Shown: positions 1-56,854 of the stretch, piece by piece
Layout of the letters: every line of letters starts with the position of its first letter
Position numbering within the stretch: the stretch's first letter is position 1
DNA from: an uncultured Opitutia bacterium
GTDB lineage: Bacteria; Verrucomicrobiota; Verrucomicrobiia; Opitutales; UBA953
Length of the DNA stretch: 56,854 bases
Reading direction: 5' to 3'
NCBI GenBank assembly: GCA_903860195.1
Contig: CAIOPO010000017.1
Location: forward strand, 1-56,854
Position numbers and translations under genes: made by a program
Notes under the pieces: model-generated
What the model saw: only the letters and a program-made list of their open reading frames with translations
Databases searched by the model: none
What the model was told of the DNA's origin: nothing

Positions 1-3000
1 GCCCTTCGCAGGATCACCAGCCTTGGCCGACAGCGCGGTGAAACGCGCGGTCTTGGACTCGAGGGCGGCGAACTGCTCGGCGTTGAGGAGCGGAGGCGCG
101 TCGGTGGTGCGCGCGATCCTCGCGCCCTTGCCGAGCTTGCCCCAGGCGGCGTCGCCGGCGGCGGAAACGAAGACGAGGCCGTCCGGAGCCACCTTCTCGC
201 CTGCGAAGGTGCGGGTCATGTTCGTGCGGACCTCGGCCGGCTTGCGCTCGACGTTCCAAATCCGGTATTCCGCGAGCGCGCCCTGCGTGCCGCCCTTCGG
301 GGTGGACCACGCGATCGTGAGACCGGGCAGGTCATGGGCGGCCGCGACCTTGGAAGTACCGGCGGGCTCGCCGTCATGGTAGAGACGGATGACGCCGGCG
401 GAGTCGCGCGTGACGGCGACATGCGTCCAGATTCCGGGAGAGAGGGGCTTGGAGGCGACCGCGGCGTCGTGGATCTGAGCGCCCATGTAGGCGCGGAAGA
501 CGCCGCCGGCGAAGTTCAGGTCCAACACGCCCGGCGCGCCGAGGATGCTGTCATTGTTGTCCAGCTTGCCGTCGAGCCGCACCCAGGTCTCCACGGTGAA
601 GGGCCCCTTGAGCGTGAGCCCGCCCCTGGCGACGGCGTCGTTGGTGCCGTCGAGCAGGAGCACGCTGCGGAAGACGCCGCCCAGACGGGCAGAAAGTTCG
701 GCGAGCTCAGGACTGTCACCGAGCGCGATGGCGAGCTTCTCGGCCGCGGAGGCGTCCACCTCCGCGACGGCGACGACGCCGGCGGCCAGCGCGGCGGCCA
801 CCGTCTTCGCGCCCGTACGCGTGCCGCTGATCCCGTCGAGCACGACCTTGCGATCATTCACCGAAAGGGCCGGGTACAGCTTCATCGCGAGCGCGGAAGC
901 CTGCGGGGCGCGGGAAGCCACCAAGGCGCGGAGAGCGAGCTGGGAGATCTCCGCCGGAGCCGCACCGATGAGCGCGGCGACCGCTTCGGGCCTGGTCGTA
1001 CGAAGCTGCTGCAGACCAAGGAGAGCCTCGCGGCGCGAGTCATCGCGGGCGATGAGGGCCAGCAGGCCTTCCTCGAGTTCGAGGAGCTGGAAGCCGCCGA
1101 TGAGCTGGGCCGCGAGGGCACGCTCGGCGACGCCCTGCTTGAGCAAGGCCTGCGCGGCCTCAGCGACGACAGGGCCCACCTTGGTCGCATCGAGGTCGGT
1201 GCGGAAGACGAGCAGGAGCTCGACGACGCGGTTTCGCACGGCGGCATCGGCGAGGAGCTTGCGCAGCACGGCGACGCTGGTCGGCTGATCGAGCGTCCTG
1301 GCGACGGCGAAGAGCTCGTCCGGACCGGGCGCGCGGTCCAGCTGACCGACGAGTGCGGCGACGAGCGGGGCGCCGGTCCTGGGATCGAGGGCGAGCGCGG
1401 CGAACATGCGCCCTTCCGCGGGCAGGGACTTCGCCGATTCCGAAGCGAGGAAGGCCGCGACGGCCTCGGGCTGACGCTCCAGGTACATGCGGACGAGGTA
1501 GCGCTCGAACTCACGTTCATAGGCGATCCCCGCCTTGGCGGGCTGTCCGCGCCGATCGGGCGCCATCGGTCCGTCGAGCGAGGGCTTGGCGAAGGCCATC
1601 AGGGCGCCGAGCGCGTCGGAGGATTTGGCCGAGGCCTCTCCCAGGGTCTTGATGGCGGCGGCGCGGACTTCGGCGTCGGAATCTTCAGCGAGCGCGACCA
1701 GGTCGGCGACGTGCGGCGACCAGGCGCCGACATGGCGAAGGCCGTTGACGGCCTCGCGCCGGACGTTGCGGTCCGGATCCTTCAGAAGACGCTGGCAGAG
1801 CGGGCCGATCTTCTGGTGATGTTCGCCCAGGACCCAGAGCGCCTGGATCCGCCGTGCGGCGGGAGCTGAGGCGTCACCGACGACCGCGGTCAGCGCGGAA
1901 GTCGTCGCCTCCTCCGCCGGACGGTCGGCGAGCGTCTGCCAGGCGAGATGGGCGTCGGCCGCGATCTTGGAGCCCAGGCGGGCGATGAGGTCCGCCGAAG
2001 AAAGCTTCGTGTAATCCGGGACGGCCGGCGGGACGAAGTCCCGCGGCCGGATGCGCCAGATGCGGCCGGACTGCTTGTCGCGGTCGGGGTGATTGCGGGC
2101 GACCTCGTTGTGACTGATGATCTTGTTGTACCAGTCGACGACGTAGAGGCAGCCGTCGGGCCCCATCGTCATCGCGATCGGGCGGAAGAACGGGTCGTCG
2201 CAGCTCACGAGGTCGTCGAGCTTCTCCAGGCGGTAGCCGGAGCCGGCGCGGTGCTGGCGGATTGCGTTCACCTTGGAGGTGATCGGATTGGCCACGTACA
2301 TCACGCCGTCAAAGCCCTTGGGCCAGACCCCGGCGTCGGAGAGGGCGAGCCCGCTGAGTCCCGTGCCGCCCATCTTGAAGTCGGGCGCCTGCACCGGGAA
2401 CTGCGGCTGGTAGGATTTGGCCAGCCGGTCGGCGCAGCCCGGATACCAGGCGTATTCATGGAAAGGGATCACGGGGTAGCCGAAGTCGTTCGCCTCCTGG
2501 ATGAAGACCTCGCCCTCGCCCGTCATCGCCAGTCCCCAGATGTTGCACGGACCCGTGCTGGTCGGCTCAAAGTAACTCCCGTCCGGACGGAAGCGGGCCA
2601 TCCGCGTGTTGGGGAAGTCCGTGACCTCGCCCTTGGTCGAGACGACCTTGCCGCTGTTGAAGGCCCCCTGCGCGAGCCAGAGCCAGCCCCAGGGGGCGCG
2701 CGTGAACTGGTGCGGGAAGAGGTGGCTGTCCTGGATGCCGAAGCCGGTCAGCAGGGCCTTGCGGGAGTCCGCCCGGCCGTCGCCGTCAGCGTCGCCGAGG
2801 AAGACCACCTCCCGGCCGTGCTGCACGACCGCGCCGTCCTTGTAAGGCAGGACTCCTTCGGGGATGGCGAGCCCGTCCGCGAACACGCGGGCCTTCTGCG
2901 GTCCGGCGGCGAACGGAGTGTCGAAGACGACCACCTTGTCGCGCGCCTTGGACTTGTAGAGCGCCTCGGCGGCGGCGGGATTCTCATTGGCGTCGACCGG

Positions 3001-3888
3001 ATACTCCAGCGCCGTGCTGGACCAGGCGCGGCCGCGCTGGTCGAAGACGAGCATGATGAACTTGCCGAAGCCGTCGGACTCCTTGGCGACCAGCTCGATT
3101 TCAAAGCCGGGGGGCAGCTTGAAGAGCTTCTGCTGCTCCTCGGCCGAGCGGCGGACGCCCTCCACCGCGTTGTAACTGATGTCCCGGGCCTTGGCCTTGG
3201 GCGCCGGCGCCGCCTTGGCCTTGGGCGCGGCGGGCTTCACCGCGGGCACGGTCGCCCAGGTCGGCACGCCCGGCGTCGGCGGAAGCTCCTCGATCACGAC
3301 GTCCTTCGCCTGGACCGTCGCGACGCCGCCGGAGTGCAGCTGGATGCCGATGCGGCCGTCGAGCGCGACACCGCCGTCCTTCTCGACGTAGTCCTGGGCC
3401 TGCACGCCGTTGATCCAGGAACGGATGCGGGGGCCTTCGGCGCGGATGCGGTATTCGTTCCACTCGCCCTCCTTGACCGCCGCCTTGAGGGCGGCGGCGT
3501 CCAGGACCTCGGAGATCACCCGGTTGCGCCGGCTCTCGTCGTAGATCTTGCCGTACCAGCCCGGACCATAGTCGCACTGGTAGCCGGACATCTCGGTGCT
3601 TCCGGGGACGCGCACGCTGCGGATCTGCACCCCGCCGTTCACGAATCCCGTGCCCGTGAGCCGTAGCTTCAGGGTGAGCTCGAAGTTCTGATAGGACTTT
3701 TCCGTGGCGAGGAAGTAGTTGTGCGGCACCTTCTCGCCGGGACGTCCGCCGCGGATCTCGCCCTCCTCGGCCCGCCACCAGGCGGCGTCGCCCTCCCAGC
3801 CCGCGAGGGTTCGTCCGTCGAAAAGGGAGACGGGGGCGGCGGAGCAGGCTGCGGCGAGGAACAGCGGCAGGAGGCGGAAGAGGGGCAT
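1..3888 (-). CDS. Secreted PVC-type multidomain sugar-degradation protein (DUF1080, propeller, HEAT, LamG), 3' end cut off by window
   Basis: The frame is open from the ATG at 3888 to the left edge: 1,296 codons with no stop. A signal peptide (about residues 1-18, ending AACSAAP) is followed by a DUF1080/3-keto-disaccharide hydrolase-like domain (about 20-202, opening SLFDGRTLAGW). An Ala/Pro/Lys linker (about 205-235) leads to the PVC membrane-bound dehydrogenase-type beta-propeller (about 242-616, with GPDGCLYVVDWYN), then HEAT-like helical repeats (about 626-1005) and a LamG/concanavalin-like domain (about 1066-1215). In this family a c-type haem-binding domain (CxxCH) normally follows the point where the window ends; that part cannot be seen. 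The likely role is periplasmic or surface oxidation and hydrolysis of sugars, coupled to electron transfer. It is divergent from sufT. Domain identity is fairly sure; the substrate is unknown. Confidence 0.85.
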   Translation of the reverse strand, partial: MPLFRLLPLFLAAACSAAPVSLFDGRTLAGWEGDAAWWRAEEGEIRGGRPGEKVPHNYFLATEKSYQNFELTLKLRLTGTGFVNGGVQIRSVRVPGSTEMSGYQCDYGPGWYGKIYDESRRNRVISEVLDAAALKAAVKEGEWNEYRIRAEGPRIRSWINGVQAQDYVEKDGGVALDGRIGIQLHSGGVATVQAKDVVIEELPPTPGVPTWATVPAVKPAAPKAKAAPAPKAKARDISYNAVEGVRRSAEEQQKLFKLPPGFEIELVAKESDGFGKFIMLVFDQRGRAWSSTALEYPVDANENPAAAEALYKSKARDKVVVFDTPFAAGPQKARVFADGLAIPEGVLPYKDGAVVQHGREVVFLGDADGDGRADSRKALLTGFGIQDSHLFPHQFTRAPWGWLWLAQGAFNSGKVVSTKGEVTDFPNTRMARFRPDGSYFEPTSTGPCNIWGLAMTGEGEVFIQEANDFGYPVIPFHEYAWYPGCADRLAKSYQPQFPVQAPDFKMGGTGLSGLALSDAGVWPKGFDGVMYVANPITSKVNAIRQHRAGSGYRLEKLDDLVSCDDPFFRPIAMTMGPDGCLYVVDWYNKIISHNEVARNHPDRDKQSGRIWRIRPRDFVPPAVPDYTKLSSADLIARLGSKIAADAHLAWQTLADRPAEEATTSALTAVVGDASAPAARRIQALWVLGEHHQKIGPLCQRLLKDPDRNVRREAVNGLRHVGAWSPHVADLVALAEDSDAEVRAAAIKTLGEASAKSSDALGALMAFAKPSLDGPMAPDRRGQPAKAGIAYEREFERYLVRMYLERQPEAVAAFLASESAKSLPAEGRMFAALALDPRTGAPLVAALVGQLDRAPGPDELFAVARTLDQPTSVAVLRKLLADAAVRNRVVELLLVFRTDLDATKVGPVVAEAAQALLKQGVAERALAAQLIGGFQLLELEEGLLALIARDDSRREALLGLQQLRTTRPEAVAALIGAAPAEISQLALRALVASRAPQASALAMKLYPALSVNDRKVVLDGISGTRTGAKTVAAALAAGVVAVAEVDASAAEKLAIALGDSPELAELSARLGGVFRSVLLLDGTNDAVARGGLTLKGPFTVETWVRLDGKLDNNDSILGAPGVLDLNFAGGVFRAYMGAQIHDAAVASKPLSPGIWTHVAVTRDSAGVIRLYHDGEPAGTSKVAAAHDLPGLTIAWSTPKGGTQGALAEYRIWNVERKPAEVRTNMTRTFAGEKVAPDGLVFVSAAGDAAWGKLGKGARIARTTDAPPLLNAEQFAALESKTARFTALSAKAGDPAKG

Positions 3889-4019
3889 GGGGCGATGCTG
3901 TCAGGGCGGGCGGAAGTCCTCAACCCCTGAGTCCCCTCCCCTGCGCAACCCCGCCACCGCCAAACGCACATGGCGCGGACCGCGCTTGCGTCCGGACCCG
4001 GAAGAACAAGCGTGGAAGC

Positions 4020-4559
4020 ATGTCGGAACTCACGCTCACGCGGGACTGCAAGGCGTCCGTGATCCCCTCCGGGGACATCGTGGTGCTGGAGAGGGGCGCC
4101 GTCGTGAACGTCACCCAGGCGCTCGGAGGGAACGTGACCGTCCGCACCCCGATGGGCCTGTTCCGCATCGACGGCGGCGACCTGGACGCGCTCGGGCCGG
4201 AGGCGGCTTCCCGCTATGCGGCCGCCCCTGCGACGGCTGCGGCCGGCCCGCTGACGGAGGACGCGCTCTGGGAGTCGCTCAAGGGCTGCTTCGATCCGGA
4301 GATACCCGTGAACATCGTGGACCTCGGGCTCATCTACCACCTGGCGCTGACCGACGGCGCGAAGGGCAAGAAGGTGGCGGTGAAGATGACGCTCACCGCG
4401 CAAGGCTGCGGGATGGGGCCGGTGATCGCCGGCGACGCCAAGGCCAAGCTCGAGGCCGTGCCGGGCGTCGAATCCGCCGAAGTCGAGATCGTCTGGGACC
4501 CCGTGTGGAATCCGCGCATGATTTCAGAGGAAGGCCGGCAGCAGCTCGGACTGGAGTGA
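4020..4559 (+). CDS. sufT: Putative Fe-S cluster assembly protein SufT (MIP18 family)
   Basis: The 179-residue product has an N-terminal beta-rich segment (VVLERGAVVNVTQALGGNV) typical of the SufT extension. A DUF59/MIP18 domain follows from about residue 80, with DPEIPVNIVDLGLIY and the conserved cysteine loop AQGCGMGP. SufT-type proteins help mature iron-sulfur proteins in the cytoplasm. The gene overlaps the next one, hemW (a radical-SAM Fe-S protein), by four bases (GTGA), so the two are probably co-transcribed and functionally linked through Fe-S supply. No sufBCD genes are in the window. The start ATG at 4020 has only a weak GGAAG upstream; the N-terminus matches the family. Confidence 0.88.
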   Translation: MSELTLTRDCKASVIPSGDIVVLERGAVVNVTQALGGNVTVRTPMGLFRIDGGDLDALGPEAASRYAAAPATAAAGPLTEDALWESLKGCFDPEIPVNIVDLGLIYHLALTDGAKGKKVAVKMTLTAQGCGMGPVIAGDAKAKLEAVPGVESAEVEIVWDPVWNPRMISEEGRQQLGLE

Positions 4560-5698
4560 GCTCCGTCGCCGTGAACCGGGGCACGTCGCTCTACCTGCAC
4601 GTCCCCTTCTGCGCCTCGAGCTGCGACTTCTGCGCCTTCTACCAGGAGCAGCCGAAGCGGGCCGACCTCGAACGCTACCTCGCCGGCGTCGAACGTGAGC
4701 TGGCGCTCGACCCTCCGGGCCGCGTCGAGACGGTCTTCTGGGGCGGCGGCACGCCCGGACTCCTGCCCGCCGAGGACCTTGCGCGGCTCGGACGGGCCGT
4801 GACGGACGCCGCGGGCAGGCCCGAGGAGTGGACGGTCGAGCTGGCGCCCTCCTCCGTGCGCGCGGACAAGCTCGCGGCGCTCAAGGAGGCCGGCGTGACG
4901 CGCGTCTCGCTCGGCGTGCAGAGCTTCGACGCCGCGACGCTCGAGGCCCTCGGTCGCCGCCACTCGCCGAAGCAGGTCGAGGAGGCCTGGGCGCTCATCG
5001 AGTCGGCCGGCTTCGCTTCCCGCAACCTCGACCTCATGTTCGCCATCCCGGGCCAGGACGAATCACGCTGGACCGAGGACCTCGACCGCGCGACCGACCT
5101 GGCGCCGGACCACGTGTCGACCTACTGCCTCACGTTCGAGGAGGACACGGCGATGTATGTGAAACTGTCCCAGGGGAAGGTGAAGATCGACCGTGAGCTG
5201 GAGGCCTTCCTCTACCGTCGCACCTGGGAGCGGCTGGCGGAGCGCGGCTACGCCCAGTATGAAGTCTCCAATTTCGCAAGACCGGGCAAGGAATGCCGGC
5301 ACAACCTCATCACCTGGGAGATGGGCGAATGGCGCGGCTACGGACCCTCGGCGGCCTCCCAGTGGCGGCAGGAACGCTGGAGCAGCCCCGCCGACCTGGA
5401 AGGCTGGCTGCGGGCCGTGGCATCCGGCGCCCCGGCACGCGAGCACGTGCGGCGGCTCTCCCGGTCCGACCTTCTCGCGGACTCCCTGGTCTTCGGACTG
5501 AGGATGAACGCGGGCGTGAACCCCTTCGCTCTCGCGGAGAGATTCGGCGCCGAACTGCCCGCCGGCGTCACCACGCTCTTCGCCGACATGGTCGAGGAAG
5601 GACTCATGGAGCTCGCCGGCGACCGCTTCCGGCTGACGGCCGAAGGCCGGCTGCGGGCCGATGCCGCCGGCGTGGCGGTGCTGGAGAAGTTCACCTGA
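4556..5698 (+). CDS. hemW: Radical SAM haem chaperone HemW (coproporphyrinogen oxidase-like)
   Basis: The product is 380 residues from GTG 4556, which overlaps the sufT stop; GTG 4571 is an alternative start. The radical-SAM CX3CX2C motif reads CASSCDFC near residue 19, after YLHVPF. It continues with FWGGGTPGLL, GVQSFD and a C-terminal HemW domain with GYAQYEVSNFARPG. HemW is a haem-binding chaperone that inserts haem into respiratory enzymes and is often misannotated as HemN. Length and motifs fit HemW. The gene sits between sufT and an EamA-type exporter in an overlapping run (GTGA, then ATGA), which suggests one transcript. Confidence 0.9.
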   Translation: MSSVAVNRGTSLYLHVPFCASSCDFCAFYQEQPKRADLERYLAGVERELALDPPGRVETVFWGGGTPGLLPAEDLARLGRAVTDAAGRPEEWTVELAPSSVRADKLAALKEAGVTRVSLGVQSFDAATLEALGRRHSPKQVEEAWALIESAGFASRNLDLMFAIPGQDESRWTEDLDRATDLAPDHVSTYCLTFEEDTAMYVKLSQGKVKIDRELEAFLYRRTWERLAERGYAQYEVSNFARPGKECRHNLITWEMGEWRGYGPSAASQWRQERWSSPADLEGWLRAVASGAPAREHVRRLSRSDLLADSLVFGLRMNAGVNPFALAERFGAELPAGVTTLFADMVEEGLMELAGDRFRLTAEGRLRADAAGVAVLEKFT

Positions 5699-6588
5699 TG
5701 GAATACGCCCTGGGAGCCGCGTTCTTCTACGCCTGGTCCGTGACCTGCGCGCGGCGCAGCTCGGCCCATCACGGACCCGACCTCGCGAACCTCGGAAGGC
5801 TCCTCGTCGCGCTCGTGGCGGTCGGCCTCTTCGTCGCGCTCAGCGACCGGCATCCGTTCAGCCCCGGCTGGGGCTGGCTCCTGCTCGGCGGCATCCTGGG
5901 CCTCGGCGTCGGCGACATCGCGCTCTTCCACGCCCTGCCGCGCATCGGCGTGGGGCTGACGATGCTGCTCACCCAGTGCCTCGCGGCCCCGATCGCCCTC
6001 CTGCTGGAATACGAGGCGCTGGGGCTGTCCCCCAGCGGCGTCCAGATGCTCTCCGCGCTGGTCATCCTCATCGGCGTCGGAGTGGCCCTCGGCGAGCCCG
6101 CCGAGGGCGATCCGGCCGACCGCCGCGCCGGAGTGGCCCTCGGGCTGCTCTCCGCCTTCGGTCAGGCCTGCGGTGCGGTCGGCACGCCGATGGCGGCCGA
6201 CGCCTGCGCCCGTGCGAACGAGACCATGCCCGACGGCTTCGCGCAAGGGTTCGTCCGGCTGCTCGGCGGAGTGCCCGTGGTGATCCTTTTCATCCTCTGG
6301 ACGGCCCGCCGCGGCGGGCTGTTCGCGCGCGTGCGGCGGCCATATGACTGGCGCGCCGCGTCCGGCTGGATGCTCATGAACGGAATCGCCGGGCCGGCGC
6401 TCGGCGTGGCCTGCTACCAATGGGCGCTCACGCAGCATGACGCCGCGCTCGTGCTCAGCGTCGTCGCGCTCACTCCGCTGATCGGACTGCTCATGCAGTG
6501 GGCCGTGGAGGGCGTCCGCCCGTCCTGGCGGCTGTGGCTGGGCGGAGCGATCGCGATCGTCGGGGTGGTGCTGCTGCGGCGGCTCTGA
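5698..6588 (+). CDS. EamA/DMT-family membrane exporter
   Basis: The 296-residue, very hydrophobic protein has about ten predicted membrane segments in two halves, the arrangement of EamA (drug/metabolite transporter) proteins. The glycine-rich segment GGILGLGVGDIALFHALP and the second-half GPALGVACYQWAL match that fold. Its ATG overlaps the hemW stop (ATGA), so it is translationally coupled to hemW. The substrate cannot be deduced: metabolites, amino acids or nucleotide sugars are all possible. It ends two bases before the convergent symporter gene, with no visible terminator between them. Confidence 0.85.
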   Translation: MEYALGAAFFYAWSVTCARRSSAHHGPDLANLGRLLVALVAVGLFVALSDRHPFSPGWGWLLLGGILGLGVGDIALFHALPRIGVGLTMLLTQCLAAPIALLLEYEALGLSPSGVQMLSALVILIGVGVALGEPAEGDPADRRAGVALGLLSAFGQACGAVGTPMAADACARANETMPDGFAQGFVRLLGGVPVVILFILWTARRGGLFARVRRPYDWRAASGWMLMNGIAGPALGVACYQWALTQHDAALVLSVVALTPLIGLLMQWAVEGVRPSWRLWLGGAIAIVGVVLLRRL

Positions 6589-6590
6589 GG

Positions 6591-7904
6591 TCAGCCCGCC
6601 TCGGCCTTCCGCTCCTGGGCGTCCACCACCACGGTCGTCACCAGGTCGCAGCCGACGTTCGTCATCGAACGCGACATGTCGAGGATGCGGTCGACGCCGA
6701 GCACGACGCCGATGCCCTCGGGCGGGATGCCGAAGGTGGCGAGCAGGCCGGCGATGAGGGGCAGCGACCCGCCGGGAATGCCCGCCACCGCGACCGCGCT
6801 CAGCACGGAGAGCAGGAGGAGCGTCAGCTGCTGGCCGACGGAGAGGTCCACCCCGAACACCTGGGCGACGAAGAGCACCACGCAGCCCTCGTAAAGGGCC
6901 GTGCCGCTCATGTTCATGGTGGTGCCGAGCGGAAGCACGAAGCCCGCGACCCCCGGCCGGAGGCCGAGGACGCCCTTCGAGCATTCGAGCGCGGCGGGCA
7001 GGGTCGCGTTGCTGGAACTCGTCGAGAACGCGGTCACGAGCACTCCGCGGACGTCACGGAAGAACTCCAGCGGACGGCGGTCGGTCCAGAACCTGAGCCA
7101 GAGCGACATGGTGCCGAAGAGATGCAGCAGCATCACGGACAGGCAGCCGAGGGCGAACACGCCGAGGGCCACGAGGATGTCGAGTCCGACCTTGACCACG
7201 ACGCTGTAGATCATCGCCGGCACCGCGTAAGGCGCGAGCCGGAGGGCGAGCCGGACGATGCCGGTCATGAGTTCGGAGACGAGGTCGAGGGCGGACAGCA
7301 GGCCGCGGCGGCGTTCCTCGGGCAGGCCGGCCCCGACGACTCCGACCAGCAGTGCGAAGACGATGAGCGGCAGCACGTCGCCGATGGCGCCGTTGGTGTG
7401 GCCCATGACCGCGCCGAAGAGGTTCTTGGGCATGAACATCTCGACCAGCCCGGAGAGGGTCACGGCCGGGGCGGAGGCGGCCGTGGCCGCGTGCCTGCGC
7501 GCCGCGCCGCCGAACTCCTCCATGAGCATGGCCTTGGCGCCGGCGTCGAGATGGTCGCCGGGGCGGAGCAGGTTCATCATGATCAGGCCGAGCCCGACCG
7601 CGATGGCCATGTTGAGGAAGAAGAGCGTGAACGTGCGCCCGGCGAGCGGGCCCAGCCGGTCGAGCCGTCCGAGCTGGGCGACGCCCGCGACGAGCGAGGT
7701 GAACACCAGGGGGATGACGACGAAGAAGAGCATGCGCAGGAACACCTGCCCGAAGGGGTCCAGCACGGACGTGGCGAAGTCCTTCATGAACGTCAGCGCG
7801 GCCGGCTCCCAACGGCCGGCCAGCAGCGTGGCGAGCCCGAGCAGCGTGCCGACCGCGAGGCCGATGAGGATCCGGTTGGAAAGGTTGCGGTCGGTTTCAG
7901 CCAT
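6591..7904 (-). CDS. Dicarboxylate/amino acid:cation symporter (DAACS family, GltP-like)
   Basis: The 437-residue membrane protein belongs to the glutamate/C4-dicarboxylate symporter family. Signature segments include FLRMLFFVVIPLVFTSLV, the serine-rich re-entrant loop TAFSTSSSNATLPAALE, GTTMNMSGTALYEG (the NMDGT-like transport motif, here NMSGT) and the second hairpin region GIPGGSLPLIAGLLATFGIP. It imports acidic amino acids or dicarboxylates with H+ or Na+. NMSGT in place of NMDGT loses the acidic residue of the motif, which may affect cation coupling. The 110-base divergent region upstream carries a 7-bp inverted repeat in its leader. Specificity is uncertain; family membership is secure. 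Confidence 0.9.
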   Translation of the reverse strand: MAETDRNLSNRILIGLAVGTLLGLATLLAGRWEPAALTFMKDFATSVLDPFGQVFLRMLFFVVIPLVFTSLVAGVAQLGRLDRLGPLAGRTFTLFFLNMAIAVGLGLIMMNLLRPGDHLDAGAKAMLMEEFGGAARRHAATAASAPAVTLSGLVEMFMPKNLFGAVMGHTNGAIGDVLPLIVFALLVGVVGAGLPEERRRGLLSALDLVSELMTGIVRLALRLAPYAVPAMIYSVVVKVGLDILVALGVFALGCLSVMLLHLFGTMSLWLRFWTDRRPLEFFRDVRGVLVTAFSTSSSNATLPAALECSKGVLGLRPGVAGFVLPLGTTMNMSGTALYEGCVVLFVAQVFGVDLSVGQQLTLLLLSVLSAVAVAGIPGGSLPLIAGLLATFGIPPEGIGVVLGVDRILDMSRSMTNVGCDLVTTVVVDAQERKAEAG

Positions 7905-7914
7905 GAGCTTGGGG

Positions 7915-7938
7915 TGCGTCCTGCTTACTCCGGACGCA
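7915..7938. repeat. 7-bp perfect inverted repeat in the symporter leader
   Basis: TGCGTCC (7915-7921) and GGACGCA (7932-7938) flank a 10-base spacer, 10 bases upstream of the symporter ATG on the minus strand. It could be an mRNA hairpin close to the start codon or an operator. No function is shown. Confidence 0.5.
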
Positions 7939-7982
7939 GAAGTTTTCGATGCTAATCCAAGCGCTCCGGCCGGGCCGGACGC

Positions 7983-8010
7983 TTGCCACGAGGGGCGGGC
8001 GGGGTAAAAT
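7983..8010 (+). promoter_or_regulatory. Sigma70-type promoter giving a probable leaderless transcript
   Basis: TTGCCA (7983-7988), a 16-base spacer and TAAAAT (8005-8010, five of six consensus bases). The expected transcription start falls at about 8017-8018, exactly at the ATG of the next gene. An upstream in-frame ATG at 8009 overlaps the -10 box, so it is unlikely to be the real start. Confidence 0.65.
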
Positions 8011-8017
8011 GGGCCAC

Positions 8018-8401
8018 ATGAAGAACCTCGTCATCCTCGCAGCGTCGGCATGCCTGCTGGCCCTGGCGCCGTCTCCTGCGCAAGCCCAGAACCAGCCCGC
8101 CAAGCAGTCTCCCGCCAAAAAGGAGTCCCCGCTTTCCCGGGCCGATTCCATCGTCCTGTCCAAGGTCGAGTTCAACGACCTGCGTCTGGACAAGGTCGCG
8201 GCGGAGCTCACCGCCCTGTCCGCCAAGGCGGACCCGGCGGGCGGCGTGAAGGTGGCTTACGCCGGCCCGGCTAAAGACATCCCCTCGTTCAGCATCACCA
8301 TGAACGGGGTCAGTCTCGGGCAGTTGCTCAAGATCCTCACGCAGAGCGTGGGGTACCGCGCCTCGGCCAAGGACGGCGTGATCCTGCTGGAACCGCGATG
8401 A
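8018..8401 (+). CDS. Small secreted protein with STN/secretin-like C-terminal module
   Basis: The product is 127 residues with a clear signal peptide (KNLVILAASACLLALAPSPA, then QAQ). A charged linker follows, and the compact C-terminal half has FSITMNGVSLGQLLKILTQ and GVILLEPR. That beta-alpha-beta pattern resembles the short STN/secretin N-domain found in TonB-dependent and secretion proteins, but the match is only by eye. The start at 8018 is preferred to 8009 because the -10 box covers 8005-8010. It probably resides in the periplasm. Its neighbours, a symporter and a secreted glycosidase-like protein, do not define its role. Confidence 0.75.
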   Translation: MKNLVILAASACLLALAPSPAQAQNQPAKQSPAKKESPLSRADSIVLSKVEFNDLRLDKVAAELTALSAKADPAGGVKVAYAGPAKDIPSFSITMNGVSLGQLLKILTQSVGYRASAKDGVILLEPR

Positions 8402-8408
8402 ACAGGCC

Positions 8409-10037
8409 TCACCCGGCCTCGCCGAGCTCCCGCATCGCGCGCTCGGCGGCGAGTTCGCAGTTGAACCACATGGCGCCGGGAGGCGTCATGAGCCAGGTCT
8501 GATACCTGCCGGGGGCCTTGACGTGCTCCTGGGCCCTGACAAGGGCCGCGCCAAGCGCACGGGCCTTCTCGAGGTGCATCCGGTCACCGGTGGCGCGCCA
8601 GGCGGCCAGAAAAGTCCGGATCAGCTTGGCTGAACTGGCGCTGACCGGCGCGTAGCACCTGTACTGTTCAAGGACACAAGGCGTGATCCAACGCCTGGCC
8701 TTGGCTGAGGACCCGTCCGCACCCTGCCTCACCGGCGTCGCCGCGGGCGGAGAACCCCAGACCACGAACTGGTCCTCGGCGAATCGCAGCAGCTCGGACG
8801 CGAGCGCTGACTGCTCCGCGCTCGGACGCTTCAGATTGAAAAGGTGGATGGCGAGGTCACACGCCTCGTGCTTCGTGAGGTTCTCATAGGGAGGCACGGG
8901 GCGGACGTCCTCGAACTGCCCCTGCCAATCCCAGGTCTTGACGGGATTCGAGAGCGTCCAAGCCAGGGCGCGGTCGCGCATCGGCGAGAATCCCCGGTCG
9001 CCGGCCGCCGCCTCAAGCTCATCGAGGAAGTTGATGACGGCGGTCGGAATGAGCACGTTCGGGGCGGCCGGCTTGCCGTCCGTCGGATTGACGAACAGCC
9101 ACCAGCTTCCGTCCGGCAGCTGATTCCGGCGGTAGGTCTCGGCGATGCGCACAGCGGCGTCCAGATAACGGACGTCCCCGGTGGCGGCGTGCACCTCCAG
9201 CAGGCTGCGCCCGGCGTCGGCCCCGCAGTTGGTCATGTAACGGTCGGCCGACATGTGCCCCTTCAGTCGTTCGGCGTACATCGTCGGGTGATAGGTCGGG
9301 GGATGATGGGCCCAGGCTGATTGCTCTCCGAAAGCCAGCCCGAGCATGTGGTCGGCGGCGCGGCGCGCGGCTCCACGGGCCTCTTCCGCCTTGGTCCGGT
9401 CGCCGGCGATCAGCGCGCTCCTGGCCAGCGCCGCCGCCGCCGCGCCGATGATCTTCGCGGGGTAGCGGTACATCGGGAAGTCCGGGTCGGGAGAAGGACC
9501 CTCGAACCAGCAGCGCAGATCCGGGGAGGCGACCAGGGCGGACAGCGCGCGGTCGGCGCTGCGCCTCGCGGAAGACGGCTCCTCGCCCAAGGGAACGAAG
9601 GGGCTGGCGCGATGGAAAGTTCGGCGTACCGCCGGGGGAACCGCGACGCCGGCCGCGTCCAGGCCTTCCACCACCAGTTCAGCGGGCCCCGCCGGGACCG
9701 ACGTCCAGACCGGCTGCAGCGAACGCCAAGGCGCATCCGCTTCGAAGGCATGAATCCTGCCCGCCGCGTCCTTCAAGGTGAAGCGGTAGCGGACCGCGCC
9801 CGTCACCCTCGGAAGATCGAAGGCGGGCGCATAGAGGAACTGCACGGCGCGACGGTTCCACGCCGGCCGGACGCCCGGCTCAAAGGGGCGCACTGGCGTC
9901 GCCGTCTCTGCAAGCGCCCGGGCGGCGAGCATGGCGGCCTCCTCGGTTGACGGACCCGCGCCCCGGCAGGCCGGATGAGCCGAGAGCGCCATGAGCAGGG
10001 CGCAGCAGATGCGCCTGGACAGGACCATGGAGGTCAT
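8409..10037 (-). CDS. Secreted glycosidase/lyase-like protein with (alpha/alpha)-barrel character
   Basis: The 542-residue product starts at ATG 10037 (alternative ATG 10028) with an N-terminal signal peptide. An Ig/FN3-like beta segment (about 50-140, with AVRYRFTLKDAAGRIHAFEA) is followed by a long helical region (about 170-520) of paired helices. Motifs in it such as RYPAKIIGAAAAALARSA, NQLPDGSWWLFVNP and DWQGQFEDVRP recall pectate-lyase or unsaturated-glycuronidase (alpha/alpha)6 barrels. The likely role is breakdown of extracellular polysaccharide. It is divergent from a DUF1080 protein, fitting a carbohydrate theme. I do not recognise the exact family; the fold call is inference. Confidence 0.7.
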   Translation of the reverse strand: MTSMVLSRRICCALLMALSAHPACRGAGPSTEEAAMLAARALAETATPVRPFEPGVRPAWNRRAVQFLYAPAFDLPRVTGAVRYRFTLKDAAGRIHAFEADAPWRSLQPVWTSVPAGPAELVVEGLDAAGVAVPPAVRRTFHRASPFVPLGEEPSSARRSADRALSALVASPDLRCWFEGPSPDPDFPMYRYPAKIIGAAAAALARSALIAGDRTKAEEARGAARRAADHMLGLAFGEQSAWAHHPPTYHPTMYAERLKGHMSADRYMTNCGADAGRSLLEVHAATGDVRYLDAAVRIAETYRRNQLPDGSWWLFVNPTDGKPAAPNVLIPTAVINFLDELEAAAGDRGFSPMRDRALAWTLSNPVKTWDWQGQFEDVRPVPPYENLTKHEACDLAIHLFNLKRPSAEQSALASELLRFAEDQFVVWGSPPAATPVRQGADGSSAKARRWITPCVLEQYRCYAPVSASSAKLIRTFLAAWRATGDRMHLEKARALGAALVRAQEHVKAPGRYQTWLMTPPGAMWFNCELAAERAMRELGEAG

Positions 10038-10088
10038 CGGCGCTTTTTAGAAGCGACCGCGTCGGACGACCACCTTAATAAGCGGTCG

Positions 10089-10823
10089 ATGCGAAACGCA
10101 CTGCTCCCCGCGCTCCTCCTGGCGGTCGCGATCCACGCCCAGGAAGGACCTCCGAAACCCAGGCAGACGCTGCCGGTCGCCTCGGAAGAGGCGGCGCTCG
10201 GCTGGAAGTCCCTGCTGGACGGCAAGTCGCTCGCCGGATGGACGGGCGACCCGAAATACTGGCGCTGTGAGGCCGGCGTCATGGTGGGCGAGGTGACTCC
10301 GGAGACGCTGCTCAAGAACAACACCTTCATCATCTGGGAAGGCTCGGCGTCCGGCGACTTCGAGCTCAAGGTCTCGTGCCGGATCTCGGCCAGGGGCAAC
10401 AGCGGCATCAACTATCGGAGCGGACCCGTGGAAGGACTGCCCTTCGCGCTCACCGGACCGCAGTGCGACATCGACGGCGCGAAGCGGCACGTCGGGCAGA
10501 ACTACGAGGAGCGTGGGCGGACCTTCAACGCCCTGCGCGGCCAGATCACGCGCGTCCGCCCGGGGGCCAAGGCCGAGGTCGTCGGTTCAGTCGGAGATCC
10601 GGCGGAGCTGGCCGGAGCGGTCAAGGACGGGGACTGGAACGAGTACCATGTGGTCGTCCGGGGAGGCACGCAGGTCCATCTGGTCAACGGCCGGGTGATG
10701 AGCATGGTGATCGACGACGATGTCGCCGCGCGGCGGCCCGAGGGCCGGATCGGCGTGCAGGTGCACGTCGGCCCGCCCATGAAGGTCGAGTTCAAGGACT
10801 TCAGGCTCAGGCTCCTGCCCTGA
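10089..10823 (+). CDS. Secreted DUF1080 (3-keto-disaccharide hydrolase-like) protein
   Basis: The 244-residue protein has a signal peptide (RNALLPALLLAVAIHAQEG) and a single DUF1080 domain. It shows WKSLLDGKSLAGWTGDPKYW near the start, then NSGINYRSGP and GDWNEYHVVVRGG, and ends with MKVEFKDFRLRLLP. This beta-sandwich family is abundant in Verrucomicrobia and Planctomycetes, and some members cleave 3-keto-glycosides in the periplasm. It shares the domain with the large protein at the left edge but stands alone. A -10-like CTTAAT (10074-10079) lies only nine bases before the ATG, so the leader may be very short. Its 3' end overlaps the convergent DUF3050 gene by 17 bases. Confidence 0.88.
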   Translation: MRNALLPALLLAVAIHAQEGPPKPRQTLPVASEEAALGWKSLLDGKSLAGWTGDPKYWRCEAGVMVGEVTPETLLKNNTFIIWEGSASGDFELKVSCRISARGNSGINYRSGPVEGLPFALTGPQCDIDGAKRHVGQNYEERGRTFNALRGQITRVRPGAKAEVVGSVGDPAELAGAVKDGDWNEYHVVVRGGTQVHLVNGRVMSMVIDDDVAARRPEGRIGVQVHVGPPMKVEFKDFRLRLLP

Positions 10824-11574
10824 GGGCGAGCCCGTCCCAGAGGGCGATGCGGGCGCGCAGGGACGCCTCGGCGGCCGTCGCGGCCTCCTCCCACTTGCGC
10901 TCATCGTCCCCGCAGAGCAGCGACACCATCCGCAGCGAGAGCGCGCCATGGTGGCCGCCGTCGACCTCGATGTGCCGCTCCAGGTAGTAGCGGAACGTGT
11001 CGAGCCTGCCGGGATGCTCCCGGGACAGGCGGGCCACGAGGCCCGTGAACATGTCGGGGATGAGGTCCTCCCGGCCGTAAGTGAAGGCGGCGGCCACCTC
11101 GTGGACCTGCCCGCGCGCGGCGAGCGCGAAGGTGGAGGCCGAGAAGGCGGCGGCCGCGGAAGGCGCGCCGACCGACGTGAGCGCGCCGGCGTCAGGGGCC
11201 CCCGTCCGCGCCAGGCGCGCCGCCGCGAGCACCGGGGCCGTGTCCGCGCCGGCCTCGCGCATGGCGCGGAGATAGAGGTCGAAGTGCGAGGTGCGCGCGC
11301 CGTCCGGACCGACGTCGGACTCCTCTCCGCAGACGATCTCGTTGATCAGGAAACGGACTTCGGCGTCTCCGACCGGAACCCAGGGGACCTCGACGCAGGT
11401 CAGTTCGCGCTGCAGCCGCTTGAGCAGCGACATGAAGTCCCAGACCGCGAAGACGTGGGAGGCCATGAAGGCGCGGACGTCCTCCAGCGTGCCGAGCGAA
11501 CCGTGCACGGGATGGGCGAGCAGCCTGTCCCTCACGGGGGCGATGCGGGCGCGGATGCGGGCGTGCCGGTCCAT
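10807..11574 (-). CDS. DUF3050 family protein (haem-oxygenase-like helical fold)
   Basis: The 255-residue product starts at ATG 11574. Family features are RDRLLAHPVHGSL near the N-terminus, FMASHVFAVWDFMSLLKRLQ, FLINEIVCGEESD and YYLERHIEVDGGHHG. The paired histidines and acidic residues resemble the metal-binding sites of haem-oxygenase-like di-iron proteins, but a reaction is not established. The N-terminus agrees with family members, so upstream in-frame codons are rejected. It may be the last gene of rpoZ-smpB-trmL-DUF3050, 44 bases after trmL. The end overlaps the DUF1080 gene tail-to-tail. Confidence 0.85.
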   Translation of the reverse strand: MDRHARIRARIAPVRDRLLAHPVHGSLGTLEDVRAFMASHVFAVWDFMSLLKRLQRELTCVEVPWVPVGDAEVRFLINEIVCGEESDVGPDGARTSHFDLYLRAMREAGADTAPVLAAARLARTGAPDAGALTSVGAPSAAAAFSASTFALAARGQVHEVAAAFTYGREDLIPDMFTGLVARLSREHPGRLDTFRYYLERHIEVDGGHHGALSLRMVSLLCGDDERKWEEAATAAEASLRARIALWDGLALRAGA

Positions 11575-11618
11575 GCCGACAGACAGAAAAGGCCTCCGCC
11601 GCGGAAGCAAATCGGCCC

Positions 11619-12092
11619 TCAGGAAGGACCGCGGATCTGCCTCAGCGCCTCATAGGCGCCGATGCCGCAGGCCGTCGAAAGATTCAAGGAGCGCGCGAGG
11701 GCGTCATACTGGGGGATCTTGACCGAGCGATCGGCCCCGAACCAGGCGTGCTCCTCCGCGGAGGCGCCGGCCGACTCGCAGCCGAAGACCAGTCCGTCGC
11801 CCTCGCGATACTTGACGTCCCAATGGGCCTGCCCGGCCGAAGTGGTGAAAAGCCAGAGCCGCTCGGGGCGGCCCGGGGAGACGAGGAAGTCCGCGAACGA
11901 GCCGTGCTCGCGCACGTCGAGGCGCCGCCAGTAGTCCATGCCCGCACGGCGCAGTTTCGCGTCATCGATCCTGAACCCGAGCGGACGGACCAGATGGAGC
12001 ACGCAGCCCGTGACCGCGCACATGCGGCCGACGTTGCCCGTGTTGGGGGCGATCTCCGGCCGGAGCAGCACCAGATGCAGCGGAGCGCTCAC
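11619..12092 (-). CDS. trmL: tRNA (cytidine(34)-2'-O)-methyltransferase TrmL
   Basis: The 157-residue SPOUT methyltransferase matches the length of TrmL. It shows LVLLRPEIAPNTGNVGRMC at the N-terminus, GCESAGASAEEHAWFG in the middle and the knotted cofactor-binding end PQYDALARSLNLSTACGI. TrmL 2'-O-methylates the wobble base of certain leucine tRNAs using S-adenosylmethionine. Its ATG overlaps the smpB stop by four bases, so it is translated from the same transcript as smpB, another translation-quality gene. Confidence 0.93.
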   Translation of the reverse strand: MSAPLHLVLLRPEIAPNTGNVGRMCAVTGCVLHLVRPLGFRIDDAKLRRAGMDYWRRLDVREHGSFADFLVSPGRPERLWLFTTSAGQAHWDVKYREGDGLVFGCESAGASAEEHAWFGADRSVKIPQYDALARSLNLSTACGIGAYEALRQIRGPS

Positions 12093-12559
12093 CGCCGGCG
12101 TCGCATCGCGCGGGACATCTCCCGGCGGGCCTCGCGCTCCTTGATGTCCTGACGGCGGTCATGCTGCTTCTTGCCCTTCGCCACGGCGATGAGGCACTTG
12201 GCCAGCCCGTGGGTGAAGTAGAGCTTGAGCGGCACGATGGCGCTGCCGCCCGACTGCACCTCGGAGCGGATGCGCTCGATCTCGGGCCGACGCAGGAGCA
12301 GCGGCCGGGGGCGGTAGGCCGCATGGTTGTTGTGGCTGCCGAAATCATACTCCGCGATGTGCGCGTGGTAGAGCACCGGGCCGCGGGGCGTGAGCCGCAC
12401 GAAGGCGTCGGCGATGTTGGCCCGGCCGGCGCGCAGCGCCTTCACCTCCGTGCCGAGCAGGACGAGTCCGGCCTCGAAAGTCTGGCCGATGAAATAGTCA
12501 CGGCCGGCCTTCGGATTGCCCACTTCGGGCAGGTCCTTCTGTTCACGGCGGGCGGCCAT
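12089..12559 (-). CDS. smpB: SsrA-binding protein SmpB
   Basis: The 156 residues cover the whole SmpB beta-barrel, with GQTFEAGLVLLGTEVKALRA, HIAEYDFGSHNNH and LKLYFTHGLAKCLIAVAKGK. The basic tail KKQHDRRQDIKEREARR inserts into the ribosomal A site. SmpB carries tmRNA to stalled ribosomes for trans-translation. The tmRNA gene itself is not seen in this window. It lies 44 bases downstream of rpoZ and overlaps trmL. Confidence 0.96.
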   Translation of the reverse strand: MAARREQKDLPEVGNPKAGRDYFIGQTFEAGLVLLGTEVKALRAGRANIADAFVRLTPRGPVLYHAHIAEYDFGSHNNHAAYRPRPLLLRRPEIERIRSEVQSGGSAIVPLKLYFTHGLAKCLIAVAKGKKQHDRRQDIKEREARREMSRAMRRRR

Positions 12560-12603
12560 CGGTCAGGGGACGGCGCGGCGCGCCGGGAGCCGCATCAAGG
12601 CCT

Positions 12604-12849
12604 TCAGGCCTTGGGCTTGTCTTCCGGGCGGAACTCCCAGGCCAGCTTGCCCTCGATGATCTCGCGCAGGGCGATGTCCTCAGGGGAGAGCTTCTCGAAG
12701 ACGTCGCCGAGGAGGTGCTTGTACTCCGGAGGCGTCTGGGTGTGGTCGGCGGTGCTGCGCAGCTGCTTCACGCGCTTGGAGACGACATTGATCAGGATGT
12801 TCGGGTCGGTGATGACTCGGCGGGCTTTCTCGAGGTATTCGTCGCGCAT
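12604..12849 (-). CDS. rpoZ: DNA-directed RNA polymerase omega subunit
   Basis: The 81-residue product (ATG 12849) has the omega pattern: YLEKARRVITDPNILINVVS, then KRVKQLRSTA and the conserved ALREIIEGKLAWEF near the end. Omega helps assemble and stabilise RNA polymerase. The upstream in-frame extension is rejected because a promoter-like pair lies in it and the family starts near this ATG. It is the first gene of the rpoZ-smpB-trmL run and is divergent from dgkA. Confidence 0.9.
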   Translation of the reverse strand: MRDEYLEKARRVITDPNILINVVSKRVKQLRSTADHTQTPPEYKHLLGDVFEKLSPEDIALREIIEGKLAWEFRPEDKPKA

Positions 12850-12875
12850 GGTGCTTCCCTTGAAGGGAACCACCG

Positions 12876-12903
12876 AACCTACGCCGCCACCCCCCTCTGG
12901 CAA
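12876..12903 (-). promoter_or_regulatory. Candidate rpoZ promoter with CTTGCCA -35 element
   Basis: On the minus strand TTGCCA (12903-12898), a 16-base spacer and TAGGTT (12881-12876), 27 bases before the rpoZ ATG. The -10 box is weak; the -35 GCTTGCCA recurs upstream of other genes in the window. Confidence 0.45.
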
Positions 12904-12971
12904 GCGGTTTCTGGGGCTGCAAATGGCCTTCCCAGCCTCGTTTTCCGCGGCTATCAAGGAGACCCACCGGC

Positions 12972-13367
12972 ATGCAGGACCCCCGATACGGAGAGACCAT
13001 GAAGTCCAAGGGAGGCCTCACGCGCCTCCTGAACGCGATGAAGTACACCTGGCACGGGCTGCAGGCGGCCGCGAAGCACGAGGAGGCCTTCAAGCAGGAG
13101 CTCCTCGTGGTCATCCCCCTCTCCATCGCGGCCTGGGCGTTGCCGGGCGTGCCCGTGCTCGAGAAGGCGCTGCTGTTCGGCGTCCTCCAGCTGATCCTCG
13201 TGGTGGAACTGATCAACTCGGCCATCGAGGCGAACACCGACCACATCTCGCTCGAGCGGCATCCTCTGGCCAAGCGCGCCAAGGACATGGGCAGCGCGGC
13301 GGTCTTCCTCACCATCCTGGTCGCGGCGGCGACGTGGGCCGCGGTGATCTGGACCCGCTTCCTCTGA
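12972..13367 (+). CDS. dgkA: Diacylglycerol/undecaprenol kinase family membrane protein
   Basis: The 131-residue integral membrane protein has the DgkA arrangement of three helices. Hallmarks are KHEEAFKQELLVVIPLS, ELINSAIEANTDHIS and the conserved KRAKDMGSAAVF. The enzyme phosphorylates diacylglycerol (or undecaprenol in some groups) at the inner membrane to recycle lipid by-products. A good Shine-Dalgarno AAGGAG (12956-12961) lies ten bases before ATG 12972 and favours it over ATG 12999. A strong hairpin follows the stop. Confidence 0.92.
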   Translation: MQDPRYGETMKSKGGLTRLLNAMKYTWHGLQAAAKHEEAFKQELLVVIPLSIAAWALPGVPVLEKALLFGVLQLILVVELINSAIEANTDHISLERHPLAKRAKDMGSAAVFLTILVAAATWAAVIWTRFL

Positions 13368-13379
13368 GTCCCAAAACGG

Positions 13380-13402
13380 AAGGCCCGCCGGAGGCGGGCC
13401 TT
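13380..13402. terminator. Bidirectional terminator between dgkA and rpmB
   Basis: Ten-base perfect stem AAGGCCCGCC / GGCGGGCCTT around a three-base loop. On the minus strand it is followed by TTCCGTTTT, giving rpmB a good terminator; on the plus strand there is no T run beyond the stem. Confidence 0.75.
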
Positions 13403-13423
13403 CATCCGATCCGTCCCGGGCGC

Positions 13424-13654
13424 TCAGGCCTTGGTGACGAGTCCGGCCTTGAGGGCCTTGACCGAGACCCACTGGCGCTTGACGCTGCCGTTGGGCTGCA
13501 GGACGCGGATGCGCTGGACGTTCGGCTTGAACGTGCGCTTGGTCTGCTTGACGAGCTGGAAGCCGATGCCGCCGCTCTTCTTGGACTGACCGCGGTGAAT
13601 GATGCGGCGGCCCTTGACGGGACGCTTGCCGGTGACGCTGCAGATGCGGGACAT
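13424..13654 (-). CDS. rpmB: Large ribosomal subunit protein bL28
   Basis: The 76-residue basic protein starts MSRICSVTGKRPVKGRR and continues with KRTFKPNVQRIRV and RQWVSVKALKAGLV, a complete bL28. The ATG at 13654 is fixed by a strong Shine-Dalgarno AAAGGAG about ten bases upstream, the clearest in the window. A GCTTGCCA element (13712-13705) stands upstream as a possible -35. It appears to be a single-gene unit closed by the hairpin at 13380-13402. Confidence 0.96.
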   Translation of the reverse strand: MSRICSVTGKRPVKGRRIIHRGQSKKSGGIGFQLVKQTKRTFKPNVQRIRVLQPNGSVKRQWVSVKALKAGLVTKA

Positions 13655-13728
13655 GGTGTTTCGAGCTCCTTTGGAAGGTCGGAGCAAAGGTGGCGTGCCG
13701 TCTTTGGCAAGCGGTAAGTGGCCGGCTT

Positions 13729-14886
13729 TCAGGCCCTGCGCAGGGCCTTTTCCAAGCAAACCAGGCCTTGGGCGAGGATGTCCGGCGGGGTCAGCAGGCT
13801 CAGGACGACGTGAGCGCTCCCCGCAGGCATGCCGTAGAAGAAGCCCGGATGGGCCCAGGCCCCCTCCTCGATCGCCGCAAGCAAAAGCCGTTCCTCATCG
13901 ACGCCCGGAGGAAGACGGACCACCGCGGTCCACCCGGCCTGACGCGGAAGGACGGCGCAACCGTTCGGTCCGGCCCAACGCCGCAAAGCCGCCTCGGAAT
14001 CGGCGCAACGGAGGATCACCTCCCGGCGCAACCCGGACGCGCCGGCGAGCAGTCCGGGCAACGCGAGCTGGGCGGGCGTGCTCACGGAAAGGAAGGCGTC
14101 CGCGACATGCTCGAGCCGCGCGCAGGCCTGCCGCGCGAAATCATCCGGGCCGGCGACGACGATCCAGCCGGCCTTCACCTGGGGCGCCAGCGCGACCTTG
14201 GAAAGTCCGCTGAGCACGAAAACCGGGACCTGCCTCTCTCCCGCCCACGTCACGGCTCCGCCGTCCGCCGGGTAATCGAGGAAGACCTCGTCGCACAGGA
14301 CCGCCAAGGAATGGCGGACGGCGAAGTCCCTCAGCAGGACGCGGTCCCGCTCGTCGACGAAGGCTCCGAGCGGATTGGAAGGATTCACGCAGACCACCGC
14401 GCGCGTGCGGGGGCCGGCGACGAGCGTCGCGGCGTCGATGGACCAGCCGTCGCCCGCGGGGCGAAGGCGGTATGGCCGCAGCGTCACGCACTCGAGCGCG
14501 GCCATCACTTCGAGCAGCGGGTAAGCGGGCTCCGGCACCAGCACCTCGTCGCCCGGCGAGCAAAGGAGCTTGAAGATCCAGGAATACGCCTCGCTCGTGC
14601 TGGCGCAGAGGAAAATGCGGTCCGTTCCGACCGTCGCACCCCGCTCCGAGCAGTAGGCGCGGACCGCCTCCCGGGCCGAGGGCAGGCCCCGCGGATCCGG
14701 ATCCTGCCTCTGGACGCCCGGCCCCGTGAGCGCGGCGGCGAGGACCGCCGGCGGCCAGACGAATCCCGCGTTCGCCGGGTTGGAGTCGGCGAGGTCGATC
14801 AGCGGCAGCCCCTTGCCCTGACGCCGCTCCCGGGCGGCGGCCAGGGCGTTGGTGCCTTCGGCGAATGCCATCCGCTCGCTGAACAT
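13729..14886 (-). CDS. Class I/II PLP-dependent aminotransferase
   Basis: The product is 385 residues from ATG 14886. The start is chosen because FSERMAFAEGTNALAAA followed by LPLIDLADSNPANAGF aligns with the usual N-terminus of this subfamily. Fold-type I features are VCVNPSNPLGAF, the aspartate in LCDEVFLDYP, and the PLP lysine in LSGLSKVALAPQVKAGW. It transfers amino groups between an amino acid and a keto acid in the cytoplasm; the substrate is not evident. It is divergent from fabV and about 75 bases downstream of rpmB in the same direction. Confidence 0.88.
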   Translation of the reverse strand: MFSERMAFAEGTNALAAARERRQGKGLPLIDLADSNPANAGFVWPPAVLAAALTGPGVQRQDPDPRGLPSAREAVRAYCSERGATVGTDRIFLCASTSEAYSWIFKLLCSPGDEVLVPEPAYPLLEVMAALECVTLRPYRLRPAGDGWSIDAATLVAGPRTRAVVCVNPSNPLGAFVDERDRVLLRDFAVRHSLAVLCDEVFLDYPADGGAVTWAGERQVPVFVLSGLSKVALAPQVKAGWIVVAGPDDFARQACARLEHVADAFLSVSTPAQLALPGLLAGASGLRREVILRCADSEAALRRWAGPNGCAVLPRQAGWTAVVRLPPGVDEERLLLAAIEEGAWAHPGFFYGMPAGSAHVVLSLLTPPDILAQGLVCLEKALRRA

Positions 14887-15000
14887 GCGGGCGAGCAAAG
14901 CGGGCCGGACCGGCGGCGCAACGGGCGATTGCGAGACCCCGCGGGCCGCACCTCCACAAATGCCGTTGAACTCGACCCCCGCCCGTCCAAAGGTGAGCCC

Positions 15001-16203
15001 ATGTCGCTGCAAGTCGTGAAGCCCCGGGTGCGCGGGTTCATCTGCCTGACCGCGCACCCCGACGGATGCGCCGCGCAGGTGAGGTCGCAGATCGCCCACG
15101 TCCGCTCCCGCAAGCCCCTCAAGGACGGCCCGAAGTCGGTCCTCGTGGTCGGCTCCTCCACCGGCTACGGCCTGGCGTCGCGCATCGCGGCCGCCTTCGG
15201 GTCCGGCGCCGCCACCGTCGGCGTCTTCTTCGAGCGGGCCGGAGAGGGCGACAAGACCGGCTCGCCCGGGTGGTACAACACCGCCGCCTTCCATGACGAG
15301 GCCCGCAAGGCGGGGCTCAAGGCCGTGTCCATCAACGGCGACGCCTTCTCCGCCGACATCAAGGCCCAGGCCATCGCTGCGATCAAAGCCAAGATGCCCG
15401 GCGGCAAGGTCGACCTCGTCGTCTACTCCCTCGCCTCCCCCCGACGCACGGCGCCGGACGGCACGACCTACAAGTCCGTGCTCAAGCCGGTGGGCGCACC
15501 CTTCAAGGCCAAGAACCTGGACACCGACCGCAAGGTGGTGAACGAGGCCGCGCTCGAGCCCGCCGCGGGCGACGACGTGCTCCAGACCGTCAAGGTCATG
15601 GGCGGCGAGGACTGGGAGCTCTGGATGGAGGCGCTCGAGGCCGCCGGCGCGCTCGCCGAAGGCTGCCAGACCGTGGCCTACTCCTACATCGGGCCCGAAG
15701 TGACCTGGCCGATCTACCGCGACGGCACCATCGGCAAGGCCAAGGAGGACCTCGACCGCGCGGCGGCGAAGATCGACGCCCTGATGAAGCTGCGCCGCGG
15801 ACGCGCGTTCGTCTCCGTCAACAAGGCCGTCGTCACGCAGGCCAGCTCCGCCATCCCCGTGGTGCCGCTCTACGTCTCCATCCTGTTCAAGGTCATGAAG
15901 GCGAAAGGCACGCACGAAGGCTGCATCGAGCAGATCCAGCGCCTCTTCGAGAAGCAGATGTACAACGGCAACGCCCTCGACTTCGACGACAAGGGCCGCG
16001 TGCGCATCGACGACTGGGAGATGGCGGAGGACGTCCAGCGCGAGGTCTTCCGCATCTGGCCGGACGTGACCACCGAGACCCTCGACAAGCTCGCGGACTT
16101 CGAAGGCTACCAGCGCGACTTCCTCGGCAACTTCGGCTTCGGCTGCGAAGGCGTGGACGGCGACGCGCCGACCGAGGTCGAACGACCCATCACGGACGCC
16201 TGA
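15001..16203 (+). CDS. fabV: Enoyl-[ACP] reductase FabV (trans-2-enoyl reductase family)
   Basis: The 400-residue product matches full-length FabV. Visible features are the NADH-binding motif SSTGYGLASRIAAAFG (about residues 51-66), the long insertion MGGEDWELWMEALEAAG, and the catalytic Y-x8-K with Tyr239 and Lys248 (YRDGTIGKAK). The C-terminal end has LADFEGYQRDFLGNFGF. FabV performs the last reduction of the fatty acid elongation cycle and is the triclosan-tolerant alternative to FabI. It ends one base before parA, so the two are probably co-transcribed. No other fab genes adjoin it. Confidence 0.95.
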   Translation: MSLQVVKPRVRGFICLTAHPDGCAAQVRSQIAHVRSRKPLKDGPKSVLVVGSSTGYGLASRIAAAFGSGAATVGVFFERAGEGDKTGSPGWYNTAAFHDEARKAGLKAVSINGDAFSADIKAQAIAAIKAKMPGGKVDLVVYSLASPRRTAPDGTTYKSVLKPVGAPFKAKNLDTDRKVVNEAALEPAAGDDVLQTVKVMGGEDWELWMEALEAAGALAEGCQTVAYSYIGPEVTWPIYRDGTIGKAKEDLDRAAAKIDALMKLRRGRAFVSVNKAVVTQASSAIPVVPLYVSILFKVMKAKGTHEGCIEQIQRLFEKQMYNGNALDFDDKGRVRIDDWEMAEDVQREVFRIWPDVTTETLDKLADFEGYQRDFLGNFGFGCEGVDGDAPTEVERPITDA

Positions 16204-16204
16204 C

Positions 16205-16981
16205 ATGACCAAGGTCTTCGCCATCGCGAACCAGAAGGGCGGGGTCGGCAAGACCACCACCACGGTGAACCTCGGCGCGGGCCTGGCCCGGCTGGGCGTC
16301 CCCACGCTCATCGTCGACCTCGACGCGCAGGCGAACGCGACCAGCGCGCTCGGGCTGGAGAAGACGCCGGGGCGCTCGCTCTATCCCGTGCTGCACGGCG
16401 AGGCGGCGGCGGCGGACATGGTCGTCACGACCTCCACCAAGGGCCTCTCGCTCATCCCCTCGGAGGTCGACCTCGCCGCGGTGGAGTCCGAACTCGCGCA
16501 GGGCGAAAACTACCTGGGCCGGCTGCGCGCGGCGCTCGCGCCGCTGATCGACTCCGGCGCCCACAAGGCGGTGCTCATCGACTGCCCGCCGGCGCTGGGC
16601 ATGCTCTCGATGAACGCGCTGGCCGCGTCCGACCACCTGGTGGTGGCCCTCCAGACCGAATACCTCGCGATGGAAGGGCTCGGTCAGATCGTCGGCGTCG
16701 TCGAGCAGCTGAAGGCCGCGGGCGCGGGCGACCGTCTGACGCTGGGCGCCATCATCATGACGATGTTCGACGGCCGCACCAACCTCTCGAAGCAGGTCGT
16801 CGACGAAGTGAGGAAGCACTTCCCCGACAAGGTCATGGACACGGTCATCCCGCGCACGGTCCGTCTCTCGGAGGCCCCGAGCCACGGCAAGACCATCTTC
16901 CAATACGACGCCCAGTCCCCGGGCGCCAAGGCCTACGCCGCCCTCGCCAAGGAGTTCGCGGCCAAGTTCGGCCTGAAGTGA
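16205..16981 (+). CDS. parA: ParA/Soj-type chromosome partitioning ATPase
   Basis: The 258-residue protein has the deviant Walker A IANQKGGVGKTTTTVNLG, Walker A' DLDAQANATSALG, and DCPPALGMLSMNAL. ParA ATPases move ParB-bound origin regions along the nucleoid. No parB follows, unlike the usual parAB operon; instead parA is one base after fabV and next to a convergent NHL-protein gene. It could be the main ParA with parB elsewhere, or an orphan ParA positioning another cargo. Family assignment is firm. Confidence 0.9.
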   Translation: MTKVFAIANQKGGVGKTTTTVNLGAGLARLGVPTLIVDLDAQANATSALGLEKTPGRSLYPVLHGEAAAADMVVTTSTKGLSLIPSEVDLAAVESELAQGENYLGRLRAALAPLIDSGAHKAVLIDCPPALGMLSMNALAASDHLVVALQTEYLAMEGLGQIVGVVEQLKAAGAGDRLTLGAIIMTMFDGRTNLSKQVVDEVRKHFPDKVMDTVIPRTVRLSEAPSHGKTIFQYDAQSPGAKAYAALAKEFAAKFGLK

Positions 16982-16988
16982 GCCGCGC

Positions 16989-18032
16989 TCACTTCACCAA
17001 CGTCAGCTTGGAAGGATAGCGGCGTTCGGCGTTCCACTCCCCGAGGTAGATGTCCCCGGCGGAATCGACGTACAGGTCGTGGCCGTGCACGAACACGGGC
17101 GCGTCCTGGGCGAGCGGCTGGAGCCGGCCGTCGACATACTTGGGCTCCTTGCCGCCGGGCGCGCTGAGCACCTTCTTCGTCGCCCGGTCGAGGACGAGCA
17201 GGAAGCCGGACTTGGCCAGCCGCTTGCCCTGGGCGTCCTTGCTCCAGCAAACGGCGGTATAGATCTTGTCGCCGCGGAAGAAGAGCTGACCGGCGAAGGC
17301 GCCGGGCAGGTCGATGGTGTCGACGTGCCTGCCCTCCAAGGTGAACGCCTTGACCTGGTTCTGGCTGCGCGAAGGCACCCAGACGAGCGGCCCGCGCGGG
17401 TCGGCGGCGTCGATGGAGATGCCGTGGGCGTTGCTGAGATTGGCGGCGTCCTTGGTCGGCCCGCCCCACTTCCTGAGCAGCCGGCCTTCGAATGAGAACT
17501 CGTAGACCAGATTGGAGCCGTAGCCGTCGGCGACGAGCAGCGTGCCCGCCGGCGTCCATGCGACGTCGCACGGCATGAACTTGCCGTCGCTCAGGCCGAG
17601 CTCCTTCGGCGTCGGGAACTTGCGCACGACCTTGCCCTCGGTCGTCAGCAACGTGACGCGTCCTTCGACCGGGGTGGGGTTCCATCCCTCGGCCGCCATG
17701 TGCCAGCCGGAGTCGACGTGGACCAGATACTCCGCGCCGTCCTTCGTGAAGATCTCCAGCCCGTGGCCGCCGCCGAGCCCCGCGCTGATCGAGCGCACGT
17801 GGCGTCCGTCCTTCTCAAAGACGATGAAGTCGTTCTTGGGATGGTCGGTGACGAGGTAGATGCGGCCGTCGGAGGCTTCCGCCAGGGCGTGCGCATTGAC
17901 CACCGGAGCGACGGCCGGATCCGCCTTGGCCCACCCGAGGTCGAGCCGGTAACGCCATGCGCCATGACCGAGCGGCTCGGCGGCCGGGAGGACGCAGACG
18001 GAGAGGAGCAAGGCGGCGAGGCGGGGCGGCAT
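16989..18032 (-). CDS. Secreted six-bladed beta-propeller (NHL-like) protein
   Basis: The 347-residue protein (ATG 18032) begins with a signal peptide (PRLAALLLSVCVLPAAEP). It is made of repeated beta-propeller blades with motifs such as DGRIYLVTDHP, GTLLVADGYGSNLVYEFSF, NAHGISIDAADPRGP and DSAGDIYLGEWNAERRYPSK. This resembles NHL/peptidylamidoglycolate-lyase-like propellers that are numerous in Verrucomicrobia and Planctomycetes. It is probably periplasmic or surface-bound; the ligand or substrate is unknown. It lies convergent with parA, seven bases apart. Confidence 0.82.
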   Translation of the reverse strand: MPPRLAALLLSVCVLPAAEPLGHGAWRYRLDLGWAKADPAVAPVVNAHALAEASDGRIYLVTDHPKNDFIVFEKDGRHVRSISAGLGGGHGLEIFTKDGAEYLVHVDSGWHMAAEGWNPTPVEGRVTLLTTEGKVVRKFPTPKELGLSDGKFMPCDVAWTPAGTLLVADGYGSNLVYEFSFEGRLLRKWGGPTKDAANLSNAHGISIDAADPRGPLVWVPSRSQNQVKAFTLEGRHVDTIDLPGAFAGQLFFRGDKIYTAVCWSKDAQGKRLAKSGFLLVLDRATKKVLSAPGGKEPKYVDGRLQPLAQDAPVFVHGHDLYVDSAGDIYLGEWNAERRYPSKLTLVK

Positions 18033-18116
18033 GCGCACAGGTTGGACGTCGGGGCGGCGGCGGGCAAGCGGGAGGAGAGCGTTTGACCTGCGGCCCCTTC
18101 CGACCTCGATGAACGC

Positions 18117-21100
18117 ATGACCGCGCGGCGTCGACACGCACTGACCGGCGTGCCCACGCACGCCCGCGCCGCCTGCGCCTGCGCCGAAGGCGCCGACCGG
18201 GCCGTGATCGTGCTGCTGGCGAGCAACCTCGGCGCGGCCGAATCGCTGGCGGAGGAGACCTCGCAGCTGCTGCGCCTGCTGGCGGGCGTCCCCGCCACCG
18301 CGCGCACCCTGACCGAGGCGGACGCCGCCGTGCCCGCTTTCGAAGCGGACTGCGACCTGCTGGGCGCCCTTTCGCTCCTGCGCCACGGCGGGCACGCCCC
18401 CGGGAGACCGCTGCTGATCGCATGCACCCCGGGGGCGCTCGCGAGGCCTTCGCCCGCGCCCGACCAGGCGACGCGCGGCGAGCTCGTGCTGCGCAAGGGG
18501 GCGGAGGTCTCGCCGCGCGAGCTGGTGCGACGCCTCGCGGAGGACTTCGGCTACTCGCACGAGGCACTCTGCGAGCAGCCCGGAGACTTCTCGGTGCGCG
18601 GCGGCGTGATCGACGTCTATCCGCTCAACGCCCAGGCGCCCGTGCGCATCGACCTCTTCGGCGACACGGTGGAATCGCTGCGCCCCTTCGATCCGGCGAC
18701 CCAGCTCAGCGAAGGCGAGGCCGACGGGGTCGTCATCTGCGCGCCGGGCTCCGAAGGCCGCCCCGAGACGCCCTTCTGGACCCACCTGCCCGCCGGCGCG
18801 CTCATCGTGGCCGCGGACGGCTGCCTGGAGGATCCCGTCCTCGCCGGACTCGGCGAAAGCGCGGCGGACCTGCTCGCGCTGGAGGAGACCGATGAGCCGC
18901 CCGTCGGCTTCGGGAGCTCCGGCCTGGTGAGCGAGCCCGCCGAATCCCTGCTCATCGGCACCGCGGGCGACCTGGGCGCCGCCCGCGCCGGACTCATCAG
19001 GGCGGCCGCGTCACTCTGCCGCGACGGACGGCCGTGCCTGCTCGCGGGGGACACCGAGGGCGCCGTGGAACGGCTGACGGCCGACGTGAAGGCGGAACGT
19101 ATACGGGGATTCGAGGCCCGGGTGGAACGGGCGCGCTTCGGAGCGGGCGTGCTGATCCCGCCCGGCGCGCTGCCGGGCCCGCTGCGGGCGGGGCTCGCCC
19201 TGCTCACCGAGCGCGAACTCTTCGGCCGGCGGCGACGTCCGCTCGCCTCCCTGCCCCGCCGCCGCACCGCCGTGCGCACCGAGATCGGCCGCGCCCTCGA
19301 CTTCGGCGAGGTGGCCGAAGGCGATCCGCTCGTGCACGCCGCCCAGGGCGTTTGCCTCTTCCGGGGGATACGCGCCCATGAGCACGCCGGAAGGACCGAG
19401 GACTTCATCGGCCTGGAGTTCGCGGGGGGCTCGATGCTGCACCTGCCGGTGCGTGAATCGCACCTGCTGACGCGTTACGTGGGCATCGGGCGCGCCCAGC
19501 CCAAGCTCTCGAAGCTCGGCGGCGGGGGCTGGGACCGGTCCCGCAAGGCCGCCGAAAAGTCGGCCGAAGACCTCGCGGCGCAGCTGCTGGCGATGCAGGC
19601 GCAACGGTCCTCCCGTCCGGGCGACGCGCATCCGAGGGACGACGAGAGCCCCTGGATGGGCGAGTTCGAGAGGTCCTTCCCGCACCGTGAGACCCCGGAC
19701 CAGTCCCGCGCCATCGCGGAAGTGAAGTCCGACATGGAACGGCCGGCGCCGATGGACCGGCTGATCTGCGGCGACGTCGGGTTCGGCAAGACCGAGGTCG
19801 CGCTGCGCGCGGCCTTCAAGTGCGTCGTCGGAGGACGCCAGGTCGCCGTGCTCGCCCCGACCACCGTGCTCGCCCAGCAGCACTTCGAGACCTTCCGCGA
19901 ACGGATGTCGCGGTGGCCGGTGTCCGTCGAGCTGCTCAGCGGCTACCGCACCGCCAGGCAGAAGGCGGCCGTGCGCGCGCGGGCTGCGGCGGGCTCCGTC
20001 GACGTGGTCGTGGGCACCCACGCGCTGCTCTCGGACGGAACCTCGTTCGCGAAGCTCGGCCTCGTCGTGATCGACGAGGAGCACCGCTTCGGCGTCCGGC
20101 ACAAGGAGCGGCTCAAGCGGCTCCGGACCGAGGTGGACGTGCTCGCCATGAGCGCCACCCCCATCCCGCGCACGCTCTACCTCGCGCTCGTCGGCGCCCG
20201 CGACCTCAGCGTGATCGAGACTCCGCCGCGGGAACGGCTGCCGATCCGCACGGTCGTGCGCGCCTACGACGAACGCCTGGTGCGCGACGCCGTGAGGGCG
20301 GAGCTGGCGCGCGGCGGGCAGGTCTTCTACCTGCACAACCGGGTGGAGACCATCCGCGCGGTCGCCGACCGCCTCTCGGCCCTGCTGCCCGGGGCGCGGA
20401 TCGCCGTGGGGCACGGCCAGATGGCGGCCGGCGAGCTGGAGGAGGTCATGTCGGCCTTCGTCGCCGGCGAACACGACGTGCTCGTGTGCACGACCATCAT
20501 CGAGACCGGCCTCGACATACCCAACTGCAACACCCTGATCATCGAGGGCGCGGACCGCTTCGGCCTCGCGCAGCTCTACCAGCTCCGGGGCCGCGTCGGA
20601 CGTTTCAACCGCCAGGCCTACGCCTACCTGTTCCTGCACCGCCATGCCGCGCTCGTGGGCACGGCCGTGCGGCGCCTGACGGCGATCCGTCAGCACAACC
20701 AGCTGGGCGCGGGCTTCCGCGTGGCGATGCGCGACCTGGAGCTGCGCGGGGCGGGCAACATCCTCGGCGCGGAGCAGAGCGGCCACGTCGCCAACGTCGG
20801 CTTCGACCTCTATTGCCAGCTCCTCCGGCGCAGCGTGGCCCGGCTCGGCGGAACGGCGACGGGGCCCGAACGCTGCGAACTCGCGCTCGACTTCGTGGAC
20901 CACTCGGTCGCGGCCACCGGCGTGGAGGAATCCCGGTCGGGCGACGGCGGCCAGGACCGCCTCACCGCCACCCTGCCCTCCGACTGGATTCCCGAGACGA
21001 GGCTCAGGATCGAGGCGTTCCGCCAGCTGGCCCTCGCGCAGGACGCCGCGGCGGTCGCCGAACTGCGCCGCTCGCTGCGCGACAGGTACGGCAGGATACC

Positions 21101-21341
21101 GCCCGAAGCGGAGGCGCTGCTCGGCATGGCCGAGATCCGGTGCCTGGCGGAGCGGAAGGAGGTGGCCTCCCTGGCGACCGACGGCGAAGTCATCCGTTGC
21201 GTCCGGGTCAGGAAAGGCATGGCGCCGGAGACCGTGAGGCTCGGCTCGAGGTTTCCCCGCTTGACCGTGCGAGAACCCCTGCGGAAACTGAAGGAACTCC
21301 GCGGCTTCCTTTCGAGGCTGGCGGCTCCCGAAGTCCGATGA
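18117..21341 (+). CDS. mfd: Transcription-repair coupling factor Mfd
   Basis: The 1,074-residue protein has all main Mfd parts. The UvrB-like N-terminal region ends with GDFSVRGGVIDVYP. The RNA-polymerase-interacting (CarD-like) domain is at about 400-480 (HAAQGVCLFRGI, FIGLEFAGG). The helicase has Walker A GDVGFGKTEVALRAAFK, the DEEH box VVIDEEHRFGVRHKE, SATPIPRTLYLAL and the motif VI/TRG segment QLRGRVGRFNRQAYAY. The C-terminal TRCF domain begins at about 960. It removes RNA polymerase stalled at DNA damage and recruits UvrA. It leads a tight run with the SurA-like and malQ genes. Confidence 0.95.
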   Translation: MTARRRHALTGVPTHARAACACAEGADRAVIVLLASNLGAAESLAEETSQLLRLLAGVPATARTLTEADAAVPAFEADCDLLGALSLLRHGGHAPGRPLLIACTPGALARPSPAPDQATRGELVLRKGAEVSPRELVRRLAEDFGYSHEALCEQPGDFSVRGGVIDVYPLNAQAPVRIDLFGDTVESLRPFDPATQLSEGEADGVVICAPGSEGRPETPFWTHLPAGALIVAADGCLEDPVLAGLGESAADLLALEETDEPPVGFGSSGLVSEPAESLLIGTAGDLGAARAGLIRAAASLCRDGRPCLLAGDTEGAVERLTADVKAERIRGFEARVERARFGAGVLIPPGALPGPLRAGLALLTERELFGRRRRPLASLPRRRTAVRTEIGRALDFGEVAEGDPLVHAAQGVCLFRGIRAHEHAGRTEDFIGLEFAGGSMLHLPVRESHLLTRYVGIGRAQPKLSKLGGGGWDRSRKAAEKSAEDLAAQLLAMQAQRSSRPGDAHPRDDESPWMGEFERSFPHRETPDQSRAIAEVKSDMERPAPMDRLICGDVGFGKTEVALRAAFKCVVGGRQVAVLAPTTVLAQQHFETFRERMSRWPVSVELLSGYRTARQKAAVRARAAAGSVDVVVGTHALLSDGTSFAKLGLVVIDEEHRFGVRHKERLKRLRTEVDVLAMSATPIPRTLYLALVGARDLSVIETPPRERLPIRTVVRAYDERLVRDAVRAELARGGQVFYLHNRVETIRAVADRLSALLPGARIAVGHGQMAAGELEEVMSAFVAGEHDVLVCTTIIETGLDIPNCNTLIIEGADRFGLAQLYQLRGRVGRFNRQAYAYLFLHRHAALVGTAVRRLTAIRQHNQLGAGFRVAMRDLELRGAGNILGAEQSGHVANVGFDLYCQLLRRSVARLGGTATGPERCELALDFVDHSVAATGVEESRSGDGGQDRLTATLPSDWIPETRLRIEAFRQLALAQDAAAVAELRRSLRDRYGRIPPEAEALLGMAEIRCLAERKEVASLATDGEVIRCVRVRKGMAPETVRLGSRFPRLTVREPLRKLKELRGFLSRLAAPEVR

Positions 21342-22411
21342 AGAACCTACTCCTCCCGGCCCTGCTCATCCTGGCCGCCACCTCGGCCGCCCAGCTCAAG
21401 CCGCCGACCCTTGAGGAAGCGGCCGCCCGGCGCTGGTCCGAGATGAACTCCGACCGCATCGCGGGCACCGCCGACGGCCAGGGCATCACGATGTCCGACG
21501 TCCGCCGCCAGATCGAGCCCGTCATCGGACAGATCCGTTCGGCCGTCCGCAGCGACGCCGAGTTCGAGCGCACGGTCAAGCAGGCCGCGGACGAGATCCT
21601 GCGCAACATGGCCGACCGTCAGATCGTCCTGGCGGAATTCAGGTCGGGCACGGGACAGCTGCCCTCCAGCTACGTGGACGCCGACATCGAGGAGACCGTG
21701 CGGCGCGACTTCGGCGGAGACCGCTCCCGGTACGTGAGCTCGCTCCGGGCGGCCGGCATGACGCCCCTCTCCCACCGCAAGCTCATCGAGGACCGCATCA
21801 TCTTCGACTACATGGTGGGCCAGGTGCGCCGCTCCGCCATGACGGTCTCGCCCGGCAAGCTCTCCGCCTACTACGAGGCCCACCGACCGGAGTTCGAACG
21901 CAAGGAACAGGTGAAGCTCGGCCAGATCACCGTCGCCCAGGGCGCGGCTGAGACCTTGGCCGAAGCCAAGGCGCGGGCGGACGGCTGGGCCGCCTCGCTG
22001 CGCTCTCCCGCCGCGATCAAGGAGGCCTTCACCAAGGCCGGCCTCCGCCTTCCGGCTTCGGAGCCCGGCTTCGAGGACGTGGCGAAGGCGGTCAGCACCG
22101 ACGACTACGCCGCCAAAGGCGGCGACGCCGGCTGGCGGAACCTGACCGACCTCAATGAGCGCGTGGCCGGCGTGCTGCGCGGCCTCAAGGACGGAGAGAC
22201 GTCGACGCCGCTCCAGTTCGACCTTCCGGGCGGCCGCGCCGTCTGGTTCATCGTCCGCCGCGGCGGCTACCGCCCCCAGGGTTTCGCGACGCTGAAGGAC
22301 CCCGAGGTGCTCGCGCAGATCGAGGACAAGGTGCGCACGGCGAGCGTGCAGCAGGCCGTCAAGGAGTGGCTGGACGACCTGCGCGCGAAGCATCACGTTG
22401 AGTTCCGCTGA
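21338..22411 (+). CDS. SurA-like periplasmic peptidyl-prolyl isomerase/chaperone
   Basis: The 357-residue protein has a signal peptide (KNLLLPALLILAATSAAQ), a helical SurA-type N-terminal region (about 30-180), and a parvulin-like domain (about 185-300). The latter has EQVKLGQITV and the typical GGDAGWRNLTDLNERVAGVL followed by LKDGETSTPLQF. SurA-like proteins chaperone outer-membrane proteins through the periplasm, in keeping with a Gram-negative envelope. The ATG overlaps the mfd stop (ATGA), giving translational coupling with an unrelated function. Isomerase activity is not certain from sequence alone. Confidence 0.85.
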   Translation: MKNLLLPALLILAATSAAQLKPPTLEEAAARRWSEMNSDRIAGTADGQGITMSDVRRQIEPVIGQIRSAVRSDAEFERTVKQAADEILRNMADRQIVLAEFRSGTGQLPSSYVDADIEETVRRDFGGDRSRYVSSLRAAGMTPLSHRKLIEDRIIFDYMVGQVRRSAMTVSPGKLSAYYEAHRPEFERKEQVKLGQITVAQGAAETLAEAKARADGWAASLRSPAAIKEAFTKAGLRLPASEPGFEDVAKAVSTDDYAAKGGDAGWRNLTDLNERVAGVLRGLKDGETSTPLQFDLPGGRAVWFIVRRGGYRPQGFATLKDPEVLAQIEDKVRTASVQQAVKEWLDDLRAKHHVEFR

Positions 22412-22412
22412 G

Positions 22413-23918
22413 ATGGCCCGGACTCCGGCGTCCGTCCCTGCGGGCAGCCGGAACGCCTTCCGTTGCCGGGCCTTCCCCGTGCGCTCGGCAGGCCTGCTGC
22501 TTCATCCCACCTCCCTCGCCGGCGAAGGCCCCGTCGGGTCGCTGGGGTCCGAAGCGCGCGCGTTCATCGACGTGCTGGCGGAAGCCGGGTTCGGCTGGTG
22601 GCAGGTCTGCCCCCTCGGACCGACCGGCTACGGCGACTCGCCGTATCAGGCGCTCTCGGTGTTCGCCGGCAATCCGTACCTGCTGGACCTGGAGGCGCTC
22701 AGGTCGGACGGACTGCTCACGTCGGCCGAGACGACCGCATTGGGCCGCGGGCGCGACGCCGACACCGATTACGGAAGACTGTGGGCCCAGCTGCGCCCCG
22801 CGCTGGACCTGGCCGCCGGCCGGGCGGCGACGGCGCTGCGCCATGACCGCGAGTTCGCCGCCTTCCGCGAGTCCCAGGACGCCTGGCTCGACGCCTGGTC
22901 GCGCTTCATGGCCTTGCGCGTGGCGCACGGCTTCCGCGCCCCCGCCGACTGGGACAGGGACGCGCGTCCCGATCCGGCGGAGGCCGAACGCGCCGCCGTC
23001 CTGCAGCACCTCTTCGCCCGCCAGTTCGCCTCGCTCCGCGCCTACGCCCTGAAGAAGGGCGTCCGCATCTTCGGCGACGAGCCCATCTACGTCTCCGCCG
23101 ACGGCTGCGACGCCTGGTCGCGACCCGGACTGTTCGACCTCGACGCGAACGGACGGCCTCGCGCCGTGGCCGGCGTGCCGCCCGACTACTTCTGCGCCGA
23201 CGGCCAGCTCTGGGGCAATCCGCTCTACCGCTGGGACCGTCACGCCGCCGACGGCTTCGCCTGGTGGCGTGCGCGCGTGCGGCACGACCTCGGCCGCTTC
23301 GACGCCGTGCGCATCGACCATTTCCGCGGCCTGCATGACTACTGGAGCGTGCCCGCCGGAGCGGCCGACGCCCGCGGCGGGGAGTGGCTGCAAGGGCCGG
23401 GGATGGAATTCATCCGCGCGATGGGGGACGCCCCCCTGGTCGCCGAAGACCTCGGCATGCTCTCGCCCGGAGTGGAGGAGCTGCGCAAGGAGGCGGGGCT
23501 CCCGGGCATGTCAGTCCTCCAGTTCGGATTCGGCGGAGCCAAGGCCGGCAATCCGCACCACCCTGAGAACGTGACCGCGGACCGTGTGGCCTACACCGGC
23601 ACGCATGACAACGACACCCTGCTGGGGTGGCTGGGCGCCGCCTCCGAGGAGGAGACCTCCGCCCTGCGCGAAGCCTTCGGCGGCGAGACGCCGTCCGTCG
23701 CGCGGCTGATCCATTCCGTCCTGGACTCGCCCGCGGTGGCGGCGTTCCTGCCCGTCCAGGACCTTCTCGGACTGGGTTCCGCCGCCCGCTTCAACTCCCC
23801 CGGCAGGCCCGACGGCAACTGGAAGTGGAGGATGACCGCGGAGGAGCGCGGACGGCTGGAATCGTCGGCGACGGACTGGCGCGGACTCCTGCTCCGGACG
23901 CGGCGGATCAGCGCGTGA
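22413..23918 (+). CDS. malQ: 4-alpha-glucanotransferase (amylomaltase)
   Basis: The 501-residue GH77 enzyme starts at ATG 22413, one base after the preceding stop. Family landmarks are GLLLHPTSLAGEGPVGSLG, CPLGPTGYGDSPYQ, the nucleophile in RIDHFRGLHDYW, the acid/base glutamate in LVAEDLGMLSPG and YTGTHDNDTLLGW. It transfers alpha-1,4-glucan chains in glycogen or maltodextrin metabolism in the cytoplasm. Its final 11 bases overlap the end of the convergent ettA gene. Confidence 0.94.
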   Translation: MARTPASVPAGSRNAFRCRAFPVRSAGLLLHPTSLAGEGPVGSLGSEARAFIDVLAEAGFGWWQVCPLGPTGYGDSPYQALSVFAGNPYLLDLEALRSDGLLTSAETTALGRGRDADTDYGRLWAQLRPALDLAAGRAATALRHDREFAAFRESQDAWLDAWSRFMALRVAHGFRAPADWDRDARPDPAEAERAAVLQHLFARQFASLRAYALKKGVRIFGDEPIYVSADGCDAWSRPGLFDLDANGRPRAVAGVPPDYFCADGQLWGNPLYRWDRHAADGFAWWRARVRHDLGRFDAVRIDHFRGLHDYWSVPAGAADARGGEWLQGPGMEFIRAMGDAPLVAEDLGMLSPGVEELRKEAGLPGMSVLQFGFGGAKAGNPHHPENVTADRVAYTGTHDNDTLLGWLGAASEEETSALREAFGGETPSVARLIHSVLDSPAVAAFLPVQDLLGLGSAARFNSPGRPDGNWKWRMTAEERGRLESSATDWRGLLLRTRRISA

Positions 23919-25584
23919 ACCGGCGGTACTTCGGCCGACGCGGCGTGTCGGACTCGATGCCGAGCCGCCGACGACGGTCCTCCAGGTAGTCGGCGTAATT
24001 GCCCTCGTGCCAGACCACGCGGCTGTCCCCCTCGAACGCCATGATGTGGGTGGCCACCCGGTCCAGGAACCACCGGTCGTGCGTGACGATGACGGCGCAG
24101 CCCGCGAAGCCCTCGAGGGCGTCCTCCAGGGCCCGGATCGTGTTCACGTCGAGGTCGTTGGTCGGTTCGTCGAGCAGCAGGACGTTGGCGCCGGACTTGA
24201 TCAGCCGGGCGAGGTGGATGCGGTTGCGTTCGCCGCCGGACATCACGCCGACCTTGCGCTGCTGCACGTCGCCCGTGAAGCCGAAGCGCGCCGCGTAGGC
24301 GCGGGCCGGAACCATCACCTTGCCGAGGTGCACCATCTCCTGGCCGTCCGAGATCGCCGACCAGAGCGGAGCCTCCGAAGGCAGCGCGTCGCGGCTCTGG
24401 TCGACGTAGGCGATCTTCACCGTGTCTCCGACCGTGAGCTCCCCGGAGTCGGGGCGCTCCTGTCCGGTGATCATCCGGAAGAGCGTCGTCTTGCCGGCGC
24501 CGTTGGGTCCGATCACGCCCACGATGCCGCCGGCGGGCAGCGAGAAGTCGACGTCCTCCATCAGGAGCCTGTCCCCGTAGCCCTTGCGGAGCCCGCGCGC
24601 CTCGATCACCGCGCCGCCGAGGCGCGGACCCGGGGGGATCCAGATTTCCGCGGCCTTCTCCAGCTGGTTCTGGTCCTGGGTGAGCATCTGCTCGTAGGCG
24701 CGGAGCCGGGCCTTGTTCTTGGCCACCCGCGCCTTGGGCGAGGACGCGGCCCATTCGCGCTCCCGCTCCATCGAGCGTGAACGCGCCGCCGACTGCTTCT
24801 CCTCGGCCTCCAGCCGGCGGCGCTTCTGGTCGAGCCAGGACGAATAGTTGCCCTTCCAGGGGATCCCGCGGCCGCGGTCGAGCTCCAGGATCCAGCCCGC
24901 CACGTTGTCGAGGAAGTAGCGGTCGTGCGTGATGGCGATGACCGTCCCCTTGTAGCCCTGCAGATGTCGCTCGAGCCAGGCGACCGTGTCGGCGTCGAGG
25001 TGATTGGTCGGCTCGTCGAGCAGGAGGATGTCCGGCTCCATGAGCAGCAGCCGGCAGAGCGCTACCCGGCGCTTCTCCCCGCCCGAAAGCGAGGCGACCG
25101 CGGCGTCCCCCGGAGGGCAGCGCAGCGCGTCCATGGCCATCTCGATGCGCGCGTCGAGGTCCCACCCGCCCTTCGTGTCCAGCACCGCCTGGATCTCCGC
25201 CTGCCGGGCGAGGATGCGCTCCTGCTCCGCCGCGTCGTCCGTCTCGGAGACCTTCACGAACGTCTCGTCATACTCCTCCAGCAGGGCCTTCATGGGCGCG
25301 GCGGCCTGCATCACGCAGGCCTGGACGGTGAGCGTCTCGTCGAGCCGCGGCTCCTGCGGCAGGTAGCCCAGCGTGTGTCCCGGCACCCGGCTGATCGAGC
25401 CGTCGAACTCGGCGTCTTCGCCGGCCATGATCCGCAGCAGCGTGGACTTTCCCGAACCGTTGAGACCGAGGACGCCGATCTTGGCCCCGTAGTAGTAGGA
25501 GAGCGAGATGTCGCGGAAGACCGGCTTGCGCTCGAAGTGCTTCGTCACCCCGGTCATCGTGAAGATCACTTTCTCGTCGGCCAT
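23908..25584 (-). CDS. ettA: Energy-dependent translational throttle protein EttA (ABC-F)
   Basis: The 558-residue protein (ATG 25584) has two ABC ATPase domains. Walker A motifs are LGLNGSGKSTLLRIMAG and GPNGAGKTTLFRMITG, signatures are SLSGGEKRRVALCRLL and MSGGERNRIHLARLI, and both Walker B regions end LLLDEPTN. The linker and the C-terminal PKYRRFTR are EttA-like. EttA binds the ribosomal E site and gates entry to elongation according to the ADP/ATP ratio. The upstream extension to 25662 is rejected because the family starts at this methionine. It is divergent from nusA, so two translation/transcription regulators share one intergenic region. Confidence 0.95.
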   Translation of the reverse strand: MADEKVIFTMTGVTKHFERKPVFRDISLSYYYGAKIGVLGLNGSGKSTLLRIMAGEDAEFDGSISRVPGHTLGYLPQEPRLDETLTVQACVMQAAAPMKALLEEYDETFVKVSETDDAAEQERILARQAEIQAVLDTKGGWDLDARIEMAMDALRCPPGDAAVASLSGGEKRRVALCRLLLMEPDILLLDEPTNHLDADTVAWLERHLQGYKGTVIAITHDRYFLDNVAGWILELDRGRGIPWKGNYSSWLDQKRRRLEAEEKQSAARSRSMEREREWAASSPKARVAKNKARLRAYEQMLTQDQNQLEKAAEIWIPPGPRLGGAVIEARGLRKGYGDRLLMEDVDFSLPAGGIVGVIGPNGAGKTTLFRMITGQERPDSGELTVGDTVKIAYVDQSRDALPSEAPLWSAISDGQEMVHLGKVMVPARAYAARFGFTGDVQQRKVGVMSGGERNRIHLARLIKSGANVLLLDEPTNDLDVNTIRALEDALEGFAGCAVIVTHDRWFLDRVATHIMAFEGDSRVVWHEGNYADYLEDRRRRLGIESDTPRRPKYRRFTR

Positions 25585-25637
25585 GCCCCCAGCGTCCCGA
25601 GCCCGCCGCCGGGGGCAAGCGGAACCCGGGAGCGGCC

Positions 25638-25666
25638 TTGACACCGGGGCCGGAAGTCCCACAGTG
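25638..25666 (+). promoter_or_regulatory. Candidate nusA operon promoter
   Basis: TTGACA (25638-25643) matches the -35 consensus perfectly. About 16-17 bases on, CACAGT (25660-25665) is a weak -10 box. Transcription would start near 25672, about 70 bases before the nusA ATG and upstream of the leader hairpin. Confidence 0.5.
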
Positions 25667-25687
25667 AGGCTCAGTCACCTTTACCGA

Positions 25688-25715
25688 GGTGGGTCCTGCC
25701 GGACCCGCCTTTTTT
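25688..25715 (+). terminator. Intrinsic terminator/attenuator in the nusA leader
   Basis: GGTGGGTCC (25688-25696) pairs with GGACCCGCC (25701-25709) around TGCC, a nine-base stem with one G-U pair, followed directly by TTTTTT (25710-25715). It lies 28 bases before the nusA ATG. The upstream gene is divergent, so the hairpin can only act on transcripts heading into nusA. TCACCT (25675-25680) can pair with AGGTGG (25687-25692), which would break the terminator stem. Confidence 0.75.
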
Positions 25716-25743
25716 GTCCCCTCTTTCCAACCACCGCACCAAA

Positions 25744-26994
25744 ATGAGCAGCGTCGACATCAAGCCCTTCCTCCAGTACCTCGAGAAGGAGAAGCACATC
25801 CCGCGTCAGGAAGCCTGCGACCTGATCCAGGAAGCCATCCATTCCTCCGTCGAGAAGTCCATCATGGCGGGGCACAGGGTCGAAGTGAAGGCCGACGCCG
25901 CCGCGGGGAAGCTCGAGGCCTGGCTGGTCTACCGCGTGACCGACAACGTCAACGACCCCAAGCAGCAGATCAACACCATCCTCGCCCGCGAGATCAAGTC
26001 CGACGCCGCCGAAGGCGAGGAGATCCGCAAGCCCATCGCCGTCGCGGAACTCGGACGCATCGCCGCCAAGACCACCCAGCAGCTGCTCAACCAGAAGCTC
26101 CGCAAGATCGAGAAGGACCAGGTGTTCGCGGAATACAAGGACAAGGTCGGCGACATCGTCACCGGCACCGTCCGTCGCACCGAGCGCGGCAACGTGGTCA
26201 TTGAACTGGGCACGGCCGAGGCCGTCCTCACCCAGCGCGAGCGCTGCCACGGGGACGAGTTCCGCACCGGCGACCGCATCCGCTGCCTGCTCAAGGAGAT
26301 CAAGGACGACCCGCAGCGCGGGCGTGAGTTCGTGCTCTCCCGGTCCGACGACAACTTCGTGCGCCGCCTGCTCCAGCTCGAGGTGGCGGAGATCGCGGAC
26401 GGCACCGTCGAGGTGCGCAAGCTCGCCCGCGACCCCGGCTACCGCACCAAGGTGGCGGTCCACTCCAAGGACCCGAAGGTCGACCCCGTCGGCGCCTGCG
26501 TCGGCGCCCGCGGCGCCCGCGTCCGCAACATCGTGAAGGAGCTCGGCGGTGAGAAGATCGACATCATCCGCTGGCACGACGAGCCCCTCAAGCTGCTGGA
26601 GGAGGCCATCCGGCCCGCCCGTCCGCGCAACGTCCGCGTCGACGAATCCCGCCGCATCATCCACTTCGAGGTCGAGGACGAGGACATGCGCATCGCCATC
26701 GGCAGCAAGGGCCGCAACGCCCGCCTGACGGGCAAGCTCATGGGCTGGGGCCTCGACATCTCCAAGGCCAGCCACGCTCCGGAATCCCAGGAACAGCAGC
26801 TCGGTGAGCGCGCCCAGCGCCTGAGCGAGCAGCTGGGGCTGCCTTTCGAGCTCGTCGCCAAGTTCGTCGCGCTCGGCATCTCCGACCTCGGGGCCGTCGC
26901 CGGCGCCACCGCCGGAGACTTCGAAGGCACCGACATTCCCGCGGAAGAGATCGAGGCCTTCCTCGCCGCCATCGCCAAGGCGACCAAGTCCTGA
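25744..26994 (+). CDS. nusA: Transcription termination/antitermination factor NusA
   Basis: The 416-residue protein has the N-terminal polymerase-binding domain (1-130), an S1 domain starting near KVGDIVTGTVRRTERGNVV, KH1 with VDPVGACVGARGARVRNIV, and KH2 with RIAIGSKGRNARLTGKL. A C-terminal acidic helix-hairpin-helix region follows (about 355-416). NusA binds RNA polymerase and modulates pausing, intrinsic termination and antitermination. It heads nusA-infB-rbfA; rimP, which usually precedes nusA, is absent and the neighbour is divergent ettA. The leader carries a terminator-like hairpin. No Shine-Dalgarno is visible before ATG 25744, but the N-terminus fits the family. Confidence 0.96.
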   Translation: MSSVDIKPFLQYLEKEKHIPRQEACDLIQEAIHSSVEKSIMAGHRVEVKADAAAGKLEAWLVYRVTDNVNDPKQQINTILAREIKSDAAEGEEIRKPIAVAELGRIAAKTTQQLLNQKLRKIEKDQVFAEYKDKVGDIVTGTVRRTERGNVVIELGTAEAVLTQRERCHGDEFRTGDRIRCLLKEIKDDPQRGREFVLSRSDDNFVRRLLQLEVAEIADGTVEVRKLARDPGYRTKVAVHSKDPKVDPVGACVGARGARVRNIVKELGGEKIDIIRWHDEPLKLLEEAIRPARPRNVRVDESRRIIHFEVEDEDMRIAIGSKGRNARLTGKLMGWGLDISKASHAPESQEQQLGERAQRLSEQLGLPFELVAKFVALGISDLGAVAGATAGDFEGTDIPAEEIEAFLAAIAKATKS

Positions 26995-27036
26995 TCCGCA
27001 GCGAATTCCCTCCCACTACCCCCGAACAGACGCCGC

Positions 27037-29436
27037 ATGACCGATAAGAAGAAGAAGCCCGAAGCCGCCCCGAAGAAGGCGGCGACGGCCCGTTACAACG
27101 ACGTGGCCAAGGAGCTCGGCGTCGAGGTCAAGGCGCTGCTCGCGCTCGTCGACCAGTTCGTCGACGCGCACCCGGACTTCAAGGACTACGTCTACAACGA
27201 GGGCAAGAAGCCCGCGGCCTCGAACAACTTCCCGAAGTTCATCCGCGACGACTTCATGAAGTTCGCCGGGGACAAGCTTCCGAAGAAGGCGCCCGAGCCG
27301 GAACCGGCGCCGGCCCCCGTGGTCGAGCCGCCCAAGGCGCCCGAGCCGCCCAAGCCCGCCGCCGCTCCGGTGAAGCCCGCCGCCCCGGCGCCGGCCCCGG
27401 TGACGCCGACGCTGCGCGCCCCGACCCCTCCGCCCGCCCCCTCCCGCCCGGCGACGCCTCCCTCGCTCCCTCCCCGGCCCGCCGGCCCGAGAGCGGAACT
27501 GCCTCCCGTGGTCGTGACCACGCCTTCGGCCTCGCGGCCCTCGACTCCGCCCCCCGTGGTGCGACCGCCCGTCACCCCGGTCGTGGGCAAGCCGGCCTCG
27601 CCCGGTCCCGTGGCCCCCGGCAGCAAGGGCACGATCACCGTCCGTCCGCCGATCGTCGTGCGCGACTTCGCGATCGCGCTCAACCTCAAGCCCTTCCAGG
27701 TCATCGGCTCGCTCATGGAGCTGGGCAAGGTCGTGAGCACCACCTCCGTCATCGAGGAGGCCGACGCCCGCAAGGTCGCCGAGCGCCACGGCTTCGTCCT
27801 TGAGATCCGCCACCGCGGCGAAGGCGTCCAGCCCGTCAAGAAGGAGGAGAAGCCGAACGAGGACGATCCCGCCCTCATGTCGCCCCGGCCCCCGGTGGTC
27901 TGCGTGCTCGGCCACGTCGACCACGGCAAGACGACCCTGCTCGATTTCTTCCGCAAGACCAACGTGGTCGCCGGCGAGGCCGGCGGCATCACCCAGCACA
28001 TCGGCGCCTACTCGGTGAAGTACCAGGGCGAGAAGCCCGAATACCAGGGACGCACGGTGACCTTCCTCGACACTCCGGGCCACGCGGCCTTCGCCAAGAT
28101 GCGTGAGCGCGGCGCCAGCGTCACCGACGTCGCCGTGCTCGTGGTCGCGGCTGACGACGGCTTCATGCCGCAGACCGAGGAGGCCCTCAAGTTCGCCCAG
28201 AAGCACGCTGGCGCCATCGTGTGCGCGGTGAACAAGGTCGACGCCAAGGGCGCGAACGTCGACCGCGTGAAGCAGCAGATGCAGCAGCGCGGCATCACGC
28301 CCGAGGACTGGGGCGGCGAGACGATCACCAATCCCGTCTCGGCCCTGAAGGGCACCGGCATGAACGAACTGATCGAGTCCATCCTGCTCCAGGCGGAGAT
28401 CCTCGACCTCAAGGCCAACCCGAAGTGCCCGGCCCAGGGCGTCATCATCGAATCCCAGATGGAGACCGGCCGCGGACCCACCGCGACGGTGATCGTCCAG
28501 AAGGGCACGCTCAAGCCGGGCGACGCCTTCGTGTGCGGCGAGACCTGGTGCAAGGTGCGGGCGCTGATGGACGACCGCGGCGGCCGTCTCAACGCCGCCG
28601 CGCCCGGAGCCCCCGCCCTCGTGCTGGGCTGGGACGCCGTGCCCGCCCCCGGCAGCCGCTTCCGCTGCGTGAAGAACGACCGCGAAGCCCGGGAGCTCGC
28701 CGAGGAGGCCGTGCAGGCCGCGCGCAAGGCGGCCGAGGCCCGTGGCGACGCTCCCGCGCCCTCCGGCCAGCCGGGCATGTCCGACCTCGACCGCCTCATG
28801 GCGGCCCTCGAGAAGGACAAGGAGAAGATCCTGCGGGTGCTGCTCAAGGCCGACGTCAACGGCACCCTGGAGGCGCTCGACGGCTGCCTCCGCGACATCA
28901 AGTCCTCCAAGGTCAGGCTGGAGATCGTCGGCGGTACGGTCGGCCCGGTGACCCAGGGCGACGTCGCGCTGGCCGAGGCCGCCAAGGCCTCGATCGTGGC
29001 GTTCGACACCAAGCTGGAGAACGGCGTGCAGGCGCACCTCAAGCGGAGCGGCGTGCGCGTCGTCTCCCATGACATCATCTACGAGCTCATCACGCTGGTG
29101 AAGGAGGCGATGGCCGAACTGCTCGATCCCGAGATCCGGGAGAACAAGCTCGGCGCGGCCGAGGTCCGTGCGGTCTTCCCGCTGGGCAAGGAGCACCAGG
29201 TCGCCGGCTGCATGGTCACCGAAGGGCTCATCCGCCGCGGCGCCAAGGCCCGGCTCGTCCGCAAGGGGCAGGTCGTGCACCAGGGCCCGGTCGAGACGCT
29301 CCGCCGCTTCAAGGACGACGCCTCGGAGGTCAAGGCGGGCTTCGAATGCGGCATCAAGCTCGGCGGCTACGACGACTACGAGGCCGGAGACGTCATCGAG
29401 GCGGTCGAGATGCTCCAGATCCGCCCCTCGCTCTGA
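27037..29436 (+). CDS. infB: Translation initiation factor IF-2
   Basis: The 799-residue protein has a short IF2-N module (about 15-60), a long Pro/Ala-rich linker (about 85-205), a second IF2-N-like region, then the G domain at about 285-460. G motifs are [22 protein letters not shown] and NKVDAKG, followed by domains II-IV. IF-2 delivers initiator tRNA to the ribosome. The linker explains much of the low-complexity sequence around 27300-27620. It is 42 bases after nusA and three before rbfA. Confidence 0.96.
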
Positions 29437-29439
29437 CCC

Positions 29440-29802
29440 ATGTCCCAGCGCCAGCTGCGCGTCGCCGAACTCGTCCAGCGCGAGGTGTCCCTCGCCCTGC
29501 GGCAGGGCTGGACGGCCGAGGCGGCGCTCATCACCGTGACGCGGGCCTCGGTCACCCCCGACCTCCGGCAGGTGCGCGTCGGCTACGCGGTCTCCGGCGA
29601 CGCCGCCGCGGGCAAGGCGGCGCGCGCGCTGCTGCGCCGCATCCGCGGTGAACTGCGCTCGACCGTCGGGCACACGCTGGGGCTCAAGAGCACGCCGGAA
29701 CTGACCTTCGTCGAGGACGACGTCACCGGCGGAGTGGCGCGCGTGCAGGCCCTGCTGGACGAGATGTCGCGCAAGGACCGTCCCGCCGGCGACAAGGCCT
29801 GA
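29440..29802 (+). CDS. rbfA: 30S ribosome-binding factor RbfA
   Basis: The 120-residue product matches RbfA: RVAELVQREVSLALRQG at the N-terminus, ITVTRASVTPDLRQVRVGYA in the KH-like core, and the conserved LGLKSTPELTFVEDD. RbfA assists late 16S rRNA maturation and cold adaptation. It follows infB by three bases in the standard order. It ends four bases before the convergent mcsB gene, with no terminator visible in the gap. Confidence 0.95.
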   Translation: MSQRQLRVAELVQREVSLALRQGWTAEAALITVTRASVTPDLRQVRVGYAVSGDAAAGKAARALLRRIRGELRSTVGHTLGLKSTPELTFVEDDVTGGVARVQALLDEMSRKDRPAGDKA

Positions 29803-29806
29803 CGCC

Positions 29807-30880
29807 TCAGGCCGAAGGCGGACCGACCTCGGGGAAGTCCTTCAGCGCCTCGCGGATCGCGGCCGCCCGGCGGACGTCGCGGGCGTCACTGTCGAGCTCC
29901 GCGCCCGTGAGCGCCTGGATGTGGGCGGGCTGTCCCTCGATCATCAGCCGGTCGACGGCGGAACGGCGTTCCTCGGGCAGGCAGCCCATGTCGCAGGCCA
30001 GCCGGAGGTGGGAGAGCATGTTCATGGATTCGGCGCTGCTCAGCAGCCGCGCATGCCGCAGGACGCCGAGGGCGCGGGCCGCGCGGTCGGTGAACTTCTC
30101 GCCCTCCTCCGCGGCGAGACGGCGGCGGGCGTTCCGTTCCTGCTCGACCACCGTCTTGATCCAGCCGGAGAGGTGCTTCATGATCTCCTCCTCCGACCTT
30201 CCCAAGGTCTGCTGGTTGGAGATCTGGAAGACGTTGCCGGCCGCCTCGGTCCCTTCGCCCAGCCAGCCGCGGACGGCGAGCCCGTCCTGGCCGAGGCCGC
30301 GGGTGACCTTGTCCATGTGGCCGGAAAGGCAGAGCGCGGGCAGATGGAGCATGGCCGAGGCCCGCAGCCCGGTGCCGACGTTGGTCGGGCAGGCCGTGAG
30401 GTAGCCGAGCCGTTCGGAGAAGGCGAAGCCCAGACGGGGGGCGAGGGCGTCATCAAGCTGCTCGGCGAGATGCCAGGCGCTGCGCAGATGCCAGCCGGCC
30501 TTGACGACCTGGATGCGGAGATGGTCCTCCTCGTTGACCATGACGGAACAGGTCTGGTCCCGGCTGATCACGGCTGCGCCGGACTTTCCGTTCGCGAGCT
30601 CCTTCGAGACGAGATGCCGCTCGACCAGCACCGCGCGGTCGAGGTCGGAGAGTCCGGACATCCTGAGGACATGGCCGCGGCGGAAGCGCGGAAGCGCTTC
30701 GAGGGCCTTCAGGCAGCGGTCGGCGACCTCTTCGCGCTGGGCGGGCTTGGCCCAGCCGGGGAACGGAAGGCCGGCGAGGTTGCGGGCGAGCCGGACGCGC
30801 GTGCTCAGGACCACGGCCTGCTGGGCGCCGAGCATGTTGGTCAGCTCGTTCTCGGCGGAAAGGATGTCGCGGACCGACAT
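29807..30880 (-). CDS. mcsB: Protein-arginine kinase McsB
   Basis: The 357-residue phosphagen-kinase-fold protein is McsB rather than a creatine or arginine kinase. It has LSTRVRLARNLAGLPFP, ISRDQTCSVMVNEEDHLRIQ (catalytic acidic residues 116-120), CPTNVGTGLRASAMLHLPAL with Cys164, and FQISNQQTLGRSEEEI. The C-terminal RDxxRA motif (RDVRRA, 334-339) is the phospho-arginine-sensing site of McsB. The enzyme phosphorylates arginines on client proteins, marking them for ClpCP. The gene follows mcsA by two bases; clpC is 14 kb away on the same strand. A ctsR repressor is not seen. Confidence 0.95.
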   Translation of the reverse strand: MSVRDILSAENELTNMLGAQQAVVLSTRVRLARNLAGLPFPGWAKPAQREEVADRCLKALEALPRFRRGHVLRMSGLSDLDRAVLVERHLVSKELANGKSGAAVISRDQTCSVMVNEEDHLRIQVVKAGWHLRSAWHLAEQLDDALAPRLGFAFSERLGYLTACPTNVGTGLRASAMLHLPALCLSGHMDKVTRGLGQDGLAVRGWLGEGTEAAGNVFQISNQQTLGRSEEEIMKHLSGWIKTVVEQERNARRRLAAEEGEKFTDRAARALGVLRHARLLSSAESMNMLSHLRLACDMGCLPEERRSAVDRLMIEGQPAHIQALTGAELDSDARDVRRAAAIREALKDFPEVGPPSA

Positions 30881-30882
30881 GT

Positions 30883-31368
30883 TCAGGAGGTCTTCACGGA
30901 GGACTCCAGCCGGGCGATCTCATCGCGCAGCCGCGCGGCCGACTCGAAGTCCTCGGCCTTGACGGCCGCGGCCAGCTCCCGGCGCGCCGATTCGATGCGG
31001 GCCCGCAGCGTCGCCTCGTCGGGCTGAAGTCCCGCGGGGGCGCGGCCATGGTGCACGGGCTCGTGCTGCACCTTGGCGAGCAGCCCGCCCAGGGCCTCGC
31101 CGAAGACCTCCCAGCAGGCCGGACAGCCGAGGCGGCCCCGCTTGCGGAAATCGACGTCGGAAAAACCGCAGGACGGGCAGACCAGGACCGGCTGGGCGGA
31201 CTGCGCGGCGAGCACGTCGACGAGCTTGAAGACGGCGGGGTCGGTGGCCCCCTTCTCCTGGGAGCATGCCTCGCAGTAATGCATCTGCACCATCTTGCCG
31301 TCGGCGATGTGGCTGACGTGCACCGTGGCCGGCTGGCCGCAGATGGCGCATTGGCGGGTGTCACCCAT
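30883..31368 (-). CDS. mcsA: McsA-like zinc-finger, UVR-motif activator of McsB
   Basis: The 161-residue protein (ATG 31368) opens with a zinc-binding pair (CAICGQPATVH, then MHYCEACSQEKG). A second pair follows (LVCPSCGFSDVDFRKRGRLG and CPACWEVF), and a UVR motif closes it (DFESAARLRDEIARLE, about 142-157). This is the McsA plan. McsA activates McsB and joins ClpC, whose middle domain also carries a UVR-like segment. In-frame upstream codons to 31437 are rejected because the family begins near the first CxxC. A CTTGCCA element lies upstream. Operon order mcsA-mcsB is as in Firmicutes. Confidence 0.92.
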   Translation of the reverse strand: MGDTRQCAICGQPATVHVSHIADGKMVQMHYCEACSQEKGATDPAVFKLVDVLAAQSAQPVLVCPSCGFSDVDFRKRGRLGCPACWEVFGEALGGLLAKVQHEPVHHGRAPAGLQPDEATLRARIESARRELAAAVKAEDFESAARLRDEIARLESSVKTS

Positions 31369-31451
31369 TCGCCACCGAGCAAAAACGGCCCTGCGGACGA
31401 TGGCAAGGGCAAGCGGGGGCGGGTTTGACTTCGGCACGCGGCGGCGGCTTG

Positions 31452-32708
31452 ATGACGGTCCGTCCGATGTCCCCCCTTCCGCGCATCGTCATCACCGGCG
31501 TGGGCCTCACCGCTCCCAACGGGAACTCGCTGGCCGAGTTCCGGGCCAACCTGCTGGCGGGCAAGGCGCGCATCGCCGAGATCGACGTGCGCCACATGGG
31601 CCGGCAGCCGGCGGGCGTCTGCGACTTCGACGCGACCCGCTGGCAGAAACGGAAGGAGATCCGGAACGGGACCCGCGTCGGCTCCATCTCCATCTGGTGC
31701 GCGCGCGAGGCGCTCGCCGACTCCGGACTGGCCTGGGATTCCCTGGACCGCTCACGCGTCGGCGTCTACCTCGGCATCACGGAGCACGGCAACGTGGAGA
31801 CCGAGAACGAGATCCACAACATCTCGCAGTTCGGGAACGACACCAAGTACTGGACCCACCATCACAACCCGCGGACCGTGGCCAACAACCCCGCCGGCGA
31901 GGTGACCATGAACATGGGGATCACCGGGCCCCACTACACCATCGGCGCCGCCTGCGCGGCCGGCAACGCGGGCCTCATCCAGGCCGCGCAGATGCTCCAG
32001 CTGGGGGAAGTGGACGTCGCCTTCGCGGGCGGAGTCTCCGAATCGATCCACACGTTCGGCATCTTCGCCGGGTTCAAGAACCAGGGGGCGCTCGGATCCC
32101 ACCCGGACCCCGCCAAGGCGTCGCGCCCCTTCGACCGCAACCGCAACGGCATCGTCATCTCCGAAGGCGGAGCCATCTACATGCTGGAGCGACTGGACGA
32201 CGCCCTGGCCCGCGGCGCCAGGATCCTCGGCGAGATCGCGGGCTGGTGCATCAACTCCGACGCGACCGACGCCGTGCTGCCCAACCCCGACCGTCAGGCC
32301 GAGTGCATGCGCCTGGCGCTCAGGCGCGCGGGCATGTCCCCCGCCGACGTGCACCTGGTCTCGACCCACGCCACGGCGACCGCGCTCGGCGACGTGCAGG
32401 AATGCAAGGCGGTGCGCGAAGTCTTCGCGGACTGCCCGGGCACCTACGTCAACAACACCAAGAGCTACATCGGCCACTGCATGGGAGCGGCCGGCGCGCT
32501 GGAACTCGCAGGCAACCTCCCCTCCTTCGTGGACGGCTGGATCCATCCCACGATCAACGTCGAGGAGCTCGACCCGGAATGCGAAGTCCCGGGACTGGTG
32601 ATCAACCGGCCCGTACAGGCCCCGAGAGTGGACGCCATCCTCAACAACTCCTTCGGCATGCTCGGCATCAATTCGGCCCTGATCGTGAAGAAATATGGGG
32701 TTGCCTGA
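31452..32708 (+). CDS. Beta-ketoacyl-ACP synthase (FabF-like, paired with its own ACP)
   Basis: The 418-residue product (ATG 31452; 31467 is possible) begins IVITGVGLTAPNGNSL. The catalytic Cys168 lies in IGAACAAGNAGLIQAAQ, the first active histidine in STHATATALGD (THATAT replaces the common THGTGT) and the second in KSYIGHCMGAAGALE. It therefore keeps the Cys-His-His triad and should condense malonyl-ACP with an acyl chain. It is followed 35 bases later by an ACP gene and by no other synthesis genes. It may serve a dedicated lipid or polyketide-like product or be a second FabF. Confidence 0.88.
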   Translation: MTVRPMSPLPRIVITGVGLTAPNGNSLAEFRANLLAGKARIAEIDVRHMGRQPAGVCDFDATRWQKRKEIRNGTRVGSISIWCAREALADSGLAWDSLDRSRVGVYLGITEHGNVETENEIHNISQFGNDTKYWTHHHNPRTVANNPAGEVTMNMGITGPHYTIGAACAAGNAGLIQAAQMLQLGEVDVAFAGGVSESIHTFGIFAGFKNQGALGSHPDPAKASRPFDRNRNGIVISEGGAIYMLERLDDALARGARILGEIAGWCINSDATDAVLPNPDRQAECMRLALRRAGMSPADVHLVSTHATATALGDVQECKAVREVFADCPGTYVNNTKSYIGHCMGAAGALELAGNLPSFVDGWIHPTINVEELDPECEVPGLVINRPVQAPRVDAILNNSFGMLGINSALIVKKYGVA

Positions 32709-32743
32709 GGGGGGACAGTCGGGTTCAAGGGAGTCCGCTGACC

Positions 32744-33004
32744 ATGACCAAGGAAGACATCAAGAAGGTCGTTCTCGACATCATCGCCGACATCGCGCCG
32801 GACGAGGACCTTTCCTCGGTCAAGCCCGAGGTGCGGCTGCGAGACCAGCTGTCCTTGGACTCGATGGACTTCCTGGACATCGTGATGGAGCTTCGGAAAA
32901 AGCACGGGATCGAGGTCCCTGAGGCCGATTACGTCCAGCTGGCCTCCCTCGATTCCTGCGCCGACTACCTCCTGCCCAAGTTCCAGGCCAAGGCCGGGAA
33001 GTGA
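32744..33004 (+). CDS. Acyl carrier protein paired with the ketosynthase
   Basis: The 86-residue acidic protein has the carrier fold and the phosphopantetheine-attachment serine in LSLDSMDFLDIVMELRKK (DSM). A Shine-Dalgarno-like AAGGGAG (32727-32733) lies ten bases before ATG 32744. Directly following its own ketosynthase suggests these two form a pair distinct from housekeeping AcpP. A weak hairpin follows the stop. Confidence 0.9.
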   Translation: MTKEDIKKVVLDIIADIAPDEDLSSVKPEVRLRDQLSLDSMDFLDIVMELRKKHGIEVPEADYVQLASLDSCADYLLPKFQAKAGK

Positions 33005-33005
33005 C

Positions 33006-33022
33006 GCCCCACGCGGGGCTTT
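33006..33022 (+). terminator. Weak terminator-like hairpin after the ACP gene
   Basis: GCCCC (33006-33010) pairs with GGGGC (33015-33019) around ACGC and is followed by TTT. The stem is short, so termination may be partial. Confidence 0.4.
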
Positions 33023-33055
33023 ACTGCGACAGTCCCGACCCTAGGATATCAGGCC

Positions 33056-34045
33056 ATGAGAAGGACCCTGCTGATTCTGGGCTGCTGCATCCCGGGACTC
33101 CTCCCGGCCGAGACGGTCATGCTGCGCAAGGCGGGCAACCCGGCGGTGGTCACTTTTGAATACATCACCCAGGACGAGGAGACGGTCATGGTGAGGATCC
33201 CGGGGCGCGACGGCGTGCTGGTCTACCGCTGGGATGAGCTCGACCAGGACCATGCCAAGACCAACAACCCGCGACTCTGGGAAGAGCGGCTGCTGCTCAT
33301 CAAGCCCCCTGAATCGTCCGGGATGAAGAAGAAGGCCGAAGACGACGATCCTTTCGCCGCCGCGGCCAAGCCCAACACTCCTCAGGACCTCTCCCGCAAC
33401 CTGCAGGGCGAGCTCAGCGAAGGGCTCAAAGGCATTCCCGTGACCTCGGTGGCGGTCGCCTCCCGCGAATCCAACATCGACGAGCTGGTCTTCTGGCGCG
33501 TCTACGAGGAGCTGCGCAAGCTGAGCGGCCGGCCGGCGGGCTCCGAGCCCGAGATCGCCAAGGCGGCCGGCGACGACGGCGAAGAGCCTCAGTCCAAGAC
33601 GAGCGGCTCCGGCCAGTCCCAGTCGAAGTCCTCCTCCAAGTCAAAGGCCACCAGTTCCTCGCGCTCCCCGGCCCAGCTGGCTGAAATCCAGGCGCGGGCG
33701 GCCAAGGCCCGGGCGGACTTTGAAAACGACGTGCGCCCCTTCACCGGAACGGGCTACCTGAAGCTCCTGTCCGACGCCACGAAGGCCAGGTTCGCCTGGG
33801 CGATGCTGCGCCGGGCCTCCGACGACCGGCGGCAGATCATCGCCGCGCTGCGCAGGCAGGATGCGGCGGCCGCGGAACTGTCCGACCGGCTGCAGGACAA
33901 GACCGCCAAAGGGGACATCGCCGTCTTCCGCAAGGCCGTCACGACCTTGGCCGACAGTCTGGAGAAAGTGACCCGTGAGGCCACGGCCATGGAATCCGGC
34001 CTGACCGCCGAGGCCCAGGCGGTCCTCGCCCGACTCCCCCGCTGA
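33056..34045 (+). CDS. Secreted protein of unknown function with Ser/Lys-rich linker and coiled-coil C-terminus
   Basis: I do not recognise the family. The 329-residue product has a signal peptide (RTLLILGCCIPGLLPAE) and a small beta-rich N-terminal module (VTFEYITQDEETVMVRIPG). A charged stretch and a Ser/Lys/Gln low-complexity linker (about 180-200) lead to a helical, probably coiled-coil C-terminal half (about 200-329, with AQLAEIQARAAKARADFEND and RQIIAALRRQDAAAAEL). It is likely periplasmic or envelope-linked. A strong terminator follows. Coding bias matches its neighbours, so it is a real gene. Confidence 0.75.
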   Translation: MRRTLLILGCCIPGLLPAETVMLRKAGNPAVVTFEYITQDEETVMVRIPGRDGVLVYRWDELDQDHAKTNNPRLWEERLLLIKPPESSGMKKKAEDDDPFAAAAKPNTPQDLSRNLQGELSEGLKGIPVTSVAVASRESNIDELVFWRVYEELRKLSGRPAGSEPEIAKAAGDDGEEPQSKTSGSGQSQSKSSSKSKATSSSRSPAQLAEIQARAAKARADFENDVRPFTGTGYLKLLSDATKARFAWAMLRRASDDRRQIIAALRRQDAAAAELSDRLQDKTAKGDIAVFRKAVTTLADSLEKVTREATAMESGLTAEAQAVLARLPR

Positions 34046-34059
34046 ACCGCCCAGACGGG

Positions 34060-34096
34060 CCGGCCGCACGACGTCAGTTTCGTGCGGCCGGTTCTT
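34060..34096 (+). terminator. Rho-independent terminator
   Basis: A perfect 12-base stem (34060-34071 with 34080-34091), loop of eight and a short TTCTT tail. It ends the preceding gene and lies three bases from the 3' end of the tRNA-Ala gene on the other strand. Confidence 0.8.
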
Positions 34097-34098
34097 AA

Positions 34099-34174
<76 letters not shown>

Positions 34175-34283
34175 TCAAAGGGGACATGGAACAAAGGTGC
34201 GGGGATGGTCACGGTCAACGCTTTTTTCCCTGTTTCCCAAGTCTCGCGTTGCCAATCGGGCCGGGCAGGATTGCCCTTCACGC

Positions 34284-34925
34284 GTGGAAGACAACCAGGA
34301 GCAGGAGGAGGCACGGCCGCCCGAAAAAAGGGGCGGGCTGCGCATCGAGAAGGATTTCATCGAGACCCTTCCCGTCGGCGGCTGGGACGGACCCGTCGAC
34401 CTGATCGAGTCCGAGCGGGACGCGGAGAAAGCCGTGGCCTCGCTGCTCGGCGAACGCGTGCTCGGCTTCGACACGGAGACCAAGCCTTCGCACACCCGAG
34501 GGGAATACAACCTGCCCTCCATCCTGCAGCTCGCCGGAGAGAGCCGCATCTTCATCTTCCGCCTGGACCACTGCGGAGGCATCCCCCTCGCCTTCCCCCT
34601 GCTCTGCAACGAGCGACAGGCGAAAGTCGGAGTCGCCGTCCGCGATGACGTGCGCAACCTCCGGGCGCGCGCGCCCTTCGACGACCGCGCCTTCATCGAC
34701 ATCTCGGACCACACCAAGCGGGCGGGAGTCGAGAACACGGGCCTCCGGGCGCTGGCCGCCCATTACCTCGGCCTGCAGATGAAGAAGTCGAAGAAGGTGC
34801 AGACCTCCAACTGGGCGCGTCCGCTGGACGAGAGGCAGATCCATTACGCGGCCAATGACGCCTGGTTCAGCCGGGAGCTGTATCTCAAGCTCGAGCGGGA
34901 CGGACTGATTCCTAAGTTCGGCTGA
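34284..34925 (+). CDS. RNase D-like 3'-5' exonuclease (DnaQ superfamily)
   Basis: The 213-residue product is read from GTG 34284. The only in-frame ATG lies inside the tRNA gene and is rejected. The DEDDy motifs are ExoI RVLGFDTETKP, ExoII near AVRDDVRNLRARAPFDD and ExoIII IHYAANDAWFSRELY, so the catalytic acidic residues and tyrosine are present. There is no HRDC domain, so it is the short, single-domain relative of RNase D, acting on RNA or DNA 3' ends. A TTGCCA at 34249-34254 could be part of its promoter. Confidence 0.8.
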   Translation: MEDNQEQEEARPPEKRGGLRIEKDFIETLPVGGWDGPVDLIESERDAEKAVASLLGERVLGFDTETKPSHTRGEYNLPSILQLAGESRIFIFRLDHCGGIPLAFPLLCNERQAKVGVAVRDDVRNLRARAPFDDRAFIDISDHTKRAGVENTGLRALAAHYLGLQMKKSKKVQTSNWARPLDERQIHYAANDAWFSRELYLKLERDGLIPKFG

Positions 34926-34931
34926 AACGGG

Positions 34932-35300
34932 TCAAGTCGACGACGGGCCGGCGATCCTCAGCTCCTCCACGATCCGGCCTCCGACAAGGTGCTCCTCCAC
35001 GATGCGCACGATATTTTCGGGCGTGCAGCGTGAATACCAGACGCCCTCCGGGTAGACCACCGCGACGGGGCCTTCGCAACAGATGCGCAGACAGTCCGCC
35101 TTGGAGCGCTGAATCCCGCCGGGACCCGCCAGTCCCCTGTCACGCAAGGCCGCCTTCAAAGCCTCCCAGGAGGCGGCGCCCGTCCGCTCGTCGGCGCAGG
35201 CCTGCCCGCAGGAGCGCGAGCAAAGGAAGATGTGACGCCGGGTCCGATCCAAGCCGAGGGAAGCCGCGGTCGAGACGGCTTGGGATTTTAATTCACCCAT
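34932..35300 (-). CDS. Thioredoxin-like [2Fe-2S] ferredoxin
   Basis: The 122-residue product has the four cluster cysteines in the thioredoxin-like ferredoxin pattern. The first two are in [13 protein letters not shown] and the others in [19 protein letters not shown], followed by [18 protein letters not shown]. Such proteins carry one [2Fe-2S] cluster and move electrons in the cytoplasm. Its ATG at 35300 lies six bases after a good -10 box, so the mRNA is probably leaderless. The partner is not obvious from neighbours. Confidence 0.88.
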
Positions 35301-35306
35301 GACGGG

Positions 35307-35334
35307 AAAATAAGACTGATTTCATTTAAATCAA
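35307..35334 (-). promoter_or_regulatory. Promoter of the ferredoxin gene, probably leaderless
   Basis: On the minus strand TTGATT (35334-35329), a 16-base spacer and TATTTT (35312-35307), with only six bases before the ATG at 35300. This is the same geometry as the promoter at 7983-8010. Confidence 0.65.
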
Positions 35335-35419
35335 ACTGCTGATTAACAATGGTTTAAGGCAAAGTAAGTCGGACCATTATTTATAAACTTAACGCAACTA
35401 TTTTGCATTGAAAGGGCTT

Positions 35420-35459
35420 GGTGTTTTTCAGGCTAACCCCCGCTATGCTGAAAAACACC
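35420..35459. repeat. 12-bp perfect inverted repeat enclosing the lipoprotein start codon
   Basis: GGTGTTTTTCAG (35420-35431) and CTGAAAAACACC (35448-35459) are exact complements separated by 16 bases. The ATG at 35445-35447 lies at the end of that spacer. In mRNA this would form a hairpin with the start codon in the loop next to the 3' arm; in DNA it is an operator-like dyad. Confidence 0.8.
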
Positions 35460-35876
35460 CACCTCATCCTCCTCGCGGCCGCGCTGCTGTTCGGCTGCGC
35501 ACACGCCCAGAACGTCCGCACCACCGGCGAAATCGGAAGCGCCCGCCTGCAAGGCCGTAGCTTCACCATCGACGGCGACTCAGGCGCGGCCGGACAAGTC
35601 GCGGAAGCCCTGAAGTCCGCCGGCATGAAGCAGGGCGAAAAAGGGCGCGCCGACTTCATCATGACCGTCGCGCGTGAAGAGCGTCCGGTCACGCGGCGCC
35701 TTCACACTGGCGGCAAGAACGGCGTGGCCTACGACCGTACGACCAACGGTCCGGTCCTGACCCTCACCGTGACGGCCGCGTCCTCCCCTGCCGTCCCCAT
35801 CTTCACCGCGACGGCTGAAAATGAGGACGTCGGAGCCTTCGCCTCGGCCGCAGTCGCGGCGATGAAGCGCGAATGA
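35445..35876 (+). CDS. Small lipoprotein of unknown function
   Basis: I do not recognise the family. The 143-residue product has a lipoprotein signal (KNTHLILLAAALLFGCAHA) with lipobox LFGC and acylated Cys18. The mature part is a small alpha/beta domain with SFTIDGDSGAAGQVAEALKS and ADFIMTVAREERP, and it ends with FASAAVAAMKRE. It is probably anchored to a membrane leaflet facing the periplasm. It is preceded by an AT-rich intergenic stretch, unlike its GC-rich surroundings, and its start codon sits in a 12-bp inverted repeat, so its expression may be tightly controlled. Confidence 0.78.
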   Translation: MLKNTHLILLAAALLFGCAHAQNVRTTGEIGSARLQGRSFTIDGDSGAAGQVAEALKSAGMKQGEKGRADFIMTVAREERPVTRRLHTGGKNGVAYDRTTNGPVLTLTVTAASSPAVPIFTATAENEDVGAFASAAVAAMKRE

Positions 35877-35884
35877 GCGGACGT

Positions 35885-35920
35885 CAGGGTCCGGCGGCCC
35901 TTCAGGGCAGCCGGGCCCTG
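35885..35920. repeat. Long hairpin between convergent lipoprotein and NuoM-like genes
   Basis: An 11-base outer stem (35885-35895 with 35910-35920, one G-U) and a four-base inner stem (GCCC TTCA GGGC). It overlaps the last codons of the NuoM-like gene. There is no T run on either side, so it could be a weak bidirectional terminator or an mRNA 3'-end stabiliser. Confidence 0.5.
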
Positions 35921-37245
35921 GGCGCCAGCAGCCTCTCGGCGAGCTCATGCCTCGCCTCCACCACCGAGGGACTGAACCATCCGGCGAAGATCACGGCGAC
36001 CAGGATGAGCACGATGCCGACCCTTTCGCGCGAGGTCTCGCGCAAGGAGACCGAGGTGGCGGGGCGCTTACCGGTGAAGAAGGCGAAGTAGGCGCGGAGC
36101 ATCGAGACCCCGTTCAGCAACGCGACGGCGGCCAGCAGGCCGCAGGCCCAGAGTCCATGCTGGAAACTTCCGCTGATCAGCAGCTCCATCGGGACGAAGC
36201 CGACCGTGCCCGGAAAGCCCACGACGCCGAGGCCGGAGACGAGGAAGACCAGGGCCAGGCCCGGCACTTGGTCATAATGCCCATGATGTTCGGCGAGAGA
36301 CAGCCGGCCGAAACGGGATTCGAGCGCCCGCAGCGAATACCCGAGACCGGCCAGACAGAGCACCACCGGACCCCAGAGGCACAGCGAAGCGGTCAAGCCC
36401 GACAACGTGCCCGAGAGGACGCCGAACATGACGAGTGAAGTCTTGCTCAGCGCCAGGAAGGCGAAGAAGCGCCGGGCGTCGGCCTGCACGACCGCCATGC
36501 CGGAGGCATAAATGGCCGTGGCCATGCAGGCCCAGGAGCCGGACTCGAGCATCCAGGCGGGGGCGGAAGGCAGCACCAGGCGGACGGTCGCCACCACCTC
36601 CACCATCGGCAGCACGAAGAGCGAAGCCGCCGCGAAACTGGCGCGCTGAAAGAGGGACGGCATCCAGCCGTGCAGGGGGAAGATGCCTCCGCAAAGCTTG
36701 AGGGCGAGGAGCAGGAGCCCGACCGTCCAGACCTGACCGACGTCCTGGCGGACCAGCCATCCGGAGGCGAGCAGCAGGATAAACGGAGTGAAATAGAGAA
36801 GGAATACCCGGGCGGGCCGGCCACCCGACAGCAGATCCCAGGCCGGGAGCAAGGAGAACAGGGCCATCGTGCCGATGAGCATTCCGCCGTCGACGCAGCA
36901 GAAGAGCAGCGGCGTGAGCACGGAAGAAAGGAGAACGCGCACGCAGCCGGTCCGCGTGACGTCGGACTTGGCCGTGCCGAGCAGCGTGAGGAGATGGAGG
37001 AACGCCAGCACGGGGACCATCGGGGCCGCCAGCGCGTCCACGGACACCGTGCCGACCCCGGGCAGCTGGGAATCCTTGCCGGCATGCGTCAGCCAGACGC
37101 CGAGGGCCGCCGCCGTCTGGGCCCACAGCGCGGTCAGGGTCCGCGAAGCGAAGGACTCCGCGCCCTGGGCCTTCAGGAGGCTGACTGCCCCGGCCAGCGG
37201 CAGGGCCAGCACGAGCAGAAGCCACTGTCCGGATTCGACGCTCAT
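35902..37245 (-). CDS. Second proton-translocating antiporter-like subunit (NuoM/NuoN type) of the Dab operon
   Basis: The 447-residue, strongly hydrophobic protein of the complex I/Mrp antiporter family (PF00361) has about 12-14 membrane segments. The broken-helix lysine region reads LLALKLCGGIFPLHGWMPSL, and the second-half motif is VVQADARRFFAFLALSKTSL. The first-half glutamate of the WE motif appears replaced by aspartate (PAWDLLSGG). It overlaps dabB by four bases (ATGA) and ends the sulP-dabA-dabB transcript. The described Dab systems have one such subunit, so this may be an extra ion-conducting subunit or a partner for a shortened DabB. No nuo genes are nearby. Confidence 0.85.
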   Translation of the reverse strand: MSVESGQWLLLVLALPLAGAVSLLKAQGAESFASRTLTALWAQTAAALGVWLTHAGKDSQLPGVGTVSVDALAAPMVPVLAFLHLLTLLGTAKSDVTRTGCVRVLLSSVLTPLLFCCVDGGMLIGTMALFSLLPAWDLLSGGRPARVFLLYFTPFILLLASGWLVRQDVGQVWTVGLLLLALKLCGGIFPLHGWMPSLFQRASFAAASLFVLPMVEVVATVRLVLPSAPAWMLESGSWACMATAIYASGMAVVQADARRFFAFLALSKTSLVMFGVLSGTLSGLTASLCLWGPVVLCLAGLGYSLRALESRFGRLSLAEHHGHYDQVPGLALVFLVSGLGVVGFPGTVGFVPMELLISGSFQHGLWACGLLAAVALLNGVSMLRAYFAFFTGKRPATSVSLRETSRERVGIVLILVAVIFAGWFSPSVVEARHELAERLLAPRARLP

Positions 37246-38594
37246 CGGTCATCTGTCCTACCGGACCGTCCCTCCAGAAAACCGGACCATGCGCGCTCAC
37301 GGGCGTCAAACCAGCGGAACAAGGCCAGGAAGGGCCGGGCCACGAGCCGGTCCAGCAGGGCGTCCAGATGTCCGCGCTCGATCGAGAAACGGTAAAGTCG
37401 GTGGCGGAGTCCCTCGGGCAGACGGTCCTCCCAGCCCGGCCGCTCGGGCGCGGGGCGTTCGCCAATCGCGTCTTCGAGCTGGTGATGGTCGTGCAGCAGG
37501 CTGGGGGCGCGGAGGAACTGCAGCGTGCGGAGACAGGCGTGTCCGAGCAGGTGGATCAGGGCCAGCCACCTGAGGCCGAGTCCGATTTCGGCGATGATCA
37601 GTCCGACCTGCGTCAAGGAGGCGAAGGCCAGGGCCGACTTGATGTCGGTCTGGACGCGGCCCGAAAGGAAGGCGACCGCGGAGGTCACGAGCCCCAGGCC
37701 CACGACCAGCGCGGAAAGCCAGGGGGCGCTGTCGAGGATCGGACTCACGCGCAGCAGGAGGAACGCCCCGAGGTGCACGGACAGCGCCCCGTAGAAGATG
37801 GCGCTCGACGGCGTGGGCCCCTCCATCGCGCGCGGGAGCCAGCCCGAGAACGGGGCCAGCGCGGACTTGCCGGCGGCGGCCAGCACGAAGAGCACGCCCA
37901 GCAGCGCGAAATGGGGCCCGATGAGCAGGGGGTCGTGCTCCGGCCAGGCGTGCCTTCCCACGATGTGGTCGAAGTCTCCGGCGCCGTTGAGCTCGTGCAT
38001 GACGATGGCGGCGAGCATGAGCGCGGCGTCGCCGAACCGGTAGACGATCCAGACGCGCAAGCCGTTGCGCGGCGGAGCCGGACGGTCCTGGAAGAAGGCG
38101 ATGAGGAGCACGGAGGAAAGGCCGACCATCTCCCAGCCCACGAAGAGCGTCTCACAGGTGTCGGCGAGCGAGGCCAGCAGCATCCCGAGCAGGAACACCG
38201 AGAAGAGCACGAAGAACCTGGCATACCCGCGTTCGCGGTGGAGGTAGCGGGTCGAGAAGGCGGCGATGACCGAGCAGAGGACGAACGTCAGGACCACGTA
38301 GGAGAGCGACAGGACGTCGAGGAGGAACTGGAACTTGAGATGGTAGTCCGCAGTGATGACCCAGTCACCGAGCTCGATGGCGTGCCACGGAGTGCCGGTG
38401 GCCAGCATGACCGCGCCGGCCGCAGAAGCCATGATCAGGCCGGACCATGCAACTCCCTGGATCAGTCCGCCGACCGTCCGCTCCGAGAGCGTGCGCCCCG
38501 CCAGCGCCGCGCCGAGGAAGGCGGCCAAAGGCACGAAAGGCGCGACCAGGACGGCGAGCCCGAGGAAAGTGAGGAGCTGTTCGGCGGCGGGCAC
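37242..38594 (-). CDS. dabB: Inorganic carbon transporter subunit DabB (NuoL-like)
   Basis: The 450-residue membrane protein is NuoL/antiporter-like. It has LFVGWEMVGLSSVLLIAFFQ (the glutamate of TM5), the lysine hairpin AAGKSALAPFSGWLPRAMEG followed by PTPSSAIFYGALSVHLGAF, and VQTDIKSALAFASLTQVGLI. The C-terminal part (about 370-450) is soluble and arginine-rich. DabB is thought to pass a cation down its gradient to drive DabA. It lies three bases after dabA and overlaps the NuoM-like gene. It is shorter than classical NuoL, which lends interest to the added third subunit. Assignment as DabB rests on the dabA neighbour. Confidence 0.88.
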   Translation of the reverse strand: MPAAEQLLTFLGLAVLVAPFVPLAAFLGAALAGRTLSERTVGGLIQGVAWSGLIMASAAGAVMLATGTPWHAIELGDWVITADYHLKFQFLLDVLSLSYVVLTFVLCSVIAAFSTRYLHRERGYARFFVLFSVFLLGMLLASLADTCETLFVGWEMVGLSSVLLIAFFQDRPAPPRNGLRVWIVYRFGDAALMLAAIVMHELNGAGDFDHIVGRHAWPEHDPLLIGPHFALLGVLFVLAAAGKSALAPFSGWLPRAMEGPTPSSAIFYGALSVHLGAFLLLRVSPILDSAPWLSALVVGLGLVTSAVAFLSGRVQTDIKSALAFASLTQVGLIIAEIGLGLRWLALIHLLGHACLRTLQFLRAPSLLHDHHQLEDAIGERPAPERPGWEDRLPEGLRHRLYRFSIERGHLDALLDRLVARPFLALFRWFDARERAWSGFLEGRSGRTDDR

Positions 38595-38597
38595 GGT

Positions 38598-41500
38598 TCA
38601 GGCGGCGGGTGGCTTGATTTCCGCGAATTCGAGATGGTCACGCCATCCGGCGTACCATTCACGGGAGGAGGCGGCCGCAGGCAGGGCGGCCACGGCGGGA
38701 CGATGGGGCTCGAAGGCGCCCTCCCGGTAGAGCGCGATCGCGCCCGTCGCGGGATCCATCACCGCGAGCTGCACCCACCGGTTGGCCACGGCCGCCCGGA
38801 CGGCCGGATTGGACCGCATCACGCCGAGCACCGCGTCCTGCGAAGCCTCGACGACGAAGAGGAGCCGGAGCGGCTCATGGATCTCGACCATCTGCCAGGG
38901 CAGTCCGGTGCGAAGGTCGCTCTGGGCGCCGTCCATCACCCCGAGGAGACCGGTGATGTTGTGGGGCAGCTTGGAGCCCGAACCCCATCCGGGCGAGTCG
39001 ACGTAGGAGAAATAGTACTCGAGGTTGATGCCGGAGCACACCGGCACGACCGCCCCGAGGATCCGTGAGAGCACCGGGACGCCCTCGGAGTCGCAGTCCG
39101 GGTCGTAGGAGACGAGGAAGGCCCGCCGGTCGAGGAAAAGGCCGCGGGTGCGGTCCCGTCTGCCGACGACGCAGACCGCGTTGGTGGCGTGACCCCACTC
39201 CGGCCTGACCTGCGAGAGGTCCTCCGCCCGCGCCTCCATGTGCCGCTTGGCCTCGTCGTGGTCCAGGCCGAGGGAGGCGGAGCCGAAGCGGCGGGCGCGC
39301 TCATGGGCGTTGCGGCGCGCGGCCTCCTCCACCGCGGCGCGGGCGGCGTCGAACTCCTGCCGCAGCGAGGACGGCACGCGGTCGGTGTCATAGAAGGCGA
39401 AGTCGTCCGAGGAGGTGTTGTGCATGCCGCCGACGAAGACGGTGTCCTCGGGCACCGTGAATCCTTTGGCGCGCAAGCCCGACCGGACCCTCGGGTCATT
39501 GAGGATCTCGGCGGCGGCGCGCGCGTTGGGGCCCCCTCTGCCGCCGCCGCAGGCGCCGCAGTCATGGGCGGACTCATGCGGGTTGTTCATGCTCGTGGAT
39601 CCGTGGCCGAAGATCAGCACCAGCCGGGCGAACTCGGAGCGCAGGCCGAGGTCGCCGAGCAGGCGTTCGGCGATGGCGAGCCTTTCGGCGCAGCTGAAGC
39701 CATGTCCGTCCTCGTGCGGCGAAGGCGCTTCGCCCGTCCGCTCCAGCTGCAGCCGCGTGGCGGGCGGAGGCTCGATGAACCGCCCGAAGGAGGATCGAAC
39801 CTTGGCGCTGAGCCGGGGGAACAGGACCTGCATGACGAGCGGCACGGTGGCGAGCAGGCCCAGCGCGGCCGAAAAGAAGGCGCCGCCGACCATGCGCCTG
39901 CTGCCGCCGTGGAAACCGCGCAAGGCCATCCCGAGCCGCCGACGGTGCGCCCGGCGGCGGTCGGCCTCCCGCTCCTGGCTCCGTTCGACGCGTTCCGAGA
40001 CCCAGTGCGCGGGGCGCACCACGACGGGACAGAGCGGGACGAAATCCGCCGCCGCGGCCCCGCGGTAGTACATCACGACTCCGAAGAAGCCCGCCGCGCC
40101 GAACGTCTCGCACGCCGGGGCGACCTCCTCGAGATGCCGACGCACCGACTCCTCGCGCTCATCGATGCAGAACACGGCCTGGAAGGAGGGGCGTCCGCTC
40201 CGGGCGGACCGACGCGCGGCCGAAAGGGCGAGCGCGTCCAAGGTCTGGACCCGGAAGCGATGCTCATAGGCGAGATGGAAGATGCGCCGGCGCTCAAAGG
40301 AGGAGAAGCCCTCGATCTCGAGGAGAAGCGCCGTCCAGCCGGACGGGCTCAGACGGAACAGCGACTCAGGTGCCCAGCCCAGCACCTGGGCGAGCTGGAA
40401 GACCAGGAAGGCCCGCTGCTTGTCGCGGTCCTCGGGCGCGGCGCTGCGCATCAGCCAGAGCTCGTCGCGCAGCTCGGTGAGCGGCAGGTCGAGGCCGAGC
40501 GAATCCCGCGCTACGGCCCGCAGGGCCAGCCGCTCGAGCAGCAACCGCACCGCGAGGAACTCGACCAACGTGCCGGGAGGGACCGGACGATGAACCCGGT
40601 CGGAGCGCTGCTCGACATGCCAAAGCATCCCGGCCCAGCCCTTGAGGGCCAGCAACGAAGCCGCCACGAAGGCCTCCGTCTCCTCTTCCTGGACGCCGAG
40701 GGCGGCCAGCGAGTCGCCGAGGGATTCCTCGGGCGAAAGCCCGCGCCGTTCGATGTCGCGCAGGATCGGCCCGAGGTCCGCGGACCACCATGCGGCTGAG
40801 CCGCGTCCGTCGGCGTAGAGGCGGCAGAAGGACTTGAAGAACCCTTCGTCACGGCGGGGGAGTTCGGCGTGCGCGATGCCCTGGTCGAGGAACGCGCCGC
40901 AGAATCTGACGAGATGCTCATGGACGAGCAGGTCGCTGTCCGCGCCGCCGGCGGCGAGCAGCCGGTCGCGATGCCGGAGGGGCGGCTCGTTCACATGCAC
41001 GCGCTCCGCCGCGCGGGACACGCCCGCGACGCAGACCTCCCAGAGCACGGCGAGGGAGAAGGACTCCCAGCGGGCGTCGTCCCACTCCTCCATGCGTCCT
41101 TCCTGGAAACGTCGGAAAAGGCGGGCCGCCCACTCGGGAGCGGCCTGTTCCGGAGCGGAGCTCCTGAGGCGGCACATGACCCAGTGGCGCGTCGCCGTCA
41201 CCAGTCGGCGTCGGGAGACTTCGGAGACGTCGGGCCGCGCGCGGTCAAGAGCGTCGCTTTCCGCCATGAGCCAGTCCAGCTCAGGCCCCTCCCCCATCCG
41301 CAGCGGGTGCTCCAGCATGGCGAGCCTCAGTTCCCACCGGGTCGAAAGCCCCTGGAGCGTCTCATCGGAGCGGCGCCCGAGGTCCTGGCGCAGCACTTCA
41401 CGGAGTTCGGAAAAAAGGATGCGTCCTCGCCGCAGCTCCTCGCGATAACGGTCCTCGGCGAGGAAAGGCTCGCAACCGAAGACCTGCGCCCCCTTCCGGA

Positions 41501-41666
41501 CGGCGTCGTCAAAAGTCAGATTCTCAAAGGCATGAAGGGTGTTGTGGTGGATGAACACCCCGATGGGACCTTGGGCGGGCAGCAGGTGGGCGGCGCGGGC
41601 GACCGCTTCGCGGATCCGGGCGGCATGGCCCTTGGGCGGGCGGACGGACGGATCGGAGCCGGACAT
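38598..41666 (-). CDS. dabA: Inorganic carbon transporter subunit DabA (UPF0753/DUF2309)
   Basis: The 1,022-residue protein is a full-length DabA. The carbonic-anhydrase-like zinc site can be placed: Cys500 and Asp502 in QAVFCIDEREESVRRHLEE, His688 in LIFGHGSTSMNNPHESAHD and Cys703 in DCGACGGGRGG. The His-Cys spacing of 15 equals that recalled for the characterised Halothiobacillus DabA2 (H524, C539). The N-terminal HHNTLHAFENLTF is also a family hallmark. DabA converts CO2 to bicarbonate on the cytoplasmic face when coupled to DabB. It starts two bases after sulP and is followed by dabB, forming one operon. Confidence 0.95.
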   Translation of the reverse strand: MSGSDPSVRPPKGHAARIREAVARAAHLLPAQGPIGVFIHHNTLHAFENLTFDDAVRKGAQVFGCEPFLAEDRYREELRRGRILFSELREVLRQDLGRRSDETLQGLSTRWELRLAMLEHPLRMGEGPELDWLMAESDALDRARPDVSEVSRRRLVTATRHWVMCRLRSSAPEQAAPEWAARLFRRFQEGRMEEWDDARWESFSLAVLWEVCVAGVSRAAERVHVNEPPLRHRDRLLAAGGADSDLLVHEHLVRFCGAFLDQGIAHAELPRRDEGFFKSFCRLYADGRGSAAWWSADLGPILRDIERRGLSPEESLGDSLAALGVQEEETEAFVAASLLALKGWAGMLWHVEQRSDRVHRPVPPGTLVEFLAVRLLLERLALRAVARDSLGLDLPLTELRDELWLMRSAAPEDRDKQRAFLVFQLAQVLGWAPESLFRLSPSGWTALLLEIEGFSSFERRRIFHLAYEHRFRVQTLDALALSAARRSARSGRPSFQAVFCIDEREESVRRHLEEVAPACETFGAAGFFGVVMYYRGAAAADFVPLCPVVVRPAHWVSERVERSQEREADRRRAHRRRLGMALRGFHGGSRRMVGGAFFSAALGLLATVPLVMQVLFPRLSAKVRSSFGRFIEPPPATRLQLERTGEAPSPHEDGHGFSCAERLAIAERLLGDLGLRSEFARLVLIFGHGSTSMNNPHESAHDCGACGGGRGGPNARAAAEILNDPRVRSGLRAKGFTVPEDTVFVGGMHNTSSDDFAFYDTDRVPSSLRQEFDAARAAVEEAARRNAHERARRFGSASLGLDHDEAKRHMEARAEDLSQVRPEWGHATNAVCVVGRRDRTRGLFLDRRAFLVSYDPDCDSEGVPVLSRILGAVVPVCSGINLEYYFSYVDSPGWGSGSKLPHNITGLLGVMDGAQSDLRTGLPWQMVEIHEPLRLLFVVEASQDAVLGVMRSNPAVRAAVANRWVQLAVMDPATGAIALYREGAFEPHRPAVAALPAAASSREWYAGWRDHLEFAEIKPPAA

Positions 41667-41667
41667 T

Positions 41668-43140
41668 TCAGGCGGACTTCCCGCCGACCGTCCTGCAGGA
41701 CCTCGGCCGCCCTTCGGCGGCGGGCTTGTACCACTCCTCGCCGGATTCCTCGATGCAGACCTTGCCGCCCGTACGACCGTGGTTCTGGGCCCAGCTCTGG
41801 ATCGCCTCGAAGGCGGCGTGGTCGATGTAATCCACCGCCAGGTCGACCTCGACCGAGGAGCCGGCGGGGAGCTTGGCGAGCTCGGCGCTCAGCCGCGGGA
41901 CGGTGGCGAAGGTGAGCGTGCCGCGGATCTGGACCGCCTGGACGCCGCCCCTCTCGGTGACGACCACCTGGCAGAGCGAGAGCCTGCGCAGGGCGAAGAA
42001 GACGGAGACGGCCACTCCCAGGCCGACGCCGGCGAGGAGGTTGATGCAGGTCACGCCGATGACCGTGACCCAGTAGATCTTGACCTCGTTGTGGACGGTC
42101 AGGTCGCGGATGTGATGGAAGTTGACGAGATTGACCCCGACGTGCACCAGCAGGCCGGCGAGCACGGCCAGCGGAATGGCCTCGATGTAGCCGGAAAGCA
42201 GGAGCACGCTGAGCACCACCCAGACGCCGTGCAGGACAGCGGACCAGCGGGAGGCGGCGTTGGCGGCGATGTTGGCGGAGGAGCGGACGATGACGCCCGT
42301 GACGGGCAGGCCGCCGAGCAGGCCCGAGACCAGGTTGCCGGCGCCCTGGGCGGAGAGCTCCTTGTCCAGGTCGCAGCGCGCCCCGGAATGCAGCTTGTCC
42401 GTCGCCACCGCGCAGAGGAGCGACTCGACGCTGGCGATGACGGCCAGAGTGAGCACGGCGACGATGAACACGCCCCAGTCGGCGGGCAGCTTGAGCTGGG
42501 TGAACGCGAGCGCGTCGGGAAGGTCGACGCGCTTGACGTCCATCTTCACCAGCAGGGACAGCGCGGTGCCCAGCAGGACGGCGACCAGGGCTCCGGGCAC
42601 GGAACGCACGGCGGGCCAGGGAATCCGCTTCCACAGGACGAGCACGGCGATGGTGACCACGCCGAGGATGGCGGCGTCGACGTTCATGCCGCCGAGCTTG
42701 GAGGGCAGCGCGATCAGGTTGCGAAGAGGCGAACTGTCCGGCGAGCCGCCGATCATGACGTGCAGCTGCGCGAGGGCGATGGAGATCCCGATGCCGGCCA
42801 GCATGCCGTGGACCACGGAGGGAGCGATGAGCAGCGCGCCTCGGGCGACCTTGAACCAGCCGAGAAGGAGCTGGACGGCGCCGGCGCAGGCGGTGGCCAC
42901 GCACATGACCTCCCAGCCGAGCTGCTGAACCATGCCGAAGACGACGACGGTCAGGCCCGCCGCCGGGCCGGAGACCTGCAACGGCGCGCCGGCCAGGAGT
43001 CCGGTGACGATGCCGCCGGCGGCCGCCCCGATCAGACCGGCGATGATGGGTGCGCCCGAAGCGAGGGCGATGCCGAGCGAGAGCGGCACGGCCACGAGGA
43101 AAACCACGATGGATGCGGGGAGGTCTCGGCGGAGATTCAT
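41668..43140 (-). CDS. SulP-family anion (probable bicarbonate) transporter with STAS domain
   Basis: The product is 490 residues from ATG 43140 (alternative ATG 43164). The start is chosen because NLRRDLPASIVVFLVAVPLS is the usual N-terminus. The SulP core has LSLGIALASGAPIIAGLIG, SGPAAGLTVVVFG and GLLGGLPVTGVIVRSSANI. A C-terminal STAS domain (about 395-470) has EVDLAVDYIDHAAFEAIQSW. SulP proteins move sulfate, bicarbonate or other anions with Na+ or H+. As the first gene of a run containing dabA and dabB, bicarbonate is the likely substrate here; that is inferred from context. Confidence 0.9.
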   Translation of the reverse strand: MNLRRDLPASIVVFLVAVPLSLGIALASGAPIIAGLIGAAAGGIVTGLLAGAPLQVSGPAAGLTVVVFGMVQQLGWEVMCVATACAGAVQLLLGWFKVARGALLIAPSVVHGMLAGIGISIALAQLHVMIGGSPDSSPLRNLIALPSKLGGMNVDAAILGVVTIAVLVLWKRIPWPAVRSVPGALVAVLLGTALSLLVKMDVKRVDLPDALAFTQLKLPADWGVFIVAVLTLAVIASVESLLCAVATDKLHSGARCDLDKELSAQGAGNLVSGLLGGLPVTGVIVRSSANIAANAASRWSAVLHGVWVVLSVLLLSGYIEAIPLAVLAGLLVHVGVNLVNFHHIRDLTVHNEVKIYWVTVIGVTCINLLAGVGLGVAVSVFFALRRLSLCQVVVTERGGVQAVQIRGTLTFATVPRLSAELAKLPAGSSVEVDLAVDYIDHAAFEAIQSWAQNHGRTGGKVCIEESGEEWYKPAAEGRPRSCRTVGGKSA

Positions 43141-43237
43141 GGGGGTGTGCCCCAAAATGAGCATGGGCGGCAGAAGTCAACGACACCTCCACCCCGCCCC
43201 GCAAATGCGACCCCGGCTTTGCAGGGCCGTCACACGG

Positions 43238-43762
43238 TCACTTCAGGGCTTTCTCGATGTCCGCCCGCAGCTTGGGGTCGTCCGGTTCCACGCCGGAATC
43301 ATAGCGGGCGATGAGCTTGCCGTCCGCGCCGATCAGGAACTTGGCGAAGTTCCAGCCCACGGCGCCTGGCCGGCCTGACTCCTTCGAGGTGAGCGCCACG
43401 TACAGCGGATGGGCGTCACCCTTGATGCGCACCTTGCTGAAAAGGGGGAAGGTGACCTTGAAGTTGGCGGAGCAGAACCGGCGGATTTCCTTCTCATCAC
43501 CGGGCTCCTGTCCGCCGAAATCGTTGCAGGGGAAGCCGGCCACCGTCAGGCCCTTGTCCTTGAACGCCTCGTGAAGGGCCTGCAGTCCGGCATACTGCCG
43601 GGTATAGCCGCATTCACTGGCGACGTTCACCACCAGCACGGCCTTGGGCTTGCCCGCGCCGAGGGTCGTGTCCTTGCCGTCGATGTCCTTGACGGGAATG
43701 CGCAGAAGGTCGGGGGCGGCGGAAAGGGAGGTCATGGCGAACAGGAGAGCAAGGAAGCGCAT
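43238..43762 (-). CDS. Secreted glutathione peroxidase-family protein (Cys type)
   Basis: The 174-residue protein (ATG 43762) begins with a signal peptide (RFLALLFAMTSLSAAPDLL). The fold has VLVVNVASECGYTRQYAGLQ with the peroxidatic cysteine (selenocysteine in some animal enzymes), VAGFPCNDFGGQEPGDEKEI with the conserved Gln, and GWNFAKFLIGADGKLIARY. It reduces peroxides, probably with thioredoxin-like donors, here in the periplasm. It is 97 bases upstream of sulP in the same direction. No promoter stands out. Confidence 0.9.
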   Translation of the reverse strand: MRFLALLFAMTSLSAAPDLLRIPVKDIDGKDTTLGAGKPKAVLVVNVASECGYTRQYAGLQALHEAFKDKGLTVAGFPCNDFGGQEPGDEKEIRRFCSANFKVTFPLFSKVRIKGDAHPLYVALTSKESGRPGAVGWNFAKFLIGADGKLIARYDSGVEPDDPKLRADIEKALK

Positions 43763-43827
43763 GCACAACCGCTAACGCGTAACGCCTCCGAATCAAGCAA
43801 CGGCGCCGATTTGACCTGACCGTAAAA

Positions 43828-44157
43828 TCACGGTCCGCCCGCTCCCACCGCGAGGGCGAAGAGGCCCGCGATCACGTAAAGCAGGCCGAACGCGAGCATC
43901 ATCAGGGTGACAAGACCCCCCAGAAGGATGCCGAACCAAGCCCTTCCGGCCCCCTGAAGGTGCGGACGCCTCTTCAGGTCGCGCAGCGCCATGATGCCGC
44001 AAAATAGCGCGAACGGCGCCGGCAGGCAGAGGACGGACAGGAGCGCCAAATAGCCCGCCGCAACGGCCCAGCCGGACCGGTTGACGGGCAGGATCATCGA
44101 AAGGGCGGCGTCGGCCCCTTCGGCTTTTTCAAGAGGCGGCGGGACGGCGGCGGACAT
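43828..44157 (-). CDS. DUF4190-type small membrane protein
   Basis: The 109-residue protein has two hydrophobic segments. The DUF4190 core is visible: AAGYLALLSVLCLPAPFALF, then GIMALRDLKRRPHLQGAGRA and WFGILLGGLVTLMMLAFGLL. A proline-rich N-terminal tail precedes it. Proteins of this type sit in the inner membrane; their function is unknown. It is flanked by DUF423 upstream and glutathione peroxidase downstream, with gaps of 43 and 65 bases. Confidence 0.8.
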   Translation of the reverse strand: MSAAVPPPLEKAEGADAALSMILPVNRSGWAVAAGYLALLSVLCLPAPFALFCGIMALRDLKRRPHLQGAGRAWFGILLGGLVTLMMLAFGLLYVIAGLFALAVGAGGP

Positions 44158-44200
44158 GAAAAAGAGGCGTAAGGGATGAAGTGCTCATCCCGGCGGGAAA

Positions 44201-44566
44201 TCAAAGCCCGCCCGGAGCGGGACGCCGCAGGGCGCACCAGGCCAACCCGATCCAGCCGGCGATGAGCAGGCTGCCGCCCAGCGGGGTGATCGCGCCGAGC
44301 CAACGCGGGCCGCCGAGGGCCATGGCGTAGAGCGTGCCGGCGAAGATCGCGGCTCCGGCGGACCAGAGTCGCGCGGGCCAAGGCGAGGCGGCGCCGACCG
44401 CGCCGACCGCGACGGCGTGCACCAGCAGGTAGAAAGTGGCCGTCTCCCACCAGCCGGCGGCTTCGGGCAGGGCTGCCAGACGCGCCTTCAGGGCGTGGGC
44501 GCCGAAGGCGCCGAGCCCGATGGCGACGGATCCCATGAGCCCGGCCAGCACGGACCGCGCGCCCAT
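44201..44566 (-). CDS. DUF423 family membrane protein
   Basis: The 121-residue protein has four membrane segments and the DUF423 hallmarks: GLGAFGAHALKARL, WWETATFYLLVHAVAVGAVG and GTLYAMALGGPRWLGAITPLGG, ending with a Trp-rich helix. The function of the family is unknown. Its ATG lies one base after the clpC stop, so it probably rides on the clpC transcript. Confidence 0.87.
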   Translation of the reverse strand: MGARSVLAGLMGSVAIGLGAFGAHALKARLAALPEAAGWWETATFYLLVHAVAVGAVGAASPWPARLWSAGAAIFAGTLYAMALGGPRWLGAITPLGGSLLIAGWIGLAWCALRRPAPGGL

Positions 44567-44567
44567 T

Positions 44568-47108
<2,541 letters not shown>

Positions 47109-47132
47109 GGGCTAGAGGGGTTGTTAGCAGGG

Positions 47133-47160
47133 ACTATGCCCGGGAGAACGGCGGGTTCAA
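47133..47160 (-). promoter_or_regulatory. Candidate clpC promoter
   Basis: On the minus strand TTGAAC (47160-47155), a 16-base spacer and CATAGT (47138-47133), about 25 bases before the ATG. Read one base earlier, CTTGAA followed by GGGCATAG also partly resembles a sigma32 heat-shock promoter. Confidence 0.5.
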
Positions 47161-47241
47161 GCGTGACCCCCAACTCCGTCGGGCGGTCGGCTTTTCCCTT
47201 TGCCAGCCCAGCCGGGCCGCTGTTTGTTGGGTGGCATCAAG

Positions 47242-48243
47242 ATGGGCACCAGCATGCAGGAGGCCGCCGAGGCCCTAAAGTCCGTCCTCCGGACGCTCAA
47301 AGGACGCAAAGCCGCCGTTTTGGGGCACATGCGCCCGGACGGCGACTGCATCGGCTCGCAGGTCGCCCTGTGCCGCATGCTCACCGCCGCCGGCGTGGAC
47401 GCCGTCTGCGTGAACCGGGACAGGGTCCCGCCCAATCTCAGCGCCTACGCCAGGGGGGTGACCTTCATCAGAGGGTCGGATTACGGCGAGAATGACCGTC
47501 TGGCGGTGGCCGTCGACTGTGCCGATGCGTCACGCATCGGGACGGAACTGCTCGCCCGGTTCCCCGAAGGACTGCTGGGCAACGTCGATCATCATGCCTC
47601 CAATCCCGGCTACGCCGTCCACAACGCCGTGGTGAAGGACGCGGCGGCCACCTGCCACGTGCTGGCCGCCTGCGCCGAAATGATCGGGCTGGAAGTGGAC
47701 GCCGCCACGGCCAAGGCGCTCCATCTGGGCATCCTCACCGACACGGGACGCTTCAGTTACTCCAGCGTTTCGCCGGAACTGCTGGAACTGACCGCACGGC
47801 TGCTCCGCAAGGGTGCCGATCCGGCGGAGGCCAACTTCCGGGTGTTCGAGCAGGAGTCGCGGGGCAAGCTCGCCCTGACGCAGCGCTTCCTTGCCAGCCT
47901 GCGCTTCCACGACGGCGGCAGGATCTGCTCCGGCGAAATCCGTCAGGCGGACTACGCCGCCACGGGCACGACGAAGGAGGACAAGGAGGGCCTGGTGGAG
48001 TTTCCGCGTTCGGTGGAGGGCGTCGAGGTCGCGGTCCTGCTCGAAGAAGGGGCGGACGGCATCCGCGGCAGCCTCCGGGGGCGCGACCCCCGCCTGCGGC
48101 TCGACCAGCTCGCGGGCAAGCTCAACGGCGGAGGACACATGCTGGCCGCCGGCTTCAACATGCTCGGCTGCAGCCTCGACCGCGACCGCGACCGCATCAT
48201 CGGGCAGGTGATCGAGCACGTCCGCGAACGCGCCGGAAAATGA
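47242..48243 (+). CDS. nrnA: DHH-family oligoribonuclease/PAP phosphatase NrnA
   Basis: The 333-residue protein (ATG 47242; ATG 47254 is possible) has DHH-family motifs: VLGHMRPDGDCIGSQVAL, VDCADASRIG, DHHASNPGYAVHNAVV and, in the DHHA1 domain, KLNGGGHMLAAGFNMLG. NrnA degrades short RNA oligomers and dephosphorylates pAp. It overlaps truB by four bases and is the first gene of nrnA-truB-ribF, a common bacterial arrangement that often follows rbfA; here the rbfA part is 17 kb away. TTGCCA at 47200-47205 may be part of its promoter. Confidence 0.93.
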   Translation: MGTSMQEAAEALKSVLRTLKGRKAAVLGHMRPDGDCIGSQVALCRMLTAAGVDAVCVNRDRVPPNLSAYARGVTFIRGSDYGENDRLAVAVDCADASRIGTELLARFPEGLLGNVDHHASNPGYAVHNAVVKDAAATCHVLAACAEMIGLEVDAATAKALHLGILTDTGRFSYSSVSPELLELTARLLRKGADPAEANFRVFEQESRGKLALTQRFLASLRFHDGGRICSGEIRQADYAATGTTKEDKEGLVEFPRSVEGVEVAVLLEEGADGIRGSLRGRDPRLRLDQLAGKLNGGGHMLAAGFNMLGCSLDRDRDRIIGQVIEHVRERAGK

Positions 48244-48959
48244 GCGGGCAGGAGAACGGACCGGAGGGCGTCCTGCTCGTCGACAAGCCGCAGGGCTGCA
48301 CTTCGCACGACGTCGTCGACAGCGTGCGCCGGCTCTACCGCACGCGCCGCGTCGGCCACGCGGGCACGCTCGACCCCATGGCCACGGGCCTGCTGATCGT
48401 CCTGGTGGGCAAGGCCACCAAGTGCTCGGACCGCCTGATGGCCCAGGACAAGGAGTATCTGGGCGAAGCCACGCTGGGCGTGGTGACGGACACCCAGGAC
48501 GCCGAAGGCGCCGCCGTCGAGACGCACGCCGTCCCGGAGATCGCGGAAGCGCAGGTGCGGGCGGCCCTCGCGGCGATGGTCGGCGACCAGGACCAGGTGC
48601 CGCCGATGCACTCGGCCAAGAAGGTCGGGGGCCGGAAGCTTTACGAGCTGGCCCGGAAGGGCGTCGAGGTCGCGCGGGAGCCTCGCGCGATCCGCGTCTC
48701 GGAATTTGAACTGCTCGCCTGGGAAAGCCCGCGCATCCGCTTCCGCGTCAGATGCAGCAAGGGCACCTACGTGCGGACGCTGGCGCATGACCTCGGCCGA
48801 CGCCTCGGCCCCGGCGCGCACCTCTCCATGCTGCGTCGCACCCGCTCGGGGTCGCTCGACGTCAACGCCGCGGTCACCTTGACGGCGCTCGGCGCGCTGG
48901 ACGCCGAAGGGCTCGCCGGCCGACTCATCAGCCCCTCGGGGCTTCTTCCCCAGGAATGA
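48240..48959 (+). CDS. truB: tRNA pseudouridine(55) synthase TruB
   Basis: The 239-residue enzyme has GVLLVDKPQGCTSHDVV, the catalytic aspartate in RRVGHAGTLDPMATGLL, the tyrosine-containing DKEYLGEATLGVVTDTQD and the conserved CSKGTYVRTLAHDLG. It makes pseudouridine 55 in the T loop of tRNAs. There is no long C-terminal PUA domain, so it is of the shorter bacterial type. It overlaps both nrnA and ribF by four bases. Confidence 0.95.
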   Translation: MSGQENGPEGVLLVDKPQGCTSHDVVDSVRRLYRTRRVGHAGTLDPMATGLLIVLVGKATKCSDRLMAQDKEYLGEATLGVVTDTQDAEGAAVETHAVPEIAEAQVRAALAAMVGDQDQVPPMHSAKKVGGRKLYELARKGVEVAREPRAIRVSEFELLAWESPRIRFRVRCSKGTYVRTLAHDLGRRLGPGAHLSMLRRTRSGSLDVNAAVTLTALGALDAEGLAGRLISPSGLLPQE

Positions 48960-49858
48960 CCGGCCGCCCCCTGCATCTCGCCCTCGGGGCGTTTGACGGC
49001 GTCCACCTCGGACACCGAGCGGTGGTGCGCTCAGCCCGAGAGGCGGCAAGGGCGCAAGGCGGCGCGGCGTGGGCGCTGACCTATGAACCGCACCCCAGCC
49101 GGTTCCTGCGGCCGGAAAGCCCGGTGCCGACCATGCTGACGCCGAAGCAGAACGAGGACAGGCTGCTGGAGGCCGGCGCCGAAGCGGTGCACCGTCAGAA
49201 ATTCGACGCCGAACACGCGTCCATCGAAGCGGCCGACTTCCCCGCCTGGCTCCGGCGCACTTTCCCGAACGTCCGCTCCGTCCACGTGGGGGAGAATTTC
49301 CGCTACGGCAAGGGGCGCGCCGGAAACGGCACGACGCTCGCCGCGCACTGCGGGGCGGCGGGCATCGAGGTCCGGACGGTGCCGGCGGTGCGGCTGGCGG
49401 ATGACGCCGTGAGCAGTTCACGGATCCGCCGCTGCCTCGCGGACGGCGAACTCGATATGGCCAACGCCATGCTGGTCCGCCCTTACGAGGCGGAGGGCTG
49501 CGTCATCGCAGGACGTCGCCTCGGACGCACGATCGGCTTCCCGACCGTGAACGTCCCCTGGGAGCCGGAATTGCGCCCGGCCTTCGGCGTCTACGCCGCG
49601 GAAATCATCCTGCACGGCGAAGCCCTGCCGGCCGTCATCAACTACGGCCTCAGGCCGACCGTCGAGACCGGCCCCACTTCACCGCTGCTGGAGGCCCACG
49701 TTCTGCGCGGCGGAGCGCCGAACGCAGGCGACTTCGTGAGAGTCCGCTGGATGCGACGCATAAGGCCGGAGCGGAAGTTTCCCGACCTGACCGCGTTGCA
49801 GGCCCAGATCGCGAAAGACACGGACGCCGCCAGACGGGCGCTCGGCCTGCTGAGCTGA
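48956..49858 (+). CDS. ribF: Bifunctional riboflavin kinase/FAD synthetase RibF
   Basis: The 300-residue product has an N-terminal FMN adenylyltransferase domain (LALGAFDGVHLGHRAVV; VGENFRYGKGR; SSSRIRRCLADGEL). The C-terminal flavokinase domain has RRLGRTIGFPTVNVPW and AVINYGLRPTV. It turns riboflavin into FMN and then FAD in the cytoplasm. ATG 48956 overlaps the truB stop. It completes nrnA-truB-ribF. The convergent small gene ends two bases after its stop. Confidence 0.95.
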   Translation: MTGRPLHLALGAFDGVHLGHRAVVRSAREAARAQGGAAWALTYEPHPSRFLRPESPVPTMLTPKQNEDRLLEAGAEAVHRQKFDAEHASIEAADFPAWLRRTFPNVRSVHVGENFRYGKGRAGNGTTLAAHCGAAGIEVRTVPAVRLADDAVSSSRIRRCLADGELDMANAMLVRPYEAEGCVIAGRRLGRTIGFPTVNVPWEPELRPAFGVYAAEIILHGEALPAVINYGLRPTVETGPTSPLLEAHVLRGGAPNAGDFVRVRWMRRIRPERKFPDLTALQAQIAKDTDAARRALGLLS

Positions 49859-49859
49859 G

Positions 49860-50054
49860 TCAGTCGCGGGCGTTCAGCCTGGCCCGCGCCCAGAAGAACA
49901 GGACATTCCAACCGCCCAGCCCGGAAAAGGCGAACAGCGGCAACTCGCCCTCAGTGCCGCCGTTCACCTTGACGATGAACCACCCGGCGACCGCGAGGAC
50001 ATCGCCGATGAGCAACAGCCAGACGGCCTTGTTCGAACGGATGAACGCTTCCAA
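49860..50054 (-). CDS. Small two-helix membrane protein, unknown function
   Basis: The 64-residue product has two likely membrane helices (AVWLLLIGDVLAVAGWFIV and FSGLGGWNVLFFWARA) joined by a short polar loop, and a basic tail. I do not recognise it. It starts two bases after the mpl stop in the same direction, which supports a real, co-transcribed gene. The size and hydrophobicity resemble small envelope proteins near cell-wall genes, but no role can be given. Confidence 0.6.
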   Translation of the reverse strand: MEAFIRSNKAVWLLLIGDVLAVAGWFIVKVNGGTEGELPLFAFSGLGGWNVLFFWARARLNARD

Positions 50055-50056
50055 GT

Positions 50057-51469
50057 TCAGATGCTTTGGGCGAACTTCTGGATGATGCCTCCGAAGGCGC
50101 CGTTCGAGAAGAAGACGACGCAGCGCGGCGTCCGGTCGGACTTCACCAAGGCGGTGAGCTCGGCGAACAAGGCGTCATTCGAAGCCGGCGCGAAACCCTG
50201 CTTGCCGGCGGCGGTGATGGCGGCGGCGACGCCGGCGCTGTCAAAACGCTCCTCACCGAGCTTTTCGGCGCGATGCGGCGGAGCGAGGAAGGCCACGTCG
50301 GCCTGCTTGAGCGCCTCACGGAAGCCGTCCTGCATCACCTTGCGGGCGGCGGTGTTGCTGCGCGGCTCGAAGCAGGCGACCAGACGCCGCCCGGGGTAAC
50401 GGGCGCGCAGCGACTCCAAAGTCAGGTCGAGGGCGGTGGGATGGTGCCCGAAGTCCTCGATCACCGTGAGCTCCGGGCGGTCGACCAGGACCTGCTGACG
50501 TCGCTGCACGCCCTGGAAGCCGGCCAGCGCGTCGAGCCTGAGACGGGTCGGATCCCGGGAGTCCAGCAGCAGGCCGGCGGAGACGGCCGCCATGGCCGCG
50601 TTGCGGGCGTTGAAGAGACCGGGCAGGGCCCACTTCACCCTGCCCCACTCCCTGCCCTTCCAGAGCAACGTGAAGGAGGAGCCCTCCGCCGACTCGCGGA
50701 AATCGGCGATGACGGCGTCGTTGCCGGCGCCCGTGCCCACGCGGACGACCGGAGCCCATGAGACCGGGCCGACCAGACGGGCGACATTGGCGTCGTCCCC
50801 GTTGGCGACCACGACGCCGTCGCGGGGCACGATGCGGAGGACGTGCGAGAAGGTGCGCAGGACGTCCTCGAGGTCGCGGAAGATGTCCGCATGGTCGAAC
50901 TCGCAGTTGTTCACGGCGAGCACGTGCGGGAGATACTGGATGAACTTGCTACGCTTGTCGAAGAAGGCCGTGTCATACTCGTCCCCCTCGATGACGAAGG
51001 GGCCTCCGCTGCGCCCCGGGTGCGAGGAGTCCGGCAGGTCGCGCGGCACTCCGCCCACGAGCCAGCCGGGCTCGCCGCCGTTGGCCTTGAGCAGCACCGC
51101 GGCCATGCAGGTCGTGGTCGTCTTGCCGTGCGTGCCCGCGACGACCAGATTGCGCCGGTCGCACAGGAGCCGCGTGCGCAGCAGTTCGGGCAGGGAGACG
51201 TAGGCCTGGGAGCGCTTCTCCAGCAGCCATTCGACCTCCGGATGGCCGCGCGAGGCCACGTTGCCCACCACCACGAGGTCGGGCCGGAGCTTTTCGAGCC
51301 GGGCGGCGTCCCACCCCTCCAGGATCTCCACGCCGGCGGCGCGGAGATGATCCGACATCGGGGGATAGGCGCCGACGTCGGAGCCCATGACCTCATGACC
51401 GAGGGCGCGCATCAACAGGGCCGCGTTGCCCATCGCGGTGCCGCAGACGCCCATGAAGTAGATGCGCAT
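50057..51469 (-). CDS. mpl: UDP-N-acetylmuramate:tripeptide ligase Mpl (murein recycling)
   Basis: The 470-residue Mur-ligase has IYFMGVCGTAMGNAALLMRA, the ATP-binding AGTHGKTTTTCMAAVLLKA, EGDEYDTAFFDKRSKFIQYL (the segment that marks Mpl rather than MurC), NNCEFDHADIF and EDFGHHPTALDLTLESLRAR. Mpl rejoins recovered murein tripeptide to UDP-MurNAc in the cytoplasm. Its presence implies meso-DAP peptidoglycan and active recycling. A small membrane-protein gene follows two bases later. Confidence 0.94.
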   Translation of the reverse strand: MRIYFMGVCGTAMGNAALLMRALGHEVMGSDVGAYPPMSDHLRAAGVEILEGWDAARLEKLRPDLVVVGNVASRGHPEVEWLLEKRSQAYVSLPELLRTRLLCDRRNLVVAGTHGKTTTTCMAAVLLKANGGEPGWLVGGVPRDLPDSSHPGRSGGPFVIEGDEYDTAFFDKRSKFIQYLPHVLAVNNCEFDHADIFRDLEDVLRTFSHVLRIVPRDGVVVANGDDANVARLVGPVSWAPVVRVGTGAGNDAVIADFRESAEGSSFTLLWKGREWGRVKWALPGLFNARNAAMAAVSAGLLLDSRDPTRLRLDALAGFQGVQRRQQVLVDRPELTVIEDFGHHPTALDLTLESLRARYPGRRLVACFEPRSNTAARKVMQDGFREALKQADVAFLAPPHRAEKLGEERFDSAGVAAAITAAGKQGFAPASNDALFAELTALVKSDRTPRCVVFFSNGAFGGIIQKFAQSI

Positions 51470-51526
51470 GCGGCCAGATAAAGAGCGGCCGGGGCCGGGT
51501 GCGAGCCGACAAATCCGGACAAGGAA

Positions 51527-51552
51527 AAGGGGCCGGCTCGCGCCGGCCCCTT
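51527..51552 (-). terminator. Terminator of hpf
   Basis: An 11-base perfect stem (51527-51537 with 51542-51552) and a four-base loop, followed on the minus strand by TTCCTT after the stem's own TT. It lies about 20 bases past the hpf stop. Confidence 0.78.
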
Positions 51553-51570
51553 GACCGCACGGGCGGGACC

Positions 51571-51930
51571 TCAGGCCACCCGGCCCAGGTCGCCCAGATC
51601 GGTGGAGTGCGGGTGGTTCCGCTTCTCCTTGTCCAGCCGATGCCGGCGGCGGAGCTGGCGGTCGACCTTGTCCACGAGCACGTCGATGGACTTGTAGAGG
51701 TCCTCGGATTCCTCCCGGACGACGATGTCCGGCCCCGGGACCTCCAGGCGGATCTGGGCGCCGAATTCACGGCTGCGGTCCCGGCTGCGGGCGTGGATGA
51801 GCTCGACGTGCACGCGGACGATCCGCGGGTTGTGGCGCAGCAGTCTTTCGACCTTGGCGCACACGGTCTCCTTCAGGGCGTCCGTGAGTTCCATGTGGAC
51901 TCCGGACACCAGTATCTGGGCCTTGTTCAT
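51571..51930 (-). CDS. hpf: Ribosome hibernation promoting factor (short form)
   Basis: The product is 119 residues from ATG 51930, chosen because NKAQILVSGVHMELTDALKE matches the family start. It has the HPF/RaiA fold with RIVRVHVELIHARS and SEDLYKSIDVLVDKVDRQLR. It binds the 30S subunit and silences ribosomes in stationary phase. There is no dimerising C-terminal domain, so it is the short type, which in Gram-negative bacteria works with RMF-like factors. It is divergent from the SDR gene; only 40 bases separate the start codons. Confidence 0.9.
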   Translation of the reverse strand: MNKAQILVSGVHMELTDALKETVCAKVERLLRHNPRIVRVHVELIHARSRDRSREFGAQIRLEVPGPDIVVREESEDLYKSIDVLVDKVDRQLRRRHRLDKEKRNHPHSTDLGDLGRVA

Positions 51931-51970
51931 GCGGGTTGTGTTGAGGTTCTGGGCGGTCCAATCTGCGTCC

Positions 51971-52792
51971 ATGCCCGCACCGTCGACCGTCACGGCCTTC
52001 ATCCGGAACTTCTCCTGCGTGATCGTCACGGGCGGTTCGTCGGGCATCGGACGCGCGATTGTCTCGCGCATCCATGAGCATGCGCCGAATCTCCCCGTCT
52101 TCAACCTGTCGCGTACGCCGCCGCCCCCGGGCTCAATCCAGGGCAACCTGACTCATGTAACCTGCGACCTCACGCAACCGGCTGCCATCGAGCAGGTTGC
52201 CGAGGGATTAAGGCGCCTAATGCCGCGAGAAGGGCGGATGCTACTGGTTAATAACAGCGGATTCGGGTCCTACGGGGAGTTCCCGGCGCCCGGCGTGGCG
52301 AGAAACTTGGAGATGATCGACCTGAACGTGCGCGCGGTCGTGCACCTCACGGGCCTGCTCTGGCCGGACCTGCGCGCCCGCGGCGGAGTCGTGGCTAACG
52401 TGGCGTCGCTGGCCGGCTACCAGCCCACGCCGCTCATGACCACTTACGCCGCGACCAAGGCGTTCGTGCTCAATTGGAGCGTGGCGCTCGACGCCGAGGC
52501 GCGGCCGCACGGCGTGCGCTGCGTGGCGATCTGTCCCGGGCCGGTGTCGACCAACTTTTCAAAGGCCGCGGGCTTCGCCTCCTCGACCGGACTGGGCGGG
52601 CAGAGCGCGGAAGCATGCGCCGAAGAGGCCTTGGACGCGATGGCGGCGGGAGCGCCGGAAAGAGTGACGGGGCTGCGTCATCGACTGCTGAGCGTGCTGT
52701 CGGCGCGCCTGCCGAAACCCTGGGCGGCGGCGATCGGACTTCGGATGATCCGTCGCCTCCGGCTGGACCGGCTGCTGAAACCGGCCGACTAG
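51971..52792 (+). CDS. Short-chain dehydrogenase/reductase
   Basis: The 273-residue protein (ATG 51971) has the cofactor motif VTGGSSGIGRAIVSRI, the NNSGFGSYGEF segment (NNAG-like), the catalytic serine in NVASLAGYQPT, and the YxxxK pair in TTYAATKAF. The loop CPGPVSTNF follows. It is a classical SDR that oxidises or reduces an unknown substrate with NAD(P)H. The stop overlaps that of convergent recN within the four bases CTAG. Confidence 0.88.
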   Translation: MPAPSTVTAFIRNFSCVIVTGGSSGIGRAIVSRIHEHAPNLPVFNLSRTPPPPGSIQGNLTHVTCDLTQPAAIEQVAEGLRRLMPREGRMLLVNNSGFGSYGEFPAPGVARNLEMIDLNVRAVVHLTGLLWPDLRARGGVVANVASLAGYQPTPLMTTYAATKAFVLNWSVALDAEARPHGVRCVAICPGPVSTNFSKAAGFASSTGLGGQSAEACAEEALDAMAAGAPERVTGLRHRLLSVLSARLPKPWAAAIGLRMIRRLRLDRLLKPAD

Positions 52793-54450
52793 GAGGCGCC
52801 GTCCAGAAGCTCGCGCGCGTGCGCGAGCGCCACCTTGCTGCTGCGGTCGCCGAGCATGCGGGCCAGTTCGGATTCCCGCTCCTTGCGCCGGCCGTGGACC
52901 GGGTCGATGGCGACCGCGGTGGTCCGGGCGTCCTGGGTCTTGGTGACGACGAGGTGCGAATGTCCCAGCGCGGCCACCTGGGGCAGGTGGGTGACGCAGA
53001 ACACCTGATGCCCGCCGCCGAGCGCGGCGAGCTCTCGCCCGACCTGGGCGCCGATCTCCCCTCCGACGTTCGCGTCGACCTCGTCGAAGACCAGCACGGG
53101 GGTGCGGTCGACGGCCGCCAGGACGGTCTTCAGCGCGAGCATGACGCGGGCCGCCTCGCCGCTGGAGGCGATCTGATCGAGCGGGAGAAGGTCCTGTCCG
53201 GCGTTGGGGCAAAAGAGGAACCTGACGGCGTCGGCGCCGTCCGGTCCGAGTTCCGCGGAAGCCACATCCACCCGGAGGTCGGCCTTCTTGAAACCGAGTG
53301 AGCCTAGCATCCTGCGGGCGGCGGAGGCCAGCTTCTCCGCGGCCTTGGTCCGCGCCGTGCGCAGCGCTCCCGCCTGACCGCGGAGAACCTTCTCCAGCGC
53401 GGCCGCTTCGGCCCGGACGGCGGCGACCCGGGCCTCGACGTCGCCCTGGGACGCGAGGCGACGACGAAGGGCTTCGCGACGCTCGCGGACGCTCGCGGCG
53501 TCGGGACCGTGCTTGCGCCGGAGTTCCAGCCAAAGGTTCATGCGGCCCTCGAGTTCCGCCACGCCCTCCTCGTCGACCGAGAGCCCCCGGGCGAGCCGGG
53601 AGAAATCGGACCGGAGGTCGTCGGCCTCCGCCGCGAGCGAACGGAGCCGGTCACGCAGGGCGGCGGCCTCCGGATCGATGCGCGCCGCGTCCTCCGCCGC
53701 CTTGAGCAGCCTGGGCAGCACTTCTCCGAGTCCGTCCGACCCGAGGCCGGCGTCGAGCTGGGAGAAGAGCGCTGAAAGTTCCTGGGCCCGCGACGCGCGG
53801 CCGTGCTCACGCTCCAGCCGGACCACGGCCTCGTCCGAAAGGTCGAGCGAATCCATGCGGTCGAGCTGGGAACGGAGGAACGTCTCCTCGTCTTCCGACA
53901 GCCGCTCCGCGCCCGTCGCCTCATCGGCCTCGCGCAGCAGCGCCTGCCGGCGCCGCCAGCCTGCGCGGTATTCGTCCAACCGGGCGCCGAGACCGGCGTG
54001 CAGATCGAGCATCTCCATCTGCGTGGCGGGCCGCATGAGCTTCTGGGGCTCACCGGGTCCGTGGAAATCGATCCAGATTTCGCCGAGCTTCTCCAGCTGG
54101 GCGAGGGTCGCCGAACCGCCGTTGACGGAGATGCGGCCCGCCTTGGTGGCGTGCACGGAGCGCTTGAGGATGAGAAGCCCGTCGTCGCAGGCGGGCAGGT
54201 CCAGCTCATTGAGCAGCGCGGCGAAGCGCGGGTCCTCCCCGCATTCCAGCTCCGCCTCGACCGCGCACTCCTCCGCACCCTTGCGGACGATCGTCCTGGG
54301 GGCGCGATTGCCGGCCAGCAGTGAGAGCGCGCCCAGCAGCACCGACTTGCCCGCGCCGGTCTCGCCCGTGACGACGGTGAAGCCGGGGCCGAGCGTGAGC
54401 TCGGCCCGGTCCATGAGGGCGAGGTCGCGGATGAGAAGGCGGCGGATCAT
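52789..54450 (-). CDS. recN: DNA repair protein RecN
   Basis: The 553-residue SMC-like protein (ATG 54450) has Walker A VVTGETGAGKSVLLGALSLL, a long coiled-coil middle region (about 150-360), and a C-terminal ATPase half with DLLPLDQIASSGEAARVMLA and VLVFDEVDANVGGEIGAQVG. RecN helps hold and repair DNA double-strand breaks in the RecA pathway. Its ATG overlaps the yggS stop, so the two are co-transcribed. The in-frame extension to 54495 is rejected because the family starts MIRRLLIRDLAL. Confidence 0.95.
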   Translation of the reverse strand: MIRRLLIRDLALMDRAELTLGPGFTVVTGETGAGKSVLLGALSLLAGNRAPRTIVRKGAEECAVEAELECGEDPRFAALLNELDLPACDDGLLILKRSVHATKAGRISVNGGSATLAQLEKLGEIWIDFHGPGEPQKLMRPATQMEMLDLHAGLGARLDEYRAGWRRRQALLREADEATGAERLSEDEETFLRSQLDRMDSLDLSDEAVVRLEREHGRASRAQELSALFSQLDAGLGSDGLGEVLPRLLKAAEDAARIDPEAAALRDRLRSLAAEADDLRSDFSRLARGLSVDEEGVAELEGRMNLWLELRRKHGPDAASVRERREALRRRLASQGDVEARVAAVRAEAAALEKVLRGQAGALRTARTKAAEKLASAARRMLGSLGFKKADLRVDVASAELGPDGADAVRFLFCPNAGQDLLPLDQIASSGEAARVMLALKTVLAAVDRTPVLVFDEVDANVGGEIGAQVGRELAALGGGHQVFCVTHLPQVAALGHSHLVVTKTQDARTTAVAIDPVHGRRKERESELARMLGDRSSKVALAHARELLDGAS

Positions 54451-55145
54451 GCGGAAGGACGGGCTCCGAAAAGGGCGGAGCCCACGCGCAGACAAGTCGA
54501 ACCCGCCGTGACCGCGGATTCAAGGTCTCCGCTCATGCCCATGGAAAGTTCGGGCAGCGACACCCCGAACCCTTGCGCGAGACGGTCCCGGCAGAGACGC
54601 AGTTCGGAGAAGGCGCGGTCGGCCACGGCCATGTCATCGGAAAGGGGCGCCACCGCCATGAGCCCCCGGACCTTGAGGGCGGGCCAGGCGAGCGCGGCCT
54701 CAAGCACCGCAGGCGCCTCCTCCAGTTCGCATCCGAACTTCGCGGGATCGCGTCCCGAATTGACCTGGATGAGGACCTCCCGGGTCAGACCGGCCTCGGC
54801 GGCGAGTCGGCCCAGCCGGGCGGCCAGTTCGGCGGAATCAACGGACTGGATGACGTCGAAAGTCTGCAGAGCCGCCTTGGCCTTGTTGGACTGAAGGTGC
54901 CCGATGAGCTCCCAACGCAGCCCCGGGGGGCAAAGCGGACGTTTCTGGGCGGCCTCCTGGACGCGATTCTCGGCCACGGCGGGGAACCCGAGCGCGTGGG
55001 CGAGCGCCGCGAACTCCGCGGGGTGCGTCTTGGTGACCGGAAGCACCCTGACCGAGGCCGGATCCCGGCCCGAACGTGCGCAGGCCTCACGGACCCTGCC
55101 CATCAGCACGTCCAGACGGCTTTTGAGCTCTTCAGGGGTCGGCAT
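54447..55145 (-). CDS. yggS: YggS-family PLP homeostasis protein
   Basis: The 232-residue TIM-barrel protein (ATG 55145) carries the PLP lysine in VRVLPVTKTHPAE, then VAENRVQEAAQKR, WELIGHLQSNKAKAAL, IQVNSGRDPAKFGC and LSMGMSGDLESAVTAGST. It has no known enzyme activity and buffers pyridoxal phosphate levels. The upstream in-frame extension is rejected because it would run into the divergent LysR gene and does not fit the family. It overlaps recN by four bases. Confidence 0.93.
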   Translation of the reverse strand: MPTPEELKSRLDVLMGRVREACARSGRDPASVRVLPVTKTHPAEFAALAHALGFPAVAENRVQEAAQKRPLCPPGLRWELIGHLQSNKAKAALQTFDVIQSVDSAELAARLGRLAAEAGLTREVLIQVNSGRDPAKFGCELEEAPAVLEAALAWPALKVRGLMAVAPLSDDMAVADRAFSELRLCRDRLAQGFGVSLPELSMGMSGDLESAVTAGSTCLRVGSALFGARPSA

Positions 55146-55227
55146 CCTGTCGAAACAGGGGAGCAGAACCGCGAGGGAGTCAACGCGGCGGGAAGCCCGG
55201 CCGAGCGTTTGATTAGGAAAACTACAC

Positions 55228-55257
55228 TTGAACCCATTTCCCATTAGTTTAATTAAT
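55228..55257 (+). promoter_or_regulatory. Candidate promoter of the LysR gene
   Basis: TTGAAC (55228-55233), an 18-base spacer and ATTAAT (55252-55257) in an AT-rich stretch, about 20 bases before the ATG. The palindrome TTAATTAA (55249-55256) overlaps the -10 region. Confidence 0.5.
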
Positions 55258-55277
55258 CTGACCGCCCTTTCTCCGTC

Positions 55278-56177
55278 ATGCACATCGAGAATCTCAAGAT
55301 CTTCCGCGACCTGGTGGACAACGAAAGCTTCTCCAAGGCCGCCAAGCTGAACGACATCACGCAGTCCGCGGTCAGCCAGCAGCTCCGCTCGATGGAGAAG
55401 CATTTCAACGTGCTGATCGTGGACCGCAGCCAGAAGCAGTTCAGGCTGACGCGGGAGGGCCGGAGCCTCTATGAGGCGGCGAAGGACATCCTCAACCGCT
55501 ACGAGCAGGTCCTCAGCGAGATGCAGGAGATGCGCAAGGTGGTGAGCGGCACGGTGCACGTCTCCACGATCGTCTCCATCGGCCTGCATGAGCTTCCTCC
55601 GCACGTGAAGAGCTTCATGCAGGAGTTCCCGCACGTGAACGTCCGGGTCGAGTACCGCCGCTCCAACCTCGTCTACGAGGACGTCGTCTCGAACGCGGTC
55701 GACTTCGGCCTCGTGGCCTTCCCGCAGAAGACTCGCCAGATCGAGATCATCCCGCTCATGGAGGACCAGCTGGTGGCGATCTGCTCACCGCGGCACAAGC
55801 TCGCCGGCAAGCGCGAGATCGAGCTCGCCGACCTCCAGGGATGCAAGTTCATCGGCTTCGACCAGGACATCCCCACCCGCAAGGCGCTCGACCAGTTCTT
55901 CCGCGAGCAGCGCATCGAACTGGAGCCGTCGATGGAGTTCGACAACATCGAGACGCTCAAGCGCGCCGTCGAGGTGGACGCGGGCGTGGCGCTCGTGCCC
56001 GAAGGCACGATCCGTCAGGAAGTCGAGCAGGGCACGCTGGTGATGCTGCGCCTGCGCGACCGGCGCGTGGCCCGGCCGCTGGCCATCCTTCACCGCAAGG
56101 GACGCGTGCTGACGCCCGCCATGAAGCGCTTCATGGCGCACCTGCTCAACAGCGCCGGCGGCAAGAGTCAGGCCTGA
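55278..56177 (+). CDS. LysR-family transcriptional regulator
   Basis: The 299-residue protein has an N-terminal winged helix-turn-helix (IFRDLVDNESFSKAAKLNDI then TQSAVSQQLRSMEKHF). The effector-binding domain (about 90-295) has PPHVKSFMQEFPHVNVRVEY and AVEVDAGVALVPEGTIRQ. Helix-turn-helix residues match the LysR family well. It is divergent from yggS-recN by 132 bases and could control them or itself; the ligand is not deducible. The 3' end overlaps the convergent membrane-protein gene by ten bases. Confidence 0.92.
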   Translation: MHIENLKIFRDLVDNESFSKAAKLNDITQSAVSQQLRSMEKHFNVLIVDRSQKQFRLTREGRSLYEAAKDILNRYEQVLSEMQEMRKVVSGTVHVSTIVSIGLHELPPHVKSFMQEFPHVNVRVEYRRSNLVYEDVVSNAVDFGLVAFPQKTRQIEIIPLMEDQLVAICSPRHKLAGKREIELADLQGCKFIGFDQDIPTRKALDQFFREQRIELEPSMEFDNIETLKRAVEVDAGVALVPEGTIRQEVEQGTLVMLRLRDRRVARPLAILHRKGRVLTPAMKRFMAHLLNSAGGKSQA

Positions 56178-56779
56178 GCCGCGGGCCGCCGGACGGCGCG
56201 CAGCGAGAGGGCGAAGGAGGGCAGCGCCGAGGCGAGCAGCCACCCGAGGCCGCTCCACAGCAGGGCTTCCGAATCAGGGCTCCGCAGGGCCGTTCCGGCA
56301 AGGCCCCACCACAGCAGCGCGCCCGCGAACGGCTCCCAGGCCCGGCGGATCGAGGCGCGGGCCAGGGACCAGGCGCCGGCGAGCGCGGCGCAGATGCCGG
56401 CGGCCACGGCCGAGCTGAAGGCGCCGAGCGCGAACCGGGCGTAAAGCACAAAGCCGCAGGCGACCAGCAGGGCGAGCAGCACGGCGCCCCCCACCCTGCG
56501 GGTCTCAGGGATGACGGACAGAGGCAGCCGGTTGGCCCGGAGGTAGAGCGCCGACGCCATCACCGCCATGAGGATCGAGAGCGACCAGACGTAGGCGAGA
56601 CCTGAGACGGGGATGGAGTAGGTCGCGATGGCCCACTGGGCGAGAAGGCATTTGGCAAGGATGAGCGACCAGAGCGCGCCGAGACGGTCGAGCACGACGG
56701 CCTCCCGGTAGGCGCGCTCGACCGAGAGCGTGAGCTCGGCGCCTCCGCCCGGGGGCAGCGATGTCAGCGGCGAGTTCAA
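56168..56779 (-). CDS. Integral membrane protein of unknown function
   Basis: The 203-residue product probably starts at TTG 56779; no ATG or GTG lies near in frame. After a 40-residue polar N-terminus it has about five or six hydrophobic helices, for example SLSILMAVMASALYL, AVLLALLVACGFVLYA and LWSGLGWLLASALP. I do not recognise the family. It begins five bases after the stop of an incomplete gene on the same strand, so the two are probably one transcript. Confidence 0.65.
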   Translation of the reverse strand: MNSPLTSLPPGGGAELTLSVERAYREAVVLDRLGALWSLILAKCLLAQWAIATYSIPVSGLAYVWSLSILMAVMASALYLRANRLPLSVIPETRRVGGAVLLALLVACGFVLYARFALGAFSSAVAAGICAALAGAWSLARASIRRAWEPFAGALLWWGLAGTALRSPDSEALLWSGLGWLLASALPSFALSLRAVRRPAAQA

Positions 56780-56784
56780 GGCGT

Positions 56785-56854
56785 TCAGGAGACCCAGAGC
56801 CGGAGGCTGCGGATGGCGTCGGCCACCTTGGCCGGGACCTCCCGCTCCCAGCCC
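56785..56854 (-). CDS. C-terminal end of a gene running off the right edge
   Basis: On the minus strand an open frame enters from the right edge and ends at TGA 56785-56787, giving GWEREVPAKVADAIRS and a Trp-Val-Ser end. Close spacing to the membrane-protein gene supports coding. The piece is too short to name. Confidence 0.5.
   Translation of the reverse strand, partial: GWEREVPAKVADAIRSLRLWVS

Follow-up and report, generated by a model that had tools for sequence, protein, structure and literature searches.

What does a second antiporter-like protein do in a DAB (DIC-accumulating) operon? The question arises from a locus in the window – by which we mean the whole 56,854-nucleotide stretch of DNA analysed here, from an uncultured Opitutia bacterium – where genes for a SulP-family transporter, DabA and DabB are joined by a gene for a NuoM-like protein. 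The issue is of wider interest: the structure of DAB2 leaves open how proton flow is coupled to CO2 hydration, and a natural subtype without Glu444 of the DabA finger, with an intact zinc site and with an extra subunit, amounts to a ready experiment on that coupling. It bears, too, on the sideways hand-over of protons between complex I subunits, in a system without electron transfer. The sequence-only reading of this DNA took Dab systems to consist of DabA plus one DabB; the gene set, in fact, is not new, having been printed in 2017 (PMC5700660). What appears to be new is a coordinated series of residue and helix differences from DAB2, of which we found no earlier account in the literature searched, most of it available only in part. 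We tentatively read the operon, with confidence just short of even, as a three-membered DAB variant in which the NuoM-like subunit would supply proton entry and from which SulP is separable.

Results

The four genes are tightly packed on the minus strand (Table 1), an arrangement that the sequence-only reading had described and that coordinates and Pfam profiles bear out: a single base separates SulP from DabA and three bases separate DabA from DabB, while DabB and the NuoM-like gene overlap by 4 bases. The SulP gene more likely starts at 43140 (490 aa), since alignments to congeners begin near that position. Neither in the operon nor among the scanned flanking proteins (an exonuclease, a GPx-like protein, DUF4190, DUF423 and a protein at 35418-35876 without a Pfam match) did we find Q-module or Mrp B, C, E, F or G genes adjoining the antiporter-like genes; the neighbours that would mark membership of respiratory complex I or an Mrp antiporter are missing.

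Table 1. Operon genes, key codons and the one glucan enzyme among the window proteins scanned
Feature	Position	Strand	Remarks
SulP-family anion transporter, weak STAS match	41668..43164	-	PF00916 (Sulfate_transp) 220.6 bits
DabA, zinc carbonic-anhydrase-like cytoplasmic subunit	38598..41666	-	1022 aa; PF10070 804.4 bits, whole model covered
DabB, NuoL-like, last membrane helices missing	37242..38594	-	450 aa; GTG start; Proton_antipo_M and Proton_antipo_N
NuoM/MrpD-like third subunit, N-terminal half degenerate	35902..37245	-	447 aa; Proton_antipo_M 46.7 bits, residues 165-371
Codon of DabA Ala600	39867-39869		
Codon of DabB Glu155	38130-38132		
Codon of NuoM-like Glu354	36184-36186		
4-alpha-glucanotransferase	22398-23918		456.4 bits

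Contamination of the contig was rejected because ClpC, which adjoins the operon, shares 94% and 97% identity with two congeners (G292 and G306, respectively). Composition gave no sign of an island, either in GC (0.695 for the operon versus 0.695 and 0.688 for its flanks) or in GC3 (0.87-0.93 for the operon genes versus 0.80-0.96 for neighbours). The polysaccharide-degradation setting proposed earlier proved thin: the 4-alpha-glucanotransferase, ~12 kb from the operon, is the sole glucan-acting protein among 39 window proteins scanned with Pfam – a subset of the window's ORFs that includes the four operon proteins and the one at 33056-34045 – and none of the others that matched a Pfam profile resembles a polysaccharide degrader; several matched none.

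The same four genes occur in G651, G457 and SXSK01000256.1, where SulP, DabA and DabB are 65-72% identical to their window counterparts and the NuoM-like protein is 51-58% identical, and also in G853 and G782. Within the sampled taxonomic order of G651 the NuoM-like gene is present in all seven genomes with a readable dabA-dabB gene order, whereas 18 of the 19 dabB-dabA genomes gave no match at E 1e-25 and the other (G736) has its match on a different contig. The sequence-only reading was to be refuted if most related Dab operons lacked the NuoM-like gene; within the window's subtype this is not the case. The classical dabB-dabA type does lack it. A SulP gene (one truncated) adjoins dabA or the module in 11/11 loci on contigs long enough to tell. 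Both counts support the view that dabA-dabB-nuoM is a conserved module and that SulP is its partner. The class-level search used the window protein as sole query, at E 1e-20.

Carriage of the subtype on plasmids was rejected, the NuoM-like query finding no plasmid match at E 1e-5. With DabA as query 123 plasmid records matched, eight of which were viewed: in seven, dabB precedes dabA and the annotation, from a gene table that is itself incomplete, places neither SulP nor a second antiporter-like gene next to the pair, and the eighth (Sphingobium, L040) starts 1.4 kb ahead of dabA. The distribution would fit repeated loss of dabA-dabB-nuoM, and it would also fit a single insertion behind a SulP gene already in place.

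The catalytic subunit has kept its zinc site. Aligned to DabA2 (9rd0_A; residue numbering from PMC13144422), Cys500, Asp502, Arg504, His688 and Cys703 of the window DabA fall on Cys351, Asp353, Arg355, His524 and Cys539, which upholds both the zinc-site residues named from the sequence and the His-Cys spacing of 15. The window protein is thus a PF10070 subunit with the Cys2His zinc site and Asp-Arg dyad of a DAB, and the site is intact in 45/45 DabA sequences compared. An earlier count of this site was made without loci L028, L029 and L040; the final DabA and DabB counts add L028 and L029, never L040, and the final DabA counts leave out, of 30 surveyed loci, two fragments (L110 and L111) and six duplicates under other names.

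The finger residue tells a different story. At the position of DabA2 Glu444, the mark of a DAB2-like subtype, the window DabA has Ala600; Glu is found there in none of 11 DabA of the dabA-dabB-nuoM type versus 34/34 other DabA, and change of Glu444 to Ala or Gln abolishes DAB2 activity (PMC13144422). In a tree these 11 rows form one side of a branch with support of 100/100. All of the residue and helix contrasts fall on this one long branch, and they may therefore go back to just one event in evolution, some of the changes having hitch-hiked along with it.

DabB differs in concert. Glu155 in TM5 is present in the window, as in 12/12 DabB of the dabA-dabB-nuoM type versus 0/33 of the DAB2 type. 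Tyr, Ala and Arg occupy the positions of DabB2 His260, Ser316 and Lys347, the Ala and Arg being common to 12/12 DabB of the window type; Ala forms of Ser316 and Lys347 impair DAB2 (PMC13144422), and because these positions are altered the DAB2 mechanism may not apply here. Of the proton-path residues of DabB2, then, agreement is mixed: Lys310, His339 and His343 are kept in 12/12. Beyond the omissions named for DabA, these counts leave out L094 and L099, where the stretch lacks DabB and, gene order being unread, type was assigned from best match alone; L066 and L070 were added.

The claim that DabB is shortened is correct: its last membrane helices are absent. Taking as a segment 19 residues of mean hydropathy >= 1.4, the tail contains none in 10/10 full-length DabB of the window type (those of G806 and G892 are incomplete; that of G234, with a peak of 1.39, is barely under the threshold) and three to five in 33/33 other DabB. 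Read by eye, the sequences suggest an internal deletion with the C-terminal motif retained. A structure model of DabB, built like that of the NuoM-like protein on a seven-row alignment that includes NuoL/M/N relatives, matches NuoL in a fold search; DabB2 (9rd0_B) is not among the best 50 matches listed, which excludes nothing. Model confidence is low for the DabB tail and for the N-terminal half of the NuoM-like protein.

With Glu444, His260, Ser316 and Lys347 of DAB2 all changed, the complex might catalyse another reaction or use another ion – as a Na+/bicarbonate symporter, such as has been proposed for MpsAB, or through other zinc chemistry, SulP then acting as the exchanger for what is produced. 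The SulP gene adjoining in every readable locus would suit such a scheme, but the invariant zinc, Asp and Arg site and the retention of DabB Lys310, His339 and His343 argue against it, and we regard it as distinctly unlikely.

The sequence-only reading saw in the NuoM-like protein an extra subunit of a heteromeric module. The gene module is conserved. The protein itself does not resemble a complete second antiporter, having lost the TM5 Glu (0/11 versus 17/17 NuoL/M/N-type relatives) and the TM7 Lys (0/11 versus 14/17). The model shows a full antiporter fold, with NdhD of NDH-1MS (6tjv_D) among the top structural matches listed. Two full ion channels, both membrane subunits moving an ion and more ions passing per turnover, a scheme put forward in PMC5700660, would be in keeping with two antiporter-like genes and with the tie between ion number and membrane-subunit number drawn in the available part of PMC5700660; given those two losses, and even allowing for Arg at the TM7 position in 8/11, we consider this very unlikely.

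One feature has been retained. All 11 NuoM-like proteins have an acidic residue in the TM12 region (Glu354 in the window), in every row one residue past the position of NuoM Glu407; at that position itself only one of the 11 has Glu, and generic relatives carry Glu or Lys. The loss of the TM5 and TM7 residues, together with an N-terminal half that is poorly conserved and poorly modelled, might be taken to mean that the subunit is a mere scaffold or lateral seal, stabilising the shortened DabB and carrying no proton. Yet a pure scaffold would have no need of the invariant acid, and both DabB and DabA have lost the portions in which DAB2 carries such an acid. A purely structural role seems to us unlikely.

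SulP appears to be a looser associate. Among solved structures it comes closest to 5da0, entered as 'Sulphate transporter', and 6ki1, entered as 'Low affinity sulfate transporter'; we take these to be SLC26Dg and BicA. Against the NCBIfam BicA equivalog the protein scores 147.5 bits, below the cut-off of 880 bits. Six congeners have an intact SulP in the same neighbourhood without dabA, dabB or nuoM (a seventh match, in G315, is partial at a contig end and was left out), and SulP is therefore separable from the Dab module. In-frame TGA codons reported in three congeners are ordinary C-terminal stops, and decay of SulP was rejected; no donor-like 3' end was seen. Of the proposal that the operon joins two routes of bicarbonate accumulation, the proximity of SulP to the module stands, and SulP as part of the same machine is not required.

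SulP proteins transport a variety of compounds, according to the available part of PMC10880623, and this, with the six solitary copies, makes it quite possible, if short of an even chance, that SulP is a plain importer of sulfate or another anion that shares only the promoter. Against such coincidence, two SulP lineages with 28-36% mutual identity adjoin dabA-dabB-nuoM in three arrangements, and one of them is fused to a P-II domain. SulP is a separable partner that probably serves the same need, its cargo presumably bicarbonate or some other anion.

Of RuBisCO and carbonic anhydrase, singled out earlier as informative, one was found: the 85% complete genome yielded no RuBisCO large subunit, so that a need for carbon concentration is conjectural, and it encodes a fusion of SulP to a beta-carbonic anhydrase. 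The operon might plausibly supply carboxylases with bicarbonate.

Discussion

On the reading we favour, the complex would be a one-way carbonic anhydrase driven by the proton-motive force, with DabA hydrating CO2 at its zinc site atop the NuoL-like DabB. The NuoM-like protein would pack beside DabB as NuoM does beside NuoL, its conserved C-terminal half toward DabB TM4-8. Protons would enter past Glu354, pass to the TM5/TM7 ion pairs of DabB (Glu155, Arg186, Asp189 and Lys243) and go on along a path of Lys319, His348 and His352. Such an entry would replace that of DAB2, which is built from finger Glu444 of DabA and the last helices of DabB. That the essential proton-entry acid moved in this lineage from DabA to a separate NuoM-like subunit is possible, though doubtful; if it did, the complex would be a minimal NuoL-NuoM pair with a carbonic anhydrase and no redox arm.

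How does this compare with known systems? In the COG3002/YbcC clade C clusters described by Klimchuk et al. (2017, PMC5700660), genes for DUF2309/YbcC, a family since renamed DabA, precede a nuoL homologue and often have SulP (COG0659) and NuoM (COG1008) genes as neighbours; the operon matches them in gene content and in its dabA-dabB order. The available part of that account differs in offering no link to CO2 and no residue-level mechanism, its guess being an ion-exporting exergonic enzyme. DAB2 of Halothiobacillus neapolitanus (DabA2-DabB2, PDB 9rd0) shares the PF10070 subunit, the zinc, Asp and Arg site, and a NuoL-like DabB with the same Lys and two His, but it has two subunits, finger Glu444 and a 15-helix DabB without the TM5 Glu (PMC13144422), and no NuoM-like or SulP partner is described in the available text. 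DAB1 of H. neapolitanus and, so far as the partial account extends, MpsABC of Staphylococcus aureus are likewise Dab-type systems with a third gene; the third subunit of DAB1, however, is a small transmembrane protein and not antiporter-like.

There is also a parallel in architecture. Cyanobacterial NDH-1MS combines a carbonic-anhydrase-like subunit with NdhF3 and NdhD3, that is, a CO2-hydrating subunit above a NuoL-like subunit with a NuoM-like subunit alongside. There, ferredoxin oxidation is coupled to CO2 hydration, whereas the window operon has no redox-arm genes. Should the acid indeed have moved to the NuoM-like subunit, the complex would be a proton-driven counterpart of NDH-1MS, with proton entry lateral rather than distal.

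Results

The sequence-only reading placed SulP, DabA, DabB and a second antiporter-like subunit in one operon, and the coordinates bear this out (see table); successive genes are separated by 1 base and 3 bases, then overlap by 4 bases. Pfam assigns SulP to Sulfate_transp, DabA to its own family (804.4 bits, full model covered) and DabB to Proton_antipo_M plus Proton_antipo_N; Proton_antipo_M covers residues 165-371 of the NuoM-like protein. By alignment, the zinc residues of DabA and the His-Cys spacing of 15 are, as that reading held, the same as in DabA2 (excerpted text of PMC13144422). The proposed polysaccharide-degradation context comes down to one glucan-acting protein, a 4-alpha-glucanotransferase – the sole such protein among 39 scanned.

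Features with coordinates in the window and two further loci (G, genome, G000 being the window's own; C, contig; L, fetched locus)
Feature	Location	Strand	Details
SulP / DabA / DabB / NuoM-like	window 35902-43164	-	DabA 1022 aa, DabB 450 aa, NuoM-like 447 aa
tRNA-Ala (ggc)	window 34099-34174		close to the operon's downstream flank
4-alpha-glucanotransferase (GH77)	window 22398-23918		456.4 bits
SulP-beta-carbonic anhydrase fusion	L112:1378-3642 (G000:C160)		755 aa
SulP with P-II signalling domain	L067:11508-13490 (G828)		PF00543, C-terminal

The operon is of a subtype with the gene order dabA-dabB. In the order of G651, PF10070 (DabA) occurs in 30/245 genomes and the NuoM-like profile (E 1e-25) in 10/245; gene order was readable in 26 of the 30. 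Seven have dabA-dabB, every one with a NuoM-like gene, and 19 have the classical dabB-dabA, 18 of them with no NuoM-like match. The exception, G736, has its match on a separate contig; this genome holds a NuoM-like gene of the subtype as well as a classical pair (C651 and C620). The phylum sample yielded PF10070 in 9/288 genomes: the window and G234 have dabA-dabB with the NuoM-like gene, and the other seven have dabB-dabA, with no NuoM-like or SulP match (E 1e-3) in the fetched stretches. Only the window's own genome has PF10070 among 55 of the genus. The NuoM-like protein finds matches in 3/384 genomes of the class (E 1e-20), its profile in 2/387 of the phylum (E 1e-25). The same four genes, in the same order, recur in G651, G457, SXSK01000256.1, G853 and G782; in G806, SulP shares a contig with dabA-dabB, and the NuoM-like gene is on a different one. 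On Nitrobacter hamburgensis plasmid 1 (L044), two DUF2309 (DabA) genes adjoin RuBisCO and a carboxysome shell gene; a P-II gene follows each of the two, and an extra gene separates dabB from the second dabA.

All 45 DabA proteins compared keep the five zinc-site residues. The finger residue Glu444, whose replacement by Ala or Gln abolished DAB2 activity (excerpted text of PMC13144422), is present in 34/34 classical proteins versus 0/11 of this subtype; these 11 form one group on a long branch (support 100/100). In DabB, Glu occupies the DabB2 Ile151 position, as in NuoL, in 12/12 proteins of this subtype versus 0/33 others. Position 260 is Tyr (12/12) versus His (32/33), 316 is Ala (12/12) versus Ser (33/33), and 347 is Arg (12/12) versus Lys (33/33). 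In none of the ten full-length cases does the DabB tail contain a membrane-like segment (19 residues averaging a hydropathy of 1.4 or more), although one of the ten, G234, peaks at 1.39; the 33 others have 3-5 segments. None of 11 NuoM-like proteins has the TM5 Glu (17/17 NuoL/M/N-type relatives) or the TM7 Lys (14/17 relatives; Arg in 8 of the 11). The TM8 Lys is likewise absent (0/11), a column barely informative because just 8/17 relatives in the same alignment have it. All 11 carry an acid one position past the NuoM Glu407 site; in the relatives, the site itself is occupied by Glu or Lys.

SulP adjoins the module (dabA-dabB-nuoM), or its dabA, in 11/11 loci with sufficient contig reach, counting a truncated copy in G892; the contigs of G787 and G736 end too early to be included. 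It lies downstream of the module in G828 and on the opposite strand in G871 and G234, and the SulPs beside the module are of two kinds (mutual identity 28-36%). The G892 operon (L070) looks decayed: SulP and DabB are truncated, DabA gives no match, and the NuoM-like gene is still there. Six congeners (G306, G292, G298, G301, G337, G311; loci L071, L077, L078, L079, L080, L081) carry, in the corresponding neighbourhood, a SulP orthologue (76-89% identity) that runs almost to the C-terminal end before its stop; some show small rearrangements, and the G301 contig lacks the GPx side. There, dabA, dabB and nuoM gave no match at E 1e-4; relaxing the search produced none with E under 0.39.

Discussion

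That SulP is kept without its neighbours in six congeners marks it as separable; the module may have been lost several times or gained once. The P-II fusion of the G828 SulP, which sits beside dabA-dabB-nuoM, is a feature that a bicarbonate carrier under regulation might be expected to show.

The window's genome (2.1 Mb in 209 contigs, the window being one entire contig; 85% complete) yielded no RuBisCO large subunit. Our carbonic anhydrase survey covered the beta class (PF00484), matched in 47/55 genus genomes, including the window's own, where the single match lies inside a SulP fusion. Several congeners may have the same fusion, in ORFs of similar length. Heterotrophic bicarbonate supply, although putative, is the likeliest use of the operon.

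The gene set is already in print: upstream of a nuoL homologue, ybcC (DUF2309, now DabA) has COG0659 (SulP) and COG1008 (NuoM) as frequent neighbours (Klimchuk et al. 2017, PMC5700660), a description which, in the excerpted text, makes no link to CO2. That paper was the only match for YbcC together with NuoM, and our literature searches recognised no later treatment of the dabA-dabB-nuoM subtype.

DabB has the TM5 Glu and has lost its last helices, the DabA finger acid is gone, and the NuoM-like protein conserves its C-terminal half and the TM12-region acid. Antiporter-like subunits pack with TM4-8 of each lying against TM9-13 of its neighbour. In complex I the TM5 Glu belongs to the two ion pairs located close to where subunits meet (excerpted text of PMC13144422). 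We suggest that DabB would pair with the NuoM-like subunit, which would provide proton entry to the pair – a reading that fits these correlated sequence differences, which may stem from one evolutionary event. The same pattern of residues and helices argues against two complete channels, one per membrane subunit; a scaffold role for the NuoM-like protein would agree with it. As for DAB2 itself, the changes at the Ser316 and Lys347 positions of DabB mean that its mechanism is not simply transferable to this subtype.
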